Shown: piece by piece, positions 1 to 64,000 of the stretch
Position numbering within the stretch: the stretch's first letter is position 1
How the letters are laid out: each line of letters opens with the position of its first letter
Source of the DNA: Beijerinckia sp. 28-YEA-48
GTDB lineage: Bacteria; Pseudomonadota; Alphaproteobacteria; Rhizobiales; Beijerinckiaceae
NCBI RefSeq assembly: GCF_900104955.1
Contig: NZ_FNSI01000001.1
Span: 4,436,001 to 4,500,000, forward strand
Length of the DNA: 64,000 bases
Direction: 5' to 3'
Made by a program: the position numbers and the translations under genes
Notes under the pieces: model-generated
Told to the model about the DNA's origin: nothing
The model's database searches: none
What the model saw: only the letters and a program-made list of their open reading frames with translations

Positions 1-1
1 A

Positions 2-1903
<1,902 letters not shown>

Positions 1904-1906
1904 TTG

Positions 1907-2707
1907 CTAGGTCCTAGGTAACATCGTCGCCTTATCAAGACGACGATGAATCAAAGACACCAAGGACATTAGGTCCTCTGCATCTTCTCTGCTCATCTTC
2001 CAATTCAGCTTGGCTTCGTGCGCCGCTGGGTTACGAAACATCCCGAATGTTCCTTTCACCAAGCTCACAAATCCTTTCTGCTCGTCGACTTCACTTTTGG
2101 TAGCGCGCCGGTTGATAGCCAGTATTGGAAGGTCACCCCCGAGCGCACGATCGATAAGAACAGCTCCATCGTCCAAGAGACCTGTACGCACACGCAGCTT
2201 ATCGCCAATGCTTTTGACAGCTTCCAAAACCGCATGAAAATAATTATCTGTCAGCAACTCAGAACGGCAGAACATAGCAACATCAGGATGAATATCGCGG
2301 CTTAATAGATCAGCTCGCAATTCTCGCGCGCGCCGCTCCGCTTCAGAAAGCGTCCCTGCTGTATCTATTTCAACGAGATCTCCTGTCTCTTTTACGACAA
2401 GGCCCATCAACATTAAGGCTTGATTGAGCCGAGCCCGAAGCCTCTCAAAAGCTTCTCGCTTTCCAACCCAGCGAGTCGGTTTCATTGCTGTACGTATAAA
2501 TGCGAGAATGCCTGTACGGTTCGATCGCGCGTTCTGATCGTAAGTAAGGGCATCACTCAGCCGAAGGCGTTTCGTGACGGAAGCATTAACATCATTCATT
2601 CGTAACGATGAGAGCAGCCGCCCTATCTCACTTCCTGTTAATCCAATCTCGGTATCACCGAGTGCTTCCGCAATCGCTTGAATTTCAGCCGCTGTAAAAA
2701 ATGCCAT
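1907..2707 (-). CDS. HEPN-like TIGR02391/Ymh-family protein of unknown function
   Basis: A 266-residue protein whose C-terminal half resembles the TIGR02391 (Hypoth_Ymh) family: a segment with VKGTFGMFRNPAAHEAKL near residues 215-232. The RNPAAH stretch is an RX4H motif of the kind that forms the active site of HEPN ribonucleases, so an RNA-targeting defence or toxin-like role is possible but inferred. No antitoxin partner is visible beside it. The start ATG has a strong GGGGGAG ribosome site 2-3 bases upstream. Base composition differs from its surroundings: two 60-base blocks counted by eye (1981-2040 and 2221-2280) hold 31 and 24 G+C, whereas flanking genes are plainly richer. Together with the three-base gap to the gyrB stop, this suggests acquisition by transfer. 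Coding is certain; function is not. Confidence 0.75.
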   Translation of the reverse strand: MAFFTAAEIQAIAEALGDTEIGLTGSEIGRLLSSLRMNDVNASVTKRLRLSDALTYDQNARSNRTGILAFIRTAMKPTRWVGKREAFERLRARLNQALMLMGLVVKETGDLVEIDTAGTLSEAERRARELRADLLSRDIHPDVAMFCRSELLTDNYFHAVLEAVKSIGDKLRVRTGLLDDGAVLIDRALGGDLPILAINRRATKSEVDEQKGFVSLVKGTFGMFRNPAAHEAKLNWKMSREDAEDLMSLVSLIHRRLDKATMLPRT

Positions 2708-2974
2708 TTCTCCCCCGCACTAGCCAATCAAAATCGGTTCTCAGCGAATTCCTGATACGGTCTTGCTGATGTTTTTTGTTGAAGCTCTCGATTCGATTAT
2801 CATCGGAAAATCGCAGATTGGGGGGCGGTAGCGCAATAGTTGCCAGAGCCGAGGAATTGCGCGACAGTCCCCGCCTCATCTGCCAAGATCGAGAATCTAT
2901 CAGTTCTGATCAGAACCAACTCTTTTGTTTTGACGCATTTTCTGCACGCGAGCCGGGAGACCTTTCGCTTGGAA

Positions 2975-3421
2975 ATGCCACCGCCAAACATAAACGACCC
3001 GTTCAACCTGCAACGGTTCATCGACGCCCAGAAGGACGTCTACGAGACAGCGCTCGGCGAATTGCAGGCCGGGCGCAAACAGAGCCACTGGATGTGGTTT
3101 ATCTTTCCGCAGATCGCCGGGCTCGGCGCTAGCGCCATGGCGCAGCGCTATGCGATCACCTCGTCGGAAGAAGCGCACGCCTATGTGCATCATCCTGTGC
3201 TTGGTCAGCGCCTACGCGCGTGCACGCTCGCCCTGAATGCCCATGCCGAGCGCACGGCGCGCGAAATATTCGGCTCGCCTGACGACCTGAAGTTTCGCTC
3301 GTCGCTGACGCTTTTCAGCGCCGTCACGCCGGATGAATCGGTCTTCGATGAAGCGCTGGAAACCTTCTTCGACAGTGTGCCGGATCCGTTGACGACCGAG
3401 AAGCTCGAAAGCGAAGACTGA
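2975..3421 (+). CDS. DUF1810 family protein
   Basis: A 148-residue soluble protein matching the DUF1810 family, recognised by the opening NDPFNLQRFIDAQ, the segment GRKQSHWMWFIFPQ near residues 32-45, and the later KFRSSLTLFSAV. The family fills almost the whole chain and has no established biochemical role; some databases label members calpastatin, which is a historical misnomer. The ATG at 2975 is chosen because the conserved domain begins right after it; the frame stays open upstream for 45 codons but that part has no family-like sequence. No strong ribosome site is seen. The gene stands alone, divergent from the Ymh-type gene across a 267-base gap in which I see no other feature. Confidence 0.8.
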   Translation: MPPPNINDPFNLQRFIDAQKDVYETALGELQAGRKQSHWMWFIFPQIAGLGASAMAQRYAITSSEEAHAYVHHPVLGQRLRACTLALNAHAERTAREIFGSPDDLKFRSSLTLFSAVTPDESVFDEALETFFDSVPDPLTTEKLESED

Positions 3422-3578
3422 GGCCTCGGCCTCGTTCTGATAAGCGAGCTTGGGAATGCGCTTGCTTCCGGCATCGTCGATGGGATAAGTCCCACCCTCG
3501 ATAGCCCCCCTGTTGCTCGCATCAGCGAATAGGACAACAGTGCGTGGGATGCTCCAGCCGCCGGATTGGGAGGAATGC

Positions 3579-4601
3579 ATGCTGCTGCCTACGACGATCG
3601 TCGGATCCTATCCGCAACCAGACTGGCTGATCGACCGGAGCAAACTCGGCAAGCGGCCGCCGCCGCGCGTTCGCGCGAAAGAGCTGTGGCACATCGATCC
3701 GCAATGGCTTGAAGAAGCGCAGGACGATGCGACCTTGATCGCCATCCGCGATCAGGAGCGTGCCGGCATCGACATCATCACCGATGGCGAGATGCGCCGC
3801 GAAAGCTATTCGAACCGTTTCGCCACGGCGCTGGAAGGCGTCGACATCGACAATCCCGCCGTCGTGCCAAGCCGCAGCGGCAATCCCGATCTGGTGCCGC
3901 GCGTCATTGGCAAGATCAGGCGTAAACATGCGGTGGAACTGCGCGACGTGCAGTTCCTGCGCAAGAACACCGACAAGCGCATCAAGATCACTGTGCCTGG
4001 CCCGTTCACCATGTCGATCCAGGCGAAGGATTTTCACTACAACGACGAAGCCGCCGTGGCGATGGACTATGCCGCCGCCGTCAACGAGGAGATCAAGGAT
4101 CTCTTCGCCGCTGGCGCCGATATCGTCCAGATCGACGAGCCTTACATGCAGGCGCGCCCCGACCAGGCGCGCGCCTATGGCGTCGATGCGATCAACCGCG
4201 CCGTCGAAGGCGTGAAGGGCACGACCGGTGTGCATCTGTGTTTCGGCTATGCAGCGCTGGTGAAGAATAAACCGGCCGGCTATTCCTTTCTGCCCGAACT
4301 CGAACGCTGCAATGTCGATCAGATCTCCATCGAAACCGCTCAGCCGGTGCTCGACTTCAAGGTTCTCGAACAGCTACCGAGCAAGACCATGGTCATCGGC
4401 GTGATCGATCTCAACGACATGACGGTGGAAACGCCTGAAGTCGTCGCCGAGCGCATTCGCCGCATTTTTCCCTTCGTCCCGGCCAAACGCATTGTCGTCG
4501 CGCCCGATTGCGGCATGAAATATCTGCCGCGCGATGTCGCTTTCGGCAAGCTGAGGGCGATGGTGGAAGGCACCCGGATCGTCCGCGCCGAACTCTCCTA
4601 G
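3579..4601 (+). CDS. Core MetE-like methionine synthase (C-terminal domain only)
   Basis: A 340-residue protein corresponding to the C-terminal catalytic barrel of cobalamin-independent methionine synthase (MetE) without the N-terminal half. It should transfer a methyl group to a thiol such as homocysteine. The zinc ligands expected for MetE are all present: His and Cys in GVHLCFGY (about residues 219 and 221), Glu in ISIETAQP (about 252) and Cys in VAPDCGMKY (about 311). The N-terminal TTIVGSYPQP is typical of this short family. The ATG at 3579 follows a GGGAGGA ribosome site; 22 codons of open frame upstream are unlikely to be used. The methyl donor of stand-alone core MetE proteins is often not methyl-tetrahydrofolate triglutamate, so the true substrate is open. 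It precedes a CoA-transferase gene but is separated from it by a hairpin-rich repeat. Confidence 0.85.
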   Translation: MLLPTTIVGSYPQPDWLIDRSKLGKRPPPRVRAKELWHIDPQWLEEAQDDATLIAIRDQERAGIDIITDGEMRRESYSNRFATALEGVDIDNPAVVPSRSGNPDLVPRVIGKIRRKHAVELRDVQFLRKNTDKRIKITVPGPFTMSIQAKDFHYNDEAAVAMDYAAAVNEEIKDLFAAGADIVQIDEPYMQARPDQARAYGVDAINRAVEGVKGTTGVHLCFGYAALVKNKPAGYSFLPELERCNVDQISIETAQPVLDFKVLEQLPSKTMVIGVIDLNDMTVETPEVVAERIRRIFPFVPAKRIVVAPDCGMKYLPRDVAFGKLRAMVEGTRIVRAELS

Positions 4602-4603
4602 CC

Positions 4604-4705
4604 AAAATCAAATTGCGTTTCGCCAGAAACGCAATTTGATTTAAGATCTTTGTTCGACGCGTCCTGTCGCGTTTGATGAGTCCATCAAACGGCAAAACGC
4701 TCTAA
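4604..4705 (+). repeat. Family A two-hairpin intergenic repeat, copy A1
   Basis: A perfect 17-base inverted repeat (4605-4621 against 4626-4642, loop GCCA) is followed by a GACGCGTC box at 4656-4663 and a second hairpin with arms GTTTGATG (4671-4678) and CATCAAAC (4683-4690), ending in AAAACGCTCTAA. The same order of elements occurs at 38955 and, inverted, at 41952, and in decayed form at 18051. Lying just after the MetE-like stop, it may also end transcription. Confidence 0.8.
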
Positions 4706-4719
4706 CAAAGAAGACCATC

Positions 4720-5904
4720 ATGGTGGACGCGCCGCTACCGCTCTCTCGCTACAAGGTCCTCGACCTGACGCGGGCGCGCGCCGGGCCGACCACGGCACGC
4801 CAGCTCGCCGACTGGGGCGCTGACGTCATCAAGGTGGAAATGGCCGAGGGTGGTGAGGGCGGCGGCTTCGACGGCCATCGCGATTCCGCCGATTTCCAGA
4901 ACCTGCATCGCAACAAGCGCAGCCTGACCATCGATCTCAAGAGCGACGACGGCCGGCGCATCTTCAATCGTCTGGCCGAAAACGTCGATGTGATCGTCGA
5001 GAATTTTCGGCCCGACGTGAAACATCGCCTGGGTATCGATTATGAGTCGATCCGCGCCCTCAATCCACGCATCGTCTACGGCAGCATTTCCGGCTTCGGC
5101 CAGGATGGCCCCTATGCGGGCCGTCCCGGCGTCGATCAGATCGCGCAGGGGATGAGCGGGTTGATGTCGGTCACCGGCCTGCCCGGCCAGGGCCCGGTGC
5201 GCGCCGGCGCCGCCGTCGCCGACATGTCGGCTGGGCTTTATCTCTCCATCGGCATTCTGCTGGCGCTGATCGAACGCGAACAGTCCGGCCAGGGCCAGTG
5301 GGTGCAGACCTCGCTGGTCGAATCGCTGATCGCGGTGATGGATTTCCAATCGGCCGCCTGGTTGTTCGACCGCAAGGTTCCGGTCCAGGCTGGCAACAAC
5401 CATCCCTATTTCATTCCGACCGGGACCTTTCCAACCAAGGACGGGCACATCAACATCGGCTCGGGCACCCAGTCGTCCTGGGCGCGGTTGTGCAAGGCTC
5501 TTGGCGCCGAAGATCTACAGCACCGCCCCGCCTATGCCGATGCCGAGAAGCGCCGCGAACATCGCGACGAGCTGAACGAAGAGCTATCCGCCATTCTGAG
5601 CACGCGCAGCAGCGCCGAATGGGTCGAGGCGCTGAATGCGGCCAGCGTGCCGTGCGGACCGATCTACAGCATCGACCAGGCTTTCGCCGACCCGCAGGTG
5701 AAACATCTGGGCATCGCCACGCCGATCAAACATCCGCGCCTGGGCCGTCGCGAAATCGTCGGCCAGCCGATTCACATGTCGCGCACACCCTGGCAGATGC
5801 GCCGCGTGACACCGGATGCCGGCGAACATTCCAGCGAAATCCTGCGCGAACTCGGCTTCAGCGACGACGAGATCGCCGGACTGCGCGACCGCAAGATCAT
5901 CTGA
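4720..5904 (+). CDS. CaiB/BaiF family (class III) CoA-transferase
   Basis: A 394-residue class III CoA-transferase, which moves CoA between carboxylic acids through an aspartyl-CoA thioester intermediate. Family hallmarks are the opening LSRYKVLDLTRARAGPTTARQLADWGADVIKVE, given here only by its parts (VLDLTR, GADVIKVE), the segment NKRSLTIDLK, VDVIVENFRPD, and GSISGFGQDGPYAGRPGVDQ. The catalytic Asp is expected in GAAVADMSAGLY around residue 168. The length is normal for the family. The stop is 14 bases before the crotonase-fold gene, so the two are probably one operon handling the same acyl-CoA. The substrate cannot be read from sequence; formyl-, carnitinyl-, succinyl- or other CoA exchange are all possible. 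Confidence 0.9.
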   Translation: MVDAPLPLSRYKVLDLTRARAGPTTARQLADWGADVIKVEMAEGGEGGGFDGHRDSADFQNLHRNKRSLTIDLKSDDGRRIFNRLAENVDVIVENFRPDVKHRLGIDYESIRALNPRIVYGSISGFGQDGPYAGRPGVDQIAQGMSGLMSVTGLPGQGPVRAGAAVADMSAGLYLSIGILLALIEREQSGQGQWVQTSLVESLIAVMDFQSAAWLFDRKVPVQAGNNHPYFIPTGTFPTKDGHINIGSGTQSSWARLCKALGAEDLQHRPAYADAEKRREHRDELNEELSAILSTRSSAEWVEALNAASVPCGPIYSIDQAFADPQVKHLGIATPIKHPRLGRREIVGQPIHMSRTPWQMRRVTPDAGEHSSEILRELGFSDDEIAGLRDRKII

Positions 5905-5918
5905 ACAGGACTAAACTC

Positions 5919-6713
5919 ATGAACGCCTCGAACGGCAAAATGATTGGCGACAAGGACGGCGCCATCGGCTGGATCATCTTCAACGATCCCAAGCGGCACA
6001 ACGCCATCAGCCACGAAATGCGCCTCGATCTCCTCGGCATCCTCGGCGACTTCGAGAATGACGACGCCATCCGGGTGGTCGTGCTGCGCGGCGCCGGCGA
6101 CAAATCCTTCGTTTCCGGCGCCGATATTTCGCAGTTCGAGGGCTATGCCAACAATCCGGAACGGCAGAAAGATATGGCGGCCACGACCGCGCGCCTTTTG
6201 GATCGCTACGACACTTACCGCAAGCCGCTCATCGCCATGATCCAGGGCTATTGCCTGGGCGCCGGCGTTGGCACGGCGCTCGCCGCCGATCTGCGCATCG
6301 CCTCTGACAAAGCCCAGTTCGGCATTCCGGCCGGACGACTTGGTGTCGCCTATCCGCTGCACTCCGTGCGGCGGCTGATCGAAATCGTCGGCTCCAGCAA
6401 CGCCACCGAAATGCTGTTCACCGCCAACCGCTATGCGGCGGCAGAGGCGCTGGCAATGGGCCTCGTCAACAAAGTCGTGTCTACGAGCGAGCTGGAAGCG
6501 ACCGTGCGCACTTTGGCGATGACCATTGCCGACAATGCCCCACTCACCGTGCGAGCGTCCAAGATCGCCATTCGCGAAGCGATGAAGCCCGCGGCAGAAT
6601 GCGACTTCACCACCGTCGCCGCGGCCGTCGCCGCCTGCTTCGCCAGCCAGGACCATGCCGAAGGACGCAAGGCGTTCGCGGAAAAGCGCAAGCCGGTTTT
6701 CAACGGGCGGTGA
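5919..6713 (+). CDS. Crotonase-superfamily protein lacking both hydratase glutamates
   Basis: A 264-residue member of the enoyl-CoA hydratase/isomerase (crotonase) superfamily. The oxyanion-hole region FVSGADISQF near residues 64-73 and the turn GYCLGAGVGTALAADLR are recognisable and align without gaps to rat mitochondrial hydratase. In that alignment the two catalytic glutamates (Glu144 and Glu164 of the rat enzyme) are replaced: the first by Gly in AGVGTAL, the second by Ala in FGIPAGRLG. Simple hydration of enoyl-CoA is therefore unlikely, and another crotonase chemistry such as isomerisation, hydrolysis or decarboxylation must be considered. The ATG at 5919 has a CAGGA ribosome site and follows the CoA-transferase stop by 14 bases, implying a shared acyl-CoA substrate. 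Confidence 0.85.
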   Translation: MNASNGKMIGDKDGAIGWIIFNDPKRHNAISHEMRLDLLGILGDFENDDAIRVVVLRGAGDKSFVSGADISQFEGYANNPERQKDMAATTARLLDRYDTYRKPLIAMIQGYCLGAGVGTALAADLRIASDKAQFGIPAGRLGVAYPLHSVRRLIEIVGSSNATEMLFTANRYAAAEALAMGLVNKVVSTSELEATVRTLAMTIADNAPLTVRASKIAIREAMKPAAECDFTTVAAAVAACFASQDHAEGRKAFAEKRKPVFNGR

Positions 6714-6787
6714 GCGGACGATTCAGAAAGAGCCTGCGCCTCATCCTGAACCGCGCAGCAGGCGATCCGGGAAGACACCGAGAGCAT

Positions 6788-7930
6788 TCACGCCTTCTCA
6801 ACGATGAGCGCGCTGCCAAGCCCCCCGGCGGCGGCGATGGTGGCGAGGCCGCGTGCACCGGCCTCTTCCCGTTGCAACTCATGAAACAGACGCACGGCGA
6901 GGATGCCGCCTGAAGCGCCGATGGGATGGCCACGTGACAGCGCGCCACCACCGCGATTGATGCGGCTGGAATCAAAGCGTAGCGCATCGACCGTGCCGAG
7001 CGCCTGTGCTGCGAAAGCTTCCATGATTTCGACAGCCGAGATTGCGTCCGCAGTCGTTTGCACCTGCGCCAGAACCGCTTTCGCCGCTTCCGTACTCATC
7101 AGGCCCGGCAGCACCGGATCGCCGGCCACGCGCTTGGCCGCAACGATACGAACGGCGCTCGCCCCCTTTAGCTTCTTCAAAGCCGCGTCGGAGACAACAG
7201 CCAGAACCGCGGCGGCATCGGCTTCGACGGCAATGGTCGCGGCAGTCAGCGCATGAGCGCCCGCGCCCGCTAAAGCTGGCAGGCGTGCGCAGGTTTTTTC
7301 TGAAAGTCGGCGGCCAAAGGCATCGTGATCGAGGCCCGCGACAGGGACGATCTCCCGGTGCAAATGCGCGCGCGCGGCAAGCGTCTTGGCGTGGCTCTCG
7401 ATCGCAAAGGCCTCTTGACGACTGCGGGAAATGTCGAGCCTTACGGCTAGGTCATGGGCCGAGGCGATCATGTCCGGATCGCGATCAGCCCAGGGCGTGA
7501 ACGGCGGGCGCTGATATTCGACCGCTTCTTCATCGTCACGCAGCGGCCGACGCAGGCGCAGCGGCGAGCGGCTGAAACTTTCAACGCCGCCGCACAGGAT
7601 CACATCTGCGGTGCCTGCCAGAATGCGCTCGGAGGCGGCAATGATGGCATCGAGTCCGGCGCAACATTGCGTGTCGATGGTCTGCGCCGGAACGCGCTGC
7701 GGCAGGCCCGCCGCCAAGCCGACGACGCGGGCCGGATTGCCACCGCCATAGAGCGCATTACCAAGGATGATCTCGTCGACGCTGTCAGGCGCGATGCCTG
7801 TCTCTTCAAGGATAGCGCCGATCAGCGGCGCGGCGAGATCGTGGACGCCAAGTGCCGCGAAGGCGCCGTGGCGCGGCGCCACCGCCGTGCGCTTGGCCGC
7901 GACAATCCAAGCGGTCCTTGCCCCGGTCAC
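6788..7930 (-). CDS. Thiolase-family protein without the C-terminal catalytic Cys
   Basis: A 380-residue thiolase-fold protein. The nucleophile Cys lies in TQCCAGLDAI near residue 90 and the catalytic His in GGALSRGHPIGASG near residue 337. The second catalytic Cys, normally in a motif such as TLCIGGGQG, is absent: the aligned stretch reads TIAAAGGLG, so Cys is replaced by Ala. This makes ordinary thiolysis or acetoacetyl-CoA synthesis doubtful. The start is the GTG at 7930, overlapping the upstream ligase stop as GTGA, and the domain begins at VTGARTAWIV. It is the last gene of the bioMNY-ligase-thiolase operon. A similar trio (bioY paralogue yhfU, ligase yhfT, thiolase yhfS) is known in Bacillus subtilis, which supports a link to biotin or its pimeloyl precursor. 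Confidence 0.88.
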   Translation of the reverse strand: MTGARTAWIVAAKRTAVAPRHGAFAALGVHDLAAPLIGAILEETGIAPDSVDEIILGNALYGGGNPARVVGLAAGLPQRVPAQTIDTQCCAGLDAIIAASERILAGTADVILCGGVESFSRSPLRLRRPLRDDEEAVEYQRPPFTPWADRDPDMIASAHDLAVRLDISRSRQEAFAIESHAKTLAARAHLHREIVPVAGLDHDAFGRRLSEKTCARLPALAGAGAHALTAATIAVEADAAAVLAVVSDAALKKLKGASAVRIVAAKRVAGDPVLPGLMSTEAAKAVLAQVQTTADAISAVEIMEAFAAQALGTVDALRFDSSRINRGGGALSRGHPIGASGGILAVRLFHELQREEAGARGLATIAAAGGLGSALIVEKA

Positions 7931-9408
7931 GGCAGCCGCTCCAAAACGCCACTGTCGAGCCGGCGCTTCAACTCGGCGAAATCTGTTTTCCCGGAACGGG
8001 TCATCGGCCAATCCGCGGTTTGATAGACGTGGCGCGGGATCATGGTCAGAGGCAGGCTCTCCCGGCAATGGGCGATCAGAGCGCTAGCCGAAACGGGGGC
8101 GTCCGTCTTGACGATGGCCACGAGCCGCAAGCCGCGCACCGCATCAGGCTCACCCAGAACGGCGGCGGCAGTTACATCGGGATGGCGCGCCAGCACGGCT
8201 TCAACGCCTTCGGGACTGATGTTCTTGCCCGACGAGATGATCATCCGGTCGGCGCGGCCAACCAGATGCAGAAAACCCTTGGTGTCGAGAAAACCGACAT
8301 CACCGACGGAGATGGCGTCGCCATGGCGCCGCAGGAGCGTTTCGCCCTGCGGCGCATAGCTCATAAAAACCATCGGGCTGGCGACGTAAACAAGCCCGGT
8401 CTCGCCGGCGGCAAGCGCCTTTCCATCGCCATCGCGAATGCTGAGCGTAACGGAGCTAAAAGCGCGGCCAACGGAGGTTTCCGGCGCGCCTTCGCTTTGC
8501 TTGCGCACGGCGATGAAGCTCAACTCGGACGCGCCGTAGAATTCAGCAATCTCGGCCTGCGGAAAAGCCTGGCGCAGCAGGGCGTGATCATCAGCACCGA
8601 GCTTGGCGCCCGACGAGAGAATCACGCGCAGCCCCAGTTGCACACCCGATGCCAAGGCGCTTTCCGCCATCAGACGAAGCTGCGAGGGCACACCATAGAG
8701 GATCGTCGCGCCATGGTCCTGGCCCTGGCGGATGGCGCGGTCTGGCCGAAAGGCACGGGACATCAACAGTGTTGCGCCGACATGCACCGCATGGGCGGCC
8801 GCATAGAGAAACAGCGAATGGGTCATCGTGCCTGGCGCCAGCAGGACATCATCGGCGGTGACGCCAAACTCTTCCTGTTCGACGGCGAAACTTTCGAGCC
8901 AGGAGCGATGATGGCGGCGATAGCCTTTCGGCAGGCCGGTCGAGCCGGAGGTGAAGCCGACATAGAAGGGGGCGAGATCGCTGACATCGCGTGGCGACGC
9001 CAGGACATCGTCGGTCTTGGAAAAGGCAGCCATCAGATCATCGACGTTCGGATGGTCCGAGGGCACGTGCATAAGATGCGGATGGATCAGGCGTTGGCCG
9101 CTGATCAAGAGATCGGGACGCGCCCGATCGACGATCGACTGGCCCATGGGGGCGGGCCAGTCCGGATCCAGAATCTGCGCCTCGCGGCCGGTGGCGATGG
9201 TGGCCAGAAACAACGGTATGAAGCCGGGGCAATTCCGCAGTTGAAGGGCGACGGATTGTCCGCGCGGCACAGCCGCATCGATGCGATGCGCCAATTGATC
9301 GCGTTGCTTTAGAAGTTGCGACCAAGTGATCTCCGTCGCATCACAGACGACCGCGAGACCCGAAGGCCTTTGCGCCGCATGGTTCGCGATCGTCGATCCG
9401 ATGATCAT
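7927..9408 (-). CDS. AMP-dependent acyl-CoA synthetase/ligase of biotin-transport operon
   Basis: A 493-residue class I adenylate-forming enzyme, expected to activate a carboxylic acid as an acyl-AMP and then as an acyl-CoA. The P-loop-like motif FTSGSTGLPKG sits near residue 152, a YGASE motif near residue 294, GDVGFLD near 372, the hinge GRADRMIISSGKNISP near 387, and the C-terminal catalytic Lys in MTRSGKTD near 472. The ATG at 9408 overlaps the bioY stop (ATGA) and its own stop overlaps the thiolase start (GTGA), so translation of the three is coupled. The context favours pimelate or another biotin precursor as substrate, by analogy to YhfT next to a BioY paralogue in Bacillus, but the acid specificity is not visible. 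Confidence 0.9.
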   Translation of the reverse strand: MIIGSTIANHAAQRPSGLAVVCDATEITWSQLLKQRDQLAHRIDAAVPRGQSVALQLRNCPGFIPLFLATIATGREAQILDPDWPAPMGQSIVDRARPDLLISGQRLIHPHLMHVPSDHPNVDDLMAAFSKTDDVLASPRDVSDLAPFYVGFTSGSTGLPKGYRRHHRSWLESFAVEQEEFGVTADDVLLAPGTMTHSLFLYAAAHAVHVGATLLMSRAFRPDRAIRQGQDHGATILYGVPSQLRLMAESALASGVQLGLRVILSSGAKLGADDHALLRQAFPQAEIAEFYGASELSFIAVRKQSEGAPETSVGRAFSSVTLSIRDGDGKALAAGETGLVYVASPMVFMSYAPQGETLLRRHGDAISVGDVGFLDTKGFLHLVGRADRMIISSGKNISPEGVEAVLARHPDVTAAAVLGEPDAVRGLRLVAIVKTDAPVSASALIAHCRESLPLTMIPRHVYQTADWPMTRSGKTDFAELKRRLDSGVLERLP

Positions 9409-9974
9409 GGATAAGACCTTGGATCGGACTTTGCTGCCGCCGCGATCGTCTGATCCGGCATCAGCGAAGCAAGATAGGCGCAGGCCAGCGCCTTCAACAC
9501 ATCGCCCGGCACAAAGACGAGATCAGCCAGCAGCGCCTGCTGCCAGGACATGCTGGTCTTCCAGACAAGACCGGCGATGCCGGCAAAATGGATGACGACT
9601 ACACCGCCGAGGAAACAAGCCAGCAACGCGCGCAGGAAAACACCTTTGCCGCTTCCTAACCGCATCAGCCATCCGACCACGAAAGCGCCAATCGGATAGC
9701 CGATCAGATAGCCGGCCGACGGGGTGAACAGAACGCCCAATCCGCCACGGCCACCAGCCAGCAGCGGCGCGCCCAAGAGCACGACGAACAGAAACAGCGC
9801 GACACTGGCAAAGCCCAACCGCGCACCGAGAAAAACACCGGCCATCATCACGCCGAGAGTCTGCAAAGTGATCGGCACGCCGCCGGCAAGGGGAATGTCG
9901 AGACGGGGGAACAGACCAAGCGCCGCCATCAAAGCGGCGAACAGGCTGACGCGAACCATGTCACGCAATTGCAC
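9405..9974 (-). CDS. bioY: Biotin transporter substrate-binding S component BioY
   Basis: BioY is the integral membrane biotin-binding subunit of an energy-coupling-factor transporter. The 189 residues contain about six hydrophobic segments and the family pattern around PLAGGVPITLQTLGVMMAG (about residues 28-46) and the later PSAGYLIGYPIGAFVVG (about 85-101). The start is GTG at 9974, eight bases after an AGAGGA ribosome site at the bioN tail; ATG at 9959 is a possible alternative. The gene follows bioN with a 2-base gap and overlaps the ligase start by four bases, giving a complete BioMNY transporter encoded in one operon with two acyl-CoA enzymes. Confidence 0.94.
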   Translation of the reverse strand: MQLRDMVRVSLFAALMAALGLFPRLDIPLAGGVPITLQTLGVMMAGVFLGARLGFASVALFLFVVLLGAPLLAGGRGGLGVLFTPSAGYLIGYPIGAFVVGWLMRLGSGKGVFLRALLACFLGGVVVIHFAGIAGLVWKTSMSWQQALLADLVFVPGDVLKALACAYLASLMPDQTIAAAAKSDPRSYP

Positions 9975-9976
9975 GT

Positions 9977-10597
9977 CTATTTCCTCTTCTCGGTTGTCAG
10001 GTTCATTTCAAAGCCGCGCGCCACCAAGGCTTCAGCGGCATGATCGGCCAGGCGCAGAACATCGCTGAGGAAAGGCGCCAGAAGACGCAGCGGCGGCCGC
10101 CGACCAGTGCGGGCGCGCCAGGCTTCCTCTCGCTTGTTCCATTCGCTCATGATCACCGGAATGAAGCGCAGCATCAGAGCGACCGCGAGCGCCAGCCGGC
10201 GCTCGTCGAGCCCGAGCGGGCGCAGCAGCCTGAATAAAGGCTGCAACGCATCCATCATGGCGAGCATCGGCGTCGTCGCGGTGACGAGATCGGCGAGCGC
10301 GATCATCGCCACCAGACGCAACAATGTGGCGAGCGCCATCTCCCAGCCCGACGTATAAATTTGCAGAAGAGCAATGCCGATCAGGAAGGGCGCCAGTGGA
10401 CGATAGAGTTTCAGGCGCGCGCCAGCGGCGGAAATGGTGAAGACATAGAGAGCAAGAATAACCACACAAGCGACGAGGAGCGGCGGCCACTGGCTCATCC
10501 AGCCAAGCAAAATCGAAGTGACCGCCAGAACGGCGAGCTTAGGACCGGCGTTGATCCGATGCAGCCAGGTCTGCTGAGCCACATGCGGCGCGATCAT
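9977..10597 (-). CDS. bioN: Biotin ECF transporter transmembrane subunit BioN
   Basis: BioN is the T component that couples BioY to the BioM ATPase. The 206-residue protein has several hydrophobic helices (for example LAVLAVTSILLGW and LLVACVVILALYVF) and the cytoplasmic ATPase-coupling helices with Ala-Arg-Gly signatures expected of EcfT proteins, visible as EAWRARTGRRPP near residue 157 and AEALVARGFE near 189. The ATG at 10597 overlaps the bioM stop as ATGA. A longer frame exists upstream but it would run into bioM, so the coupled ATG is preferred. Confidence 0.93.
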   Translation of the reverse strand: MIAPHVAQQTWLHRINAGPKLAVLAVTSILLGWMSQWPPLLVACVVILALYVFTISAAGARLKLYRPLAPFLIGIALLQIYTSGWEMALATLLRLVAMIALADLVTATTPMLAMMDALQPLFRLLRPLGLDERRLALAVALMLRFIPVIMSEWNKREEAWRARTGRRPPLRLLAPFLSDVLRLADHAAEALVARGFEMNLTTEKRK

Positions 10598-11286
10598 GCG
10601 ATGGCCTGCGCGTCGCAATGGGCGCGATAGGCCCGCAACACAGTCTCGGGTGTGCCATCGCCGGCGATCTGTCCATCATCGAGCCAGACGATCCGGTCGA
10701 AATCCTGCATGGCGTCGAGATCGTGGCTCGCCATGACGATCTGCTGCGGCAAATTGAACAACAGCCGCAGGAACATGTTGCGGGCCCGGAGATCAAGGCT
10801 CGAGAACGGTTCGTCGAGCAGGACCAGCGCCGGCTCGCAGACGAGAATGGCGAGAATGCACAAATGCTGCTTCTGGCCGTCGGACAGTTCGGCAACTGAG
10901 CGTTCGCACCAATCGGCGCAATTGTGACGTAGCAGAAAGGCGCGCGCCGCCGCCGTCGCTTCAGCCGGCCCCATGCCGCGCTCGCGCAGGCCAAAGGCGA
11001 TTTCCTCAAGACTGGTTGGGAAAACGATCTGATGCTCGGGATTTTGAAAAATGAACCCGACACTGCGCGGCAATTGCGCTCGGCTGGCTTTCGTTTCCAG
11101 ACCATGCACGGTCACGTGGCCCTGGTCGGGCAGCAGGAGCCCATTGAACAGCCGCAGCAGCGAGCTTTTGCCGGCGCCGTTGACACCGATCAGGCCAATG
11201 CGGCGCTCGTCGAGTTGCAAACTCAATTGATGCAGCACAGGGCGGCCATTGCGCGCCAGCGTTACATCCTTCACGTCAATGGTCAT
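10594..11286 (-). CDS. bioM: Biotin ECF transporter ATPase subunit BioM
   Basis: BioM is the ABC ATPase that powers biotin import with BioN and BioY. The 230 residues hold a Walker A motif GVNGAGKSSLLRL near residue 38, a Q-loop in FQNPEHQIVFPTS near 79, the signature ELSDGQKQ near 136 (a D in place of the usual second G-type position, common in EcfA proteins), a Walker B PALVLLDEPFSSLD near 158, and a switch His in MASHDLD near 190. The start ATG at 11286 gives the normal N-terminus MTIDVKDVTL; an in-frame extension of 28 codons upstream lacks domain character. It is the first gene of the operon, 19 bases downstream of a 20-base palindrome. Confidence 0.94.
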   Translation of the reverse strand: MTIDVKDVTLARNGRPVLHQLSLQLDERRIGLIGVNGAGKSSLLRLFNGLLLPDQGHVTVHGLETKASRAQLPRSVGFIFQNPEHQIVFPTSLEEIAFGLRERGMGPAEATAAARAFLLRHNCADWCERSVAELSDGQKQHLCILAILVCEPALVLLDEPFSSLDLRARNMFLRLLFNLPQQIVMASHDLDAMQDFDRIVWLDDGQIAGDGTPETVLRAYRAHCDAQAIA

Positions 11287-11304
11287 GTGCCGGGTCGCGC
11301 CGCC

Positions 11305-11324
11305 TGAATATGCTGCTGTATTCA
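11305..11324. promoter_or_regulatory. Palindrome upstream of bioM, candidate operator
   Basis: TGAATA at 11305-11310 and TATTCA at 11319-11324 form a perfect inverted repeat separated by eight bases (TGCTGCTG), 19 bases upstream of the bioM start. The size and symmetry suit a dimeric repressor. It does not match the BioR TTATMKATAA consensus known in Rhizobiales nor a long BirA-type site, so the regulator is unknown and the role is only inferred. Confidence 0.35.
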
Positions 11325-11486
11325 CAGCTGCGCGCCCTTCTATCAAGCTGGATGCCGCAGCGCAAAACAACTCGGGGCGGTGGTCCGGGGAACTTTATTT
11401 TCGAGAACTTGTTTCACCTGACGGGGCATGTATGGATTTCCCAATATCAATTTCCAAAGGGCGATCGGCCCAAATGCGAGGAAACC

Positions 11487-12464
11487 ATGCTGGCTGGCTG
11501 GTATGAACGTTGTGGTCCGGCCGATGAGGTGATTTCCGTCGGCGAGATCGAAAAGCCGCTCGCCGGTCCGGGCGAAGTGCTTGTCCGCGTTCATGCCTCC
11601 GGCATCAATCCGTCCGACTACAAGCGCCGCGCCAACGTAAAGGCCGGCATGGAATTCCCACGCATCGTGCCGCATTCGGATGGCGCCGGCACCGTGGCGG
11701 CGCTCGGCCCTGGCGTCAGCAATTATCGCGTCGGCGACCGGGTGTGGATGTTCAACGCGCAATGGGCCCGGCCGATGGGCTCGGCGGCGGAATTCGTCAG
11801 CCTGCCTGCCACGCTGATCCGGCCGCTGCCGAACTGCGTCAGTTTCGAGGAAGGCGCGTGCCTGGGCATTCCAGCCATGACCGCCTATCATGCGATTTTC
11901 CGCGACGGCCCGGTGAAGGGGCAAACCATCTATGTACCGGCGGCGACAGGCCGTGTCGGCGCCTATGCCATTCAATTCGCTCGCTGGGGCGGCGCCCGCG
12001 TGATCGCCAGCACCGGATCGCGCGACAAGATGGATGCGATCAAAGCACTTGGCGCCGATGTGGTTCTCGACCGCAACAGCGATCTGTCGAAAAGCATTCT
12101 AGAGCATGCGGATGGGCGCGGCGTCGACCGCGTCATCGAGATCGATTTCGGCCATCAGATCGGCTTTGACGAGCAAATCGTGGCTGAAGGCGGCACGATC
12201 GTATCATATGGCGCGGCCGCGCCCGGAAAAGCCGAGATCACGCTGTCTCCCAGGCGCGCGCGCAACATGTCGGTGCATTTCATCTTCGTCTATATGTTGT
12301 CGGATGCACAGAAGCAGACGACCTGCGATGGCATTCTGCAGGCGATCCGCGACAAGGCCTTGCGCCACCGGATCGCCGGCACGGTGCCGCTGATGGATCT
12401 GGCGCGCGCCCATCGCGAGGCGGAAAGCCAGGCGGGCACCGGCCATATGGTCGTCACTCTGTAA
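11487..12464 (+). CDS. Zinc-type alcohol dehydrogenase-like / NADPH:quinone reductase family oxidoreductase
   Basis: A 325-residue medium-chain dehydrogenase/reductase of the quinone-reductase branch. A GroES-like N-terminal half carries GEVLVRVHASGINPSDYK (about residues 31-48) and the nucleotide-binding half a glycine motif in AATGRVGAYAIQFARWGGARVIAS near 150-173. No structural or catalytic zinc cysteine cluster is visible, as expected of the quinone-reductase class. The ATG at 11487 follows a GAGGA ribosome site; upstream codons are not conserved in character. It is divergent from the biotin operon and ends ten bases before the YqaA-type gene, so the two may be co-transcribed. The physiological substrate is not predictable. 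Confidence 0.88.
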   Translation: MLAGWYERCGPADEVISVGEIEKPLAGPGEVLVRVHASGINPSDYKRRANVKAGMEFPRIVPHSDGAGTVAALGPGVSNYRVGDRVWMFNAQWARPMGSAAEFVSLPATLIRPLPNCVSFEEGACLGIPAMTAYHAIFRDGPVKGQTIYVPAATGRVGAYAIQFARWGGARVIASTGSRDKMDAIKALGADVVLDRNSDLSKSILEHADGRGVDRVIEIDFGHQIGFDEQIVAEGGTIVSYGAAAPGKAEITLSPRRARNMSVHFIFVYMLSDAQKQTTCDGILQAIRDKALRHRIAGTVPLMDLARAHREAESQAGTGHMVVTL

Positions 12465-12474
12465 CAACGACCCA

Positions 12475-12909
12475 ATGATCGCTGGTGTTTACGCGACTTT
12501 GTTCGCCACGGCCTTCCTGGCCGCGACCATCCTGCCGTTCTCTTCCGAACTGGTGCTGGTCGGATATTTGGCCACGAGCGACCGGCCTTGGGCGATGCTG
12601 ATCGCCGTGGCCAGCCTCGGCAATGTGCTGGGATCGATCACCAATTGGGCGCTGGGACGCGGGCTCAATCTGTTTCGCGAGCGGCGCTGGTTTCCTGTTG
12701 ATGCCCGTGCGCTGGCCCGCGCCGAGCGCTGGTATCACCGCTATGGCCGCTGGTCCTTGCTGTTGAGCTGGGTGCCGATCATTGGCGATCCCCTGACGGT
12801 GATCGCAGGCTTTCTGCGCGAGCCGCTGTGGATTTTCATTTTGATCGTCGGCGTGGTGAAAGTGGCGCGCTATTTGGTAGTGGCGGCGGCTGTGGCGGGG
12901 TTTGTTTGA
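12475..12909 (+). CDS. YqaA family membrane protein (DedA/SNARE-associated fold)
   Basis: A 144-residue inner-membrane protein with about four hydrophobic segments: residues 3-20, 35-55 (LIAVASLGNVLGSITNW), 94-112 and 119-142. The segment LPFSSELVLVGYLATSD and the later GRWSLLLSWVPIIGDPLTVIAGFLR, here cited by its core WVPIIGDPLTV, match the YqaA branch of the VTT/DedA superfamily, whose members are implicated in membrane lipid handling. Its exact role is unknown. The start ATG at 12475 lies ten bases after the dehydrogenase stop; no strong ribosome site is visible, consistent with coupling to the upstream gene. Confidence 0.82.
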   Translation: MIAGVYATLFATAFLAATILPFSSELVLVGYLATSDRPWAMLIAVASLGNVLGSITNWALGRGLNLFRERRWFPVDARALARAERWYHRYGRWSLLLSWVPIIGDPLTVIAGFLREPLWIFILIVGVVKVARYLVVAAAVAGFV

Positions 12910-12923
12910 GCGAACACCGTTGG

Positions 12924-13083
12924 TGTCATCCCGGACCCCAAAGGCGATCCGGGATCCTGTGTGTTTGGGATGTGGTAGAGATTTTAAAAGTGGTTGCGGC
13001 GTAGACATAAACTACAATGGCAAGCAACGTATCGCTCGCCCTGGATCCCGGATCACTTGCTGCGCAAGTGTCCAGGATGACAC
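12924..13083. repeat. Family C intergenic palindrome, copy C1
   Basis: The element opens with GTGTCATCCCGGA and closes with TCCAGGATGACAC, so the whole unit can fold back on itself. The right end contains the internal hairpin CACTTGC-TGC-GCAAGTG. Related units occur at 14681, 29784, 55531, 56961 and 58258. Here it lies between the convergent 3' ends of yqaA and the aldolase gene. Confidence 0.75.
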
Positions 13084-13095
13084 GAGGGTGCGAGA

Positions 13096-13800
13096 CTAAC
13101 CTCGCAGCTGCCGGCGCGCCTTGCGCACCAGATAATCGAAGTTGATCTTGTGCTGTTCCGGCCGGCAGATCTTGTCGTGCAGACGCATGATGTCGTCGCG
13201 CGGAAATTCGGCGCCGACCGAACCGGTGGATTCGGCGAGGATCTGAATCTGCGCCGCGTTTTCCAGCATGATCGTCAGAATCACGCATTCCTCCAAAGTA
13301 CCGCCAACGGTTGCGACGCCATGGTTTTTCAGGAAAGCGGCTTTGGTGCCACCAAGCGCTTTGGCGACGCCGGCACCCATGTCCTTGGAGCGAATGAGGT
13401 CGATCGTGTCGCGGTAGACGCCGATGCCGTCGGCGAAGACGGCGCTCGGCTGGCTGATCATGCGCAGGGGCCGATCGGTGGCCGACAGGGCGACCGCATG
13501 GGTGGGATGAGCATGGATGACCGAATGCACATCGGGCCGGATGCGGAAGATTTCGGAATGAATATAGACTTCGCTGTGGCGCGGACCACCGCCGGCGATC
13601 TTCTCACCTTCGATGTTGCAGGTGACGATATTGTCCATCGTCATCTCGTCGAAACCGAAACTATGCGGCTTCATATAGAAGAGTTCCGTCTCGCCCGGCA
13701 CGCGGATGGACACATGCCCACGCGTGAAATCGCCGAGGCCGGCGGCCTCGAGCACCAGGCCCGCATCGATCAGTTTCTGTTTAGCTTCGTCCTTGGTCAT
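13096..13800 (-). CDS. Class II aldolase/adducin family protein
   Basis: A 234-residue class II aldolase/adducin-fold protein, related to L-fuculose-phosphate aldolase and L-ribulose-phosphate 4-epimerase. The zinc-binding histidines are visible in VIHAHPTHAVAL near residues 92-103 and in FLKNHGVATVG near 158, and the catalytic acid is expected near RHSEVYIHSEIF around residue 74. The N-terminal GLGDFTRGHVSIRVPG carries the phosphate-binding region typical of the family. The ATG at 13800 has an excellent GGAGGAAA ribosome site, so the longer upstream reading is rejected. It stands alone. The substrate, a sugar phosphate or hydroxy-acid derivative, cannot be assigned. Confidence 0.88.
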   Translation of the reverse strand: MTKDEAKQKLIDAGLVLEAAGLGDFTRGHVSIRVPGETELFYMKPHSFGFDEMTMDNIVTCNIEGEKIAGGGPRHSEVYIHSEIFRIRPDVHSVIHAHPTHAVALSATDRPLRMISQPSAVFADGIGVYRDTIDLIRSKDMGAGVAKALGGTKAAFLKNHGVATVGGTLEECVILTIMLENAAQIQILAESTGSVGAEFPRDDIMRLHDKICRPEQHKINFDYLVRKARRQLRG

Positions 13801-13922
13801 TGTTTCCTCCGGCTCCGTGATCGGCCTTACCACCGCTGGTGAACGATTTGGCGGCGCGTTGCAACCCGGCTGGAGCGATCAACTGGTTTTCTTCTGGTGC
13901 ATGGAATGTTCTTTTGTTCTTC

Positions 13923-13998
13923 TTATCCATTTGAAATAGATGATAAATATTTGCAGTTATCCACCTGATATACGCCCTTTTTCCAGAGCTTATGCAGA
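13923..13998 (+). promoter_or_regulatory. Three DnaA-box-like 9-mers in an AT-rich divergent promoter
   Basis: TTATCCATT (13923), TTATCCACC (13957) and TTATGCAGA (13990) lie in the same orientation at 33-34 base spacing, with AT-rich sequence between the first two. Against TTATNCACA they match 7, 8 and 8 of 9 positions. The region separates the aldolase gene from the DUF1993 gene. It could be a DnaA-responsive control region; calling it an origin would be unsupported. Confidence 0.3.
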
Positions 13999-14080
13999 GG
14001 CTTGTTCCGTCTCGCCGCCGGCTTGCTTTCGGCTGTAAATCCGAGGCAATGTCGCCGCGATTTGGCCGGGAGGAACAACA

Positions 14081-14608
14081 ATGACAATCTCACTTTACGA
14101 GGCATCGGTGCCTGTCTTCACGCAGCTGCTCACCGGCGTCTCGGCCCTGCTCGACAAGCTGTGCGAACAGGCGGCGGCAAAGAAAATCGACCCGGCGCTT
14201 TTCCTCAACGAGCGGCTCTATCCCAATATGTTCACCTATGGCCGGCAGATGCAGGCCATGTGCGACTGGGCCAACAACACCACCGCTTGGCTCGCCGGCA
14301 TCGATCCGCCCAAATTCGCTAATGACGAGAGGACGATCGCCGACTGGAAGGGACGCATCAAGCGGACGCTCGACTTCATCGGCACGGTCGACGCCAATGC
14401 GATGAACGGCGCCGAGGACAAGGACATCGTCTATCCGGCGGCCGGTGGCACCCGTCATATGAAGGGCAAGGATTTTCTGCTGCATCAGGCGCTGCCTCAG
14501 TTTTATTTTCACGTCACGATCGCCTATGCGATTTTGCGGGCCCGCGGGATCGACTGCGGCAAGCGCGATTTCGTCGGCCCGATCCCGCGCATGACCCAGC
14601 TCACGTAA
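14081..14608 (+). CDS. DUF1993 family protein
   Basis: A 175-residue soluble helical protein of the DUF1993 family, seen from the opening SLYEASVPVFTQLLTGVSALLDK, cited here by VPVFTQLL, the central RLYPNMFTYGRQMQAMCDWA cited by PNMFTYGRQMQ (about residues 47-57), and the tail DFLLHQALPQFYFHVTIAYAILR cited by LPQFYFHVTIAY. The family has a DinB-like four-helix arrangement and no defined function. The ATG at 14081 follows a GGGAGGAA ribosome site, and there is a 280-base promoter region upstream holding three DnaA-box-like 9-mers. The gene is followed by RidA in the same direction across a 166-base gap containing a half-copy repeat. Confidence 0.83.
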   Translation: MTISLYEASVPVFTQLLTGVSALLDKLCEQAAAKKIDPALFLNERLYPNMFTYGRQMQAMCDWANNTTAWLAGIDPPKFANDERTIADWKGRIKRTLDFIGTVDANAMNGAEDKDIVYPAAGGTRHMKGKDFLLHQALPQFYFHVTIAYAILRARGIDCGKRDFVGPIPRMTQLT

Positions 14609-14680
14609 GCGCAGATTAAACCCTGAAAAATGTGAGCCCGGTTCACTAGCGAACCATTGGCTCGCGCTGTACCACACGCC

Positions 14681-14722
14681 CCTGGATTCCCGCTCGCGCT
14701 TATGGCGCGTCGGGAATGACAC
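14681..14722. repeat. Family C palindrome, partial copy C6
   Basis: Only the right half of the family C unit is recognisable: CTGGATTCCCG then a hairpin-like CGCGCTTATGGCGCG and the terminal CGGGAATGACAC. It sits between the DUF1993 gene and ridA. Confidence 0.5.
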
Positions 14723-14774
14723 CAAGAAATTTCCAAGCGGCTGAACCGTTCACCCAAAGCAAAAGGATCAAGTC

Positions 14775-15125
14775 ATGATTAAGCGTATCGAATCTGGCGC
14801 GCGTATGAGCAAGGCCGTGGTTCACGGCAACACGGTCTATCTGGCCGGCCAGGTCGCCGACAAAGCCAAGGGCAAGAGCGTCGGCGAACAGACGACCGAG
14901 ATTCTGTCGATCATCGATGGGCTTTTGGAAAAGGCCGGCACCGACAAGACGAAGATCCTCTCCGTCAACATCTGGCTGACCGATATGTCGACCTTCGGCG
15001 AGATGAACGCCGTGTGGGACACGTGGGTTGTCGCTGGCCAGACACCGGCTCGCGCGACGGTGGAATCGAAGCTCGCCGCCCCCGACTACAAGGTCGAGAT
15101 CGCGGTCATCGCCGCCATCGCGTAA
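14775..15125 (+). CDS. RidA family enamine/imine deaminase-like protein
   Basis: A 116-residue protein of the RidA/YjgF/UK114 superfamily, which typically hydrolyses reactive enamines released by PLP enzymes and works as a trimer. The chain contains the conserved start KRIESGARMSKAVVHGNTVYLAGQVAD (core NTVYLAGQVA near residue 20) and the substrate-binding Arg in TPARATVESKLA near residue 95, followed by VEIAVIAAIA. The ATG at 14775 follows an AAAGGATC ribosome site. The gene ends four bases before the convergent MoeB/ThiF gene. Subfamily is not certain, and members lacking strong deaminase activity exist. Confidence 0.9.
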   Translation: MIKRIESGARMSKAVVHGNTVYLAGQVADKAKGKSVGEQTTEILSIIDGLLEKAGTDKTKILSVNIWLTDMSTFGEMNAVWDTWVVAGQTPARATVESKLAAPDYKVEIAVIAAIA

Positions 15126-15128
15126 AGA

Positions 15129-15938
15129 TCAGATGGGACCGGCCTTTTCGCCATTGAGCGGATTGGCCGGATCCCATTCGTACTGCATGGTCTCGAAGCG
15201 CATAGACCAGGCATCGACCAGCAGAAAGCGGCCGATAAGGGCATCCCCGAAGCCGACGATCTGGCGCACAACTTCCATCGCCATCATCGCGCCCATCGTA
15301 CCGGTCAGCGCGCCGAGAACGCCCGCTTCCGAACAGGTCGGCACCGTGCCCGCCGGCGGCGGCTCGGGAAACAGACAGCGATAGGTCGGATTGGGCTTGC
15401 CATCTTCGCCGCGCTCGAACGGACGCAGGGTCGTCAGCGAGCCATCGAACACGCCAACCGCCGCCGTGACCAGCGGCTTGCCCTCGAAAAAGCAGGCATC
15501 GGACACCGCATAGCGCGTGTCGAAATTGTCCGAGCCATCGGCGATCACATCATAATCGCGCACCAGCGCCCGCGCGTTCTCCACATTCAGCCGCACCACG
15601 TGCGACACGAAGGCGACGTGCGGATTGAGACGGCCGACCGCATCGCGCGCACTGTCGAGCTTCAAGCGACCGACATCGGCGGTGTTGTGGATCACCTGGC
15701 GCTGCAGATTGGAGAGCGCGACGGTGTCATCATCGACGACGCCGATTGTGCCAACACCGGCAGCGGCGAGATATTGAATGAGGGGGGAGCCCAGGGCGCC
15801 CGCGCCGATGACCAGAACACGCGCGCTTTTAAGCTTCTGCTGGCCTGGACCACCGATGCCGCGCAGCACGATATGGCGCGCATAGCGTTCGATTTCCTCT
15901 TCGTTCAATTTTTCAGGCTGTGTCATGGCCGCAAACAC
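15129..15938 (-). CDS. moeB: HesA/MoeB/ThiF family adenylyltransferase
   Basis: A 269-residue E1-like enzyme that adenylates the C-terminus of a small ubiquitin-like sulfur carrier, MoaD in molybdopterin synthesis or ThiS in thiamine synthesis. The opening EEIERYARHIVLRGIGG and the nucleotide-binding VLVIGAGALGSPLIQYLA are diagnostic, followed by DDDTVALSNLQRQ and the active-site region VPTCSEAGVLGAL near residue 200. The paired CxxC zinc motif of E. coli MoeB is not fully present. The GTG at 15938 has an AGGGGAG ribosome site seven bases upstream; the ATG at 15926 is possible but would be too far from it. The name moeB is used loosely. Confidence 0.85.
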   Translation of the reverse strand: MFAAMTQPEKLNEEEIERYARHIVLRGIGGPGQQKLKSARVLVIGAGALGSPLIQYLAAAGVGTIGVVDDDTVALSNLQRQVIHNTADVGRLKLDSARDAVGRLNPHVAFVSHVVRLNVENARALVRDYDVIADGSDNFDTRYAVSDACFFEGKPLVTAAVGVFDGSLTTLRPFERGEDGKPNPTYRCLFPEPPPAGTVPTCSEAGVLGALTGTMGAMMAMEVVRQIVGFGDALIGRFLLVDAWSMRFETMQYEWDPANPLNGEKAGPI

Positions 15939-16004
15939 TCAGCTACTCCCCTGCCGTCATCATACGCTTCCCGCAGGGCGTGATCTCGTTTAGAGCAGGC
16001 AACC

Positions 16005-16679
16005 ATGTTCAGAACGCTCCTTCTTCTGCAAGTCGCGGCTATCGCATTGGTCGCTCTGGTTTTTGGCCTATGGCCGCAGCTCGATCTCGATGCGGCCCGC
16101 GCCTTTGTCGGCAGCGACGGACTGTTCATCGGCGCGACACGGGCCGGCGTTGCATTGCGCTATGTGTTTTATGTGGCGCCGCTGGCGCTGGCGATCATTC
16201 TGCTGCTGCTGTGGCTGATCGCCAAGCGGCGCACGCTGCGCTGGCCGGTGCCCAGCAATAAAGCGATGGCCTTCATGGTCATCTGCCTGGCGCTGGGACC
16301 AGGGCTTCTGACCAATGTCATCCTCAAGGAACATTCGCACCGTCCCAGACCGTTCCATGTGGCCGAGGTCAACAAGGGCGGCATCTGGCCGTTCCGGCCC
16401 TGGTACAAATTCGACGGCCAATGCCAGAGCAATTGCTCCTTCGTCTCCGGCGAGGCCTCATCCTCCATGTGGACCCTGGCGCCGGCGCTGATGGCGCCGC
16501 CGCCCTTCCAGGCCGCCGCCATTGTCGGGTCGATCATCCTGACCATCGCCACTGGCTTGTGGCGCATGGCGCTCGGCGGCCATTTCCTGTCCGACGTCCT
16601 GCTCGGCGCCTTGCTGACCAGCCTGCTGATCACCCTGGTCTATGGAGCGATGTTTCGCCGCCGGCCGCCGCCCGCTTAA
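16005..16679 (+). CDS. PAP2 family membrane phosphatase
   Basis: A 224-residue integral membrane phosphatase of the PAP2/LpxE type with about five or six membrane segments. The three family motifs are present: KEHSHRPRPF near residue 109, FVSGEAS near 147 and WRMALGGHFLSDV near 187. In the middle motif the usual His of SGH is replaced by Glu, as I recall for lipid A phosphatase-like members, so dephosphorylation of lipid A or another phospholipid in the periplasm is plausible. It is divergent from moeB, with a 66-base gap. There is no gene context that narrows the substrate. Confidence 0.85.
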   Translation: MFRTLLLLQVAAIALVALVFGLWPQLDLDAARAFVGSDGLFIGATRAGVALRYVFYVAPLALAIILLLLWLIAKRRTLRWPVPSNKAMAFMVICLALGPGLLTNVILKEHSHRPRPFHVAEVNKGGIWPFRPWYKFDGQCQSNCSFVSGEASSSMWTLAPALMAPPPFQAAAIVGSIILTIATGLWRMALGGHFLSDVLLGALLTSLLITLVYGAMFRRRPPPA

Positions 16680-16803
16680 GGCCAGTTTCGGGTCTATCCG
16701 CCCCTTGCGCCCGCCCCGCGCCTTACTATAGTCCCGGCCGATCCAAATCCGCCGCGCGCGAGCCTTCGTTTTTGCGCGACCGTTTCCAGAGAGTTTGCAG
16801 CCC

Positions 16804-18042
16804 ATGTCGAAGCCCAAGTCCGATATCAAGCGCGTCGTGCTCGCCTATTCCGGTGGCCTCGACACCTCGATCATCCTGAAATGGCTTCAGACCGAATATG
16901 GCTGCGAGGTCGTGACCTTCACCGCCGACCTCGGCCAGGGCGAGGAGCTGGAACCAGCCCGCCAGAAGGCGCTGCTGCTCGGCATCAAGCCGGAAAACAT
17001 CTTCATCGAGGATCTGCGCGAAGAATTCGTGCGCGACTATGTGTTCCCGATGTTCCGCGCCAATGCCCAGTATGAAGGGCTCTATCTGCTCGGCACCTCG
17101 ATCGCCCGGCCGCTGATCGCCAAGAAACAGATCGAAATCGCCCGCAAGGTCGGCGCCGATGCGGTCTGCCATGGCGCCACCGGCAAGGGTAACGACCAGG
17201 TGCGCTTCGAGCTTGGCTATTATGCGCTGGAGCCGGATATCAAGGTCATCGCGCCGTGGCGCGAATGGGACCTGACGTCGCGCACGGCCCTGCTCGCCTT
17301 CGCCGAAAAGAACCAGATTCCCATTGCCAAGGACAAGCGTGGCGAGGCGCCGTTCTCAGTCGACGCCAATCTGCTGCACGCCTCCTCAGAGGGCAAAGTG
17401 CTGGAAGATCCGGCCCTGGAAACGCCGGATTACGTCTATTCCCGCACGATCGACCCGGAAAAGGCGCCCGATCAGGCGACTTACATCACGATCGACTTCG
17501 AAAAGGGCGATCCGGTCGCCATCGACGGCCAGAAAATGTCGCCGGCGACCCTGCTGACGCGTCTGAACGAACTCGGCCGGGCCAATGGCATTGGCCGGCT
17601 CGATCTGGTCGAAAACCGCTTCGTCGGCATGAAGTCGCGCGGCATGTATGAGACGCCGGGCGGCACGATCCTCTATTTCGCCCATCGCGGCATCGAATCG
17701 CTGACGCTCGACCGTGGCGCGGCCCATCTCAAGGATGAGCTAATGCCGAAATATGCCGAGCTGATCTACAACGGCTTCTGGTTCTCGCCGGAGCGCGAGA
17801 TGCTGCAGGCCTTGATCGATCGCAGCCAGGAATTCGTCACCGGCCGGGTCCGCCTGAAACTGTACAAAGGCAGCGCCTGGGTTGTCGGCCGCGAAAGCAA
17901 GTATTCCTTGTATGATCAGGATCTTGTGACCTTCGAAGAGGGTGCGGCGGCCTATGATCACCGAGATGCGGCGGGCTTCATCAAGCTGAACGCGCTGCGC
18001 CTGCGGACCCTGGAGAAGCGTAACCGCAAGACGAAGGGCTAG
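16804..18042 (+). CDS. argG: Argininosuccinate synthase
   Basis: ArgG condenses citrulline and aspartate with ATP to argininosuccinate, the penultimate step of arginine synthesis. The 412 residues begin with the PP-loop [17 protein letters not shown] near residues 11-27, then [32 protein letters not shown] and [18 protein letters not shown], all typical of the type I enzyme. The ATG at 16804 follows an AGAGAG ribosome site; an in-frame TTG three codons earlier is less likely. Length is normal. It is a single-gene unit; the stop is followed by a decayed family A repeat and then typA. Confidence 0.97.
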
Positions 18043-18050
18043 CCGCTAAG

Positions 18051-18130
18051 CTGCGTTTCTTTCAAAACGCGTTTTTGCCCCCTAGGTCTTTGTTATGACG
18101 TGTCTTTGCGATGCTAGGCATCGTCAAGCT
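18051..18130 (+). repeat. Family A two-hairpin repeat, decayed copy A4
   Basis: GCGTTT and AAACGC (18053-18058, 18065-18070) make a short first hairpin, followed by AGGTCTTTGTT, a one-base variant of the central box (GACGTGTC, 18097-18104), and a second hairpin CGATG-CTAGG-CATCG (18109-18123). The order and spacing match the copy at 4604 although the arms have diverged. Confidence 0.5.
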
Positions 18131-18296
18131 GTGCAATGCCGTGACTTCTTTTTGCGGCACTGCACTCTTTCGCGTTCCCAAAGCCGCTAATTTCGTATAT
18201 GGGAAGCCGCGTCCGCGTTGCGCCAAGCCTCGCGGCGCGTCCGTTTTCGCGCGTTCGGCGCTGAAGAGCGGCCTCTCCAACGAGATCACACGACCT

Positions 18297-20120
18297 ATGA
18301 AACTGCGAAATATCGCCATCATCGCGCACGTCGATCACGGCAAAACCACGCTGGTCGACCGTTTGCTTCAGCAGTCCGGGTCATTCCGCGACAATCAACG
18401 CGTCGCTGAACGCGTCATGGATTCCAACGACCTGGAAAAGGAACGAGGCATCACCATTCTCGCCAAGGCGACTTCGGTGGTGTGGAAGGACGTCCGGGTC
18501 AACATCGTCGACACGCCAGGCCACGCCGACTTCGGTGGTGAGGTCGAGCGCATTCTGTCGATGGTCGACAGCGCCATCGTCCTGGTGGACGCGGCCGAAG
18601 GGCCGATGCCGCAGACGAAATTCGTCGTCGGCAAGGCGCTCAAGATCGGCCTGAAGCCGATCGTCTGCATCAACAAGGTCGATCGGCCGGATGCGCGAGT
18701 GACCGAGGTGGTCAACGAAGTGTTCGATCTGTTCGCCGCCCTTGATGCGACCGACGAGCAACTCGACTTCCCGATCATCTACGGCTCGGCCAAACAAGGC
18801 TGGATGGCAGAGTCCCCGGAAGGTCCCAATGATCAGGGCATGGCCGCACTGTTCGATCTCGTGCTGCGCCATGTTCCTGAACCCACCATCGAAGCAGGTG
18901 CGTTCCGCATGCTCGGCACCCTGCTGGAAGCCAATCCTTATCTCGGCCGGGTCGTCACCGGCCGAGTTTTTGCAGGGACCATCAAGCCGAACCAGGCGGT
19001 GAAGGTTCTCGACCATACCGGCAAAGTGGTGGAAACCGGCCGCGTCTCGAAAATTCTCGCTTTCCGCGGTATCGAGCGCCAGCCAATCGACGAGGCGGAA
19101 GCAGGCGACATCGTCGCCATCGCCGGTCTGGAAAAGTACAACGTCGCCGATACGCTGTGCGCCCCTGAGGTGAGCGAACCGCTGCAGGCGCAGCCGATCG
19201 ATCCGCCGACCCTGTCGATGACCTTCATGGTCAACGATTCGCCGCTCGCCGGCACTGAGGGCGACAAGGTGACGAGCCGCGTCATTCGCGACCGTCTGTT
19301 CCGCGAAGCGGAAGGCAATGTCGCCCTGCGCGTCGAGCCCGCACCGAACTCCGATGCCTATATCGTGTCTGGTCGTGGCGAATTGCAACTCGCCATTCTG
19401 ATCGAGACCATGCGTCGCGAAGGGTTCGAGCTGTCGATCTCGCGGCCGCGCGTGGTGTTCCAGCGCGGTGAAGACGGCGAAACGCTCGAGCCGATCGAGG
19501 AAGTCGTCATCGACGTGGATGAAGAACATTCCGGCGTCGTCGTGCAGAAGATGGCCGAACGCAAGGCTGAGATGATCGAAATGCGCCCCTCCGGCGGCAA
19601 TCGTCTGCGCCTGGTGTTCCACGCCCCGACGCGTGGCCTCATCGGCTATCAGGGCGAACTGCTCACCGATACCCGTGGCACGGCGATCATGAACCGCCTG
19701 TTCCACGAATATGCGCCTTACAAGGGTGACATTCAGGGCCGCCGCAACGGCGTGCTGATCTCCAACGAAGCGGGCGAAGCTGTCGCCTACGCGCTGTGGA
19801 AGCTGGAAGATCGCGGCCCGATGATGATCGAGCCCGGTTGGAAGGTCTATCGCGGCATGATCGTTGGCGAACATACCCGCGACAACGACCTTGAGATCAA
19901 CGTGCTGAAGGGCAAGCAGCTCACCAACATTCGCACGCAGAGCAAGGACGAAGCGGTGCGCCTGACGCCGCCGATCCGCATGACCCTCGAAAAGGCGCTG
20001 GCCTATATCGAGGATGACGAGCGGGTGGAAGTGACGCCGAAGTCGATCCGGCTGCGCAAGGCGATCCTCGATCCGAACGATCGCAAGCGCGCCGAGCGCT
20101 CGAAGGAAGCCGTAGCCTAA
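18297..20120 (+). CDS. typA: Ribosome-associated translational GTPase TypA/BipA
   Basis: A 607-residue translational GTPase, normal length for TypA/BipA, which binds the 70S ribosome and supports subunit assembly and stress growth. The G1 motif [15 protein letters not shown] is at residues 9-23, G2 in ERGITILAK near 50, G3 in [15 protein letters not shown] near 76, and G4 NKVD near 131. Domains II, III and V follow, with [13 protein letters not shown] and the [15 protein letters not shown] region near residues 445-460 and a TypA-specific C-terminal domain ending [11 protein letters not shown]. The ATG at 18297 gives the conserved [16 protein letters not shown] start; 62 upstream codons in frame are noncoding in character. 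Confidence 0.97.
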
Positions 20121-20161
20121 ACCATTGTTGTCCCTGGCTTAACGGGACAGCAAGATTCCTG

Positions 20162-20205
20162 TCCTAGCGTGGATGTCTGCGGTTTGCCGCAACAACACGC
20201 TAGGA
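20162..20205 (+). promoter_or_regulatory. Nested hairpin overlapping the ribosome site of a small gene
   Basis: A perfect 10-base stem (TCCTAGCGTG 20162-20171, CACGCTAGGA 20196-20205) encloses an inner hairpin TGCGG-TTTG-CCGCA. The 3' arm contains TAGGA, the only plausible ribosome site for the GTG at 20216. It could be a translation-regulating structure or the terminator region of typA; there is no T-tract. Confidence 0.4.
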
Positions 20206-20215
20206 TGGCTCTGCG

Positions 20216-20491
20216 GTGCTCACAATCAACCCCAACAAGCGGCGCAGCCCCCTGGCCAGGCAACAGGCCTCGTTGGAGCGCTCACGCGTCGGCATCGGGG
20301 AAGAGCCAGCCCATCCAGAAACGTCACAGCCGCCTACGGATGCTCCGTCGCGCGAAGCGGCGCAGCACTTGATCCAGACGCTCTGGACGACCCTGCCGCC
20401 TGCCGGGTCAACCTGGAGCCTGGCACAACGCCAAGCCTGGTTGCGATCGGCCGAACAGGTCTTCGCCCTCGTCTACACGCGCGAAAGCTGA
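20216..20491 (+). CDS. Small hypothetical protein, 91 aa
   Basis: A 91-residue basic, proline-rich N-terminal region followed by a more ordered tail, LIQTLWTTLPPAGSTWSLAQ and RQAWLRSAEQVFALVYTRE cited by WLRSAEQVFALVY. Small Rhizobiales proteins with a WLxAAxxxFxLxY-type ending are familiar to me, and the amino acid composition looks protein-like rather than like a shadow reading, but I cannot name a family. The start is GTG with TAGGA 11 bases upstream, inside a strong hairpin. It ends seven bases before the convergent mutM stop. Two overlapping frames in the same stretch look less protein-like. Moderate confidence that it is real. Confidence 0.5.
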   Translation: MLTINPNKRRSPLARQQASLERSRVGIGEEPAHPETSQPPTDAPSREAAQHLIQTLWTTLPPAGSTWSLAQRQAWLRSAEQVFALVYTRES

Positions 20492-20498
20492 TCCGTCT

Positions 20499-21380
20499 TC
20501 AGCGCTGGCACTTTGCGCAAAAGAACGTCGAGCGGCCCGATTGCACGATGCGCTGGATGGTGCCGGTGCATTTCGGGGTCGGACAGGGCGTACCTTCGCG
20601 ATCGTAAACCCGGAACGAATGCTGAAAATAGCCGAGCGTTCCGTCCGTCTGGCGATGATCACGCAGCGACGAACCGCCGGCCGCCACCGCCTCCATCAAC
20701 ACATCACGGATCGACACCGCCAGCAGATCGGCTTTGCCGGCCATGAGGCCCTTGTTCTTGGCCAGCGTTCCTGCGGCGCGGCGCGGCGACAACCCCGAAC
20801 GATGCAGGGCTTCACTGACATAGATATTGCCGAGGCCAGCGATCAGCCGCTGATCCAACAGCGCCGCTTTCAACGGCGCTTTCTTATCCGCAAAAACCGT
20901 GGCGATCAGGGTGCCGTCCAGCTCATTGCCCAAGGGCTCGATGCCCATGCTGGCGAACAGCGGATGGGCGGCCAGCTCGTTGCGTGCGATGAGCTGCATG
21001 AAGCCAAAGCGGCGCGGATCGTTGTAGATAATGCGCGCGCCGTTCGACATTTTGAACGTCACATGATCGTGCGCCGCCGCCTTGGAACGATCATATTGAA
21101 ACGCGCCTGGTGTCGCCTCCTCACCGTCTCGCTCAATGCGGAATGAGCCACTCATGCCCAGATGCATGACCAGCACGGTGCCATCATCGAGATCGCCGAC
21201 GAGATATTTGGCGCGCCGGCCCAGGCCAACCAATTGCCGCCCTTGAAGCCGTTCGACGAAACGCTCAGGGAAGGGAAAGCGCAGATTGGGACGCCGCTGC
21301 TCGACGGCGGCGAAGGTCTCGCCGGTCATATGCGGCTCAAGGCCGCGACGGACGGTTTCGACTTCGGGAAGTTCAGGCAT
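20499..21380 (-). CDS. mutM: Formamidopyrimidine-DNA glycosylase
   Basis: MutM/Fpg removes oxidised purines such as 8-oxoguanine and cleaves the abasic site by beta/delta elimination. The 293-residue chain starts [17 protein letters not shown], giving catalytic Pro2 (after Met removal) and Glu3; the conserved Lys region [11 protein letters not shown] is near residue 58, the [12 protein letters not shown] core near 114, the [16 protein letters not shown] helix-two-turn-helix near 181, and a C-terminal zinc finger with cysteines in CPTPKC and FFCAKC. The ATG at 21380 is fixed by the invariant N-terminus; a 49-codon upstream extension is rejected. Divergent from ubiE, as in many Rhizobiales. Confidence 0.97.
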
Positions 21381-21483
21381 GGCGTTCCGACGCGTCAGAT
21401 GTTCACGATGACATAAAGTAAGGACTGACTTACATAGCCTCCAGGCAGCAGGCGCGCTATGGTCTTCGCCGCCGGAGATAGTC

Positions 21484-22263
21484 ATGCAAACCGACCAAAA
21501 ACCAGCCGAAACCACCGATTCCGACATTGATTTCGGCTTTTCGCGCGTTCAGCTCGGCGAAAAGCAGGGGCTAGTCAACGACGTCTTCCATAAGGTGGCG
21601 GGCCGTTACGACCTGATGAACGACCTGATGTCGGCCGGGCTGCACCGGATCTGGAAGGATATTCTGGTTGGACGGATCGGCCTGAGCCAGAGCCGACGTT
21701 TTCGCCATATCGATGTGGCGGGTGGCACCGGCGACGTCGCCTTCCGCATCGCCGACGCCGGCGGCCCCGATACCCGCGTTACGGTCGCCGACATCAATGG
21801 CGCCATGCTCGATGTCGGACGCGAGCGCGCCATCAAGCGGCATCTCGACGGCCAAGTCGATTTCGTCGAGGCCAATGCGGAAGAACTGCCCTTCGAGGAC
21901 AATTCCTTCGACGGCTATACGATCGCCTTCGGCATTCGGAACGTGCCGCGCCGCGACAAGGCGCTGCGCGAAGCCTGGCGCGTGCTGCGCCGGGGCGGGC
22001 ACTTCCAGTGCCTGGAGTTTTCCGAAGTCGACGTGCCGCTGCTCGACAAATTCTATCGCACCTATTCCTTCACCGCGATCCCAGCAATCGGCAAGGTCAT
22101 CACCGGAGACGGCCAGCCCTATCGCTATCTGGTGGAATCGATCGCGCAATTCCCGCCGCCGGAAACATTCCGCCAGATGGTGGAGGATGCCGGCTTCCAG
22201 CGCGCCCGCTTCCAACGCCTGAGCGGTGGCATCGTGGCCATTCATTCCGGCTGGAAGCTGTAG
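21484..22263 (+). CDS. ubiE: Demethylmenaquinone/2-polyprenyl-benzoquinol C-methyltransferase UbiE
   Basis: UbiE is the SAM-dependent C-methyltransferase of ubiquinone biosynthesis (and of menaquinone where present). The 259 residues show the family start [32 protein letters not shown], cited by [14 protein letters not shown] near residue 36, SAM motif [18 protein letters not shown] near 77, and [21 protein letters not shown] near 142. Length is normal. The start ATG at 21484 is 104 bases from the divergent mutM. The stop lies nine bases before the UbiB start, and both act on the same lipid quinone pathway at the inner membrane. Confidence 0.96.
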
Positions 22264-22272
22264 GACCCCCCT

Positions 22273-23829
22273 TTGTTTCAAGCAGTCGGTCATATCTTTC
22301 GTCTGGTGCAGGCCTCCTATGTGATGGCGCGCGAAGGCGTGTTCTCGGACGTCGATGCCAGCATGCTGCCGCCGCCGGCGCGCGCGCCGTTGGCGCTGGC
22401 CAAGCTGATCGCGCGGCGCACGAGCGGCGGAACCGGCTCGCGCTTGACGCGCGCCATGGCGCGCCTTGGCCCGTCCTATGTGAAACTCGGTCAGTTTCTG
22501 GCGACGCGGCCCGATATCGTCGGCATGAATTCAGCGCGCGAGCTCGAAGCCCTGCAGGATCGGATGCCGCCCTTCCCGCGCGACGAAGCGGTCAGGGTCA
22601 TCGAACGATCGTTCGATAAGAAGCTCGCCGACATCTACGCCGACTTCAGCGAACCGGTGGCGGCGGCCTCAATCGCACAGGTCCATAAAGCAACGGTCTC
22701 CGACGCAACCGGCACGCGCGAAGTGGCCGTCAAAGTGCTGCGGCCCGGCATCGAGCGGCGCTTCGCGCGCGATCTCACCGACATGTTCTTTGCCGCGCGC
22801 ATCGCCGAACGTTGGTCGGCGGAGGCACGACGCCTGCGCTTCATCGGCATTGTCGAAACCCTGGCGCGCACCGTGCGCATGGAAATGGATTTTCGGCTGG
22901 AAGCGGCCGCCGCGTCCGAATTCGGCGAGAATGTCGCCAAGGACCACGATTTCCGCGTGCCCGATGTCGATTGGAATCTAACCGCCAAGGATGTGCTGAC
23001 CTTGGAGTGGATCGACGGCGTGCCACTGTCCGACATCGCCGCGCTCGAACGCAGCGGTTTCGATCGCCGGAATCTCGGCCGCATCGTCATCCAATCGTTC
23101 CTGACCCATGCGGTGCGCGACGGCCTGTTCCATGCCGACATGCATCAGGGCAATCTGTTCATTGATCGCGACAGCCGACTTGTCGCGGTCGACTTCGGCA
23201 TCATGGGCCGGCTCGGCCCGAAGGAACGGCGTTTCCTCGCCGAAATCCTGTTCGGCTTCATTACGCGCAATTACCAGCGCGTCGCCGAAGTGCATTTCGA
23301 GGCGGGCTATGTGCCGTCGTCGCAGCGCGTCGCCGATTTCGCCCAAGCCATTCGCGCCATCGGTGAGCCGATCCATTCGCGCAAGGCCGATGAAATCTCG
23401 ATGGCGAAGCTTTTGACTTTGCTGTTTGAGATCACCGCCCTCTTCGAAATGAAGACGCGCACCGAACTGGTCATGCTGCAGAAGACCATGGTGGTCGTCG
23501 AAGGCGTGGCGCGCTCGCTCGACCCGCACCTTGATATGTGGGCGACAGCCGAACCGGTCATCGGCGAATGGATCAAGGAGAAGCTCGGCCCGGTCGGCAT
23601 CATGCAGGAAGCGGGACGCGGCGTCACCAATCTCGGCAAGATCGCCTTTCAGCTGCCGGACCTGCTCGATCGCGCCGAAGCCCTGGTGCGACGGCTCAAC
23701 GATGATCAGTTCCTTTTCGATAGCGAGCGCGCGCTCGAAAAGGCCGCCGCGTCAGCCGGCGAACACTGGAAATGGATGGGCATATGGACGGTCGTCATCC
23801 TTCTGGTCGTGGCGTTGATGGTGCGCTAA
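22273..23829 (+). CDS. ubiB: ABC1-family atypical kinase UbiB
   Basis: UbiB is an ABC1/ADCK-type ATPase needed for ubiquinone biosynthesis. Of 518 residues, the KxGQ signature is VKLGQFLATRPD near residue 72, the Ala-rich nucleotide loop AAASIAQVHKATV near 134, the invariant ADMHQGNLFID near 290 and VDFGIMGRL near 308. Two hydrophobic segments at the very C-terminus (GIWTVVILLVVALMVR) anchor it in the membrane. The TTG at 22273 gives the expected family start FxxxxRLxxAxxVxAREG; GTAGGA lies about eight bases upstream. It forms an operon with ubiE, and coaBC follows 40 bases later. Confidence 0.95.
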   Translation: MFQAVGHIFRLVQASYVMAREGVFSDVDASMLPPPARAPLALAKLIARRTSGGTGSRLTRAMARLGPSYVKLGQFLATRPDIVGMNSARELEALQDRMPPFPRDEAVRVIERSFDKKLADIYADFSEPVAAASIAQVHKATVSDATGTREVAVKVLRPGIERRFARDLTDMFFAARIAERWSAEARRLRFIGIVETLARTVRMEMDFRLEAAAASEFGENVAKDHDFRVPDVDWNLTAKDVLTLEWIDGVPLSDIAALERSGFDRRNLGRIVIQSFLTHAVRDGLFHADMHQGNLFIDRDSRLVAVDFGIMGRLGPKERRFLAEILFGFITRNYQRVAEVHFEAGYVPSSQRVADFAQAIRAIGEPIHSRKADEISMAKLLTLLFEITALFEMKTRTELVMLQKTMVVVEGVARSLDPHLDMWATAEPVIGEWIKEKLGPVGIMQEAGRGVTNLGKIAFQLPDLLDRAEALVRRLNDDQFLFDSERALEKAAASAGEHWKWMGIWTVVILLVVALMVR

Positions 23830-23869
23830 CCTCGCGTTTTGCCCAATTCTTTCGGCCCTTGGTGGGAAC

Positions 23870-25105
23870 ATGCTGACAGGCAAGCGGATTCTCCTGGTGA
23901 TCGGTGGCGGCATCGCCGCCTATAAGGCGCTTGACCTGATCCGGCGCCTGCGTGAGCGCGGCGCCACGGTGCGCGCCGTGCTGACGCCAGCGGCCAGCCA
24001 TTTCGTCACGCCGCTCTCGGTGGCCGCGCTCTCGGGCGAGAAGGTCAGCGAAGATCTGTTCTCGCTGACCGACGAAGCCGAGATGGGCCATATCGAACTG
24101 TCGCGCGACGCTGATCTTTTGGCTGTGGTGCCGGCCACCGCCGACCTCATCGCCAAGATGGCCAATGGTTTGGCGAACGATCTCGCCTCGACCTTGCTGC
24201 TCGCCACCGACAAGAAGACGATCGTCGCGCCGGCGATGAACCTGCGCATGTGGCTGCATCCGGCAACCCAGCGCAATGTGCAGCGGCTGCGCGAGGACGG
24301 CGTTGCCTTTGTCGGCCCGGTCGATGGCGCCATGGCCTGCGGCGAGTTTGGACCGGGACGGATGAGCGAGCCGCTGGAGATTGTCGCTGGCATCGAAGAG
24401 ATGCTCAAGCAGTCGACCGTCATTGCGCTGCCAAGCGGCGAAACCTCGAACGCACTGCGCGGCAAGCATGTGGTGATTACTTCCGGCCCAACCCATGAGC
24501 CGATCGATCCGGTGCGCTACATCGCCAATCGCTCGTCGGGACGGCAAGGCCATGCGATCGCCGCAGCCGCAGCCGCGGCCGGCGCCAAAGTGACTTTGAT
24601 CAGCGGCCCGGTTTCAATCCCCGATCCGGCTGGCGTGCACACCGTGCATGTGGAGACCGCCGAGCAAATGTTGCAGGCGACGCGCCAGGCGCTGCCCGCC
24701 GATCTGTTCATCGCCGCAGCCGCCGTCGCCGATTGGCGCGTGGCCACGGCGAACGACAACAAGATCAAGAAGGGCAAAGAGGCGCCGACGCTCACCTTCG
24801 CCGAAAACCCGGATATCCTGGCCACAGTCGCGGCGCTGACGAAAGGGCGGCCACAGCTCGTGGTTGGCTTTGCAGCGGAAACCGAAAAGGTCGAGGACTA
24901 TGCGCGCCAGAAGCTGGCACGTAAGAAATGCGACATGATCATCGCCAACGACGTCAGCCCGGGAACCGGGGTGATGGGTGGCGATGAAAATACAGTTCAC
25001 ATCGTCACGACGACCGGCATAGAAACATGGCCGAAAATGAAGAAGGACGAAGTTGCAGTGAAACTCGTTGCCCTGCTGGCCCAACGCCTTGAGGCCCGCT
25101 CATGA
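23870..25105 (+). CDS. coaBC: Bifunctional phosphopantothenoylcysteine decarboxylase/synthetase
   Basis: CoaBC (Dfp) makes phosphopantothenoylcysteine and decarboxylates it to phosphopantetheine in coenzyme A synthesis. The N-terminal flavoprotein half has [19 protein letters not shown], the FMN-site PAMNLRMW near residue 122 and the catalytic Cys in [14 protein letters not shown] near 155. The C-terminal synthetase half begins near residue 200 with [25 protein letters not shown], cited by [13 protein letters not shown], and has AAAVADW and the Lys motif NKIKKG near 300. At 411 residues it is of normal length. Its stop overlaps the dut start by four bases (ATGA), so the two are co-translated. 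Confidence 0.96.
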
Positions 25106-25572
25106 ACACCATTCGCGTTCCCGTCATCCGCCTGCCGCATAGCGGGGGGCTCGACTTGCCGCGTTATCAAAGCACTGGCGCGGCCGGACTGGATCTTGTC
25201 GCCGCCATTCCCGCCGATGATCAGGTCTCGATCGCGCCTGGCCAACGCCGCCTCGTGCCGACAGGCCTGGCGATCGCTTTGCCCGATGGCTACGAGGCGC
25301 AGGTTCGCCCCCGCTCCGGCCTCGCCCTTAAAAATGGCGTGACGGTCCTGAATGCTCCGGGTACGGTCGACAGCGATTACCGGGGGGAAATCGGAGTGAT
25401 CCTGATCAATCTGGGCGATGTGCCCTTCGTTATTGCTCGCGGCGATCGCATCGCGCAGATGGTGGTCGCACCCGTCAGCCAGCTTGAGTTCGAAGAGACA
25501 TCGGCGCTGGCAACATCGGAGCGTGGCGCCGGTGGCTTCGGGTCGACAGGCGGGCGGGATGGCGCCAAATGA
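25102..25572 (+). CDS. dut: Deoxyuridine 5'-triphosphate nucleotidohydrolase
   Basis: Trimeric dUTPase hydrolyses dUTP to dUMP, keeping uracil out of DNA and feeding thymidylate synthesis. All five motifs are visible in 156 residues: [24 protein letters not shown] near residue 69, [17 protein letters not shown] near 91, [10 protein letters not shown] near 113, and the C-terminal [10 protein letters not shown]. The ATG at 25102 overlaps the coaBC stop and the dut stop overlaps the next start (ATGA at 25569-25572), so coaBC-dut-rrf2 form a coupled run. Confidence 0.97.
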
Positions 25573-26021
25573 TCCTGTTATCGCGTCGGGCTGTTCTGGC
25601 CATAGCGGCCGTCGTCGATATCGCGCTGCATGCGCGCCCGTCGCCCGTGGCAGCCAAGACGCTCGCAGGCCGGCATCAGCTGCCGCCCCGGCATCTTGAA
25701 ACACTGCTGCAAGCCCTGGTCCATGCTAATATCCTCAAAGGCGTGCGGGGACCGCGCGGTGGCTATGAACTGGCCCGCGAGCGGCGGCGCATTTCGGTCG
25801 GCGAAATCGTCCGGGCGGCTATGTCCGAGACCTTCGACGACCAGAGCGAAGATCGCACCGCCTCGCCGCTGGTCGATAAAGTCATCGTTCCGCTGATCGC
25901 CGACGCCAGCAAGGAGCTCCTGGCCATTCTGGACCGGTCGACAGTGGAAGATCTTTGCCGGCAGGCCGAGACCGCATCGGCGGTCAGCGATGCCAAAGCG
26001 ACGATTGATTTTACGATCTAG
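25569..26021 (+). CDS. Rrf2 family transcriptional regulator, CymR-like
   Basis: A 150-residue Rrf2-type winged-helix regulator. The HTH and wing are clear: [19 protein letters not shown] at the start, [20 protein letters not shown] near residue 38 and [23 protein letters not shown] near 58, cited by [13 protein letters not shown]. The three clustered cysteines that bind iron-sulfur clusters in IscR, NsrR or RirA are missing; the only Cys is in VEDLCRQAE near the C-terminus. Lying directly upstream of cysK, it resembles CymR, which represses cysteine genes in Bacillus through contact with CysK. It is translationally coupled to dut by ATGA. Confidence 0.88.
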
Positions 26022-26078
26022 CTTTGGTATTTTATTATTTCGACAGTATTTATATGGTAATATCGAAGGAGGGTTCCG
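26022..26078 (+). promoter_or_regulatory. AT-rich cysK leader with strong ribosome site
   Basis: This short stretch is far richer in A and T than its surroundings (GGTATTTTATTATTT, GTATTTATATGGTAATAT) and ends in GAAGGAGGG, an excellent ribosome site eight bases before the cysK ATG. TTCGA and TCGAA flank the AT-rich core. A promoter and operator for the adjacent Rrf2 protein are plausible. Confidence 0.4.
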
Positions 26079-27059
26079 ATGGCCGATGCAAAGCAGGATC
26101 AAGGGACCAAGGTGCCCGGCCGCGGCCGGATCTATGATTCCATCACCCAGACCATCGGCGACACGCCGATCGTCCGCCTCAACCGCATCGCCGCCGAGGC
26201 TGGGGTGAAGGCCAATATCCTGGCCAAGCTTGAGTTCTTCAACCCGATCTCGAGCGTCAAGGACCGGATCGGCGTCGCCATGATCGATGCCCTGGAAGCG
26301 GCCGGCAAGATCCAGCCTGGCAAGACCACCCTGGTCGAGCCGACGTCTGGCAATACCGGTATCGCGCTCGCCTTCGTGGCGGCGGCGCGCGGCTACAAAC
26401 TGATGCTGGTGATGCCGGAATCGATGTCGATCGAACGGCGCAAAATGCTGGCCCTGCTCGGCGCCGAACTGGTGCTGACGCCTGCGGCGCAAGGCATGAA
26501 AGGCGCGATTGCCAAGGCTAACGAGATCGTCGCCGCAACGCCGGGCGCTGTCATTCCGCAGCAGTTCGAGAACCCGGCCAATCCGGAAATCCACCGCAAA
26601 ACCACCGCCGAGGAGATCTGGAACGACACCAAAGGCACGGTCGACGTGATCATTTCGGGAATCGGCACCGGCGGCACGATCACGGGCGTCGGCCAGGTCC
26701 TGAAGCCACGTAAGCCTGGCCTTAAGATTGTTGCCGTCGAACCGGAGGATTCCCCAGTGCTCTCAGGCGGCCAGCCCGGCCCGCATAAGATTCAGGGCAT
26801 TGGCGCCGGTTTCGTCCCTGCGATCCTGGACCGCACCGTGATTGACGAAGTGGTGACGGTGGGCAACCAGACCGCCTTCGACACATCGCGAAAACTGGCC
26901 CGGCTGGAAGGGGTTCCGGTCGGTATTTCGGCGGGGGCCGCCGTGGCCGCCGCCCTGGAAGTGGGCGCCCGGCCCGGGATGGAAGGTAAAAATATCGTTG
27001 TCATCCTTCCCGATTTCGCCGAACGCTACCTTTCGACGGCCTTGTTCGACGGACTCTGA
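26079..27059 (+). CDS. cysK: Cysteine synthase A (O-acetylserine sulfhydrylase)
   Basis: PLP enzyme that makes cysteine from O-acetylserine and sulfide. The 326-residue chain carries the PLP lysine in [13 protein letters not shown] near residue 51-63, the substrate loop [12 protein letters not shown] near 88, the phosphate-binding [12 protein letters not shown] near 196, and [12 protein letters not shown] near 248. The start ATG follows GAAGGAGGG. It lies 57 bases after the Rrf2 gene, which probably controls it. The C-terminal end FDGL and the overall length fit CysK more than CysM. A hairpin followed by a T-rich tract lies about 60 bases after the stop. Confidence 0.95.
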
Positions 27060-27118
27060 GCCGGCACCGCAGCCAGACTCAGAAGCGTTGACGCCGATGG
27101 CTATTGCGCCTAAAAGGG

Positions 27119-27150
27119 CCCGCAAATGGCGGGTCTTTATTTGACCCGCC
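27119..27150 (+). terminator. cysK terminator region with overlapping alternative hairpins
   Basis: CCCGC-AAATG-GCGGG (27119-27133) followed by TCTTTATTT resembles an intrinsic terminator for cysK. The right arm can instead pair downstream: GGCGGGTC (27128-27135) with GACCCGCC (27143-27150), a perfect 8-base stem. The two folds exclude each other. Confidence 0.5.
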
Positions 27151-27161
27151 GCTGAAATTCC

Positions 27162-27187
27162 TGCCGGGCGGATGTCCGGCATTTTTT
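27162..27187 (+). promoter_or_regulatory. Terminator-like hairpin in the rpsT leader
   Basis: TGCCGG (27162-27167) pairs with CCGGCA (27176-27181) and is followed by six T residues, all just upstream of the GAGGA ribosome site of rpsT. Such a placement could attenuate rpsT transcription or end read-through from cysK. Confidence 0.45.
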
Positions 27188-27199
27188 CGAGGACAACAC

Positions 27200-27460
27200 A
27201 TGGCTAACACCGCGTCGGCCCGCAAGGCTGTCAGAAAGATCGCGCATCGTACCGCGGTCAACCGCTCGCGCCGCAGCGCGATGCGTACCTATGTTCGCAA
27301 GCTCGAAGAGGCCATCGCTTCCGGTGATGCCACTGCCGCCAAGACGGCGTTCGACACTGCAGCCCCTGTCATCATGCGCGCAGCGCAGAAGGGCATCCTG
27401 CACAAGAACACCGCGTCGCGTAAGGTTTCGCGTCTTGCTATTCGCGTGAAGGCACTCTGA
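27200..27460 (+). CDS. rpsT: 30S ribosomal protein S20
   Basis: S20 binds 16S rRNA early in 30S assembly. The 86-residue basic protein has the family sequence [25 protein letters not shown], cited by [13 protein letters not shown], then [12 protein letters not shown] and [23 protein letters not shown], cited by [13 protein letters not shown]. The ATG at 27200 sits nine bases after GAGGA. The gene precedes dnaA as in many Rhizobiales and is followed by a strong terminator at 27500. A frame extension upstream of the ATG is not part of the protein. Confidence 0.97.
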
Positions 27461-27499
27461 TTTCAGACTGCGATCGCGTCTATCATTAGAATGGATTGA

Positions 27500-27536
27500 G
27501 AAGCCTGGATCGAAAGATCCAGGCTTCTTGTTTTGT
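27500..27536 (+). terminator. Strong intrinsic terminator after rpsT
   Basis: A perfect 12-base stem (GAAGCCTGGATC 27500-27511, GATCCAGGCTTC 27516-27527) with a GAAA tetraloop is followed by TTGTTTT. This is a textbook intrinsic terminator. Confidence 0.9.
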
Positions 27537-28239
27537 GATTGTCACTTCGTCGTCACGCGGCATTTGCAACGCGCATTTCATCGAGCAAATAATCTTTCAA
27601 AGAATCAGCGTTTTGGGCCCCAAGATTTCTGTGTTCTCGGTGTGAGCCTGTTGCGAGAGTGACTCTGCCGCAGCAACATCTCGTGCGACGTTCTCAGCGC
27701 GTCAATTGCGACGGAAATGCGTAAATTTCTTGTCGCGCGGAATCAGCCATTTATCCGCGTCAATCTAAAAGCCGCACACGCTTGAATATTTATTTCAGCC
27801 CGCGCCTCGGCTTTATGTTGCGTGTTGTTCACAGCAGTGAATAAGTTGATCCAACGGCGCGGGCATGCTGCACGAGAATGTTCATCGCTCGGTAGCGGAC
27901 AAAACATTTCAGCAAGAGTTTAAAGAGGCAGACGCGTGTCGTTGGAACGTGCAAGTGATGACTGTTGCCGGCTCGGGACAAGCCGGCAGCGGGGGCCAAA
28001 CAAATGCAGATCAACTGCAAACGGAGACGGGGACATGGCGGCGAACTTTCATTTAACCATTTATCGTTTCGAACGTACTGCGCTTTCAGCTTTGCCGAGT
28101 TCGCTCGCGTTTAGGTCTTGACGCCGAACATCATTCGTAGCTGATCGCTTCTCAATTTCAGCACAGAAACCAATCATCATCACCGTGCGTTGCCGTCTGG
28201 CTATGCCAGGCGCAAGACGGATATTCTTTGGACATCGCC
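27537..28239 (+). promoter_or_regulatory. dnaA upstream region, about 700 bases without a gene
   Basis: No convincing reading frame is present. It should contain the dnaA promoter. A near-palindrome at 27825-27844 joins two DnaA-box-like 9-mers, TTGTTCACA and AGTGAATAA (reverse orientation), each one base from the TTWTNCACA consensus, and a TTATCCGCG occurs near 27751. That is enough for possible DnaA autoregulation but not a box cluster that would mark an origin. The rest shows only scattered AT-rich runs. Confidence 0.45.
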
Positions 28240-29754
28240 ATGACACTCAACTCGCAACCCGCCTCAGATCACCACGCGCTTCGTCAAGCCGGCGAAACAC
28301 CGCCGCGTGGCGAAACGAGTGTTGCCTGGGAACGCGTCTGCCAGCGTCTGCGCAGCGAAGTCGGCAAGGACATTTATAATTCCTGGTTCGCGCGCCTCGA
28401 ATTCGAGCGCATGAACGACACGACGCTGTTTTGCACGGTGCCGACCAAATTTCTCAAAAGCTGGATTCAGTCGCACTATCTTGAGCGCCTGACGTTCGCG
28501 GTGAGCGCCGAATTCCCCGGCATGACCCATGTCCTCGTCGACGTGCGCTCAAGCGCGCGACGCCCGGTTCTTGTCGGCCAGCCGCAGAACGCGATTGGAC
28601 TCGTTGGAGATTCGCACAACGACGTATCGCCTGTGCGCAGCAGCGGCGCTGTCGCGCCGACGGTACGGCGCATCGATACCGCGCCTGCGGAAGTCGAAGT
28701 CAACGACGCCTTCGCCGGCGCGCCGCTCGACAAGCACCTCACCTTCGATTCCTTTATCGTCGGCATGCCCAATCAGCTCGCCCATGCGGCCGCGCAGAAG
28801 GTCTCGCGCAGTTCGCGCGACGAACCGACGCAGTTCAATCCGCTCTACATTTATTCCTCGGTCGGCCTCGGCAAGACCCATCTACTGCAGGCGATCGCCC
28901 ATTCGGCCAGCGCCAATGGACAGAAGGTCATTTACCTGACCGCCGAGCGCTTCATGTACAGCTTCGTCGCGGCGCTGCGCACGCAGACGGCGATCCAGTT
29001 TAAAGAGAAGCTGCGCGGCATCGATACGCTGGTCATCGACGACGTGCAGTTCCTGCGCGGCAAATCGATTCCGCAGGAGTTCTGCCACACGCTGAACGCG
29101 CTGATCGATGCGCGCCGCCAAGTGGTGATCGCCGCCGATCGGCCGCCGTCAGACCTGGAGACGATCGACGAGCGCACCCGCTCGCGCCTGGCCGGTGGCC
29201 TGTGCGTGCAGATGCGTCCGTTCGACGAGAACCTGCGCCTCAAGATGGTCGAATCGCTTGTCGCAACAGCCAAGACCGCGCATCCGAGCTTCAACGTGCC
29301 GGAAAGCGTCTTCAAATATGTCGCCAACGCCATTCAGACCAATGGCCGCGATCTCGACGGCGCCATCAACCGGCTCATCGCCCATTCGACCTTGGCCGGT
29401 GCGCCGCTGACGGTGGAGATGGCCGAAAGTGCTATTCGCGACCTGGTGCGCACCAGCGAGCCCAAGCGCGTGCGGATCGAAGACATCCAGAAGCTCGTCG
29501 CCAATCACTACAACGTGTCGAAGTCCGACATTCTGTCGTCACGCCGCACGGCCACCGTGGTGCGGCCGCGCCAGATCGCCATGTATCTGGCCAAGGTCCT
29601 GACCCTGCGCTCGCTGCCGGAGATCGGCCGCCGATTCGGTGGCCGCGATCACACCACAGTGCTGCATGCGGTGCGCAAGATCGAAGCCCTGTCGAAGAGC
29701 GACAATCCGCTGTCGGAAGAGCTCGAACTGTTGAAGCGCATGCTGACTGATTAG
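28240..29754 (+). CDS. dnaA: Chromosomal replication initiator protein DnaA
   Basis: DnaA binds 9-base boxes at the origin and opens DNA. Of 504 residues, domain I is [28 protein letters not shown], cited by [12 protein letters not shown]; the AAA+ domain has [20 protein letters not shown], Walker [17 protein letters not shown] near residue 207, Walker [15 protein letters not shown] near 266 and sensor region [18 protein letters not shown]. The DNA-binding domain IV ends with the signature [15 protein letters not shown] near 468. The ATG at 28240 is preferred (GGA seven bases upstream); a TTG four codons earlier is possible. Unusually, dnaN does not follow: the next gene is convergent. Confidence 0.96.
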
Positions 29755-29783
29755 TGGTCAAAAGCCTTCTGGTCATGACCTTG

Positions 29784-29943
29784 ATGTCATCCCGGACATC
29801 TGCGCAGCGAATGATCCGGGAACCAGGGGCAAGGGGTAGAGCCTGAGACGGCTGCTACCTTTTTGCAGGCATAGCCAAACGAACAGCAGCACGTACTTTG
29901 CCACTGGATACCGGATCACGCTTAGCGTGTCCGGTATGACACC
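29784..29943. repeat. Family C intergenic palindrome, copy C2
   Basis: Starts GATGTCATCCCGGA and ends TCCGGTATGACAC, with terminal hairpin CACGC-TTA-GCGTG before the right end. It fills the gap between the convergent dnaA and PotF-like genes. Confidence 0.75.
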
Positions 29944-29972
29944 CGGGGCGTCCTGCTATCGTTCCTTGAAAA

Positions 29973-31058
29973 TCACCGCGACGTCTTAATCCGAGTCCAT
30001 TCGCGCGTCACGAATCGCTGCAACGTCTGCTCGTAAGGCGCCACGGTGAAGAGGCGGCGCATGGTCGCCTCGTCCGGATAGATCGACTTGTTGTCGGCGA
30101 TCTCCGGCGCCAGCAGAGCCTTGGCTTTCAAGATGCCGCTGGCGAAATTGGTGACGGTGCTGTTGCGCGCCGCTACATCTGGCCGCAGCAGGAAATTGAT
30201 GAAGGCATAGGCTTCGTCGACATGCTCGGCATCTTTGGGGATGGCGAGATTGTCCATCGACATCAGCGTGCCCTCCTTCGGGATCACATAGTCGATGACG
30301 ACACCGTTGCCCGCCTCACGCGCCCGGTTGCGCGCCTGAAAGCTATCGCCAGCCCAGGCGACCGCCATGCAGATGTCGCCGTTGGCGAGGGCATTGATAT
30401 ATTCGGATGAGTGGAATTTACGGATATAGGGCTTGACCTGCATCACGAGGTCGGCAGCCCGTTTGATTTCGTTCTGGTTGCGCGTTTCCGGGTTGAGGCC
30501 AAGATAACGCAACGCGATCGACAGAATGTCCTCGGGGCTATCAAGCATATAGACGCCGCAGTCAGCGACCTTCTTGATGTTCTCGGGCTTGAAGATCATG
30601 TCCCAGGAATCGATAGGGCGGTCGCCGAGGCGCGCCTTGATCTTCTCCACGTTAAACGCGATGCCGGTGGTAAACCACATATAGTTGACGGAATATTCGT
30701 TGCCGGGATCATAGGCCGAGAGGCGCGTGGCGATCTCCGGCCAGATTTCCGAACTGTTTGGCAGTTTCGACCGATCGAGCTTCTGATAGATGCCGGCCTT
30801 GATCTGCCGTTGCAGGAAGGTACCCGAGGGCACCACCACGTCATAGCCGCTCTTGCCCGCCAATAGCCGCGTTTCCAAGGTCTCGTTGGAATCATAGGTG
30901 TCGTAGACGACCTTGATGCCGGTCTCCTTGGTGAACGCGTCGAGCAGCTTCTGGTCGACATAGTCGGACCAATTGAAGACATTCACCACTTTGGTCTGAG
31001 CCAAGGCCGGTGTGGCAAGCGCCAGCAGCGCGACGAAAGACGTAAGGAGTTTCCGCAT
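29973..31058 (-). CDS. Polyamine ABC transporter periplasmic binding protein (PotF/PotD type)
   Basis: A 361-residue periplasmic solute-binding protein. Residues 1-20 form a signal peptide (KLLTSFVALLALATPALA, cleavage before QTK). The mature part starts VVNVFNWSDYVDQKLLDAFTKETGIKV, cited by VFNWSDYVD, as in PotF/SpuD proteins, and continues with LETRLLAGKSGYDVVVPSG near residue 66 and MYMLDSPEDILSIALRYLG-like text cited by LDSPEDILSIAL. Putrescine or spermidine is the likely ligand. No permease or ATPase lies nearby. The gene follows an aminotransferase with a 4-base gap, suggesting the ligand is an amine handled by that enzyme. Confidence 0.9.
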   Translation of the reverse strand: MRKLLTSFVALLALATPALAQTKVVNVFNWSDYVDQKLLDAFTKETGIKVVYDTYDSNETLETRLLAGKSGYDVVVPSGTFLQRQIKAGIYQKLDRSKLPNSSEIWPEIATRLSAYDPGNEYSVNYMWFTTGIAFNVEKIKARLGDRPIDSWDMIFKPENIKKVADCGVYMLDSPEDILSIALRYLGLNPETRNQNEIKRAADLVMQVKPYIRKFHSSEYINALANGDICMAVAWAGDSFQARNRAREAGNGVVIDYVIPKEGTLMSMDNLAIPKDAEHVDEAYAFINFLLRPDVAARNSTVTNFASGILKAKALLAPEIADNKSIYPDEATMRRLFTVAPYEQTLQRFVTREWTRIKTSR

Positions 31059-31062
31059 TTTC

Positions 31063-32229
31063 TTAGTTTCCCGATAGTCCAAAGGCGGGGGCGGCCTGGC
31101 GCAGGCGTTCAAGGGCGCGGTCCTGCGTTTCATCTTTTTTGGCGAAGCAGAAGCGCACGGCGTTGCGATAGACGTTTTCCGCATAGAAAGCGGACACCGG
31201 TATCGTCGCCACGCCAAATTCACGCACAAGCTTCTGCGCGAAGGCGACGTCGTCGGAAATGGCGAGTTCACTGATATCGATGGTCACGAAATAGGTGCCC
31301 TGGCTCGGGATCACCTTAAAGCCGACATCCTTGAGGCCGGCGGTGAAGCGATCGCGGCTCGCCTGGAAGGTCTGGCGCATGGTGGCGAAATAGGCTTCGT
31401 CCTTCATCAGCCCGTGCGCCACGCCAACCTGCAAGCTCGGCGCCGTGGTGAAGGTGATGAACTGATGCGCCTTGGACAGGCCCTTCATCACCGCAGGTGC
31501 GGCCGCCACGAGACCGACTTTCCAGCCGGTGAGCGAAAAGATCTTGCCGGCCGAGCCGATCTTGACGGTGCGCTCGCGCATGCCAGGCAGGCTCATCATC
31601 GGGATGTGTTGGCGACCGTCAAAAACCAGATGTTCCCAGACCTCGTCGCAGATGGCGATGGCGTTGTAGCGGACGCAGAACTCCGCCAGCAGTTCGAGCT
31701 GCGCGCGCTCATAGACAACGCCGCAGGGATTGTGCGGGTTGTTGAAGACCACGGCCTTGGTTTTCGGGCCAAAGACGCGCTCCAGATCGGCGCGCGCCAT
31801 GGTCCAGGACGGCGGCTGCAGGTTGACGAATTTCGCGACGCCGCCGGCGCGCTGCACGAGCGGCAGGTAGGCGTCATACATCGGCTGGAACAGCACGACT
31901 TCATCACCCGGCTCGATCACAGCCATCAGGGCGCCAGCCAAAGCCTCGGTGGCGCCCGACGTCACCATGACCTCCGTGGTTGGATCGAGATCCAGGCCCT
32001 GGAAACGGCTGTAATGGGCCGCTATGGCCTGGCGCAGCTCCGGCAGGCCCATCATTGGCGGATATTGGTTCCAGCCGTTAAGGACGGCATCCGCCGCGGC
32101 GCGGCGGACGTCCTCGGGGCCGGGGTCGTCGGGAAAACCCTGGCCGAGATTGATCGCATTGAGATCACGGGCGAGCCCGGACATGACGTCGAAAATGGTG
32201 GTCGGCAGGTCGGCGAGTGTGGGATTCAT
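31063..32229 (-). CDS. PLP-dependent aminotransferase, class I/II
   Basis: A 388-residue fold-type I aminotransferase. AINLGQGFPDDPGP near residue 26, VMVTSGATEALAGAL near 92, NNPHNPCGVVYERAQLELLAEFC, cited by NNPHNPCGVVY, and the PLP-binding lysine in IGSAGKIFSLTGWKVG near 236 are characteristic, and the SxGKxFSxTGWKxG form is shared with kynurenine/glutamine or methionine aminotransferases. The ATG at 32229 gives a normal N-terminus; a long in-frame extension upstream overlaps cobU on the other strand and is rejected. The coupled downstream PotF-like gene hints at use of an amine or amino acid captured from outside. Confidence 0.9.
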   Translation of the reverse strand: MNPTLADLPTTIFDVMSGLARDLNAINLGQGFPDDPGPEDVRRAAADAVLNGWNQYPPMMGLPELRQAIAAHYSRFQGLDLDPTTEVMVTSGATEALAGALMAVIEPGDEVVLFQPMYDAYLPLVQRAGGVAKFVNLQPPSWTMARADLERVFGPKTKAVVFNNPHNPCGVVYERAQLELLAEFCVRYNAIAICDEVWEHLVFDGRQHIPMMSLPGMRERTVKIGSAGKIFSLTGWKVGLVAAAPAVMKGLSKAHQFITFTTAPSLQVGVAHGLMKDEAYFATMRQTFQASRDRFTAGLKDVGFKVIPSQGTYFVTIDISELAISDDVAFAQKLVREFGVATIPVSAFYAENVYRNAVRFCFAKKDETQDRALERLRQAAPAFGLSGN

Positions 32230-32305
32230 TGCGCTTCTAAAACAGTCCTGGACGATGTGGTGGGTTCCTAGCATAGGCACCTGAACAGAAAAGGAAACGG
32301 AGCGG

Positions 32306-32845
32306 ATGGCTGCACAATCGACCCTGGCGACCCAGGCGACCCTAGTGCTCGGTGGCGCCCGCTCCGGCAAAAGCCGTTTCGCGCAGCAATTGGCCGATGC
32401 GAGCGGCTTGCGGAAGCGGATCATCGTCACGGCCACGGCCGGTGACGCCGAGATGGAGCGCCGCATCGCCCATCACCGGGCCGAGCGCGCGGCGGACTGG
32501 ACCACCATCGAAGCCCCGCTCGCCCTGCCCGAGGCGATCACTTCAGCCGCCGCGGCCACCCATCTGGTTGTCGTCGACTGTCTGACGCTCTGGCTCGCCA
32601 ATGTGATGCTGGCCGGACACGACGTGGAAGCCAAGAGCCAGCAATTGACCGCTGCGGTCGCCGCCTGCCCATATCCGCTGGTGTTGGTCAGTAATGAAGT
32701 GGGCTTCGGCATCGTGCCCGACACCGAGCTTGGCCGTGCCTTCCGGGATGCCCAGGGGCGTCTCAACCAGATGATGGCGGCGACTTGCGCCAAGGTGGTG
32801 CTGGTGGTGGCTGGGCTACCGCTCCAGATCAAGCCGCAGGGGTGA
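32306..32845 (+). CDS. cobP: Adenosylcobinamide kinase / adenosylcobinamide-phosphate guanylyltransferase
   Basis: CobU/CobP phosphorylates adenosylcobinamide and attaches GMP, an assembly and salvage step of vitamin B12. The 179 residues have Walker A LVLGGARSGKSRFAQQL near residue 13, the family string IIVTATAGDAEMERRIAHHRAER, cited by TATAGDAEMERRI, VVVDCLTLWLANVM near 88 and VSNEVGFGIVPDTELGRAFRD, cited by NEVGFGIVPDT. It is divergent from the aminotransferase. No other cob biosynthesis gene is adjacent, but the B12 uptake locus lies 4 kb away, so salvage of imported cobinamide is a reasonable role. Confidence 0.93.
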   Translation: MAAQSTLATQATLVLGGARSGKSRFAQQLADASGLRKRIIVTATAGDAEMERRIAHHRAERAADWTTIEAPLALPEAITSAAAATHLVVVDCLTLWLANVMLAGHDVEAKSQQLTAAVAACPYPLVLVSNEVGFGIVPDTELGRAFRDAQGRLNQMMAATCAKVVLVVAGLPLQIKPQG

Positions 32846-32932
32846 GAGGTCCCTTGTTTGGTACTGTCTTGGATGGCACCCTAGCCGCCAAGCTGCCGGA
32901 CCGAGCTGCTGTATGAGGAGACGAAATATCCA

Positions 32933-33828
32933 ATGGATCGGCTGAGGGCGCTACGGCTTTTTGTCCAGGTTGTGAAAGCGCGTAATTTTACCGCCGCCTC
33001 AAGCCAGCTCAACATCTCCCGCTCCTATCTCAGTCGTGAAATCAGCGCGTTGGAAACGGCGCTCGGCGTTCGCCTGATCAACAGAACAACGCGGCATGTG
33101 AGTCCGACGGAAGTTGGCCGCATCTACTATGAACGTTGTGCCAAACTTCTCAATGATCTCGACGAAGCCGATTTTGAGTTGGCCGCCAATCATGGTGAGC
33201 CGCGCGGTCACATCCGACTGTTGGCGCCAAAATCTTTCATGGTTTTCGCGCTTCCCGACGCCATCGTCTCTTTTTCGAAAAAATATCCAGACGTTGAGAT
33301 GACGGTTCTGCCGTTTGATCGCAAAATTGACCTGGTCCAATCCGGCATTGATTTGGCTCTGCGCTTTGGCGACCTGAGTGATTCAACTCTGGTCTGTCGC
33401 AATTGGCGGCGTTCAATCTCCAGGTCTGCGCGACGCCGCGCTATCTTGAGCAGCACGGATTGCCGAGAACACCCCAAGATCTGCTCGCCCATAACTGTTT
33501 GCGGCACACCATTCATACCAACAATGCGGGATGGGTTTTCCAGTCAGCGGATGGGCCCTTGGAGGTCAAGGTTTCGGGCAGTCTGATCGCCAGCAGCTCA
33601 ATGTTCTTGCGCGAGTGTATTTTGCGGGATCTCGGTATCGGCGTCGTGCCGAGATATAGCGTTGCCTCGGATATCAAGCAGGGCAGGTTGATCACAATCC
33701 TGGACGAATTCCCTGTCGGCCCGCTCCCTCTCTATGGAATATACGCCGGCAACCAGCTGTCCCATCGGGTGCGGTTGTTCATGGATCATCTTGCATCGTG
33801 GTTTGGATCTGAGCGACTGGAAGTTTAG
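32933..33828 (+). pseudogene. LysR-family regulator split by a frameshift
   Basis: The first part, 32933 to about 33400, encodes a LysR HTH (LRALRLFVQVVKARNFTAASSQLNIS, cited by NFTAASSQLNISRSYLSREI) and the start of the effector domain up to DLSDSTLVCR. The reading then shifts: the rest of the effector domain, LAAFNLQVCATPRYLEQHGLP onward (cited by NLQVCATPRYLEQ), is in the next frame from about 33403 to the stop at 33828. One base appears to be missing in CGCAATTGG near 33398-33403; restoring it would give a normal protein near 298 residues. Either the gene is broken or the sequence has an error. It would have controlled the TctC-type gene downstream. Confidence 0.85.
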
Positions 33829-33988
33829 CTGCCAGGCTCCCCATTGATTGTCCTTTCGCAGCGCGGCATCCGCAGCGCGCTTATCGTTCGCTGAATGGCT
33901 CAAAAGGGAACAACACTGTTTCCAAAAGCCATGCCAAACGCGTTTTTAAAGACGCTAATCTGGGCGAAAGACATCAGGGAGGATTGAT

Positions 33989-35017
33989 ATGATCCGCGTC
34001 GGTCAAACCAGCGTTCTGGCAGGCCTGCTGACCTTTGGCTTGGCCGCTTCTTCGGCGACTTCCGCCTTGTCTCAAGAGCAGAAGGATTACGCCGGCCGTC
34101 AAATCCGTTTCGTATCAACAGGCGGCCCGGGCGGCGCCTTCGATACTTACATGCGGACGCTCATCCCGCCGATGGAAAAATACCTGAACGCCACGCTCCT
34201 GCCGACCTACGAACTGCTCGGACTGGCCGCGATCGATCGCGTCGTCAACGCGCCAAAAGATGGCAGCACCATCGTGCTGCTCAGCGGCGAAGGCATGATG
34301 ACATCCTTCCTTTATAAGATGCCGGGCGTCCGCTACGACCCTCGCAAGATGGAATGGATAGGTCGCGTCGCCGATGAAAAGAAAGTCATCGCCGTTTCTC
34401 CCACATCCAGCTTCAATTCCCTCGCTGACCTCGTCGCCTCAAATCGCAAAGTTCTTTGGGGCTCGGTCAACAATTCAGACAGCAATAGCGATGCGACGGC
34501 GGTTATGGCCTACGTGACGGATATGCCGGCCAAGATCGTCCTTGGTTATGGCGGCTCCTCGGGCGTCAATTTCGCCCTGGCGAATGGAGAAGTCGATGGC
34601 CGCGTGGCTTCCCACGACTCCGCCGCCCTTTTCGTGCGGGCAAAGCAATATAAGGTTCTGGCGACGGTCGGCTTGTCGCGATCAAAAATGTTTCCTGACA
34701 TTCCGACGATCGCGGAAGTGAGCCCGCTGTCCGATGATAAGAAGTTAATTTTGGAATGGCGCGCCAATATCGCCGATTTGGGACGCGTCATGATCACGAC
34801 GCCGGGAACGAGGCCCGCACTGTTGTCGCTGTTGCGCAAGGCCCTGGAAAATGCGTTGAATGATCCTTTGGTGGTGGAGCGGCTGAAGGAACAACAATTG
34901 GTGCCCGCCTTCGCCAACGCCGAGGAGACCGTCAAGCTGGTCGAAAAATCCCTCACCATGTTGGACGCGCCGCACATGGAACAGGTGCGGAAGATCGCAT
35001 TGGAGCGATATTATTGA
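33989..35017 (+). CDS. Tripartite tricarboxylate transporter-type binding protein (TctC/Bug)
   Basis: A 342-residue periplasmic binding protein of the Bug/TctC family, which captures carboxylates or related small molecules. Residues 1-28 form a signal peptide ending near SALSQ. The typical beginning YAGRQIRFVSTGGPGGAFDTYMR (cited by VSTGGPGGAFDTYMR) and the family motif region VLGYGGSSGVNFALANGEVDG (cited by GSSGVNFALANGEVDG) are present. The ATG follows GGGAGGATT. No TctA or TctB membrane partner is nearby, as is common for Bug proteins. Codon choice and lower GC, together with the broken LysR gene, make this stretch look accessory. Confidence 0.86.
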   Translation: MIRVGQTSVLAGLLTFGLAASSATSALSQEQKDYAGRQIRFVSTGGPGGAFDTYMRTLIPPMEKYLNATLLPTYELLGLAAIDRVVNAPKDGSTIVLLSGEGMMTSFLYKMPGVRYDPRKMEWIGRVADEKKVIAVSPTSSFNSLADLVASNRKVLWGSVNNSDSNSDATAVMAYVTDMPAKIVLGYGGSSGVNFALANGEVDGRVASHDSAALFVRAKQYKVLATVGLSRSKMFPDIPTIAEVSPLSDDKKLILEWRANIADLGRVMITTPGTRPALLSLLRKALENALNDPLVVERLKEQQLVPAFANAEETVKLVEKSLTMLDAPHMEQVRKIALERYY

Positions 35018-35021
35018 ACAT

Positions 35022-35049
35022 GAGAAGGCGGGCGTAATCCCGCCTTCTC
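35022..35049. terminator. Bidirectional terminator between convergent genes
   Basis: A perfect 11-base stem (GAGAAGGCGGG 35022-35032, CCCGCCTTCTC 35039-35049) with loop CGTAAT lies between the TctC-type stop and the convergent cupin stop; T-rich sequence follows on the plus side. Confidence 0.85.
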
Positions 35050-35069
35050 CCGAACGCTATTTTTCCGTT

Positions 35070-35573
35070 CTATTTTTTCTCCGCAGCGGAATAGAATTCT
35101 CCCGTTCCCGGCACGAAGCGTTGCGCGGAAACGTCCGTGCGCCCACCGTCCCTTGCGTGTGGCGCATAGGCGGCCACTTGAAGAAGTTCGAGCTCTTCCT
35201 CGCCGGCGCTTTCAAACCAATATCGCGAAAAACGCGGCGTCACCGTGCCTTCGTTGGGACCGAACTCGCCAATCAGCACATCATTGGGTCCGTAGAAGCG
35301 GACACGTCCCTTGAGCACCATCCAAAACGTATCGACCCGGCTGTGATAGTGAAGATTGTTTTCGCCACCGCCCTTTTTGACAATTTGCACGACGGCCTTG
35401 AACAGATCCGTCCGGTGCAGCGCGACGAACCCTTTCCCCGTGCTGACCCCTTCCGGCTTCTCATATCGGAAATTGCCATATCGCTTTTCGGCGTCCAGGT
35501 GCTTTGCTTCCAGCTCATCTACACGGGCTTGCTCATCTGCCGGGGCTGGCGCGGTGATGCTCTCAGGGGCCAT
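35070..35573 (-). CDS. Cupin domain protein
   Basis: A 167-residue single-domain cupin. The first metal-binding motif is seen in GGGENNLHYHSRVDTFWMVLKGRVRFYG (cited by NLHYHSRVDTFWMVLKG, near residues 81-97), with a second motif region FESAGEEELELLQVAAYAPH. Metal-dependent cupins include dioxygenases, isomerases and binding proteins, so no reaction is assigned. The ATG at 35573 follows GGGAGAG; an in-frame 40-codon extension is rejected. It faces the TctC-type gene across a shared terminator and may act on the same carboxylate, which is inference from position only. Confidence 0.82.
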   Translation of the reverse strand: MAPESITAPAPADEQARVDELEAKHLDAEKRYGNFRYEKPEGVSTGKGFVALHRTDLFKAVVQIVKKGGGENNLHYHSRVDTFWMVLKGRVRFYGPNDVLIGEFGPNEGTVTPRFSRYWFESAGEEELELLQVAAYAPHARDGGRTDVSAQRFVPGTGEFYSAAEKK

Positions 35574-35818
35574 TTTTCTCTCCCAATTTGCGTGACCAGC
35601 CGGCGCGGTCCATTGGCGACAGGCGACGTCGCAAACGCTGGACTTTTGTTTTCTGCGCCAACCAGCGATCCATGAGCAGTCTAGCTGAAACACCTGTTTC
35701 CGCTATGCAGCAATCGGTGACATGACTGTTGACTGAGTTGGAACCTCTGTTGGTTGAGGCTGAAGCGCGCTTGTGCCGGCCCGCTCCCTAGCGGTGTTCA
35801 ACGCGTCTGGGACGGCAT

Positions 35819-36652
35819 TCACCGCACCTTGGCTTTGATCTCCTGCGCCAAACGGGCCGCCAGGGCGGGAATGGCCGGGCCCGGGCAGATGGTGAGCAGA
35901 TCGGGCACGACCAGGCGGCGCTCAGGCGGATAAAGCCGACGCAAGGCCGGGTGTTCGAGCAGGGCCTCGCCCTGGTCCTCCGGACGGTCGTGCGCCTCGG
36001 CCACCATGAGATAATCGGGCCGGGCCGCAACAACCCGCTCAAGATCGACGAAGCCGCTCGCCATGAGGCCGACGTCGCCGGCGGCATTGCGCAGGCCCGC
36101 CTTAACGGCGAGATCGCCGGCTAGGCCAGCATGCAGAACATAGCCGCGCCGGTGCAAGATGAGGAAACTGCGCTGCGGCACTTCCCCAGCCAAGGCGGCG
36201 AGGGCGCCCGTGCTTTCATCAATGGCCGCCACCAAAGCCGCGCCCCGGTCGGGGTGGCCAAAGCGTGCCGCCAGCGCAGTGATCTCGCGCCGGGTCTCGT
36301 CGAGACTGACCCAAGAATCAACGACAGCGAACGGCCGCGCCTTGGCGGCGAGGAAATCCCGGGTGAGGCGATTGTCATAACGGCCCAGAACGACGAGATC
36401 GGCCGAGAGGCGAATCAGTTCCTCGGCCGCGCCGGTGTTGCGCGGCAGACCAGCGGCCTGCGCCGCGAGAAAAGAAATCTCCTTGTCGGCGGCAAAGGGA
36501 CTGAGCGAGACGATCTGATCGCGATCGGCCAGGCTCAGCACAAGCTGATCGGCGCAAAGATTCGCCGATACAATCGAGGGTTGTTGCGACGGTTGTTGCG
36601 CCTGCGCCTCATCAGCCATGACGAGCATGGCGACGAGCGCCATGGCCTTCAT
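35819..36652 (-). CDS. btuF: Vitamin B12 periplasmic binding protein (BtuF-like)
   Basis: A 277-residue periplasmic binding protein of the helical-backbone (TroA/BtuF) class. Residues 1-18 look like a signal peptide (MALVAMLVMADEAQA). The mature chain opens with IVSANLCADQLVLSLADRDQIVSLSPFAADK, cited by SANLCADQLVLSLADRDQIV, typical of BtuF/cobalamin-type binding proteins in alphaproteobacteria, and ends LLTICPGPAIPALAARLAQEI. It lies divergent from the cobalamin riboswitch and btuB-btuC-btuD, completing an import system. The gene itself has no riboswitch on its own strand. An iron-siderophore ligand is the alternative, made less likely by the riboswitch beside it. Confidence 0.85.
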   Translation of the reverse strand: MKAMALVAMLVMADEAQAQQPSQQPSIVSANLCADQLVLSLADRDQIVSLSPFAADKEISFLAAQAAGLPRNTGAAEELIRLSADLVVLGRYDNRLTRDFLAAKARPFAVVDSWVSLDETRREITALAARFGHPDRGAALVAAIDESTGALAALAGEVPQRSFLILHRRGYVLHAGLAGDLAVKAGLRNAAGDVGLMASGFVDLERVVAARPDYLMVAEAHDRPEDQGEALLEHPALRRLYPPERRLVVPDLLTICPGPAIPALAARLAQEIKAKVR

Positions 36653-36731
36653 GCCACACCTGCCAGAGTTACGGCCGGAGCCGGCCTTGCCACCTTGCAT
36701 TCGCAGAATCGCCTCTGTACGGTCATAATTG

Positions 36732-36897
36732 TTGGTGCCCCAGCGATGGGGTGAAACGGGAATGCGGTGAGGGAAACCGATGCCGCAGCTGCCCCCGCAA
36801 CTGTAAGCGATGAGCTGACTTCGCACCATGTCACTGGGTGATCACCCCGGGAAGACGCGAAAGCAGCGACGATCCGCGAGCCAGGAGACCGGCCAAC
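36732..36897 (+). ncRNA. Cobalamin (AdoCbl) riboswitch
   Basis: The region carries the conserved features of the B12 riboswitch in order: GGTGAAACGGGAAT, CGGTGAGGGAAACCG, GCAGCTGCCCCCGCAACTGTAAGCG (cited by CTGCCCCCGCAACTGT), CACTGGG, CCGGGAAGACGCG and the B12 box GAGCCAGGAGACCGGCC at 36878-36894. It ends about 50 bases before btuB. When AdoCbl binds, translation or transcription of btuB and probably the downstream permease genes should fall. Confidence 0.95.
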
Positions 36898-36946
36898 ATC
36901 TTCGTTTTCTCTCAAGCCGTCGGTGGGATGGCAGGAGGCTATAGTG

Positions 36947-38938
36947 ATGCATCGTTCCCCTGGTAACGCCGCCATTCTGGCTGGCGTTTTTTGTTTATCC
37001 GCGCCGGTTCTGTCAAACTCAGCTAGCGCGCAAAATGTCCCGCCAGGGTATGTGCCGCTGCCAACGCTGGTCATCACCGCCAACCGCACACTACTGCCGA
37101 TCGAGCGGCTGGGCGCCAGCGTCACTGTCATTCCAGCCGAAGAGATTCAGAACTACGGCACCAAGAGCCTCGCCGACGTGTTGCGCGGCACGCCGGGCCT
37201 CAACATCACCGAAACCGGCGGCCCCGGCTCCTTGTCGAATGTCTCGCTGCGCGGCTCCACCCCCGGCCAGACGCTGGTGCTGATCGACGGCATTCGCATC
37301 GGCGATGCTTCGAGCACCGACGGCTCGCTCGATTTCGGCGCGCTGTCGGCCATCGATATCGACCGCATCGAGATCGTGCGCGGCCCGCAATCGGCGCTTT
37401 ATGGTTCCGACGCCATGGGCGGCGTCATCAATGTCATCACCCGCAAGGGCGAGCGCAAGCCGCGCCGCAGCGTGCAGGTGGAAGCCGGCACTTACGGCAC
37501 GATTTCAACGACGGGCACGCTCTCTGGTGCGACCGACACGGTCTCCTATGCCTTCTCGCTGACCGGCTTTCACTCCGATGGCTTCTCGCGCTACGGCTAT
37601 CGCATCGGCCGCATCACCAGCACGCTGACGCAACCGCTGGAAAACGACAAGACCGACAAATTTGCCGGCTCGGCGCGGGTGACATTCACGCCGTCCGACA
37701 GTTTCTCCGTCGATGTCGGCTTGACGCGCTTCGCCGATGTCGCGCGCTTCGACAATCCCGGCGCCTTCATGCCGGCCGACAAAGACACACGCTTCAACAA
37801 AGGTCGACAATTCGTCACCACTGCCTTCGTGCGCGCCAATTTCGATCCGTTCGGCGGCCTGTTGAAGAATTCACTGACCGTCTACTCGAGCCTCATCGAG
37901 CGGTTCAACCGGCTGGAGCAGTCGTGCTTCGACACGTTCTTCAACAGCTATAACTGCGACACGACCTTCCGCTCGCGCCGCGTCGGTGTCGAATATCAAG
38001 GCACGGCCAATCTCGGCACATACGGCCAGTTCATCTTCGGCGCCAAGTCGGAACGCGAAACCGCGTCCTCGCGCGAGGATTGGCTGCAGGCGCCTTATAC
38101 GATCTCCATGCCCTTCTGGGGCACGCAGATCACCAATTCGGTGTTCGCACAGCACAGCATCACTCTGTTCGACCGCCTCGACCTGACACTTGGTGGGCGC
38201 ATCGACGCCATCGACAACAGAACCGTGTTCCCGACCTGGCGCGCCACCGCTGCCTATCGCTTCGACGAGACCGGCACGCGGCTGCGCGTCAGCGCCGGTA
38301 CCGGCGCCCATGCCGCCTCGCTCTATCAACGTTTCAGCATTTACGGTCTGCCGAGCCTGCGGCCGGAACAGAACTTCTCTTATGAGGCCGGCATCGACCA
38401 GACCTTGTTCGATGGCCGGGTGAAAGCCTCGGCCACCCTGTTCGACAGCTGGTATCGTAACCTGATCGACTTCAATCCGGCGGCCAATTTCTTCATCGGC
38501 CAATATTACAATGTCGGCCACGCCCGCATTCGCGGCGTCGAAGCCTCGATCGATGCGGTCATCGTTCCCGACACCTGGCGCGCGCGCGTCACCTTCACCG
38601 GCATGACCGCCGTCGACGAAGACAAGCAGATCGGCCTGTTGCGCCGGCCGCGCCAGCAGGGCAGCCTTTCGGTCATCTACACCGGCATCCCGAACCTGGA
38701 GGTGGAAGGCCGCGTCTACGTCGCCTCGGCCCGGACCGACATCAGCAACGACTTCCCCTATGGGCGTGTGACCTTGCCGCAATATGGCCGGGGCGATATT
38801 CGCGCCAGCTACAAGTTCAATGATAATGTGACCGCCTTCGCCCGGCTCGAGAACGTGACCAACGCGCGTTATCAGGAGATCCGGGATTATGGCGTGACCG
38901 GCCGCGCCATCTACGCCGGCTTGAAGGTGACATGGTAG
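36947..38938 (+). CDS. btuB: TonB-dependent vitamin B12 receptor BtuB
   Basis: A 663-residue outer-membrane TonB-dependent receptor. Residues 1-28 are a signal peptide (ILAGVFCLSAPVLSNSASA). A TonB box-like LPTLVITANRT near residue 40 precedes the plug domain (SVTVIPAEEIQNYGTKSLADVLRGTPG, cited by EEIQNYGTKSLADVL; IEIVRGPQSALYGSDAMGGVINV, cited by RGPQSALYGSDAMGG), then a beta-barrel ending in the aromatic-terminal LKVTW. Cobalamin is the expected ligand because the gene sits under a cobalamin riboswitch. The ATG at 36947 follows AGGAGG; GTG 36944 is adjacent. A family A repeat separates it from btuC. Confidence 0.94.
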   Translation: MHRSPGNAAILAGVFCLSAPVLSNSASAQNVPPGYVPLPTLVITANRTLLPIERLGASVTVIPAEEIQNYGTKSLADVLRGTPGLNITETGGPGSLSNVSLRGSTPGQTLVLIDGIRIGDASSTDGSLDFGALSAIDIDRIEIVRGPQSALYGSDAMGGVINVITRKGERKPRRSVQVEAGTYGTISTTGTLSGATDTVSYAFSLTGFHSDGFSRYGYRIGRITSTLTQPLENDKTDKFAGSARVTFTPSDSFSVDVGLTRFADVARFDNPGAFMPADKDTRFNKGRQFVTTAFVRANFDPFGGLLKNSLTVYSSLIERFNRLEQSCFDTFFNSYNCDTTFRSRRVGVEYQGTANLGTYGQFIFGAKSERETASSREDWLQAPYTISMPFWGTQITNSVFAQHSITLFDRLDLTLGGRIDAIDNRTVFPTWRATAAYRFDETGTRLRVSAGTGAHAASLYQRFSIYGLPSLRPEQNFSYEAGIDQTLFDGRVKASATLFDSWYRNLIDFNPAANFFIGQYYNVGHARIRGVEASIDAVIVPDTWRARVTFTGMTAVDEDKQIGLLRRPRQQGSLSVIYTGIPNLEVEGRVYVASARTDISNDFPYGRVTLPQYGRGDIRASYKFNDNVTAFARLENVTNARYQEIRDYGVTGRAIYAGLKVTW

Positions 38939-38954
38939 AATCGACCACCACAGC

Positions 38955-39050
38955 AAATCGCGTTTCAACAGAAACGCGATTTTGCCCAAAATCTCTTATT
39001 TTGACGCGTCTCCATGACATTTGATGAGGTCATCAAATGCTGAAACGCTA
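38955..39050 (+). repeat. Family A two-hairpin repeat, copy A2
   Basis: First hairpin AAATCGCGTTTC-AACA-GAAACGCGATTT (38955-38982, perfect 12-base arms), central GACGCGTC box at 39003-39010, second hairpin CATTTGATGA (39018-39027) with TCATCAAATG (39030-39039), then GAAACGCTAC. The right arm of the second hairpin contains the annotated ATG of btuC at 39037. Confidence 0.85.
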
Positions 39051-40086
39051 CGCAGCACCGTCTAAAACAGTCAGGCTCCGGACGGCTTCGGCCGCCTCCG
39101 GAGCCTTTCTCATTGTGCTGTTTGCCGCGCTGATCGTCGTTGCTGTTCTGTCCCTGATGCTCGGACCGGCGCATCTTTCGCTGCACGAACTTGTTCTCGG
39201 CCTGACCGGCGAAAGTGAAACCGCTGCGATCATTCTGCGCGAGATCCGGCTGCCGCGCGTCATTCTCTCGATTTCCATCGGCGGCATGCTGGGCCTCGCC
39301 GGCGCGGCGGTGCAGGGACTGAGCCGCAATCCTCTGGCTGAGCCGGCTGTGCTGGGCACGCCACAGGCGGCGGCGCTCGGCGCGGTGCTGATGATCTATT
39401 CCGGGTTGGCGGATGCCTTCTCGCTGGCGCTGCCGCTCGCCGCCATACTCGGCGCCATGCTCGCCATGCTGGCGACCTTGCTGGTCGTGCGCCGCGTCGG
39501 TGGGGTGATCTCGCTGCTGCTGATCGGCCTGATGATCGGCAGCCTGGCGGCCGCCGCCATCTCGCTGATCCTGTCGCTCTCCTCCAATCCCTATGCGGTG
39601 ACGGAAATCGTGTTCTGGCTGATGGGCTCGTTCACCGATCGCTCGATGTGGCACGTGGCTTTGTCGCTGCCCTTCATCATCGTTGGCGCAGCGGCATTGT
39701 TCTGGTGCGGACCCGCCTATAAAGCGCTGACCTTGGGCGAAGAGACGGCGACCTCGCTCGGCTTCGATGTCTGGCGCGTGTCGCTGATCACCAGCGCCGG
39801 CATTGCGCTAGGTGTCGGCGCCGGCACGGCGGTCGCCGGCGCGATCGGCTTCGTCGGCCTGCTCGCGCCACATATTGTGCGGCCGTTCGTGCGCTCGGAT
39901 GCGCAAGCGATCCTGCTGCCGTCGGCGCTGGTCGGCGCCATCCTCACCACGTCGGCCGACATCATGGTGAAACTCATTCCAGCGACGAGCGAGATCCGGG
40001 TTGGCGCGCTGATGGCCGTCATCGGCGCCCCTTGCTTTCTCTATCTCGTCATCGCCCGTCCCTACCGGCTGGACGACCGCGCATGA
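39037..40086 (+). CDS. btuC: Cobalamin ABC transporter permease (FecCD/BtuC family)
   Basis: A 349-residue inner-membrane permease of the FecCD family with about nine or ten membrane helices. The signature REIRLPRVILSISIGGMLGLAGAAVQGLSRNPLAEPAVLGT (cited by LGLAGAAVQGLSRNPLAEP, near residues 86-104) and the later GFVGLLAPHIVRPFV near 272 are diagnostic. With BtuF and BtuD it should import vitamin B12. The start ATG lies in the arm of a family A repeat and the first few codons are repeat-derived; ribosome binding depends on a GAGG inside the hairpin. The stop overlaps btuD by ATGA. Confidence 0.92.
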   Translation: MLKRYAAPSKTVRLRTASAASGAFLIVLFAALIVVAVLSLMLGPAHLSLHELVLGLTGESETAAIILREIRLPRVILSISIGGMLGLAGAAVQGLSRNPLAEPAVLGTPQAAALGAVLMIYSGLADAFSLALPLAAILGAMLAMLATLLVVRRVGGVISLLLIGLMIGSLAAAAISLILSLSSNPYAVTEIVFWLMGSFTDRSMWHVALSLPFIIVGAAALFWCGPAYKALTLGEETATSLGFDVWRVSLITSAGIALGVGAGTAVAGAIGFVGLLAPHIVRPFVRSDAQAILLPSALVGAILTTSADIMVKLIPATSEIRVGALMAVIGAPCFLYLVIARPYRLDDRA

Positions 40087-40868
40087 GTGGCAGCAGCTAT
40101 ATCATCGTCGACCACCTCGGCGTCGCGCTCGCCGGCCGCAAGATCATCGACGACCTGTCGCTGTCCCTGGAGGCCGGCCAGTTCGTCGCCTTGATCGGCC
40201 CAAACGGCTCGGGCAAGACGACCTTCCTGCGCGCGCTCGCCGGCCAAATGGCGATATCGGGATCGATCACCCTCAACGGCACGGCGCTCGCCAGTCTATC
40301 TCTACCGCAACGCGCCCGCGCCATCTCCTATCTGCCTCAGGACATGCGCCAACCAATCTGGCCGGTGCCGGTGCGCGACATCGTCGCTTTAGGACTGATG
40401 CCGTTCGACGCGCGGGCGGATGGCAACGATCCGGCCATCGAGCAGCAATTGCAGGACCTCGATCTGCTCGAACTGGCTGAGCGCGGCGTCGAGCGGATTT
40501 CCGGCGGCGAGCGCATGCGGGCGCTTCTGGCTCGCGCCCTTGTCGGGCCGCAGCCGATCGTGTTGCTCGACGAGCCGTTGAATTCGCTCGATCCGGCCCA
40601 TCAGCTGCGCGTGATGGATCTGCTGCAAAAGCGCGCGCAAGCCGGCAGTCTGGTGATCGCGGTCATCCACGATGTCGATTTCGCCGTCCGTTACGCGACC
40701 CGAATTCTCGCCTTCAAGGACGGTCGCCTTGCCGCCGACGGGCCACCGCGGCGACTGATCAAGACCGACGTGCTCGGCGAGATTTTCGGTGTGTCGATGG
40801 CGCGTGCGCAAACGCCGGATGGACCTATTCTTGCCATGCGTCCGCATCGGGATTTAGATCGCGCCTGA
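40083..40868 (+). CDS. btuD: Cobalamin ABC transporter ATP-binding protein
   Basis: A 261-residue ABC ATPase of the iron-siderophore/B12 class. Walker A LIGPNGSGKTTFLRALAG is near residue 38, the Q-loop in ISYLPQDMRQ near 83, the signature RISGGERMRALLARAL near 137 (an Ile in place of the usual Leu), Walker B IVLLDEPLNSLDP near 159 and the switch His in VIHDVDFAV near 194. The ATG at 40083 overlaps the btuC stop. It completes the btuB-btuC-btuD unit and works with the divergent BtuF. Confidence 0.92.
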   Translation: MSGSSYIIVDHLGVALAGRKIIDDLSLSLEAGQFVALIGPNGSGKTTFLRALAGQMAISGSITLNGTALASLSLPQRARAISYLPQDMRQPIWPVPVRDIVALGLMPFDARADGNDPAIEQQLQDLDLLELAERGVERISGGERMRALLARALVGPQPIVLLDEPLNSLDPAHQLRVMDLLQKRAQAGSLVIAVIHDVDFAVRYATRILAFKDGRLAADGPPRRLIKTDVLGEIFGVSMARAQTPDGPILAMRPHRDLDRA

Positions 40869-40889
40869 ATAATCAGGTCTGCCCTCGTG

Positions 40890-41366
40890 ATGAATCCCGA
40901 TTCTCCCGTTCCGCCCGAAGACAAACGCCAATCGGCCCATGCGGCCATGGTGATGCGCGGCGTACAGCGCTTGATGCGCGCCCATCGGTTGGAATCGCTC
41001 GTCGAAATGCCGCTCAACAACGGCCGGCGCGCCGATGTGATCGCGCTGCGCGGCGATGGCCGCTTTCATATCGTCGAAGTGAAATCGAGCATCGCCGATT
41101 TTCGCACCGACAAGAAATGGCACGAGTATCGCGACTATTGCGACCATTTCTCCTTCGCCACCCACGCGGAAGTGCCCTTGGAGATTTTTCCGGAAGAGTG
41201 CGGATTGATCGTCGCCGACAAATTCGGCGCCGAGATCATTCGGCCACCGTCGGAACATGTGCTCAATGCGGCGCGGCGCAAGGCCATGCTGATCGCCTTC
41301 GGCCTGCAGGCGGCCAGCCGCCTGCATTTACTCTACGATCCGACGCGCGATCCCATCAGTGGGTAG
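40890..41366 (+). CDS. mmcB: MmcB family DNA repair protein (DUF1052)
   Basis: A 158-residue protein of the MmcB/DUF1052 family, which has a restriction-endonuclease-like fold and in Caulobacter is linked to ImuB-DnaE2 damage tolerance. The nuclease-like core is visible as RADVIALRGDGRFHIVEVKSSIADF (cited by ADVIALRGDG and IVEVKSS, near residues 48-68), with the D...EVK pattern expected of this fold. The preceding GTG at 40887 is directly followed by ATG at 40890, chosen as start. It lies 21 bases after btuD but has no evident functional link to B12 uptake. Confidence 0.88.
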   Translation: MNPDSPVPPEDKRQSAHAAMVMRGVQRLMRAHRLESLVEMPLNNGRRADVIALRGDGRFHIVEVKSSIADFRTDKKWHEYRDYCDHFSFATHAEVPLEIFPEECGLIVADKFGAEIIRPPSEHVLNAARRKAMLIAFGLQAASRLHLLYDPTRDPISG

Positions 41367-41372
41367 GCAGCG

Positions 41373-41921
41373 TTAGCGCGGCGCGCGCTTCGCCAGAATG
41401 CGCTGCAGGGTGCGGCGGTGCATGCTCAAGCGACGCGCTGTCTCCGATACGTTGCGGCCGCACAATTCGTAGATGCGCTGAATATGTTCCCATCGCACCC
41501 GGTCAGCCGACATCGGATTCTCGGGCAGCTGAGCCTTGTCGTGGGTGATGGCCATCAGCGCGTTGTAGATCTCGTCGGCATCGGCGGGCTTGGCGAGATA
41601 GTCGAAAGCGCCGAGCTTCACAGCTGTCACTGCCGTGGCGATATTGCCGTAGCCGGTCAGGATGATGCCACGCGCTTCCGGACGGCGTTCCTTAAGCAGC
41701 GAAATCACGTCGAGGCCGCTGCCATCGGTCAGTCTGAGATCGATGATGGCGAAAGCGGGCGCACGCAGCTTGATCGCCTCGATGCCTTCGGCAACGGTCT
41801 CGGCGACCGCGACGTCAAATCCGCGCGCTTCCATGGCCCGGCACAGGCGGGTCAGGAATGGCTTGTCGTCGTCGACAATCAGAAGGGATTTATCGTCAGA
41901 CTCGGTTTCCGGCGTGGTCAT
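41373..41921 (-). CDS. actR: Redox response regulator ActR/RegA/PrrA
   Basis: A 182-residue response regulator of the RegA/ActR/PrrA class, a global regulator of energy metabolism. The receiver domain has the acidic pair IVDDDKPF near residue 16, phosphoacceptor Asp61 in IIDLRLTDGSG, Thr in ILTGYGN, and Lys in YLAKPAD near 108. The Fis-type HTH at the C-terminus, GRNVSETARRLSMHRRTLQRIL, is cited by ETARRLSMHRRTLQ and is nearly invariant in the family. It is transcribed after actS, from which it is separated by 192 bases containing a family A repeat. Confidence 0.95.
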   Translation of the reverse strand: MTTPETESDDKSLLIVDDDKPFLTRLCRAMEARGFDVAVAETVAEGIEAIKLRAPAFAIIDLRLTDGSGLDVISLLKERRPEARGIILTGYGNIATAVTAVKLGAFDYLAKPADADEIYNALMAITHDKAQLPENPMSADRVRWEHIQRIYELCGRNVSETARRLSMHRRTLQRILAKRAPR

Positions 41922-41951
41922 TTTGCGCTTGGTTCCTGATTTTCAGCTTAT

Positions 41952-42046
41952 AGCGTTTTGCAGTTTGACGAAGTCAAACGCCACAAAGACGCGTCAAAGC
42001 AAAAGATCGACAGGGCAAAATCGCGTTCCGAGCGGAACGCGATTTG
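41952..42046 (-). repeat. Family A two-hairpin repeat, copy A3 (inverted)
   Basis: Read on the minus strand the order matches copies A1 and A2: hairpin AAATCGCGTTCCG/CGGAACGCGATTT (42018-42045, 13-base arms, 2-base loop), GACGCGTC box at 41988-41995, and hairpin GTTTGAC-GAA-GTCAAAC (41963-41979). It lies between actS and actR. Confidence 0.85.
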
Positions 42047-42113
42047 TCCTCGGGTCGGTATTTTAGCCCGTGACGGTCAGGAATTTAGCCGAAATGGGGC
42101 GGGAATTGCACGT

Positions 42114-43442
42114 TCAATCGGCGATAATCGCGTTGTTGGACATCGTGCCACGCTCGAATTCCTCGCGCGCCCAGCGAATTGAAACGCGGGCGCCAGAGGC
42201 GGGCGCCACCCCATTGCCCATGGAAATCGTCGCTCCGGTGCGTTCCAACAGGGTTTTGGCGATGAAAAGGCCAAGGCCGAGGCCAGAGCCGGGCTCGGAT
42301 TTGGCGCGCCGGTCATCGTGGCCGCGGGAGGTGATATAGGGGTCGCCGAGCTTGGTCAGCACGTCGGCGGAGAACCCAGGGCCGTCATCTTCGATCGTGA
42401 TGCCAACCTGATCCTCGGTCCAATTGGCCTTGATCAGGACTTCCGACTTGGCGAAATCGACCGCGTTTTCGACGAGATTGCCGAGGCCATAGAGCAGGCC
42501 AGGGTTACGCCGGCAGGTCGGTGGCGTGCCCGCTCCGTCGATTTCCGATTTCAGCTCGACGCCAAAATCGCGCGATGGCTCGAGCGTTTCCTCAAGCAGT
42601 TGCGGCAGCGACAGCACATCCCAATGCTGCGCCGGCTCGTTGCCGAGCGAGGTCAGCTTGCCAAGAATGGTGCGGCAGCGCTGCAGCTCGCTGGTCAGCA
42701 ATTCCATATCTTCACCGACCGGACCTTCAGCCGGCAGCTGTCGCCGCAGTTCCTTCACCACCAGTGTGATCGTGGCGAGTGGCGTACCCAGCTCATGGGC
42801 AGCAGCGGCGGCCAGGCCATCGAGCTGTGTCAGATGTTGCTCGCGTGCAAGGATAAGTTCGGTCGCCGTCAACGCGTCGGACAGACGGCGCGCTTCCTCG
42901 GCGACGCGGAAGGCATAGAAGGTGATGAAGCCGGCGCCCAGCACCAGCGCGATCCAGACGCCAATCTTGTAAAGATAGGGCAGTTGCAGAACGGGGCCCG
43001 GATACCAGGGCAGGGGGCGCTGGAAAAAGCCGAGGAAGGTGGCGCAGGCCACCATGAGCAGGACGAGCGCGACGGTGCGCGTCACCGACAACGACACCGC
43101 CGAAATCATCACGGGGGCCAAAAACAAGATCGAGAACGGATTTTCGAGGCCGCCGGTGAGATAGAGCAGCGCGGTGAGCTGCAGCATATCGAAAGCGAGC
43201 AGCAGCGTCGCTTCACGTTCGGCGAGGCGGTGGGTCACCGGATAGCGCAGGCGCAAGCCAATGTTGAGCCAGACGGAGGCCGCGACGGCGGTGACGCACA
43301 GGGCGATCGGCAGCGGAAAGTTAAGGCCAAAGGCCGTGATCAATAAAGCGGCCGTTTGCCCCGCAATCGCCAGCCAGCGCAGACGAATAAGGGTATCAAC
43401 GCGAATTCGGCCGGTGGATTCCTGAACGAGGGTCTGCGTCAT
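42114..43442 (-). CDS. actS: Redox-sensing histidine kinase ActS/RegB/PrrB
   Basis: A 442-residue membrane histidine kinase. About six membrane segments fill residues 22-180. The quinone-binding loop GGLENPF is at residues 97-103, the phosphorylated His216 in AAAAHELGTPLATI, and the redox-active Cys256 in SELQRCRTILGKL, all hallmarks of RegB/ActS. The ATPase domain follows with GNLVENAVDFA, DDGPGF and GLGLGLFIAK. It should sense the quinone pool and phosphorylate ActR. The ATG at 43442 is the only sensible start. Confidence 0.95.
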   Translation of the reverse strand: MTQTLVQESTGRIRVDTLIRLRWLAIAGQTAALLITAFGLNFPLPIALCVTAVAASVWLNIGLRLRYPVTHRLAEREATLLLAFDMLQLTALLYLTGGLENPFSILFLAPVMISAVSLSVTRTVALVLLMVACATFLGFFQRPLPWYPGPVLQLPYLYKIGVWIALVLGAGFITFYAFRVAEEARRLSDALTATELILAREQHLTQLDGLAAAAAHELGTPLATITLVVKELRRQLPAEGPVGEDMELLTSELQRCRTILGKLTSLGNEPAQHWDVLSLPQLLEETLEPSRDFGVELKSEIDGAGTPPTCRRNPGLLYGLGNLVENAVDFAKSEVLIKANWTEDQVGITIEDDGPGFSADVLTKLGDPYITSRGHDDRRAKSEPGSGLGLGLFIAKTLLERTGATISMGNGVAPASGARVSIRWAREEFERGTMSNNAIIAD

Positions 43443-43588
43443 AGGGCACTTCGATAGTAATTCCGCCCGATCATGGCATGCTCCGGATGGGCCGGCAGGC
43501 GCGAATCAATGGCTGATTGTCCCTGCTGACAAAATAGGCTATTTTGCACTGCAATATAGCTTGGCTATTGGGCGGAAACGGGTTGTCC

Positions 43589-44854
43589 ATGAATCGATTG
43601 TCTTATCAGCTTTACGAGATGGCGCATCTTTCGTTCGCGCCGGCGCGGTTCGTTTCGGACGCCACGCGGCTTCTGCTCAAGAACCCGCTCAATCCCTTTA
43701 CGCACACGTATGTCGGCCGCAACATCGCCGCCTCCGCTGAATTGTTCGAGCGGTTGACGCGGCGTTACGGCAAGCCGGCCTTCGGCCTCGACACGACGAC
43801 AATCGACGGCAAGACCGTCCCTGTGCGTGAAGAGATCGTTTGGGAGCGACCGTTCTGCGGCCTCATCCATTTCGAACGCCAGGGCCCTGTGCCAAAGGCG
43901 GCGCGGACGCGCCTGCTGATCGTCGCGCCGATGTCGGGCCATTACGCCACTTTGTTGCGCGGCACGGTCGAGGCTTTCCTGCCCGATTTCGACGTCTATA
44001 TCACCGACTGGGCCGATGGCCGGATGGTGCCGCTGTCGGCGGGACGGTTCGATCTCGACGATTACATTGACTATGTGACCGCGATCTTCAAACATCTGCA
44101 CGAAGCTGACCCGCACACACCCGTCCATGTTCTGGCTGTCTGCCAGCCGGCGGTACCGGTTATTGCCTCCATCGCCCTGCTTGAAGCGTCGGGACAGCCC
44201 TACTATCCCGACTCAATGATCCTGATGGGTGGCCCGATCGATACGCGCCGCAGTCCGACGGCGGTCAACACCCTGGCCGAGCAACGTGGCACCGATTGGT
44301 TCCGCCGCAATTGCATCCATTCCGTTCCCTTCCCTTATCCAGGCTTTGGACGCGAAGTCTATCCGGGCTTCCTGCAACTAACTGGTTTCATGGCGATGAA
44401 CTTTGATCGCCATTTCAATGCTCACGTGGACATGTTCCGCAATCTCGTCAAAGGCGACGGCGACACCTACGAGAAGCAGGAAGATTTCTACGACGAATAT
44501 ATGGCCGTGATGGATCTCGACGCGGCCTATTATCTACAGACGATCGAGACCGTCTTCGTGAAGCACGAGTTGCCGAAAGGCGAGATGAAACATCGCGGCC
44601 AGCTGATCGATCTGAAGGCGATCAAGCGCGTCGCCTTGATGACCGTCGAGGGCGAGAACGACGATATTTCCGGCGTCGGACAGACGCAGGCCACCCATGA
44701 CCTGTGCCCGAGCATTCCCGACGATCGTAAGCTGCACCATTTGCAGGAGCATGTCGGCCACTACGGCGTGTTCAACGGTTCACGCTTCCGCCGCGATATA
44801 GCGCCGCGGATCAAAGAGTTCACACGCGCCAAGGAGCGCTGGAACAAGTCTTAA
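43589..44854 (+). CDS. phaZ: Intracellular polyhydroxyalkanoate depolymerase
   Basis: A 421-residue alpha/beta-hydrolase of the intracellular PHB depolymerase type, which mobilises stored polyhydroxybutyrate. The opening YQLYEMAHLSFAPARF, the loop VAPMSGHYATLLRGTV near residue 118, DWADGRMVP near 148, the nucleophile elbow LAVCQPAVPVIAS near residue 190 with Cys in place of the usual Ser, and the Cys-Asp-His pattern completed by EHVGHYGVFNGSRF near the C-terminus are all family traits. The ATG at 43589 gives the normal N-terminus. It stands alone. Its presence implies the organism stores PHB. Confidence 0.92.
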   Translation: MNRLSYQLYEMAHLSFAPARFVSDATRLLLKNPLNPFTHTYVGRNIAASAELFERLTRRYGKPAFGLDTTTIDGKTVPVREEIVWERPFCGLIHFERQGPVPKAARTRLLIVAPMSGHYATLLRGTVEAFLPDFDVYITDWADGRMVPLSAGRFDLDDYIDYVTAIFKHLHEADPHTPVHVLAVCQPAVPVIASIALLEASGQPYYPDSMILMGGPIDTRRSPTAVNTLAEQRGTDWFRRNCIHSVPFPYPGFGREVYPGFLQLTGFMAMNFDRHFNAHVDMFRNLVKGDGDTYEKQEDFYDEYMAVMDLDAAYYLQTIETVFVKHELPKGEMKHRGQLIDLKAIKRVALMTVEGENDDISGVGQTQATHDLCPSIPDDRKLHHLQEHVGHYGVFNGSRFRRDIAPRIKEFTRAKERWNKS

Positions 44855-44886
44855 AGTCTGTTTTATTTGGAGTCTGTTTTGCTTGG
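44855..44886 (+). repeat. Tandem 16-base direct repeat
   Basis: AGTCTGTTTTATTTGG at 44855-44870 is followed immediately by AGTCTGTTTTGCTTGG, differing at two positions. It lies just past the phaZ stop and has no visible function. Confidence 0.6.
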
Positions 44887-44972
44887 AATCGGTTCCGCCT
44901 GATTGAGGCCGAACCGTGGTTCCGCGCGCGAAAAGGCGACGGTAGCGCGTCGGACATTTCTTGCGGTATCAT

Positions 44973-45746
44973 ATGGCAATGGCGCTCTTTTCGAATCGCA
45001 CCTCTGTTCCACCCGCCGCGACGCAAATGCGTATCGCGGATAAGAGTGCGACTTACGTTGTCACGTTGAAACGCACAGCAGCGACGCGACGCTTCACACT
45101 GCGCGTGCGCAACGCCACACGCGATGTAGTGCTGACGATTCCGCAACGCGCCTCACTGATCGAAGCGCGTGACTTCGCCGAGAAACACGCTGCCTGGATC
45201 GGCGAGCGTCTGCAGAAACTTCCGCAGCCCTTGCCCTTCATCGATGGCTGCATCGTGCCTCTGCGCGGCATCCCGCATATCATCGAACATCGACCCGGCA
45301 CGCGCGGCACCGTTTGGGTGGACAGCGCGACGACACTGAGCGGACCAGCACTGGCGCTATGTGTCGCCGGCAAGGCGGAGCATCTGGCGCGACGGGTGCA
45401 GGATTATCTGCGCGCGCAAGCCATCGCCGATCTCAATGTCGCTGCCGGCGCCCATGCCGGCAAACTCGGGCTGACGCCGAAACGGATTTCGATTCGCGAT
45501 TCGAAAACACGTTGGGGATCATGTTCCGCCGACGGCTCGCTGAATTTTTCCTGGCGCATCATTCTGGCGCCGGCTTTCGTTCTCGATTATCTCGCCGCCC
45601 ATGAAGTGGCGCATATGGTGCACCTCAATCACTCGGCGAAGTTCTGGGCGCTCACGCATCGTCTCAGTGCCGACACCGATCGTGCCGAAGCGTGGCTCGA
45701 TGCCTATGGCACGCAACTGCATCGCTACGGCCAGCAGGCGGAGTGA
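44973..45746 (+). CDS. M48-type (YgjP/DUF45) metallopeptidase family protein
   Basis: A 257-residue protein of the YgjP/DUF45 metallopeptidase group. The zinc motif is clear in DYLAAHEVAHMVHLNHSAKFW (HEVAH, near residue 210), preceded by the family strings KRISIRDSKTRWGSCSADGSLNFSWRI, cited by DSKTRWGSCSADGSLNFSW. The N-terminal half contains the conserved sheet TLRVRNATRDVVLTIP. The natural substrate is unknown. The ATG at 44973 is chosen; ATG 44979 or TTG 44961 are alternatives. It is convergent with trmB, 33 bases away. Confidence 0.86.
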   Translation: MAMALFSNRTSVPPAATQMRIADKSATYVVTLKRTAATRRFTLRVRNATRDVVLTIPQRASLIEARDFAEKHAAWIGERLQKLPQPLPFIDGCIVPLRGIPHIIEHRPGTRGTVWVDSATTLSGPALALCVAGKAEHLARRVQDYLRAQAIADLNVAAGAHAGKLGLTPKRISIRDSKTRWGSCSADGSLNFSWRIILAPAFVLDYLAAHEVAHMVHLNHSAKFWALTHRLSADTDRAEAWLDAYGTQLHRYGQQAE

Positions 45747-45779
45747 TTCGTTTTCATTGACACTGAAGCACGGCGAGAA

Positions 45780-46481
45780 TCAGCGCTTCACGAACGTCAG
45801 GTACACAGGCTTGCGGCCAGCAGCGATGGCCTTGGCCTCATAGCGCGTGCCCGGCCAATCGGCCCAGGGCGTCAACCAATCGCTCGCCGCCGACGCCTGC
45901 CAGTCGAACAGGCCTGAGCGCAGAATGCGCGCCAGCGCCCAGGCGCTGTAGTCGTCGATGTCGGTGGCGAAATGCAGTTCGCAGCCGGGGCGCAAGGCTC
46001 GCGCCAGTTCCTGCACCGACTCATCGGAAATGAAGCGGCGCTTCTTCTGATGGGTCTTCGGCCAGGGGTCGGGATAGAGAATGGCGATGCGGCCGAGGCT
46101 GGCCTCGGGCAGCGCCTTCAACACCTCAAGCGCATCTCCGCTATGAACACGCACGTTGTCGAGCTCGTCCTCCTCGATGAGCGCCAGCAGCTTGGCGACG
46201 CCATTGATGAAGGGCTCGCAGCCGATGAAGCCGATCTCGCGACGGCTCTTGGCGTCATGGGCGAGATGCTCGCCACCGCCGAAGCCGATCTCGAGCCACA
46301 GGTCGTCGAGCGGCCGCGCGAAAGCGCTCAGCGGCTTTTGTGCCAAGGCTGATGGTACGACGGTCACTTGCGGCAGGAACTCGTCCACCAAAAGGCTGTG
46401 GTGGCTGCGCAGCTTCTTGCCCTTGCGGCGCCCGTACAGAGTCGGGTGGAAGCGCTCCCCCCGTGGCATGCGTTCAGTCAT
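45780..46481 (-). CDS. trmB: tRNA (guanine-N7)-methyltransferase
   Basis: TrmB methylates G46 in tRNA variable loops using SAM. The 233 residues include the SAM motif LWLEIGFGGGEHLAHDA near residue 61, FIGCEPFINGVAKLLALIEE (cited by GCEPFINGVAKLL) near 86, and the conserved IAILYPDPWPKTHQKKRRFI, cited by LYPDPWPKTHQKKRRF near 134. The order metK-trmB on the same strand is common in Rhizobiales; here they are 135 bases apart with a terminator between. Confidence 0.95.
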   Translation of the reverse strand: MTERMPRGERFHPTLYGRRKGKKLRSHHSLLVDEFLPQVTVVPSALAQKPLSAFARPLDDLWLEIGFGGGEHLAHDAKSRREIGFIGCEPFINGVAKLLALIEEDELDNVRVHSGDALEVLKALPEASLGRIAILYPDPWPKTHQKKRRFISDESVQELARALRPGCELHFATDIDDYSAWALARILRSGLFDWQASAASDWLTPWADWPGTRYEAKAIAAGRKPVYLTFVKR

Positions 46482-46567
46482 GTCTTTTCGTCAAACACCG
46501 GCTCGCCAAACATCCGCGCGGTTTGAGCGGAGCCAAGGGCGCGCGTCAAGGGATCGCTTCATGCAAA

Positions 46568-46591
46568 GAGGGGCGCCGCAAGGCGCCCCTC
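46568..46591 (-). terminator. metK terminator
   Basis: A perfect 10-base stem GAGGGGCGCC/GGCGCCCCTC with a 4-base loop lies 26 bases after the metK stop; on the minus strand it is followed by TTTGC. It separates metK from trmB. Confidence 0.8.
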
Positions 46592-46616
46592 CCAAATGAT
46601 CGTCAACGAGATCGGA

Positions 46617-47804
46617 TCAGAACAGCTTCTTGAGCTGATCGGCGATATCGGTCTTCTCCCAGGAGAAGCCGCCGTCGCTGTCCGGCGTGCGGCCGAAATG
46701 GCCGTAGGAGGACGTGCGGGCGTAGATCGGCTTGTTGAGCTGCAGGTGCTCGCGGATGCCGCGCGGCGAGAGGTTCATGACTTCCATGAGGACCTTCTCG
46801 AGCTTGTCCGGGTCAACCTTGCCGGTGTCGTGCAGGTCGGCATAGATCGACAGCGGCTTGGCGACGCCGATGGCATAGGCAAGCTGGATGGTGCAGCGAT
46901 CGGCCAGGCCGGCGGCGACAACGTTCTTCGCCAGATAGCGCGCGGCGTAAGCGGCCGAACGGTCAACCTTGGTCGGGTCCTTGCCGGAGAAGGCGCCGCC
47001 GCCGTGCGGGGCCGCACCGCCGTAAGTGTCGACGATGATCTTACGGCCGGTCAGGCCGCAGTCGCCATCGGGACCGCCGATGTAGAACTTGCCCGTCGGG
47101 TTGATGTGCCAGACGGTATCCTTGTTGATCCAGCCTTCCGGCAGGGCCTTACGGACATAGGGCTCGACCAGGTCGTGGATCTGCTTGGAGGTCAGATCCT
47201 CGATCGTGTGCTGGTGGGAAACGACGATTTGCGTCACGCCGACCGGCTTGCCGTCTTCGTAGCGGACGGTGACCTGGCTCTTGGAGTCCGGGCCGAGGCC
47301 CTTTTCGGTGCCGGCATGGCGCGCCTGCGAGATCAGGTGCAGGATCTTGTGCGCGTAATACAGCGGCGCCGGCATCAGCTCGGGCGTTTCGCGGCAGGCG
47401 TAACCGAACATGATGCCCTGGTCGCCAGCGCCTTCGTCCTTGTTGCCGGCGGCGTCAACGCCCTGGGCAATGTCGGCCGACTGGGCGTGCAGCAGCACTT
47501 CGATCTCAGCATTGGCGTGATGGAAGCCATCCTGCTCGTAGCCGATGTCCTTGATGGCGTGACGGGCCGCCGCGATGATCTGATCCTTGGAAATGTTCGG
47601 GCCGCGGACTTCGCCGGCGATCACGACGCGATTGGTCGTCGCCAGGGTCTCGCAGGCTACGCGGATCTGATAGGGGTCGAGCTTCGCCTTGGCGCCTTCG
47701 CGGAAGAACAGATCGACGACTTCGTCCGAAATCCTGTCGCAGACCTTGTCCGGATGACCTTCCGACACAGACTCACTGGTAAAAAGATAGTTCTTACGGG
47801 CCAC
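46617..47804 (-). CDS. metK: S-adenosylmethionine synthase
   Basis: MetK makes SAM from methionine and ATP. The 395 residues contain [22 protein letters not shown] (cited by [14 protein letters not shown], near residue 13), [12 protein letters not shown] near 125, [13 protein letters not shown] near 182, [29 protein letters not shown] (cited by [17 protein letters not shown]) near 250 and [19 protein letters not shown] near 279. Length and motifs are canonical. The 211-base upstream gap has a stem-loop but no SAM riboswitch class I could recognise. It belongs to the conserved lnt-XRE-metK-trmB block. Confidence 0.97.
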
Positions 47805-47884
47805 GAGGCGTTCTCCGAGGCTGAGTGGTTGCGTGATTTGGACCGTTGAAGCGGCCGCCGTTTAACGCAGGATTCCTCTCCCTA

Positions 47885-47909
47885 TGCCAAAGGGCGGGTC
47901 TTTTTGGCA
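47885..47909 (-). promoter_or_regulatory. Stem-loop upstream of metK
   Basis: TGCCAAA (47885-47891) pairs perfectly with TTTGGCA (47903-47909), about 80-105 bases before the metK ATG on its own strand. It may be part of a leader structure; no known SAM-binding motif is seen around it. Confidence 0.3.
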
Positions 47910-48000
47910 GCGAGCGTTCGTTTGGTCAAGCGCAATTGGCGATTTCGTTCTGTAAAGCGAACACGGGCACGTTCCCATGGGCCACACTTACACGTGTGAC

Positions 48001-48034
48001 AGAACTTGGGAGGGATCAGAACTTGGGAGGGTTC
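48001..48034 (-). repeat. Tandem 17-base duplication at the XRE gene end
   Basis: AGAACTTGGGAGGGATC (48001-48017) and AGAACTTGGGAGGGTTC (48018-48034) are adjacent. The second copy encodes the final PPKF of the XRE protein; the first lies past the stop, so a recent duplication may have created or moved the stop. Confidence 0.6.
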
Positions 48035-48483
48035 CCGCTGTCGTCCTGATGCTCGGCGGCCAAATCGGTCGCCACGTCCGCAGCTACGTCGGCGGCCACG
48101 GCGACGACGAGATCAATGATGCGTTTGCGCAGATGCGGACTCTTGATGCGCACGAAGGCCTTGTTGAGCTGGATGCCCTCGGCTGTGGCAATGAAATCGG
48201 TGACCAGCGCCGAGGAGACAATCTCGCCCGCATGGGCTTGGCCTTCCGCCGTGCCGGCCGGCGCGCCGTCAAAGAAATAAGACGGCGGCACGTCGAGGAT
48301 CTTGGAAATTTCCTGCAAACGGCTGGCGCCGATGCGGTTGGCGCCCTTTTCGTATTTCTGCACCTGCTGAAAGGTCAGCCCCAGGGCATCGCCGAGCTTT
48401 TCCTGGCTCAGACCGAGCAGTACCCGGCGGAGCCGAACACGACTTCCCACATGTTTGTCGATGGGGTTCGGGACCTTCGCCAT
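48016..48483 (-). CDS. XRE family transcriptional regulator
   Basis: A 155-residue regulator with a Cro/C1-type HTH in the first half: VGSRVRLRRVLLGLSQEKLGDALGLTFQQVQKYEKGANRI, cited by LSQEKLGDALGLTFQQVQKYE near residues 26-46, trimmed here to LSQEKLGDALGLTFQQVQK. The C-terminal half has a conserved DFIATAEGIQLNKAFVRI segment and ends with an alanine-aspartate rich tail (AADVAADVATDLAAEH). The gene is a standard member of the lnt-XRE-metK-trmB neighbourhood in Rhizobiales, where its targets are largely uncharacterised. The ATG at 48483 is preferred over an upstream start three codons earlier. Confidence 0.9.
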   Translation of the reverse strand: MAKVPNPIDKHVGSRVRLRRVLLGLSQEKLGDALGLTFQQVQKYEKGANRIGASRLQEISKILDVPPSYFFDGAPAGTAEGQAHAGEIVSSALVTDFIATAEGIQLNKAFVRIKSPHLRKRIIDLVVAVAADVAADVATDLAAEHQDDSGNPPKF

Positions 48484-48527
48484 GCGACGCACCCACGAAA
48501 TAAAGAAGAGAAAAAGGTCTCTTAGGG

Positions 48528-48590
48528 CCTAACGCGTTTTCTTCACGCGAACCGTGGCCACTTGGCTCTAAAACACTATCGAGCGAGCCT
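48528..48590. repeat. Rhizobiales-type intergenic palindromic element (family B)
   Basis: TAACGCGTTTTCTTCACGCGAACCG followed by GTGGCCACTTGGCTC and ACACTATCGAG (cited in parts: AACGCGTTTTCTTCACGCG, AACCGTGGCCACTTGG) resembles a repeat I recognise as widespread between genes in this order. It lies between the XRE gene and lnt and shares ACGCG and AAAAC stretches with family A. Confidence 0.5.
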
Positions 48591-48645
48591 CAGCGTCTTA
48601 CGCGCATAGCCGTCACCCTGCAACTTCTATGAGGGGAATCTCGTT

Positions 48646-50313
48646 CTACGAGCCGAGCTGGCGCCGTTCCCAAAGCTTCAAAGCCGCCGCCAGAATGAAG
48701 AAGAAGAACCACAGCCCAGCCGGGGCCGAGCGGGCATGTCGTGCAAAAAAAGGTGCGGCAATGGGCCTGGGCAAGGAACTGTCGAGCACGCCGTCGACGC
48801 CCAAGGGCAATTGCTTGAGGATGCGGCCATAGGGATCGATCACCGCCGAAATCCCCGTATTAGCCGCCCGCACCATCGGCAGCCCTTCCTCGATGGTGCG
48901 CAACCGCGCCTGCGCCAAGTGCTGATAGGGGCCCGCCGTCTCACCGAACCAGCCATCGTTGGTGACGTTGAGCATCAGTTGCGGGCGCTCCGACTGGGAT
49001 TCCTGCGGCACCACCTCGCCGGGGAAAATCGCCTCGTAGCAGATGAGCGGCGCTGCTGCCGGCAACCCCGGCACGCGCAAGATCGCGTGGCGGGTGCCGG
49101 CCTCGAAGCCCCCGGGAATATGGACGAACTGGCGCAGGCCGACCTTATCGAGCAGCCAGCCGAGCGGCAGATATTCGCCAAACGGCACCAGATGCACCTT
49201 GTCATAGGTAGAGACGATGGCACCGCCCGGCAGCACAACCTGGATCGAATTGTAATAGCGGCCCGCAGGGCGGCGCGACCCTGAGACACGATCGAGCTGC
49301 TCAAAACGCGCCGCGCCGGTCACCAGAATCGTCGACGCTGGCAGGAAGGTGCCGATCTCTTTCAATGCAGCCACATCACGCGACAGGATGAACGGAAACG
49401 CCGACTCGGGCCAAATCAGATGGGTCGCATCGGCGACGCCGGCGGTCTGCGGCGATGTCGCCCGATCGGACACCTCGAAATAGTGCTTGAGGATCGCCTC
49501 TTTATTATCGGAGCGGAACTTCTCGTCCTGCGGCAGATTGGGCTGCATGATGCGCAGCTTGACGTTCGGCTCCGAGGCCACCGCCGGCGCTGCAGCGCGC
49601 CAGAGGCCAAACGCCAGCAGCGCCGCGAGCAGGATCAGCGCCGCGATGATCGGCCACAACGGCCCGCGCCGGTTGAGTGCGTCGCGATCAGCCAAGGTCG
49701 CCGGCGCGGCGCAGACGAGCACAGCAAGAAGCGTCAGGCCGTTGAGACCGACGAAAGACGCGGCCTGCCCCAAATAAAGATCGGCGCCGAAGGCCATGCC
49801 GAAACTGTTCCAGGGAAAGCCGGTGAGAATATTGCCGCGTAGCCATTCCGACACCGTGAGCGCCAGGGCCAGAACGACGATGCGGCTCGGCCCGTTGCTC
49901 CAGAAGAGCCGCGCCAGGAAGAAACCGAAGGCGGTGAAGAAGGCGAGACCCGCTGGCAGACCGACAACACCCAGCGGCAAGGCCCAGGCGAACTGATCCG
50001 CTTCAACCAGAAAAGCGGCGCCCAGCCACCACAATCCAGCGACGTGATAGCCAAAGCCCAGCCACCAGCCGACCTTGGCCGCTTCCCAGCCATGGGCGAA
50101 CGCCGACGCGCGGGCGCCGTCTTGCGTCTGCGCGGCAGAACCATCGATCAACCAGACCGCAGCGACCAAGGTGATGCAGAGAAAGGGGAATAAGGAGACG
50201 GGCGGCATCGCCAAAGCGCCCGCCGCGCCACAGACGAAAGCCAGAAGCGCCCGCGTCCAGCCAGCGGAGAGGACGAAACGATCGGCTGTTTTGTAGATCG
50301 CCGTTGTTGTCAT
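48646..50313 (-). CDS. lnt: Apolipoprotein N-acyltransferase
   Basis: Lnt adds the third acyl chain to bacterial lipoproteins at the inner membrane. The 555-residue protein starts with about seven membrane segments (roughly residues 20-240) and continues with a nitrilase-like periplasmic domain whose catalytic triad is visible: Glu in HLIWPESAFPF near 293, Lys in STYDKVHLVPFGEYLP near 361 and Cys in PLICYEAIFPGE near 413. A final membrane segment (SAPAGLWFFFFILAAAL) follows. It is normally preceded by a CorC/TlyC-type gene in this neighbourhood, which is missing here. Confidence 0.95.
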   Translation of the reverse strand: MTTTAIYKTADRFVLSAGWTRALLAFVCGAAGALAMPPVSLFPFLCITLVAAVWLIDGSAAQTQDGARASAFAHGWEAAKVGWWLGFGYHVAGLWWLGAAFLVEADQFAWALPLGVVGLPAGLAFFTAFGFFLARLFWSNGPSRIVVLALALTVSEWLRGNILTGFPWNSFGMAFGADLYLGQAASFVGLNGLTLLAVLVCAAPATLADRDALNRRGPLWPIIAALILLAALLAFGLWRAAAPAVASEPNVKLRIMQPNLPQDEKFRSDNKEAILKHYFEVSDRATSPQTAGVADATHLIWPESAFPFILSRDVAALKEIGTFLPASTILVTGAARFEQLDRVSGSRRPAGRYYNSIQVVLPGGAIVSTYDKVHLVPFGEYLPLGWLLDKVGLRQFVHIPGGFEAGTRHAILRVPGLPAAAPLICYEAIFPGEVVPQESQSERPQLMLNVTNDGWFGETAGPYQHLAQARLRTIEEGLPMVRAANTGISAVIDPYGRILKQLPLGVDGVLDSSLPRPIAAPFFARHARSAPAGLWFFFFILAAALKLWERRQLGS

Positions 50314-50394
50314 GGGGCTCGGCTTTATCCGCGAATCGGTCGCCTCAACAGATACACGGGCTGCGCGACGTTTTCAGCTTACCGTTTGACCCGT

Positions 50395-50892
50395 TTAGGT
50401 CGTATCGCCATCACGATAGGGATCGGCAATCCCGAGTTTGGCCAGCGCCAATCGCTCGTGCGCTTCCATGTCCTCCGCCTCGTCATCGACCTCATGGTCG
50501 AAACCGACGAGATGCAGGCTGCCATGGACCAGCATATGGGCGAGGTGGTCGGCGAAGCTCTTCTTCTCGGCCTGCGCCTCGCGCACCACCGTATCGCAAG
50601 AGACGATGATGTCGCCCAAGGTCGGCGCGCGTTGCAGAGCCTTGCCGCTGGCGGCGGGAAAGGACAGCACATTGGTCGGCTGATCCTTGCCGCGCCATTG
50701 CTTGTTCAAGTCCTGCATGAAGCCATCGCCGCAATAGAGCACCGACACTTCGACGCCAGCTTTCAGTTTCACCTCAGCCGTTTCGAGCGCGATCGCGATG
50801 GCCCGCATCGTGAACGCTTCAAGATCGGGCCTGGACGGCCAAGCGTCCGCCCAGGCCTCGAACTCGTCACGCACATCAACAACGATATTCAT
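50395..50892 (-). CDS. ybeY: Endoribonuclease YbeY
   Basis: YbeY is a single-strand endoribonuclease acting in 16S rRNA 3' maturation and ribosome quality control. The 165 residues have the zinc motif HMLVHGSLHLVGFDHEVDDEAEDM (cited by HGSLHLVGFDH, near residue 123) and the family segments LNKQWRGKDQPTNVLSFPA and GDIIVSCDTV. The ATG overlaps the phoH stop by four bases, coupling the two. The downstream gap to lnt is only 81 bases, leaving no room for the CorC/TlyC gene often found there. Confidence 0.95.
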   Translation of the reverse strand: MNIVVDVRDEFEAWADAWPSRPDLEAFTMRAIAIALETAEVKLKAGVEVSVLYCGDGFMQDLNKQWRGKDQPTNVLSFPAASGKALQRAPTLGDIIVSCDTVVREAQAEKKSFADHLAHMLVHGSLHLVGFDHEVDDEAEDMEAHERLALAKLGIADPYRDGDTT

Positions 50893-51962
50893 TCGGCTCC
50901 GGATGCCTTCTTGCCGGCACTCTCATAGGCGGTGACGATGCGGCGCACGAGATCGTGACGCACCACGTCCACATCCTTGAAGACGATATGACCGATGCCT
51001 TCGACACCAGAGAGAAGCCGGATCGCTTCCTGCAAACCGGACTTCTGGCCCGGCGGCAGATCGATCTGCGTCGGATCGCCATTGACGATCATCCGCGAGC
51101 CCTCGCCCAGACGGGTGAGAAACATCTTCATCTGCATCGATGTGGTGTTCTGCGCTTCGTCGAGCAGAATGCAGGCATTGCTCAAGGTCCGTCCGCGCAT
51201 GAAGGCCAGCGGCGCCACTTCGATCATGCCGGTGGCAAGACCACGCTCGACGATGCGGCTGTCCATGAAATCATGCAGCGCATCGAAGATCGGGCGCAGA
51301 TAGGGATCGACCTTTTCGCGCATGTCACCAGGCAAAAAGCCTAAGCGCTCACCCGCCTCGACAGCGGGACGCGACAGGACGAGCCGTTCGACGATGCCCT
51401 GTTCGAGCAGAAGAACCGCGTGGCCGACCGCAAGCCATGTCTTGCCGGTGCCGGCCGGGCCTTCGGCGAAGACCAGCTCGTGTTGCCGCAAAGCATGCAA
51501 ATATTCATGCTGCGAGGCATTACGGGCGCGCACCGCGCCTTTCTTGCGCGTGGCGATCTGCTGGAACGAGAACGGCGCCGACGCTGCCGCATCGGGAAAC
51601 AGGCTGCCCTGTTCGACGCTTTCGGCGATGGCGCCGTCGATGTCGCCCAGTGCGACGCTCTGGCCGCGCAACGCTCGATCATAGAGCGCTGTCATGGCGC
51701 GCTGCGCCTTGGCGCAGGCATCCGGCGGGCCTTTGATGGTGACGTGATTGCCGTTGACATGAACGGAGACGCCGAGGCGCCGTTCGATCTTGGCGAGGTT
51801 CTGGTCGTATTGGCCGAAGGTGGCCGATGCGGCCCGATTGTCGGCCAAGGTGAAAGTGACTTCCGATCGTTCGCGATCGAAAACTTTCGATCTGAGTTCT
51901 CGCCCTGCCGCAGCATTCTCGATGGACGGCGGCGCGCCCGTACGACTGTCGTTGTCAGGCAT
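50889..51962 (-). CDS. ybeZ: PhoH-family ATPase (YbeZ)
   Basis: A 357-residue PhoH/YbeZ-type P-loop ATPase, usually a partner of YbeY in RNA metabolism. An N-terminal KH-like region ([23 protein letters not shown], cited by [15 protein letters not shown]) precedes the ATPase core: Walker [20 protein letters not shown] near residue 168, [19 protein letters not shown] near 196 and Walker [12 protein letters not shown] near 263. It overlaps the miaB stop by eight bases at its start and the ybeY start at its end, so miaB-ybeZ-ybeY are tightly packed. Confidence 0.95.
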
Positions 51963-53391
51963 TCGTTGTCTGCATGCTCCCGTGAGCCGCTGATCTTTCG
52001 TGTGTGACGATCCGGCCCTTCAGCGAATTCGGCCAGGTGCCTTCAATCGAGATCGAAGCAATGGTTCCGATCAATGCTTCCGCATCTTCGACGTGAACAG
52101 ATTGCAGATAAGGCGTGCGGCCGATGGCCTGGCCCGCATGGCGGCCCTTCTTCTCAAACAGAACCGGCAGGATCTGGCCGACGGTGGCGCGATTAAACGC
52201 TTGCCGCTGCTGTTCGAGCAGCTCTTGCAGAACGGCCAACCGCTCCTGCTTCACATGCGCCTCGATTTGTCCGTCCATATCCGACGCCGGCGTGCCGGGA
52301 CGTTGAGAATACATGAAGGAATAGGCGCTGGCGAAACCAATCTCGCGCACAAGGGCCAAAGTCGCCTCGAAATCCACATCGCTCTCGCCGGGAAAGCCGA
52401 CGATGAAATCCGACGACAAAGCGATGTCGGGACGGGCCGCGCGGACACGTGCGATGATGTCGATGAACTCTTGCGCCTTATGCTTGCGGTTCATTGCCGC
52501 CAGAATGCGATCCGATCCCGCCTGTACCGGCAGATGCAGATAGGGCATCAATTGCGGAATATCGCGATGGGCGGCGATCAAGCGATCGTCCATATCGCGT
52601 GGATGGCTGGTCGTATAGCGAATGCGTTCGACACCCGGCAGCGCGGCGACGCGCTCGATCAGATCACCGAGCGACGCGACCCGGCCGGCATCGTCACCGT
52701 GATAAGCATTGACGTTTTGGCCGATCAGCGTGATTTCGCGCACACCGGCATCCGCCAAACTGCGCACTTCGTCGAGGATCGAAGCGATCGGCCGGGACAT
52801 TTCTGCGCCGCGCGTATAGGGCACGACGCAGAAGGTGCAGAATTTGTCGCAGCCTTCCTGAACCGTGACGAAAGCCGAATAGCCACGACCGCGCAGGCGC
52901 TGCGGCGAAGGCGTCTGCAAGGTCTGGAATTTGTCGACGACCGGAAAATCCGTGTCGACCACACCGCTGCGCCGGGCGGCCTTGCTCAACAGCTCGGGGA
53001 AGCGATGATAGCTCTGCGGGCCGACGACGATATCGACGGCGCTCTGGCGGCGGATGATCTCATTGCCCTCGGCTTGGGCGACGCAACCAGCGACCGCTAT
53101 CTGCATCGCCTGGCCGTTCAAGGCGCGCTCTTCCTTCATCTCGCGCAATTTGCCCAGTTCGGAAAAAATCTTTTCCGAAGCGCGTTCGCGGATGTGGCAG
53201 GTGTTCAAAACGACGAGGTCGGCGTCCTCCGGCGAGGCGGCTTGGCCATAGCCTTCGCCTTCGAGAATGTCGCCCATGCGCGTCGCGTCATAGACGTTCA
53301 TCTGGCATCCGAACGACTTGATGAAAACCTTGCGCGCCTGCGGTGCGGCCGCGGCGGTCGCCCTCGCGTCTGACGTTTTCACCTCATTCAT
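51955..53391 (-). CDS. miaB: tRNA-2-methylthio-N6-isopentenyladenosine methylthiotransferase
   Basis: MiaB is a radical SAM enzyme that adds a methylthio group to i6A37 of tRNAs. The 478-residue chain has the N-terminal MTTase domain with [14 protein letters not shown] near residue 23, Cys in [14 protein letters not shown] and [11 protein letters not shown], the radical SAM CxxxCxxC in [18 protein letters not shown] near 180 and a C-terminal TRAM domain. The ATG at 53391 is chosen because the conserved MNEV start and a reasonable AAGGA spacing fit; ATG 53403 is an alternative. It heads the miaB-ybeZ-ybeY run. Confidence 0.95.
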
Positions 53392-53476
53392 GCGGACAAT
53401 CATTCCTTCAAACCTGGCGACATCAGTCTCCAGCAATTCTTGTACCTTTTAGGCGAGAATCGCGGAGGTGAGAACC

Positions 53477-54259
53477 TCACGCTGCGCGTCTCCAACGGTT
53501 CTGGCGAATATCTAATTGAATCATCGCCGCCATGGCTTTTCGATGGTCGCCTGGCCCCATCAGCCGGGGTGGCAAGTAATCGATCAGGCATTCGGTGGGG
53601 CCCGCCTTGAGCAACTGCCACAGGTGTGGGGCAAAGCCGGTATCTCCGTACCAGGCTATATTGGCGCGCCCGGCCCGGCCCAGCGCCAATCCGTCGCGCC
53701 GGTTGTAGTCGATGACGATCGGCTGGACGTAGACGGCTGCAACCTCGGGATGGGCTTTCATCAGGTCCCGGCACGCCTCGAAATGGGGCGAATGGAATTT
53801 CAGCAAATGGGTGCCGTCGCCGGTGGTCGCCTCGGCGAACAGGATGACCGGATCGCCAGCCTGCATGCGTTCGGCAATCTGCCTGTTGACCGCGGGAATC
53901 TGCCGCTTGCGGCCACGATCGACGAACAGGGCGCCCTGAACCTTGGCCAGCGGCCCCAGCAGCGGCCAGCCGCCGACCTCTTTCTTGGCGAGAAATGCGG
54001 TGAATTCAGTGCTGCCGAGAGCGACGATATCGACCCAGGAAATGTGGTTGGGAACGAGGAGCAGCGGCCGCTCGCGCGCCATTTCGCCGCGCGGCCGGAC
54101 GCGCACCCGCAAGAGCGCGCACATCGTGCGGCAGAACAGCAGCGGCAACGCGGCACGTGCCGAAGGTCTAAAACGGATGAGCAAAAGATAAATCGGGCTA
54201 ACAACGACGAGAAATAGCAGAATTGTCAGCACAAGCGCCACGGCGCGTAGAACCGGCAC
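53477..54259 (-). CDS. plsC: 1-acyl-sn-glycerol-3-phosphate acyltransferase family
   Basis: A 260-residue membrane-bound lysophosphatidate-type acyltransferase. A hydrophobic N-terminal anchor (AVALVLTILLFLVVVSPIYLLL) is followed by the HX4D catalytic motif in LLVPNHISWVDIVAL near residue 74, a second motif VDRGRKRQIPAVN near 113 and EATTGDGTHLLKFHS near 142 (block III normally FPEGT). The altered EATTG in place of FPEGT is usual for the OlsA/PlsC relatives in alphaproteobacteria. It may make phosphatidic acid or ornithine lipid. Located between rimI and miaB, where fur is often found but is absent. Confidence 0.9.
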   Translation of the reverse strand: MPVLRAVALVLTILLFLVVVSPIYLLLIRFRPSARAALPLLFCRTMCALLRVRVRPRGEMARERPLLLVPNHISWVDIVALGSTEFTAFLAKKEVGGWPLLGPLAKVQGALFVDRGRKRQIPAVNRQIAERMQAGDPVILFAEATTGDGTHLLKFHSPHFEACRDLMKAHPEVAAVYVQPIVIDYNRRDGLALGRAGRANIAWYGDTGFAPHLWQLLKAGPTECLIDYLPPRLMGPGDHRKAMAAMIQLDIRQNRWRRAA

Positions 54260-54329
54260 GAACGCCCCTTCGTCGAGAGCCCCAGATGCGAATATCGAAA
54301 CTGAAAGCAGAAACGCTATCGGCCCTAAA

Positions 54330-54812
54330 TCACAACAATTGCTTTGTCATGACAATGGCGTCAGTGCGCCCGCCATCGGCAGCGCGATAATAGCCCGGCC
54401 GGCGACCGACTTCGGCAAAGCCGTGCCGGCGGTAGAGCGCCAGCGCCGCCTCGTTGTCCTGCGCCACTTCAAGAAAGAGCGCGCTGACCCGCAACAGCCC
54501 AAGAGTTTCGGCATGTTTGAGCAGCAGATCGCGCGCCACACCACGGCGGCGATAGCTGGTGGCGACGGCGATGGTCAGGATTTCCGCCTCATTGGCGGCT
54601 TTGCGCGACAGGACGAAGCCGAGCAGGGCGTCGCTGGAACTATCGAAAATCCCATCGCTGACGACATTCTCCGACAGGATCAGCCGCTCGATTTCGACGG
54701 CATCCCAGGGATAAGCGAAACCATCCTTATGCAGGCGCGCGCATGCCACCGCATCAGCGGCTTCCAGGCTGCGGCTCTGGATCTGGAGGGCCCGGCGCAG
54801 AAAACCCATCAT
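54330..54812 (-). CDS. rimI: Ribosomal protein S18 alanine N-acetyltransferase family
   Basis: A 160-residue GNAT acetyltransferase of the RimI family. The acetyl-CoA loop is ATSYRRRGVARDLLLKHAE near residues 89-107, preceded by FAYPWDAVEIERLILSE near 32 (the substrate-side PW motif) and followed by ALFLEVAQDNEAALALYRRHGFAEVGRRPGYY, cited by EVAQDNEAALALYRRHGF, trimmed to DNEAALALYRRHGF. It overlaps tsaB by four bases (ATGA), the usual arrangement. The true target could be broader than S18. Confidence 0.92.
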   Translation of the reverse strand: MMGFLRRALQIQSRSLEAADAVACARLHKDGFAYPWDAVEIERLILSENVVSDGIFDSSSDALLGFVLSRKAANEAEILTIAVATSYRRRGVARDLLLKHAETLGLLRVSALFLEVAQDNEAALALYRRHGFAEVGRRPGYYRAADGGRTDAIVMTKQLL

Positions 54813-55501
54813 TCCGGCAGTCCGGCAGTGCGCAGCCTACGGATTGCGACGGGCTTGGCGTCGGGTGGCTTCAGATAGAACGGGCGCGCCGGCGCCGATG
54901 CCGGATCGGCGATCAGGCCAAGACGGGCGACCTGGCGAATGTCGGGGGCGGCGGACGGGCCGCAGACGATAGCTTCGGAGCCGATGGCCTGGGCTTCCGC
55001 CGCCAGCAGCGCGGCGCCCGACCCAACAAGGCAAAGCGAGCCCGCGCCAATGGCGCGCAGCGCCTCGCGCGGCGTCGATAGGCGCGGCGACAAAACCACA
55101 TGGCCGCTGGCATCGAAGGCCTGGATATAAACATTGCCGTGACGCGCATCGATAGCGCAGGCGACGATCTGGCCTTGCTGCTGGCCGATCCAGGGCGCGG
55201 CGAAAGCCGAGAAGGTGGAGACGCCGACGGCCGGAATACCGGTGGCCAAGGCGATACCACGGGCGGCGGCGACGCCGACACGAATGCCGGTGAAGGAGCC
55301 GGGGCCAACCGCCACGGCGACACGGGTGAGAGCGGGGAAGCCACCGGGCGCGGCCGCCATCACCTCGGCGACAAGCGGCATCAGCGCCTCGGCATGACCG
55401 CGCTCCATCGGCAGGCTGCGGATCGCGACCAGCTCGTCAGCATCGCCGAGGCTGACACAAGCCGAAGCCGCTGACATCGATGTATCTATGGCCAGAATCA
55501 T
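54809..55501 (-). CDS. tsaB: tRNA t6A threonylcarbamoyladenosine synthesis protein TsaB
   Basis: TsaB is the inactive-paralogue partner of TsaD in t6A37 synthesis. The 230 residues begin MILAIDTSMSAASACVSL and continue with AVGPGSFTGIRVGVAAARGIALATGIP (cited by VGPGSFTGIRVGVAAARG, near residue 69), the family signature. The ATG at 55501 follows CAGGGA; a 12-codon upstream extension is unlikely. The stop overlaps rimI. Upstream is a family C repeat and then nfuA. Confidence 0.94.
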   Translation of the reverse strand: MILAIDTSMSAASACVSLGDADELVAIRSLPMERGHAEALMPLVAEVMAAAPGGFPALTRVAVAVGPGSFTGIRVGVAAARGIALATGIPAVGVSTFSAFAAPWIGQQQGQIVACAIDARHGNVYIQAFDASGHVVLSPRLSTPREALRAIGAGSLCLVGSGAALLAAEAQAIGSEAIVCGPSAAPDIRQVARLGLIADPASAPARPFYLKPPDAKPVAIRRLRTAGLPE

Positions 55502-55530
55502 TGTCCCTGGCATAGCCGGCCGAAGCCTCC

Positions 55531-55670
55531 GTGTCATCCCGGGCGCGGGCGATCAGGGACCCAGAGCCAGCAACAAATGCTGATCAACGGCGGATAGGCG
55601 GCCCGCGATGAACACGACGCTCCACCCATCAGTTTCGGATCCCCGATCGCCTGCGGCGTCCGGGAAGGCA
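55531..55670. repeat. Family C intergenic palindrome, copy C3
   Basis: Opens GTGTCATCCCGGG and closes with CCCCGATCGCCTGCGGCGTCCGGGA; the terminal hairpin here is CGCC-TGC-GGCG. It lies between tsaB and nfuA, both on the minus strand. Confidence 0.7.
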
Positions 55671-55695
55671 CTGGAAGATTAGGCTCTTAAGCCGA

Positions 55696-56256
55696 TCAGA
55701 CCTGTTCGACGGCGCGCACTTCCGGCAGGAAGTGGGTCATCAGATTCTGAATACCGTGCTTGAGCGTGGCCGTGGACGACGGGCAGCCGGAGCAAGCGCC
55801 CTTCATGGTCAGATAGAGGGTGCCGTCCTTAAAACCCTTGAAGGTGATGTCGCCACCGTCACCAGCCACCGCCGGGCGGACGCGGGTTTCGAGCAATTCC
55901 TTGATCGTGGCCACCGTCTCGGCGTCCTCCGGGGCGAAGAATTCCTCGTCATCCTCGGTGATCGGCGCCTCGCCATCGTTCAACAGCGGCGCACCCGACA
56001 TGAAATGTTCCATGATGGCGCCGAGGATCGAGGGTTTCAGGTGCTGCCACTCGCCACCCGATTTCGTCACCGAGACGAAATCCGGACCGAACATGATGCT
56101 CGATACATTGTCGATGGAAAACAAGGCTCTAGCCAGCGGCGAAGCGGCTGAGGACTCGAACGAGGTGAACTCCCGCGTGCCCTCGCCCAGCACGGTCTCG
56201 CCGGGCAAGAACTTCAGGGTCGACGGATTGGGGGTCGCTTCGGTCTGGATGAACAT
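55696..56256 (-). CDS. nfuA: Nfu-type iron-sulfur cluster carrier
   Basis: A 186-residue Nfu protein that carries [4Fe-4S] clusters to target enzymes. The N-terminal Nfu_N domain begins MFIQTEATPNPSTLKFLPG, a near-invariant opening, and the C-terminal NifU-like domain holds the cluster ligands Cys155 and Cys158 in MKGACSGCPSSTATL, preceded by RVRPAVAGDGGDITF. This domain order is that of the mitochondrial NFU1 type common in alphaproteobacteria. It lies 86 bases from uspA on the same strand. Confidence 0.95.
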   Translation of the reverse strand: MFIQTEATPNPSTLKFLPGETVLGEGTREFTSFESSAASPLARALFSIDNVSSIMFGPDFVSVTKSGGEWQHLKPSILGAIMEHFMSGAPLLNDGEAPITEDDEEFFAPEDAETVATIKELLETRVRPAVAGDGGDITFKGFKDGTLYLTMKGACSGCPSSTATLKHGIQNLMTHFLPEVRAVEQV

Positions 56257-56342
56257 CGCGGAATTCCAAGCAAAAGCGCCGCCGTCTGGCGGCTTGATCT
56301 CCTACTATATGGAACCCCTGCCCGAACCAAACAAGCCGCTGA

Positions 56343-56837
56343 TCAAGCCAAAGCCTCGATATCTTCGTCGCTGAGCGCCCCCGGCACGATCACCACCGGA
56401 ATGGGAAACGTCCCCGCGGCCTTGCCCGCCATCATCGTGACCAGAGGACCCGGCCCGTCGGGACCGCTGGCGGCCGCCAGGACCAGAAGCGAGATGTCCG
56501 GATCCTCCTCGATCAGGCCGAGAATTTGTTCCAGCTTCGGCCCAAAGCGGACGACGCGCTCGGCCTCAACGTCAACAAGCTCGCGAGCCCGGGTCGCGGC
56601 GAGTTCCAATTGATCGTTGGCGCGATCCTCACCCTCTTGCCGCATCATCTCGCTGACCGCGAGCCATTCCTGCGACTGTTCCACTTCGACGATCGACAGC
56701 AGCATCATGATGGCTTTGGTGCGCGCCGCACGTCGCGCCGCGAAGGCGATTGCCTGCGCGCTCTCCGCGCTGCCATCGATGACGACGAGAAATTTGGGAC
56801 GATGTCCCGTTTGATATGAACTGCGTCGTCCACCCAT
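56343..56837 (-). CDS. Universal stress protein, UspA family
   Basis: A 164-residue single-domain Usp protein. The start FLVVIDGSAESAQAIAFAARRA (cited by VVIDGSAESAQAIAFAA, near residues 16-32) and the C-terminal ATP-binding-like segment ISLLVLAAASGPDGPGPLVT and FPIPVVIVPG are typical, although the usual GxxGxGxxxxxxG(S/T) is only partly kept, so nucleotide binding is uncertain. The role is a stress-linked one, unknown in detail. The neighbouring nfuA suggests no direct functional link beyond shared orientation. Confidence 0.88.
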   Translation of the reverse strand: MGGRRSSYQTGHRPKFLVVIDGSAESAQAIAFAARRAARTKAIMMLLSIVEVEQSQEWLAVSEMMRQEGEDRANDQLELAATRARELVDVEAERVVRFGPKLEQILGLIEEDPDISLLVLAAASGPDGPGPLVTMMAGKAAGTFPIPVVIVPGALSDEDIEALA

Positions 56838-56960
56838 GGGCGCTCCTCGATGACACTTATCGATGTCGGGCCATTGTCATGGTGCCACCATGCTTGTGAT
56901 CAAGCAAATGCGCAGCAGAGCGGGAAACGATGAATGATCGCATTTTAATCACGCGCCTCG

Positions 56961-57042
56961 GTATCATCCCGGACACGCGCAGCATGATCCGGGAGCCGGG
57001 ACCACATGATGCCGGATCGCCTTCGGCGTCCGGAATGACACG
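56961..57042. repeat. Family C intergenic palindrome, copy C4 (short)
   Basis: Starts GTATCATCCCGGACACGCGC and ends CCGGATCGCCTTCGGCGTCCGGAATGACAC (cited in parts: GTATCATCCCGGA, TCCGGAATGACAC), with the terminal hairpin CGCC-TTC-GGCG. The middle part present in longer copies is missing. It lies between uspA and trpS. Confidence 0.75.
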
Positions 57043-57058
57043 GAGGTCGCCGCCAATG

Positions 57059-58096
57059 TCAGCGCCGGACGAAGCCGACGATGTCCTTAACCGCATTCAT
57101 ATTGCGCGCGGCAATGACTTCGGCGCGAGCCGCACCATCGTTCAGAATGCTGTCGATATGGCTGGGGTCGCTGGTGAGACGACGCATCTCGTCGGCAATC
57201 GGCGACAGCTTCTCGACGGAAAGATCGACGAGTGCGTTCTTGAAGGTGGAGAAATTGCCGCCGCCAAATTGCTGCAACACATCCGTCTTGTTGCTGTCGG
57301 ACAGCGCCGCGAAGATACCGACCAGATTGTCGGCTTCCGGCCGCGTCTCAAGGCCTTTCGGTTCGGACGGCAACGGCTCCGGATCGGTTTTAGCCCTGCG
57401 CACCTTCTGCGCGATGGTGTCGGCATTGTCGGTGAGATTGATGCGCGAATAATCGGACGCATCGGACTTGGACATTTTCTTTGAACCGTCGCGCAGGCTC
57501 ATGACACGTGTCGCCGGGCCTTGAATCAACGGCTCAGGCTGCGGGAAGAACGCTTCGCCAAAACCGTTGGCGGCAATGGAGCCTGAAAAATCGTTGTTGA
57601 ATTTTTGCGCGATGTCACGCGCCAGCTCGAGATGCTGTTTCTGATCTTCCCCGACCGGCACATGGGTGGCGCGATAGATCAGAATGTCGGAGGCCATCAG
57701 CACCGGATAGGCATAGAGACCGACGGAGGCATTCTCGCGATCCTTGCCGGCCTTTTCCTTGAACTGCGTCATGCGGTTCATCCAGCCGATACGCGCGACG
57801 CAATTGAAGACCCAGGCAAGCTCGGCATGCTGCGGCACTTGGCTCTGATTGAAGACGATATGTTTCTTGGGATCGATGCCGCAAGCGATGAAGGCGGCGG
57901 TGACTTCGCGGATCTGCGCCTTCAGCGCTACCGGATCCTGCGGCATGGTGATGGCATGCAGGTCGACGACGCAATAGATGCATTCATGGGTCGTCTGCAA
58001 TTCTACAAAGCGTTTAATCGCGCCCAGATAGTTTCCGAGATGAAGGTTTCCCGTCGGCTGCACGCCGGAGAAAACAAGCTGGGGGAATTCGGCCAT
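57059..58096 (-). CDS. trpS: Tryptophanyl-tRNA synthetase
   Basis: A 345-residue class I aminoacyl-tRNA synthetase that charges tRNA-Trp. The HIGH-type motif is in [18 protein letters not shown] near residue 9-26 and the KMSKS in [17 protein letters not shown] near 207. Other TrpS features are [18 protein letters not shown] near 82 and [23 protein letters not shown], cited by [20 protein letters not shown], here trimmed to [18 protein letters not shown]. Length is normal. It lies between two family C repeats and is not obviously part of an operon. Confidence 0.96.
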
Positions 58097-58257
58097 TGTC
58101 GCGATCGCTCCGCTCGAGCGCTGCAGCTTCAGAACCGCAAACGCTTAGAAGGCCCGGTTTATGGCAATGGCCGGTTTCGAATGCAAGTGCGCCACATCAC
58201 AACACAAATGTCATTTCCGACACATCGCGACGACAGATAGTTCATGCTGAAGCCTCT

Positions 58258-58410
58258 GTGTCATCCTCAGTACCGCAGGCGACCCTGGCACCAGGGCAAA
58301 CGACGCCATGCTGTTCGTTAGCTGCATGGCGACAACAAAGTCACAACGCAACGCTCCACCGCTGGCCCCTGGTGCCCGGATCACTTGCTGCGCAAATGTC
58401 CGGGATGCAC
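58258..58410. repeat. Family C intergenic palindrome, copy C5
   Basis: Left end GTGTCATCCTCAGTA is worn; the right end CCCGGATCACTTGCTGCGCAAATGTCCGGGATG (cited by CACTTGCTGCGCAAATG) is well kept and almost identical to copy C1 apart from one base in the hairpin arm. It occupies most of the 333-base gap between hslU and trpS; nothing else is visible there. Confidence 0.7.
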
Positions 58411-58429
58411 CCAGGCCGCGGCCGTGGCT

Positions 58430-59737
58430 TTAAAGAATAAAGCGGCTGAGGTCGGTATTGCGTGCCAGATCACCGATATTGGCCTCGACGAAGGCGGCAT
58501 CGACGGTGATTTTCTCCCCGGATCGGTCGGGTGCCGAGAAGCTGACACTGTCCAGCACCCGCTCCATGATGGTCTGTAACCGGCGCGCGCCGATGTTTTC
58601 CACGGAGGTGTTGACCTGGGCGGCGATCCTGGCGATCGCCTCGATGCCGTCGTCGGTGAAGGCCAGCTCGACACCCTCGGTCTGCAACAGAACTTCATAT
58701 TGCTTGACGAGGCTCGATTCCGGCTCGCGCAGAATACGCCGCAGGTCATCCTCGTCGAGCGAGGCCAGCTCGACCCGGATCGGCAGGCGGCCCTGCAGTT
58801 CGGGCAACAGATCGGACGGCTTGCTGACGTGGAAGGCGCCCGACGCGATGAACAGGATATGGTCGGTCTTCACCGCCCCATGTTTGGTCGCCACCGTCGT
58901 GCCTTCGATCAGCGGCAAAAGATCGCGCTGCACGCCTTCGCGCGACACGTCGGCACCGCTGCGGTTTTCGCGGGCACAGATCTTGTCGATCTCGTCGAGG
59001 AAAACGATGGCATTGCTTTCGGTCTCGCGAATGGCTTCCTGCACCACCTGATCCTGATCGAGCAGCTTGTCGCTCTCTTCAGCGATCAGCGGTTCATAGA
59101 TCTCGCGCACGGTGGCGCGGCGCGGCTTGGCCTTGCCGCCCAGCGCCTTGCCGAACAGATCGTTCAGCGAAATCGCGCCCACGGACGCGCCTGGCATGTT
59201 CGGCAGTTCGAACATCGGCGTCGAAGGCCCGGTGGACGCCACTTCGATTTCGATCTCCTTGTCGTCGAGTTCGCCGTTGCGCAGCTTCTTGCGAAAGCTA
59301 TCACGGGTTGCCGGTGAAGCGGTCGCACCGACCAGCGCATCAAGCACCCGCTCCTCGGCGGCGAGATGCGCCTTGGCGCGCAGATCCTTGCGCTTGCGCT
59401 CTTTGACAAGGGCGATCGCCACTTCAACCAGATCGCGCACGATCTGTTCGACATCGCGGCCGACATAACCCACTTCGGTGAACTTGGTCGCTTCCACCTT
59501 GAGGAAGGGCGCGCCTGCCATTTTGGCGATGCGTCGGGCGATTTCGGTCTTGCCGCAGCCGGTGGGACCAATCATCAAAATGTTCTTGGGCAGCACTTCT
59601 TCGCGCATCGGCGATTCGAGTCGCAGGCGGCGCCAGCGGTTGCGCATCGCATTGGCGACGGCCCGCTTGGCCTCTTTCTGTCCGACAATATAGCGGTCAA
59701 GCTCCGATACGATTTCGCGCGGCGAGAAGTCGGTCAT
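58430..59737 (-). CDS. hslU: ATP-dependent protease ATPase subunit HslU
   Basis: HslU (ClpY) is the AAA+ unfoldase that feeds substrates to HslV. The 435 residues have [24 protein letters not shown] near the start (cited by [17 protein letters not shown]), Walker [19 protein letters not shown] near residue 57, [16 protein letters not shown] near 90 (pore loop), an intermediate domain, Walker [15 protein letters not shown] near 250 and the C-terminal LSRFIL tail that docks into HslV. The start ATG lies one base after the hslV stop, so they are co-translated. Confidence 0.97.
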
Positions 59738-59738
59738 G

Positions 59739-60308
59739 TCAAATGCTTTCGATCACCAGATTGGTGTTGGTGTAAACACAGATCTCCGCCGCGATGGCCA
59801 TGGCGCGACGAACGATGGTTTCGGCATCGAGATCCATCGGCAGCAGCGCGCGCGCCGCCGCCAGGGCGTAGTTGCCGCCGGAGCCAACCGCCATGACACT
59901 GCCATGCTCGGACTGTTCAGGCTCGAGCACATCGCCATTGCCGCTGAGGAGCAGCGAGGCGTTGCGATCGGCGACGAGCATCATCGCCTCGAGCCGGCGC
60001 AAATAGCGATCGGTGCGCCAGTCCTTGCCAAGCTCGACGCAGGCGCGGACCAGCTGATCGGGATATTGTTCGATCTTGGCTTCCAGCCGCTCGAACAGTG
60101 TAAAGGCGTCGGCCGTGGCGCCAGCGAAGCCCCCGATGACATTGCCCTTGCCGAGGCGGCGAACCTTGCGGGCATTGCCCTTGACCACCGTCTGGCCGAG
60201 GCTCACCTGTCCGTCGCCGCCGACAACGACCTGGCCGCCCTTACGGACCATCAGAATGGTGGTGGCGTGCCAGCTCGCGGGGCCACCAGCATGACTGTCC
60301 TGGGACAT
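59739..60308 (-). CDS. hslV: ATP-dependent protease peptidase subunit HslV
   Basis: HslV (ClpQ) is the threonine peptidase of the HslUV protease. In 189 residues a short propeptide of about 15 residues precedes the catalytic threonine of [13 protein letters not shown]; mature HslV begins TTI. The later [39 protein letters not shown] region (cited by [19 protein letters not shown]) is canonical. It is transcribed away from hisB across a 218-base gap. The ATG is immediately preceded by AT-rich sequence with no good ribosome site. Confidence 0.96.
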
Positions 60309-60526
60309 ATATTATAATCTCGCGGAAGAGGCCGGACCGGGCCGGCACAACGTCTGTTTAGGACCGACCATCTATGGCGCTGGGGCGACCCACGCAAGAG
60401 TCGTAGCCAGAATAGTCCAGGCTAAGAATAGTTAGGGGTGACCTGGTAAGGGTGATCTGGACCAAGGGTAGAAAAGCCGCCTTGGGATTGATAGAAGCCC
60501 GGCATCCCCTCGGAGAATTGAGCCGA

Positions 60527-61120
60527 ATGCGTACCGCGACCATCACGCGCCAGACGAAAGAGACGAGCATTTCCGTCACCGTCAACCTCGACGGCACCGG
60601 AAAGACCTCGATTTCGACCGGAATCGGCTTTTTTGACCATATGTTGGACCAATTGGGCCGCCACAGCCTGATTGACCTCGAGGTCAAAGCCGATGGCGAC
60701 CTGCACATCGATGACCACCATACGGTCGAGGACACCGGCATCGCGATCGGCCAGGCGCTGCGCAAGGCGCTGGGCGACCTGCGCGGCATCGTCCGTTATG
60801 CCGATGTGCGTCTGCCGATGGACGAAACCCTGACCCAGGTCGCCGTCGACCTGTCGGGCCGGGCCTTCCTGGTGTTCCGGACACAATTCTCGACGCCCAA
60901 GATCGGCACCTTCGACACCCAGCTGGTGCGCGAGTTTTTCCAGGCCTTCGCCATGAATGCTGGCATGACTTTGCATATCGAGACTGCATATGGCGTCAAC
61001 GATCACCATATTGCGGAGTCCTGCTTCAAGGGCGTGGCCCGAGCCTTGCGAGCCGCCGCAACGATCGATCCGCGCCAAAAGGATCAAGTTCCCTCGACCA
61101 AGGGAACGTTGTCCGTCTGA
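60527..61120 (+). CDS. hisB: Imidazoleglycerol-phosphate dehydratase
   Basis: HisB dehydrates imidazoleglycerol phosphate in histidine biosynthesis. The 197-residue monofunctional enzyme (without the phosphatase domain of E. coli HisB) has the metal-binding histidine motifs [18 protein letters not shown] near residue 40, [19 protein letters not shown] near 67 and [19 protein letters not shown] near 164. The ATG at 60527 follows GGAGA. It heads the operon hisB-DUF2628-hisH-hisA-hisF-hisE and lies divergent from hslVU. Confidence 0.97.
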
Positions 61121-61137
61121 TATCATTTGAGTTTCGC

Positions 61138-61614
61138 ATGCCTGTCTTCACCATTCACACCCCCTCCGCGAGCCCCTCCGGCGGCGACCCCGCCGCCGGC
61201 GCTGTTTTCGTGCGCGAGGGCTTTTCCCGCATGGCCTTCTTGTTTGGGCCGCTCTGGCTCCTGTGGAACCGGCGCTGGATCGTCTTTGGCCTGTGGTTTC
61301 TGGCTTTTGCCTGCGTTTTCTTCGCCATCCGCCGGCTGGACTTCAATCCGGCTTTGATGCCCGCCTATTATTTCGGCATCGGCCTGCTTCTTGGCCTTGA
61401 AGCGCCCGTTCTGCGCCGCGCCGCGCTCAACGGCCGGGGCTTCGCGCTCTCCGATGTCGCTATCGCTGAAAACCGGCGGGAAGCTGAGATCACCTGGTTT
61501 GCCCGCCGCCGCCCGGCTACGGCAGCGCCGGCTCTCGCCGCCGCGATCAACCCGGCGCGCGCCGTTCCCCCGGTTGGCCTGTTTCCCGACATGACGCCGG
61601 GTCCGCGGCCATGA
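61138..61614 (+). CDS. DUF2628 domain membrane protein in the his operon
   Basis: A 158-residue protein with a hydrophobic centre. [18 protein letters not shown] near residue 30, followed by [15 protein letters not shown] and [21 protein letters not shown], gives about two or three membrane segments and matches DUF2628. Its function is unknown, yet it is commonly found between hisB and hisH in this order, where its stop overlaps hisH (ATGA at 61611-61614). A role in histidine synthesis has not been shown. Confidence 0.85.
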
Positions 61615-62264
61615 ACACTGTCGCCATCATCGACTACGGCTCCGGCAATTTGCATTCGGCGCGCAAGGCCTTCGAGCGCGCCGCGCAGGACAGCACCGCC
61701 AGCTCGACCATTATCGTCACCTCCGACCCGGACGTGGTGGCCGAGGCCGATCGCATCGTCCTGCCCGGTGTCGGCGCTTTCGCCGACTGCCGGCAGGGGC
61801 TCGATGCGACCACCGGCATGGTCGAAGCGCTGCAAGAGGCGGTGATCGCCAAGGGCCGGCCGTTTCTGGGCATCTGCGTCGGCATGCAGCTTCTCGCCAC
61901 GCGCGGACTTGAACATGTGACGACACAAGGCCTCGACTGGATCGGCGGCGATGTCGTGGCGTTGCAGCCGTCCGATGCGGCGCTGAAAGTGCCGCACATG
62001 GGCTGGAACACGATCACCTTGAACCAGCCGCATCCGCTGTTCGATGGCATCGCCACCGGCGACAATGGCCTGCACGCCTATTTCGTTCATTCCTATCACC
62101 TGAGCGCCGCCTCAAAATCATTGGTTCTGGCGACAGCTGATTATGGTGGCGCGGTCACGGCGGTGGTCGGACGCGACAATATTATTGGTACGCAATTTCA
62201 CCCCGAGAAGAGCCAGAAACTGGGCCTCGGGCTGATCGGCAATTTCCTGAGGTGGACTCCGTGA
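61611..62264 (+). CDS. hisH: Imidazole glycerol phosphate synthase, glutaminase subunit
   Basis: HisH supplies ammonia from glutamine to HisF. The 217 residues show the class I amidotransferase triad: nucleophile Cys in [15 protein letters not shown] near residue 86, and His-Glu in [13 protein letters not shown] near 197; the first strand [20 protein letters not shown] is typical. The ATG overlaps the DUF2628 stop and the stop overlaps the hisA GTG, so the genes are coupled. Confidence 0.96.
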
Positions 62265-63007
62265 TTCTGTTTCCTGCGATCGATCTGAAAGACGGGCAAT
62301 GCGTTCGCCTTATCCATGGCGACATGTCGCAGGCCACCGTCTTCAATGACGATCCGGCCGCGCAGGCGCAGACCTTCGAGAAGCAAGGCTTCGAATATCT
62401 GCATGTCGTCGATCTCGACGGCGCGTTTTCGGGCAAGCCGATGAATGCGCTAGCGGTCGATTCGATTCTCAAGGCGATCAAGATTCCGGTGCAGCTTGGC
62501 GGCGGCATTCGCGATATGCGCACGGTCGAAGGCTGGCTCGAAAAAGGCGTGAGCCGCACGATTATCGGCACGGCAGCGGTGAAGGATCCGTCGTTCGTGC
62601 GTGAAGCAGCGCGTCTGCATCCTGGCCGTATCGCTGTTGGCGTCGATGCCCGCGATGGCCTTGTCGCCGTTGAAGGTTGGGCGCGCGTATCGCAACTATC
62701 GGCGCTTGATATCGGCAAAAGATTCGAAGACGCCGGTGTCGCAGCCATTATCTATACGGACATTTCACGCGATGGCGTGTTGATGGGCCTCAACATCGAA
62801 GCGACCCTGGCGCTGGCCGATGCGCTGACGATTCCAGTGATCGCGTCGGGCGGCCTCGCCTCCATGGCCGACGTTACCCGTATGTTGGAACCTGATTGCG
62901 CGCGCCTGGCCGGCGCCATCACGGGCCGTGCGCTCTATGACGGCCGCCTCGATGCGGCCGAGGCGTTGGCGCTGATCCGCGCGGCGCGGGAGAAGTCGGT
63001 TGCTTAA
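62261..63007 (+). CDS. hisA: Phosphoribosylformimino-5-aminoimidazole carboxamide ribotide isomerase
   Basis: HisA isomerises ProFAR in histidine synthesis. The 248-residue TIM barrel starts [20 protein letters not shown], with a catalytic Asp in AIDLKDG near residue 8 and a second in [12 protein letters not shown] near 168; LGGGIRD and ASGGLASM are phosphate-binding loops. The start chosen is GTG 62261, overlapping the hisH stop as GTGA and seven bases after GAGGTGG. An in-frame GTG three codons upstream is less suitable. The stop overlaps hisF by eight bases. Confidence 0.95.
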
Positions 63008-63761
63008 GTGCCGGGTCATTCCCTGTCTCGACGTCAAGGACGGCCGGGTGGTGAAGGGCGTCAACTTCGTCGACCTGCGCGATGCGGGCGATCCGGTTGA
63101 ATCCGCCATTGCCTATGATGCCGCCGGCGCCGACGAATTGTGCTTTCTCGACATCACCGCCAGCCATGAAAATCGTGGCACCATTCTCGACGTGGTGCAG
63201 CGGACGGCCGAAGCCTGTTTCATGCCGCTGACGGTGGGGGGCGGCGTCCGCACCACCGACGATATCCGCAAGTTGCTCTTGGCCGGCGCCGACAAGGTGT
63301 CGATCAATACGGCGGCGGTGTTCAACCGCGAGTTCGTGCGCGAAGCGGCGGAGAAATTCGGCAGCCAGTGCATTGTCGTGGCCATCGACACCAAGCGTGT
63401 CGGCGACGGCAAATGGGAAATCTTCACCCATGGCGGCCGCAAGCCGACCGGCATCGACGCGGTGGCCTATGCGCGTGAGGTCGAGGCGCTCGGCGCCGGC
63501 GAGATCCTGCTGACCTCGATGGACCGCGACGGCACCCGCTCGGGCTTTGCCATCGACGTCACCCGGACCATTGCCGATGCGGTGAAAATCCCGCTCATCG
63601 CCTCCGGAGGCGTCGGCACTCTCGACCATCTGGTGGATGGCATTCGCGACGGCCACGCCAGCGCCGTGCTGGCCGCCTCTATTTTCCATTTTGGCGAGTT
63701 TACGATACGACAGGCCAAGGAACACATGGCGGCGGCGGGGCTTGCCGTCCGCAACGACTAA
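63000..63761 (+). CDS. hisF: Imidazole glycerol phosphate synthase, cyclase subunit
   Basis: HisF closes the imidazole ring with ammonia from HisH. The 253-residue TIM barrel starts [19 protein letters not shown], with catalytic Asp in CLDVKDG near residue 11 and the second in [13 protein letters not shown] near 130; the phosphate loops [11 protein letters not shown] and [11 protein letters not shown] are present. The start is TTG 63000, seven or so bases after GGGAGAAG and within the end of hisA. All the downstream his genes here rely on GTG or TTG starts. Confidence 0.96.
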
Positions 63762-63770
63762 CCGATCGAT

Positions 63771-63840
63771 CTCCTGTTCGAAAAGGCGGCCTTCTGTTTG
63801 AACGGCAGCTTGTTTTTGAAAGGTATCTGGAAAGGTATCC
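63771..63840 (+). repeat. Degenerate 18-base tandem repeats between hisF and hisE
   Basis: Successive units CTCCTGTTCGAAAAGGCG, CTTCTGTTTGAACGGCAG, CTTGTTTTTGAAAGGTAT and CTGGAAAGGTAT share a TTYGAAMGG core. They read openly in the hisE frame as a run of FER-like triplets but lie upstream of the expected start. Confidence 0.45.
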
Positions 63841-63844
63841 GCGT

Positions 63845-64000
63845 TTGAGTGCGTTCACCCTGCAGGATCTGGCTGCGATCATCTCCCAGCGCAGCGGATC
63901 AAGTGCCGAAAAGTCCTATACAAAATCCCTGCTCGAAGGCGGTAAGCATCGGGTGGCGAAGAAGTTCGGCGAAGAGGCATTTGAACTGGCCCTGGCCACG
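63845..64000 (+). CDS. hisE: Phosphoribosyl-ATP pyrophosphatase, 3'-truncated by window edge
   Basis: HisE hydrolyses phosphoribosyl-ATP, the second step of histidine synthesis. Fifty-two codons are visible, beginning with TTG 63845 and reading AFTLQDLAAIISQRSGS, then KSYTKSLLEGGKHRVAKKFGEEAFELALA, cited by SYTKSLLEGGKHRVAKKFGEE, trimmed to LLEGGKHRVAKKFGEE. The KKFGEEAFE segment carries the metal-binding glutamates of the MazG-like fold. An AAAGG ribosome site lies about seven bases upstream. The frame is open further upstream but through tandem repeats. The remaining roughly half of the protein lies beyond the window. Confidence 0.9.
   Translation, partial: MSAFTLQDLAAIISQRSGSSAEKSYTKSLLEGGKHRVAKKFGEEAFELALAT

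Follow-up and report, generated by a model that had tools for sequence, protein, structure and literature searches.

An operon joining a BioMNY-type transporter to an acyl-CoA ligase and an altered thiolase homologue recurs in proteobacteria and points to biotin salvage

Why should the genes of a biotin transporter share an operon with an acyl-CoA ligase and a thiolase homologue? We asked this of a window of 64,000 nucleotides from Beijerinckia sp. 28-YEA-48, in which the minus strand carries five genes, arranged head to tail, in the order bioM, bioN, bioY, ligase and thiolase homologue. The first, bioM (11286-10594, ATG start), encodes an ECF-type ATPase (A component) of 230 amino acids (ABC_tran, 86.6 bits), for which the best NCBIfam model is TIGR04520 (ECF_ATPase_1), with a score below that model's cut-off. 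The ATG start of bioN (10597-9977), which encodes an EcfT-type transmembrane protein (T component) of 206 amino acids (CbiQ, 55.4 bits), overlaps the bioM stop as ATGA, and a 2-base gap separates the bioN stop from the GTG start of bioY (9974-9405), whose product, an S component of 189 amino acids, matches the Pfam model BioY at 120.4 bits (cut-off 25). The AMP-forming acyl-CoA ligase homologue (9408-7927, ATG start, 493 amino acids, Pfam AMP-binding and AMP-binding_C) overlaps bioY by four bases (ATGA), and the gene for the thiolase-fold protein (7930-6788, GTG start, 380 amino acids, Pfam Thiolase_N and Thiolase_C) overlaps that for the ligase as GTGA. The first-pass annotation of this DNA had described the five genes and their junctions in this way, and our gene calls and Pfam matches agree with it to the base. 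With A, T and BioY S components all in one operon, the transporter is of the BioMNY type.

The same annotation had likened the operon to the Bacillus subtilis trio of yhfU (a BioY paralogue), yhfT and yhfS, and the likeness to the Firmicutes set bioY/yhfT/yhfS holds in part. The set of BioY, ligase and thiolase homologue is alike, and the best NCBIfam model of the window ligase is PRK07638, which we take to be the model for YhfT; the ligase scores 333 bits on it (equivalog cut-off of 518 bits not reached), and the next ligase of the genome scores 209 bits, a margin of 124 bits. The thiolase homologue, however, is not preferentially near PRK06690, presumably the model for YhfS, on which it reaches 219.8 bits (below the cut-off of 498) and ranks below three of the genome's other thiolases, so a special kinship with YhfS is not borne out.

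Recurrence of the gene set and its partner genes

Loci were sampled with a thiolase profile, without using BioY, and the best 80 of at least 526 relatives were kept; these span alpha-, beta- and gammaproteobacteria. Among these best 80, the ligase is present in 80/80, BioY in 72, BioN in 69, BioM in 70 (69 without L084, a weak 71-bit match on the opposite strand) and the complete five-gene set in 68. Because a profile that made no use of BioY recovered it so often, we consider that the five-gene association is not due to chance. The association is thus not unique to one genome, and bioY occurs with the two enzymes across three proteobacterial classes. BioY is absent from eight of the 80 loci, one of which (L020) lies on a 5-kb contig; some of the loci end at a contig edge, and all such counts of absent genes are upper bounds. 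In a plasmid search, no Firmicutes copies were seen among the genus names of 21 thiolase matches or among the ten commonest names of 215 ligase matches, and the match on Rhizobium etli p42f is a thioesterase-ligase-thiolase cluster with no annotated BioY seen within 19 kb. Among the literature matches listed, we found no description of the module in proteobacteria.

Further genes accompany the module in many lineages. For neighboring genes, clustering of open reading frames gave mostly shadow frames and was replaced by a home-made codon-based gene pick, which returned zero genes for some low-GC loci (e.g. L007-L009, L020, L037, L048 and L049). A gene for a nitroreductase-family flavoprotein occurs in 34 of the 80 loci, with none in the fetched stretch of the other 46 and no homologue within the 64-kb window; in five loci overall (L007, L008, L016, L020 and L067), the nitroreductase is fused to the ligase. 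A MaoC-like hydratase is found in seven loci, as the gene after the thiolase in six and fused to the thiolase in L019. Three plus-strand genes flank the operon in the window. The first, a candidate partner, belongs to the enoyl-CoA hydratase (crotonase) family (5919..6713), is convergent to the operon and has homologues at the same position in L015 and L032; L004 has a partial homologue there. It is adjoined by a CoA-transferase family III gene (4720..5904; CoA_transf_3, 404 bits), a candidate link, again with homologues at the same position in L015 and L032. On the other side, a divergent gene of the zinc-binding dehydrogenase/quinone oxidoreductase family (11487..12464), also a candidate partner, has homologues in L015, L030 and L032, in each case upstream of the module.

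Biotin genes, BioY and regulation in the carrier genomes

A precursor route, in which pimelate would be imported and activated with CoA for biotin synthesis, had been among the suggestions of the first-pass annotation. Only eight of the 56 carrier genomes have bioB, bioD and bioA together over cut-off, look like producers and would suit such a route; bioB is missing from 33, and in 15 more it is present without either bioD or bioA over cut-off. By these models, 48 of the 56 carriers could not convert pimeloyl-CoA to biotin, barring substitute enzymes, which rules out pimelate supply as the common role and makes the precursor route highly improbable. The genome of the window is one of the 15, with bioB over cut-off, no match for bioD and matches for bioA and bioF only below cut-off; it has a second bioY, in a regulator-bioY-bioB cluster with a GntR regulator. 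In one of the 80 loci (L063), bioB lies directly upstream of bioM. We note that enrichment of auxotrophs among the carriers was not seen: bioB is present in 23/56 carriers versus 133/385 genomes drawn from the class, a rough comparison, as about 11 of the 56 are beta- or gammaproteobacteria, and to be without bioB is the norm in the class (252/385). The ligase and the thiolase-fold protein would also suit a scheme of activation and transfer, in which a second protein biotinylation system would have the ligase instead of BirA and use the thiolase-fold protein as its transferase, but BirA is over cut-off in all 34 carriers tested (the 33 without bioB and the genome of the window). This rules out the two enzymes as a replacement for BirA, and such a second system is, in our judgment, scarcely credible.

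The window BioY has a sole match in the PDB, the BioY structure 4dve (1.4e-20), with which it has the conserved positions GG.GG, P..GY and GD..K in common; each is kept in 76-79 of the 79 module BioYs. Among the 33 carriers without bioB, 25 have a single BioY and eight have more than one, and comparison of the place of BioY with that of the module puts the single BioY inside the module in all 25 but one (G189). The module BioY is thus the only BioY found in 24 of the 33, so its substrate is most likely biotin or a vitamer whose ring is intact. Alternatively, the module BioY could be a paralogue for some other carboxylic acid, which the ligase, thiolase homologue, hydratase and flavoprotein would catabolize. 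The genomes with more than one BioY and the crotonase and CoA-transferase genes that flank the operon in the window, and likewise in L015 and L032, are in keeping with this, but a sole BioY must supply biotin unless another transporter does so, and the conserved BioY positions are retained.

Regulation bears on the same alternative. We took TTATnnATAA as the pattern of a BioR-type box. No perfect box occurs in the 64-kb window or beside the operon in the module loci, whereas the second bioY locus of the same genome, with the GntR regulator and bioB, has two BioR-type boxes. The nearest match upstream of the window operon (11200-11560) has 2 mismatches, and a lone perfect match in L063 lies at 8877, beyond the thiolase; on this pattern, BioR control of the operon is rejected, and any control by biotin is putative. 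Counts of exact dyads and 10-mers in 58 upstream regions gave no common motif, only words of a few related loci. Taking both sides together, we consider import and catabolism of another acid unlikely.

The thiolase-fold protein and a possible salvage route

The window thiolase homologue scores 270.4 bits on the subfamily model TIGR01930 (cut-off 240.55), and a structure search with its AlphaFold2 model (pLDDT 95.9) places ordinary thiolases closest (TM 0.93 to 8gqj and 1m4s); the top 50 matches listed are all of this sort. With the biosynthetic thiolases of Zoogloea ramigera and Clostridium, the module proteins have in common the fold, the nucleophilic Cys and the GHP His; Cys-89 and His-348 are kept in 88 of 88 module copies, although the Cys region was part of the search pattern and its conservation is partly due to selection. 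In contrast, Cys-378 (CxG motif), the second catalytic cysteine and base of thiolases (PMC3406046), is found in none of the 88 copies (Ala in 85, Gly in 2 and Pro in 1), and the position of Asn-316 (NEAF) is Met or His in 86 (Met in 62, His in 24, the latter mostly betaproteobacterial, and Asn in 2). The window protein has Ala and Met at these two positions. The loss of the base makes an ordinary thiolase reaction doubtful and leaves plain chain processing by a thiolase unsupported.

This also bears on biotin catabolism, in which biotinyl-CoA would enter beta-oxidation to give bisnorbiotin. On paper, ligase, hydratase and thiolase homologues suit such a pathway, but the thiolase homologue has lost its base, and an auxotroph would not be expected to destroy biotin that enters by its sole importer. 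Further, bioY, yhfT and yhfS are described as BirA-regulated for S. aureus in PMC6391492 and PMC7235819, where both enzymes are termed putative, and for B. subtilis in the review PMC11089781. Biotin represses rather than induces these related genes, a pattern that suits supply better than catabolism, and we regard catabolism as very improbable.

Overall, the evidence points to the operon being a biotin-salvage step and not a biotin-making one. We tentatively propose, with a probability of roughly 40%, that the module salvages biotin vitamers via CoA thioesters; the substrate, the thioester, the direction and the product are as we infer them. BioMNY would import biotin itself or a similar acid that retains the ring, and the ligase would convert its side-chain carboxylate to an acyl-adenylate and then to a CoA thioester. 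The thiolase-fold protein would take the acyl group onto its nucleophilic Cys, and the next step would use Cys and His instead of the base Cys-378, either as acyl transfer or as a condensation of the ketoacyl-synthase kind. The nitroreductase-family flavoprotein and a MaoC-like or crotonase hydratase may act as helpers in many lineages, and at the end point a vitamer with an altered side chain would be restored to biotin for BirA. Counted against salvage are that neither a BioR-type box nor auxotroph enrichment was seen, that eight of 80 loci are without BioY and that the nitroreductase is missing from the window and 46 loci.

A simpler use of the same enzymes would be metabolic trapping, in which the ligase makes biotinyl-CoA to retain biotin and the thiolase-fold protein, as a thioesterase or transacylase, frees it on demand. 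The four-base overlap of ligase and bioY fits this, the remaining Cys and His could suffice for an acyl-enzyme, and the thiolase-fold acyltransferase PhlC acts via an acyl-Cys (PMC6392133). Trapping leaves the recurrent nitroreductase and MaoC partners unexplained, however, and BirA, which attaches biotin to proteins, is present in every carrier tested; we think it unlikely. A more specific form of the salvage proposal is repair of the side chain, whereby shortened catabolites such as bisnorbiotin would be imported and the valerate chain rebuilt by reversed beta-oxidation. Condensation would fall to the base-less thiolase-fold enzyme, 24/88 copies of which have, by virtue of the His in place of Asn-316, a Cys-His-His set like that of ketoacyl-ACP synthases; the MaoC or crotonase protein would carry out the dehydration, and enoyl reduction would be the task of the dehydrogenase or of the nitroreductase-family flavoprotein. 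We hold this version to be rather improbable; if true, biotin auxotrophs would gain vitamers thought to be dead ends. In human 24-h urine, bisnorbiotin and biotin sulfoxide amount to 13-23% and 5-13% of biotin, respectively (PMC9106636), and with vitamers so abundant, a salvage route would matter for microbial vitamin exchange.

Comparison with known systems

The biotin importer thus forms, together with the CoA ligase and the altered thiolase, a conserved proteobacterial unit, which in some loci includes fusions to redox or hydratase domains and which is mostly found in genomes that, by gene content, are unable to make biotin. The unit narrows the question of yhfS and yhfT to one ligase and a few biotin vitamers; compared with bioY/yhfT/yhfS of Firmicutes, it adds a dedicated BioM and BioN in the operon, and its relatives add nitroreductase and MaoC partners. 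As in the BioMNY transporters of Rhodobacter capsulatus and Rhizobium etli (PMC3246461), the A, T and BioY components lie in one operon, but here the operon continues into a ligase and a thiolase homologue; the main text of PMC3246461 uses neither of the words ligase and thiolase. The pimelate routes of BioW/BioI, BioC/BioH and BioZ, as outlined in PMC11089781, likewise tie acyl activation or enzymes of the thiolase superfamily to biotin; those routes feed the biotin ring pathway, whereas most module carriers lack bioB or both bioD and bioA. Last, the bacteria with bioB only that salvage desthiobiotin (PMC9561691) are auxotrophs that use vitamers, and the genome of the window, in which bioD and bioA are not over cut-off and bioB lies in the regulator-bioY-bioB cluster, resembles them; that known route needs bioB, whereas the module is also present in 33 genomes without it.

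The five-gene operon and its spread

The first-pass annotation had placed five minus-strand genes at 11286-6788, joined by ATGA, 2-base gap, ATGA and GTGA junctions. The gene coordinates bore out the genes, namely bioM (11286-10594; Pfam ABC_tran), bioN (10597-9977; CbiQ), bioY (9974-9405; BioY), a ligase (9408-7927; AMP-binding) and a thiolase homologue (7930-6788; Thiolase), and the sequence bore out the four junctions. The thiolase homologue passed the broad NCBIfam model TIGR01930 (270.4 bits; cut-off, 240.55); its second model, PRK06690, which we take to be B. subtilis YhfS, stayed far under the cut-off, as did PRK07638, presumably B. subtilis YhfT, the top model for the ligase. Over the whole genome, the window ligase scored 333 bits with PRK07638 versus 209 for the runner-up, and the window thiolase homologue ranked fourth among the genome's thiolases with PRK06690; in control runs, 1 of 14 control genomes was over the cut-off with each of these models.

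The ligase was rare both in the family sample (3 of 149 genomes; E ≤ 1e-40), where one of the three loci (L005) held no further module gene in the stretch fetched, and in the class sample (10 of 385 genomes; E ≤ 1e-50). Besides the window's genome, six of the latter ten had the thiolase homologue adjoining the ligase, with BioN in five and BioY in three of the six short stretches fetched; no further module gene was seen in the stretches fetched for the other three loci (L012-L014). Scanning named genomes with the thiolase alignment confirmed at least 526 relatives, and the best 80 were kept. These 80 loci, which belong to alpha-, beta- and gammaproteobacteria by record title, held the ligase in every case, BioY in 72, a BioM match in 70 (69 without a stray match in L084), BioN in 69 and the complete set of bioM, bioN, bioY, ligase and thiolase homologue in 68. 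As BioY played no role in the search, its link to the module is not built in. Among the matches listed from open-licence PMC papers, nothing described the module in proteobacteria; older bioY papers may note part of it. We also noted a tandem bioY pair within the module at L021:3399-4511 and L024:3426-4522, and a ligase in two overlapping frames at L071:3824-5735, perhaps a frameshift or sequencing error.

Residues and fold of the thiolase homologue

The module copies compared residue by residue number 88: the window's own, 80 that the scan gave and 7 from further genomes. All 88 keep the nucleophilic Cys, whose region the search pattern included, and the GHP His; at the Cys378 position, whose region the pattern did not include, we found Ala in 85, Gly in 2 and Pro in 1, and at the Asn316 position Met in 62, His in 24 and Asn in 2, in a set where similarity ranking favours look-alikes. 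According to an excerpt of PMC3406046, thiolase Cys378 acts as the base that abstracts the substrate proton, and Asn316 with His348 forms the oxyanion hole for the enolate. Thiolase residues are lost in the module thiolase homologue. Outside the 88, a neighbouring paralogue in L079 (an 89th ORF, excluded from the counts) shows the canonical residues, Asn and Cys, and an Azospirillum copy beside BioMNY and a Rhizobium etli copy without BioY both have Asn and Gly at the Asn316 and Cys378 motifs. R. etli p42f (L126:8582-11695) carries a cluster of a thioesterase, an AMP-binding ligase and a thiolase homologue whose Cys378 motif reads Gly, with no annotated BioY near it; the ligase search matched 115 Rhizobium plasmid records.

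The AlphaFold2 model of the window thiolase homologue is confident (pLDDT 95.9) and the 50 matches listed from its fold search are ordinary thiolases (best TM, 0.93), so that, as modelled, the thiolase fold looks intact. PhlC is described in an excerpt of PMC6392133 as a thiolase-fold acyltransferase that acts via an acyl-Cys with a nearby His.

Partner and neighbour genes

A nitroreductase homologue was found at some point of the stretch fetched in 34 of the 80 loci (the best 80 of at least 526); all five scanned matched Pfam Nitroreductase, and none of four scanned passed an NCBIfam cut-off. It is fused ahead of the ligase in L007, L008, L016, L020 and L067, and lies as a gene 2-4 kb from the thiolase homologue in L061, L070 and L092; there is none within the 64-kb window. 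After the thiolase homologue comes a MaoC-like gene in L028 and L033 (both confirmed by Pfam) and in L034, L036, L041 and L058, and at L019:5992-7581 the thiolase homologue is fused to a C-terminal MaoC-like extension.

Two window genes, of the crotonase and CoA-transferase III families, point towards the operon, and a third, for a zinc-type dehydrogenase, points away from it. All three have homologues at corresponding positions in L015 and L032, and thus an eight-gene order (CoA-transferase III, crotonase, five-gene operon, zinc-type dehydrogenase; window 4720-12464) is kept, with orientation, in these three genomes. Upstream of the CoA-transferase gene, an ORF at 3513-4601 resembles, by eye, a cobalamin-independent methionine synthase-like protein.

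Further, panD, panB and panC lie 5' of bioM in L027 (301-2510), L041 and L077, panD alone was seen upstream of the module in L019, and L075 gave a weak panD match; the genera with pan genes upstream of the biotin module are Bradyrhizobium, Acidovorax and Microvirga. The sole bioB match among the 80 loci is directly upstream of bioM in L063. Regulator genes also precede bioM: a MocR-like one, judged by eye, at L046:1008-2387 and in 13 other Roseibium/Labrenzia loci (one partial), and a TetR gene at L050:2030-2632 (assigned by Pfam) and in 4 other loci, from Ancylobacter and Bosea.

Biotin supply, function and regulation

Biotin genes were scored in 56 carriers of the module, mostly isolates (eight with G handles and the genomes of 48 of the 80 scan loci). 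bioB was over the cut-off in 23 and not in 33; the same eight of the 23 also had bioD and bioA over the cut-off, and the other 15, including the window's genome, had neither. Of 30 genomes scored for bioF, comprising all 23 that have bioB and 7 that lack it, 3 passed the strict cut-off and relatives reached 379 bits, so bioF was left out of the carrier classes. Unless unknown enzymes substitute, 48 of the 56 carriers are therefore predicted to be unable to make biotin from pimelate, which speaks against the pimelate supply envisaged in the first-pass annotation as a common function. The class baseline is alike (bioB in 133 of 385 genomes), so these counts give no sign of auxotroph enrichment among carriers.

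BioY, the importer type counted, was found in all 56 carriers. It was single in 25 of the 33 lacking bioB, and in 24 of these 25 it sits, by position, in the module; the exception is carrier G189, whose lone BioY is on another contig, and in carrier G411 we checked the order bioY-bioM-bioN ahead of a fused ligase. BirA was over the cut-off in 34 of 34 carriers tested. The GG.GG, P..GY and GD..K positions, common to the window BioY and the PDB BioY structure 4dve, are kept in 76 to 79 of 79 distinct module BioYs. Nine BioYs, one of the window's genome and eight of other carriers, were classed as non-module since their short fetched stretches held no ligase; eight of them look different at these positions, and the ninth (L123), whose label is unsure, is module-like and lies ahead of its own bioM and bioN. 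Such conserved positions do not prove the substrate of the module BioY.

A common function must suit a cell without biotin synthesis, with BirA and with the module BioY as its only BioY. In such a cell, both pimelate supply and replacement of BirA fall away as explanations; biotin catabolism is an unlikely role. Two options remain: biotin or a ring-intact vitamer is handled in CoA-thioester form, to be salvaged or trapped, or the substrate is another one entirely. The partners, a hydratase and a flavoprotein, point to reactions close to the chain's carboxyl end, and thus to salvage of side-chain-altered vitamers, for which bisnorbiotin would be a natural candidate in view of its abundance, as given in an excerpt of PMC9106636.

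The window's genome gave no bioD match and, for bioA, nothing over the cut-off, and so probably lives on desthiobiotin or biotin. Its second bioY locus (L125:3877-6174) consists of consecutive genes for a GntR/FCD regulator, BioY and BioB, with two perfect TTATCTATAA boxes; we take the regulator to be BioR and TTATCTATAA to be its box pattern. No such box was found in the 64-kb window or adjoining the operon in the module loci, a lone match in L063 lying beyond the thiolase homologue, and the operon is therefore not visibly BioR-controlled. In Staphylococcus aureus, excerpts of PMC6391492 and PMC7235819 describe the yhfS-yhfT promoter as BirA-bound and biotin-repressed.

Follow-up and report, generated by a model that had tools for sequence, protein, structure and literature searches.

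The question raised by this locus is why an acyl-CoA ligase and a thiolase homologue are encoded behind the genes of a biotin transporter. Within the window, the whole stretch of 64,000 nt that was analysed, five minus-strand genes span positions 11286 to 6788 in the order bioM-bioN-bioY-ligase-thiolase. The transporter genes are bioM (10594..11286), for the ATPase of the ECF biotin transporter (ABC_tran, 86.6 bits, Pfam; best NCBIfam match an ECF ATPase at 151.7 bits, under that model's cut-off), bioN (9977..10597), for the transmembrane T component of the EcfT/CbiQ family (CbiQ, 55.4 bits, Pfam), and bioY (9405..9974, GTG start), for the biotin-specific S component (BioY, 120.4 bits, Pfam). 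These are followed by an AMP-forming acyl-CoA ligase nearest to PRK07638, the YhfT kind (7927..9408; AMP-binding and AMP-binding_C, Pfam), and by the thiolase homologue (6788..7930, GTG start; Thiolase_N and Thiolase_C, Pfam; TIGR01930, 270.4 bits). The bioM/bioN and bioY/ligase junctions are ATGA overlaps, bioN and bioY are separated by a 2-base gap, and ligase and thiolase overlap by the 4 bases GTGA. The tight operon described in the initial annotation was confirmed in all coordinates and junctions; the word "fused" in its title was wrong, as the five genes are separate.

The ATPase, the CbiQ/EcfT-type T component and the BioY S component are encoded together, as in BioMNY ECF biotin transporters, from which the locus differs by the two additional enzymes encoded behind the transporter genes. 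BioY matches 4dve, a biotin transporter of known structure, over residues 10-168 (E 1.4e-20). Family membership supports biotin import by the predicted BioMNY here.

The gene set recurs in relatives. bioY was found near the ligase/thiolase pair in 25 of 29 alphaproteobacterial relatives, which were chosen without regard to bioY and exclude 8 contig-scan loci, 7 of them first noticed via bioY. Across the 37 relatives of the operon thiolase, bioY lay near 32; among 60 control loci of comparable length around ordinary thiolases, it was near none. A BioN match was present in 26 of the 37 loci. The association of bioY, ligase and thiolase is real, beyond chance, and is not unique to the host genome. 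The arrangements include bioMNY-lig-thl, bioY-lig-thl, lig-thl-bioMNY and lig-thl facing bioY-N-M, and of 10 related pairs whose frames were called, 8 have the 4-base ligase/thiolase overlap and 2 have one of 23 bases. No bioY was near the pair at L165 and L068, nor at L016, L025 and L172, a Rhizobium-type cluster in which ligase and thiolase occur with a thioesterase and a reductase. No title or abstract naming the ligase-thiolase pair with BioMNY in Alphaproteobacteria was found among the open-licence papers listed in the literature searches.

The parallel with yhfU-yhfT-yhfS of Bacillus that had been drawn earlier held. At Fictibacillus L054, bioY, ligase and thiolase adjoin on one strand in that order, as they do in the host; the thiolases share one clade, and the host ligase is nearest PRK07638. 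Because the Fictibacillus association passes the curated PRK07638 and PRK06690 cut-offs behind a BirA-like operator, the host operon was taken as a yhfU-T-S kind of cluster, with the two enzyme genes also found as the yhfS-yhfT operon in Staphylococcus aureus. It is unlike the cluster of Bacilli in holding dedicated BioM and BioN, in having a thiolase of subtype A (MEAFA, IAAAGG) and not B, in scoring under both cut-offs, and in that no BirA-like or BioR-type operator was found upstream. In passages of PMC6391492 and PMC7235819, the yhfS-yhfT pair of Bacilli is described as repressed by BirA with biotin, so it would be made under biotin shortage, and the enzymes are termed only putative. Common BirA control of yhfS-yhfT and bioY is already in print, in passages of PMC6391492, PMC7235819 and PMC11089781; passages of the same three papers place both the pair and biotin biosynthesis of Bacillus subtilis and S. 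aureus under BirA. Since these two species make biotin yet hold the pair, biotin auxotrophy is not required for it.

What the thiolase homologue could do was judged from its residues, with the roles of Cys89, Asn316, His348 and Cys378 taken from passages of PMC3406046. Like canonical thiolases (Zoogloea ramigera biosynthetic thiolase, FadA), it has the fold, the nucleophile Cys89 and the GHP histidine (His335), but unlike them it is without the CxG cysteine base and the NEAF asparagine, the equivalents of Cys378 and Asn316 being Ala366 and Met303, and Asp86 and Gln88 flank the nucleophile. All 38 clade members sampled from the loci have lost the second catalytic cysteine, which is present in 72 of 72 other thiolases; its equivalent was Ala in all 121 protein-search rows, which consist of the operon thiolase and its 120 best listed matches, the first match being the operon thiolase itself. 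All 38 related thiolases fell in one set with SH-aLRT 99 in a quick tree without bootstrap, and this set includes the Fictibacillus L054 thiolase, which passes PRK06690 (509.2 bits). A single thiolase clade in which the second catalytic cysteine is lost from every sampled member, and the NEAF asparagine also from one subtype, appears to be new. The operon thiolase itself scored 220.7 bits against PRK06690 (curated cut-off 498), and three other places in the host genome scored higher, so PRK06690 alone was dropped as its marker. The NEAF asparagine is also lost in subtype A, to which the operon thiolase belongs, and is retained in subtype B (Rhizobium, Sinorhizobium, Azospirillum, Fictibacillus), where it is less certain that Claisen chemistry has gone altogether. 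The predicted model (pLDDT 91.6) gave TM-scores of 0.88-0.92 by query length among the 50 chains listed in the fold search. TLP1 of Mycobacterium smegmatis, as characterised in passages of PMC3406046, similarly combines a thiolase fold with altered motifs; it differs in also lacking the conserved CXS and GHP, whereas the operon thiolase keeps nucleophile and GHP. The homologue is thus predicted to be no ordinary thiolase, having lost some of the residues that serve in forming or cleaving carbon-carbon bonds. "Chain processing", as proposed in the initial annotation, is doubtful in the beta-oxidation sense because residues needed for ordinary chain-shortening are missing.

For the ligase, PRK07638 was the best of 100 matching models at 333.6 bits, and the next-best place in the host genome scored 209.5 bits, 124 bits lower. 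The score is under the curated cut-off of 518, and the ligase was not filed as a YhfT/PRK07638 member. Its adenylation motif positions were invariant across 34 aligned rows. The predicted model (pLDDT 82.8) served for the fold search only; the fold is that of the superfamily, and the nearest folds act on varied substrates.

Genomes were then compared for biotin synthesis genes. The host genome gave no match to bioD, and nothing in it passed the bioF cut-off; of two strong bioF-family matches, one is 5-aminolevulinate synthase (634 bits) and the other an alpha-oxoamine synthase relative under the bioF, glycine C-acetyltransferase and serine palmitoyltransferase cut-offs. The host is apparently unable to make biotin de novo. 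Among 25 genomes carrying the pair, bioD was over cut-off in none (weak matches of 21-25 bits in 8, far under the cut-off of 83.3) and bioB in 4. In the order sample, bioD was over cut-off in 64 of 219 genomes and in none of the 11 pair holders (p 0.036, uncorrected for kinship, with 8 of the 10 holders other than the host coming from one family); G021, which the thiolase search alone picked up, was counted there as a non-holder, yet is without bioD. BirA was present in 24 of the 25 pair genomes and missing from one, a metagenome bin of 1.8 Mb, and biotin is therefore still attached in the normal way; a replacement of BirA by the ligase and an acyltransferase attaching biotin to protein was rejected on this count. 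The yhfS-yhfT pair, known from the biotin regulon of Bacilli, is thereby extended to Alphaproteobacteria without bioD, whose absence argues against the usual precursor idea for these bacteria. Together with the deviant thiolase, it narrows the question to which acid the ligase takes and how the thiolase homologue handles the CoA ester.

The reading that we tentatively prefer, with a confidence just short of even, is a biotin-scavenging operon that mostly serves cells incapable of biotin synthesis from pimelate. BioMNY would import biotin, as expected from its family, and the ligase would convert the carboxyl of biotin to the AMP and CoA thioester, or would do so with an imported vitamer whose ring is whole or almost whole. 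Cys89 of the thiolase homologue, assisted by His335, would accept the acyl group and pass it on to another acceptor or to water, acting as an acyltransferase. A carbon-carbon bond would no longer be made or broken, because the catalytic base is lost family-wide and the enolate-binding asparagine in subtype A. More speculative is a version in which the ligase and a Claisen-dead thiolase form an unrecognised post-uptake biotin-processing step that benefits auxotrophs. The ligase product would be biotinyl-CoA or a CoA ester formed from a vitamer with an altered side chain, e.g. bisnorbiotin, and the Cys/His acyltransferase would trap, repair or hand on the vitamer, giving auxotrophs usable biotin beyond that from BioMNY and BirA alone. 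Such a step, if true, would explain the function of yhfS-yhfT in Bacilli.

A lipid adaptation is conceivable, if on balance unlikely. Acetyl-CoA carboxylase is a biotin enzyme, and where biotin shortage limits it, the ligase would activate external fatty acids, and the thiolase homologue would load their acyl groups onto acyl carrier protein or some other acceptor, so that malonyl-CoA is saved. Acyl transfer is a reaction for which a thiolase fold retaining just Cys and His would be suitable, and vraA and vraB of staphylococci are presumably the same genes as yhfT and yhfS. The vraA-vraB-vraC operon is termed one of fatty acid metabolism in passages of PMC11730646, and the BirA repression described above for Bacilli (PMC6391492, PMC7235819) implies expression at biotin shortage. 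The pair, however, has remained close to bioY while the gene order changed several times, as would be expected of a common substrate more than of a common trigger. Positions 119 and 275 of the acyl pocket have also changed (of 72 ordinary thiolases, 72 have Met at the first and 70 at the second), though the change does not tell what is bound.

It is improbable that the two are ordinary beta-oxidation genes for unrelated acids whose place in a biotin operon is accidental. The annotations as acyl-CoA synthetase and thiolase and the superfamily folds of both would agree with it, but the base is missing throughout a separate clade, bioY is near the relatives and not near the ordinary thiolase loci, and an enoyl-CoA hydratase match was found in 1 of 37 related loci versus 5 of 60 controls. 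A route in which pimelate or another early precursor is imported, activated with CoA and then processed by BioF, BioA, BioD and BioB is very improbable and strongly disfavoured for this host despite the joint occurrence of ligase and transporter and the pair plus biotin synthesis operon of S. aureus (passages of PMC7235819), because pimeloyl-CoA would have no use where bioD has no match and bioF none over cut-off. Of the import of biotin or a precursor proposed in the initial annotation, the biotin part remains supported and pimelate with its CoA activation is contradicted.

Regulation was searched upstream of the operon, and no regulator site was found there in the host. The best BirA operator match before bioM agreed at only 11 of 18 half-site positions, and that before bioY in Fictibacillus at 15 of 18. 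No BioR box of the TTATCTATAA type, which is present in the probes of PMC4554459, occurs in the entire 64,000-nt window, and BioR control was rejected; two boxes are present at the regulator/bioY/bioB locus L001. No sigma-70-like promoter was found at 11100-11500, and RNA regulators were set aside, the sole Rfam match at gathering score being a distant cobalamin riboswitch. The intergenic region at 11287..11486 contains a single 9-base palindrome at 11459-11470, between bioM and a divergent reductase.

Two neighbouring genes were rejected as parts of the set, a CaiB-type CoA transferase (4720-5904; matches in 0 of 37 related loci versus 2 of 60 controls) and the enoyl-CoA hydratase (5910-6713; counts as above). 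The divergent gene at 11487..12464 on the plus strand, with its start picked by eye, encodes an MDR-family reductase (quinone reductase/enoyl reductase-like; TIGR02824, 134.6 bits, under cut-off). An MDR match was present in 7 of 37 related loci versus 0 of 60 controls, and the reductase is a possible, unproven partner of the operon.

The five minus-strand genes and their ATGA, 2-base gap, ATGA and GTGA junctions described in the initial annotation were borne out by the gene coordinates: bioM (11286-10594), bioN (10597-9977), bioY (9974-9405), ligase (9408-7927) and thiolase homologue (7930-6788). By Pfam and NCBIfam, BioM is an ABC ATPase and BioN a T component of the CbiQ type; the remaining products are BioY, an AMP-forming ligase that carries its C-terminal domain, and a two-domain thiolase. 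The top NCBIfam model for the ligase was PRK07638 (333.6 bits, cut-off 518), on which the window ligase led the next place in the host genome by 124 bits. For the thiolase, the general model TIGR01930 ranked first (270.4) and PRK06690 second (220.7, cut-off 498); three other places in the host genome outscored it on PRK06690, so that this model alone is no proof of thiolase kinship. We take the curated models PRK07638 and PRK06690 to represent B. subtilis YhfT and YhfS.

The genome search for co-occurrence of bioY with both enzymes, suggested in the initial annotation, was run on several samples. The ligase search covered the order (219 genomes, E 1e-75; 11 holders, host included) and the thiolase search the class (367 genomes, E 1e-58; 9 holders, host included); at either threshold, divergent members escape detection. 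Flanking sequence was fetched for the 18 places outside the host, and bioY lay near the ligase-thiolase pair at 16. Thiolase matches were present in 126 plasmid records, of which 11 were fetched, nine with bioY. A scan of genome contigs yielded at least 80 loci; among the 80 listed, the second catalytic Cys was missing in 8, and bioY was found at 7 of these 8 versus 0 of the other 72. Because bioY had first drawn attention to these 7, all 8 contig-scan loci were left out of the unbiased figure, which is 25/29 loci. Over all related loci, bioY was present at 32/37, compared with 0/60 control loci that hold ordinary thiolases and span 9 kb or more (12 shorter ones of 72 were dropped). The association of bioY, ligase and thiolase is real and conserved. 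Gene order was bioMNY-ligase-thiolase in the window, Microvirga and Azospirillum, bioY-ligase-thiolase without adjoining bioMN in Paracoccus and Fictibacillus, ligase-thiolase-bioMNY in Salipiger, and ligase-thiolase facing bioY-N-M in Thioclava and Aestuarium; the pair's survival through such rearrangement is stronger support than mere neighbourhood.

The association is already known in outline for Bacilli and is now extended to Alphaproteobacteria and one beta-proteobacterial bin (locus L035). The Fictibacillus ligase (537.6) and thiolase (509.2) scored above the PRK07638 and PRK06690 cut-offs, each of which was exceeded in 1/14 control genomes. A BirA-like operator lies directly ahead of the Fictibacillus bioY (15/18 half-site positions; 0/200 shuffles). 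According to PMC6391492 (see also PMC7235819), S. aureus BirA with biotin represses the S. aureus yhfS-yhfT promoter in a reporter strain, and a review describes the same BirA repression in B. subtilis and S. aureus (PMC11089781).

The window thiolase has the thiolase fold by fold search. In thiolase, Cys89 is reported to carry the covalent intermediate, Asn316 and His348 to form the enolate oxyanion hole, and Cys378 to act as the base (PMC3406046). Cys89, the GHP histidine (His335), Met303 (Asn316 equivalent) and Ala366 (Cys378 equivalent) were found in 121/121 rows (the window thiolase plus the 120 top-ranked relatives listed, of which number one is the window's own protein). The Cys378 equivalent was lost in all 38 locus members (29 Ala, 9 Gly) and retained in 72/72 ordinary thiolases. 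At the Asn316 equivalent, subtype A (n=29) had 28 Met and 1 His, and Asn was kept in 9/9 subtype B and 72/72 other thiolases. The nucleophile was flanked by Asp86 and Gln88 in 38/38. In a maximum-likelihood tree (quick method, SH-aLRT support only), the 38 formed one set (SH-aLRT 99), as did subtype A (100); that these thiolases form a clade of their own, lacking the catalytic base, is new relative to the literature searched. Judged from sequence, the residues that the clade retains would be enough for acyl transfer; subtype A appears to have lost an enolate ligand as well as the base. Adenylation motif positions invariant in 34 aligned ligases were T153, S154, G155, T157 and K161 of the P-loop, Y291-G292, S294-E295, G369-D370, R385 and K474. 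Because these positions are invariant, the ligase should, on sequence grounds, adenylate an acid. Its N-terminus is shorter in two aligned Rhodobacterales members.

Biotin or a biotin vitamer is tentatively favoured as the substrate over fatty acids, which we consider somewhat less likely; the nearest folds of the ligase include MenE, amide synthetases and malonyl-CoA synthetase and single out no one substrate. Pimelate activation, raised in the initial annotation, cannot be the operon's point in the host and holders, none of which has bioD over its cut-off, barring an unrecognised bioD substitute. No bioD match was found at E 0.001 in the host assembly (completeness 99.59%), and bioD was over cut-off in 0/25 pair genomes (the host, 10 order and 7 class genomes, and 7 behind named loci; one, G251, has no bioY near the pair), 8 of which had matches of 21-25 bits. 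bioB was over cut-off in 4/25 and birA in 24/25. In the order sample, bioD was over cut-off in 64/219 genomes and 0/11 holders (Fisher p 0.036, uncorrected for kinship, 8 of the 10 non-host holders belonging to one family). Genome G021, found by the thiolase search only and scored as a non-holder in the order sample, is also without bioD. That the pair accompanies bioD absence in the present sample is new relative to the literature searched, and is in line with a rhizobial survey reporting biotin transport genes without synthesis genes in 98/181 strains (PMC8914248). Three bioF-family matches were found in the host: a 5-aminolevulinate synthase (634 bits, cut-off 338.55), one with bioF as best model (340.7 bits) but under the cut-off for each of bioF, glycine C-acetyltransferase and serine palmitoyltransferase, and a weak one (26 bits). 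A GntR-type regulator gene, a second bioY and bioB lie in a row in the host (locus L001, 132-2445), and boxes of BioR type precede the regulator gene and bioY (positions 132 and 874); the box form appears among the probe sequences of PMC4554459. This is a dethiobiotin/biotin salvage locus of the host, separate from the window operon. No BioR-type box was found in the window, and the P. denitrificans bioMNY operon is likewise described without a BioR site (PMC4554459).

Among the 37 related loci, matches were found for a nitroreductase family at 10 (L017, L020, L022, L024, L026, L031, L034, L165, L168, L169), an MDR reductase at 7 and a thioesterase at 4, each versus 0/60 controls and uncorrected for kinship; the first two never occurred together at one locus. 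These enzymes may be partners of the pair. In the window, a divergent MDR reductase gene lies at 11487-12464. The CaiB-type CoA transferase and enoyl-CoA hydratase genes (4720-6713, plus strand), which point at the thiolase, were judged from the related loci to be chance neighbours. Three Rhizobium-type clusters (L016, L025, L172) carry MDR reductase, thioesterase, ligase and thiolase with no bioY near. In Sinorhizobium meliloti Ak57 (L018, 6526-7990), the ligase between bioY and thiolase has no annotated gene and gave a two-piece match in different frames; it looks broken in that record. At Rfam gathering score the window gave a single match, a Cobalamin riboswitch (36716-36911, plus strand, 135.2 bits).
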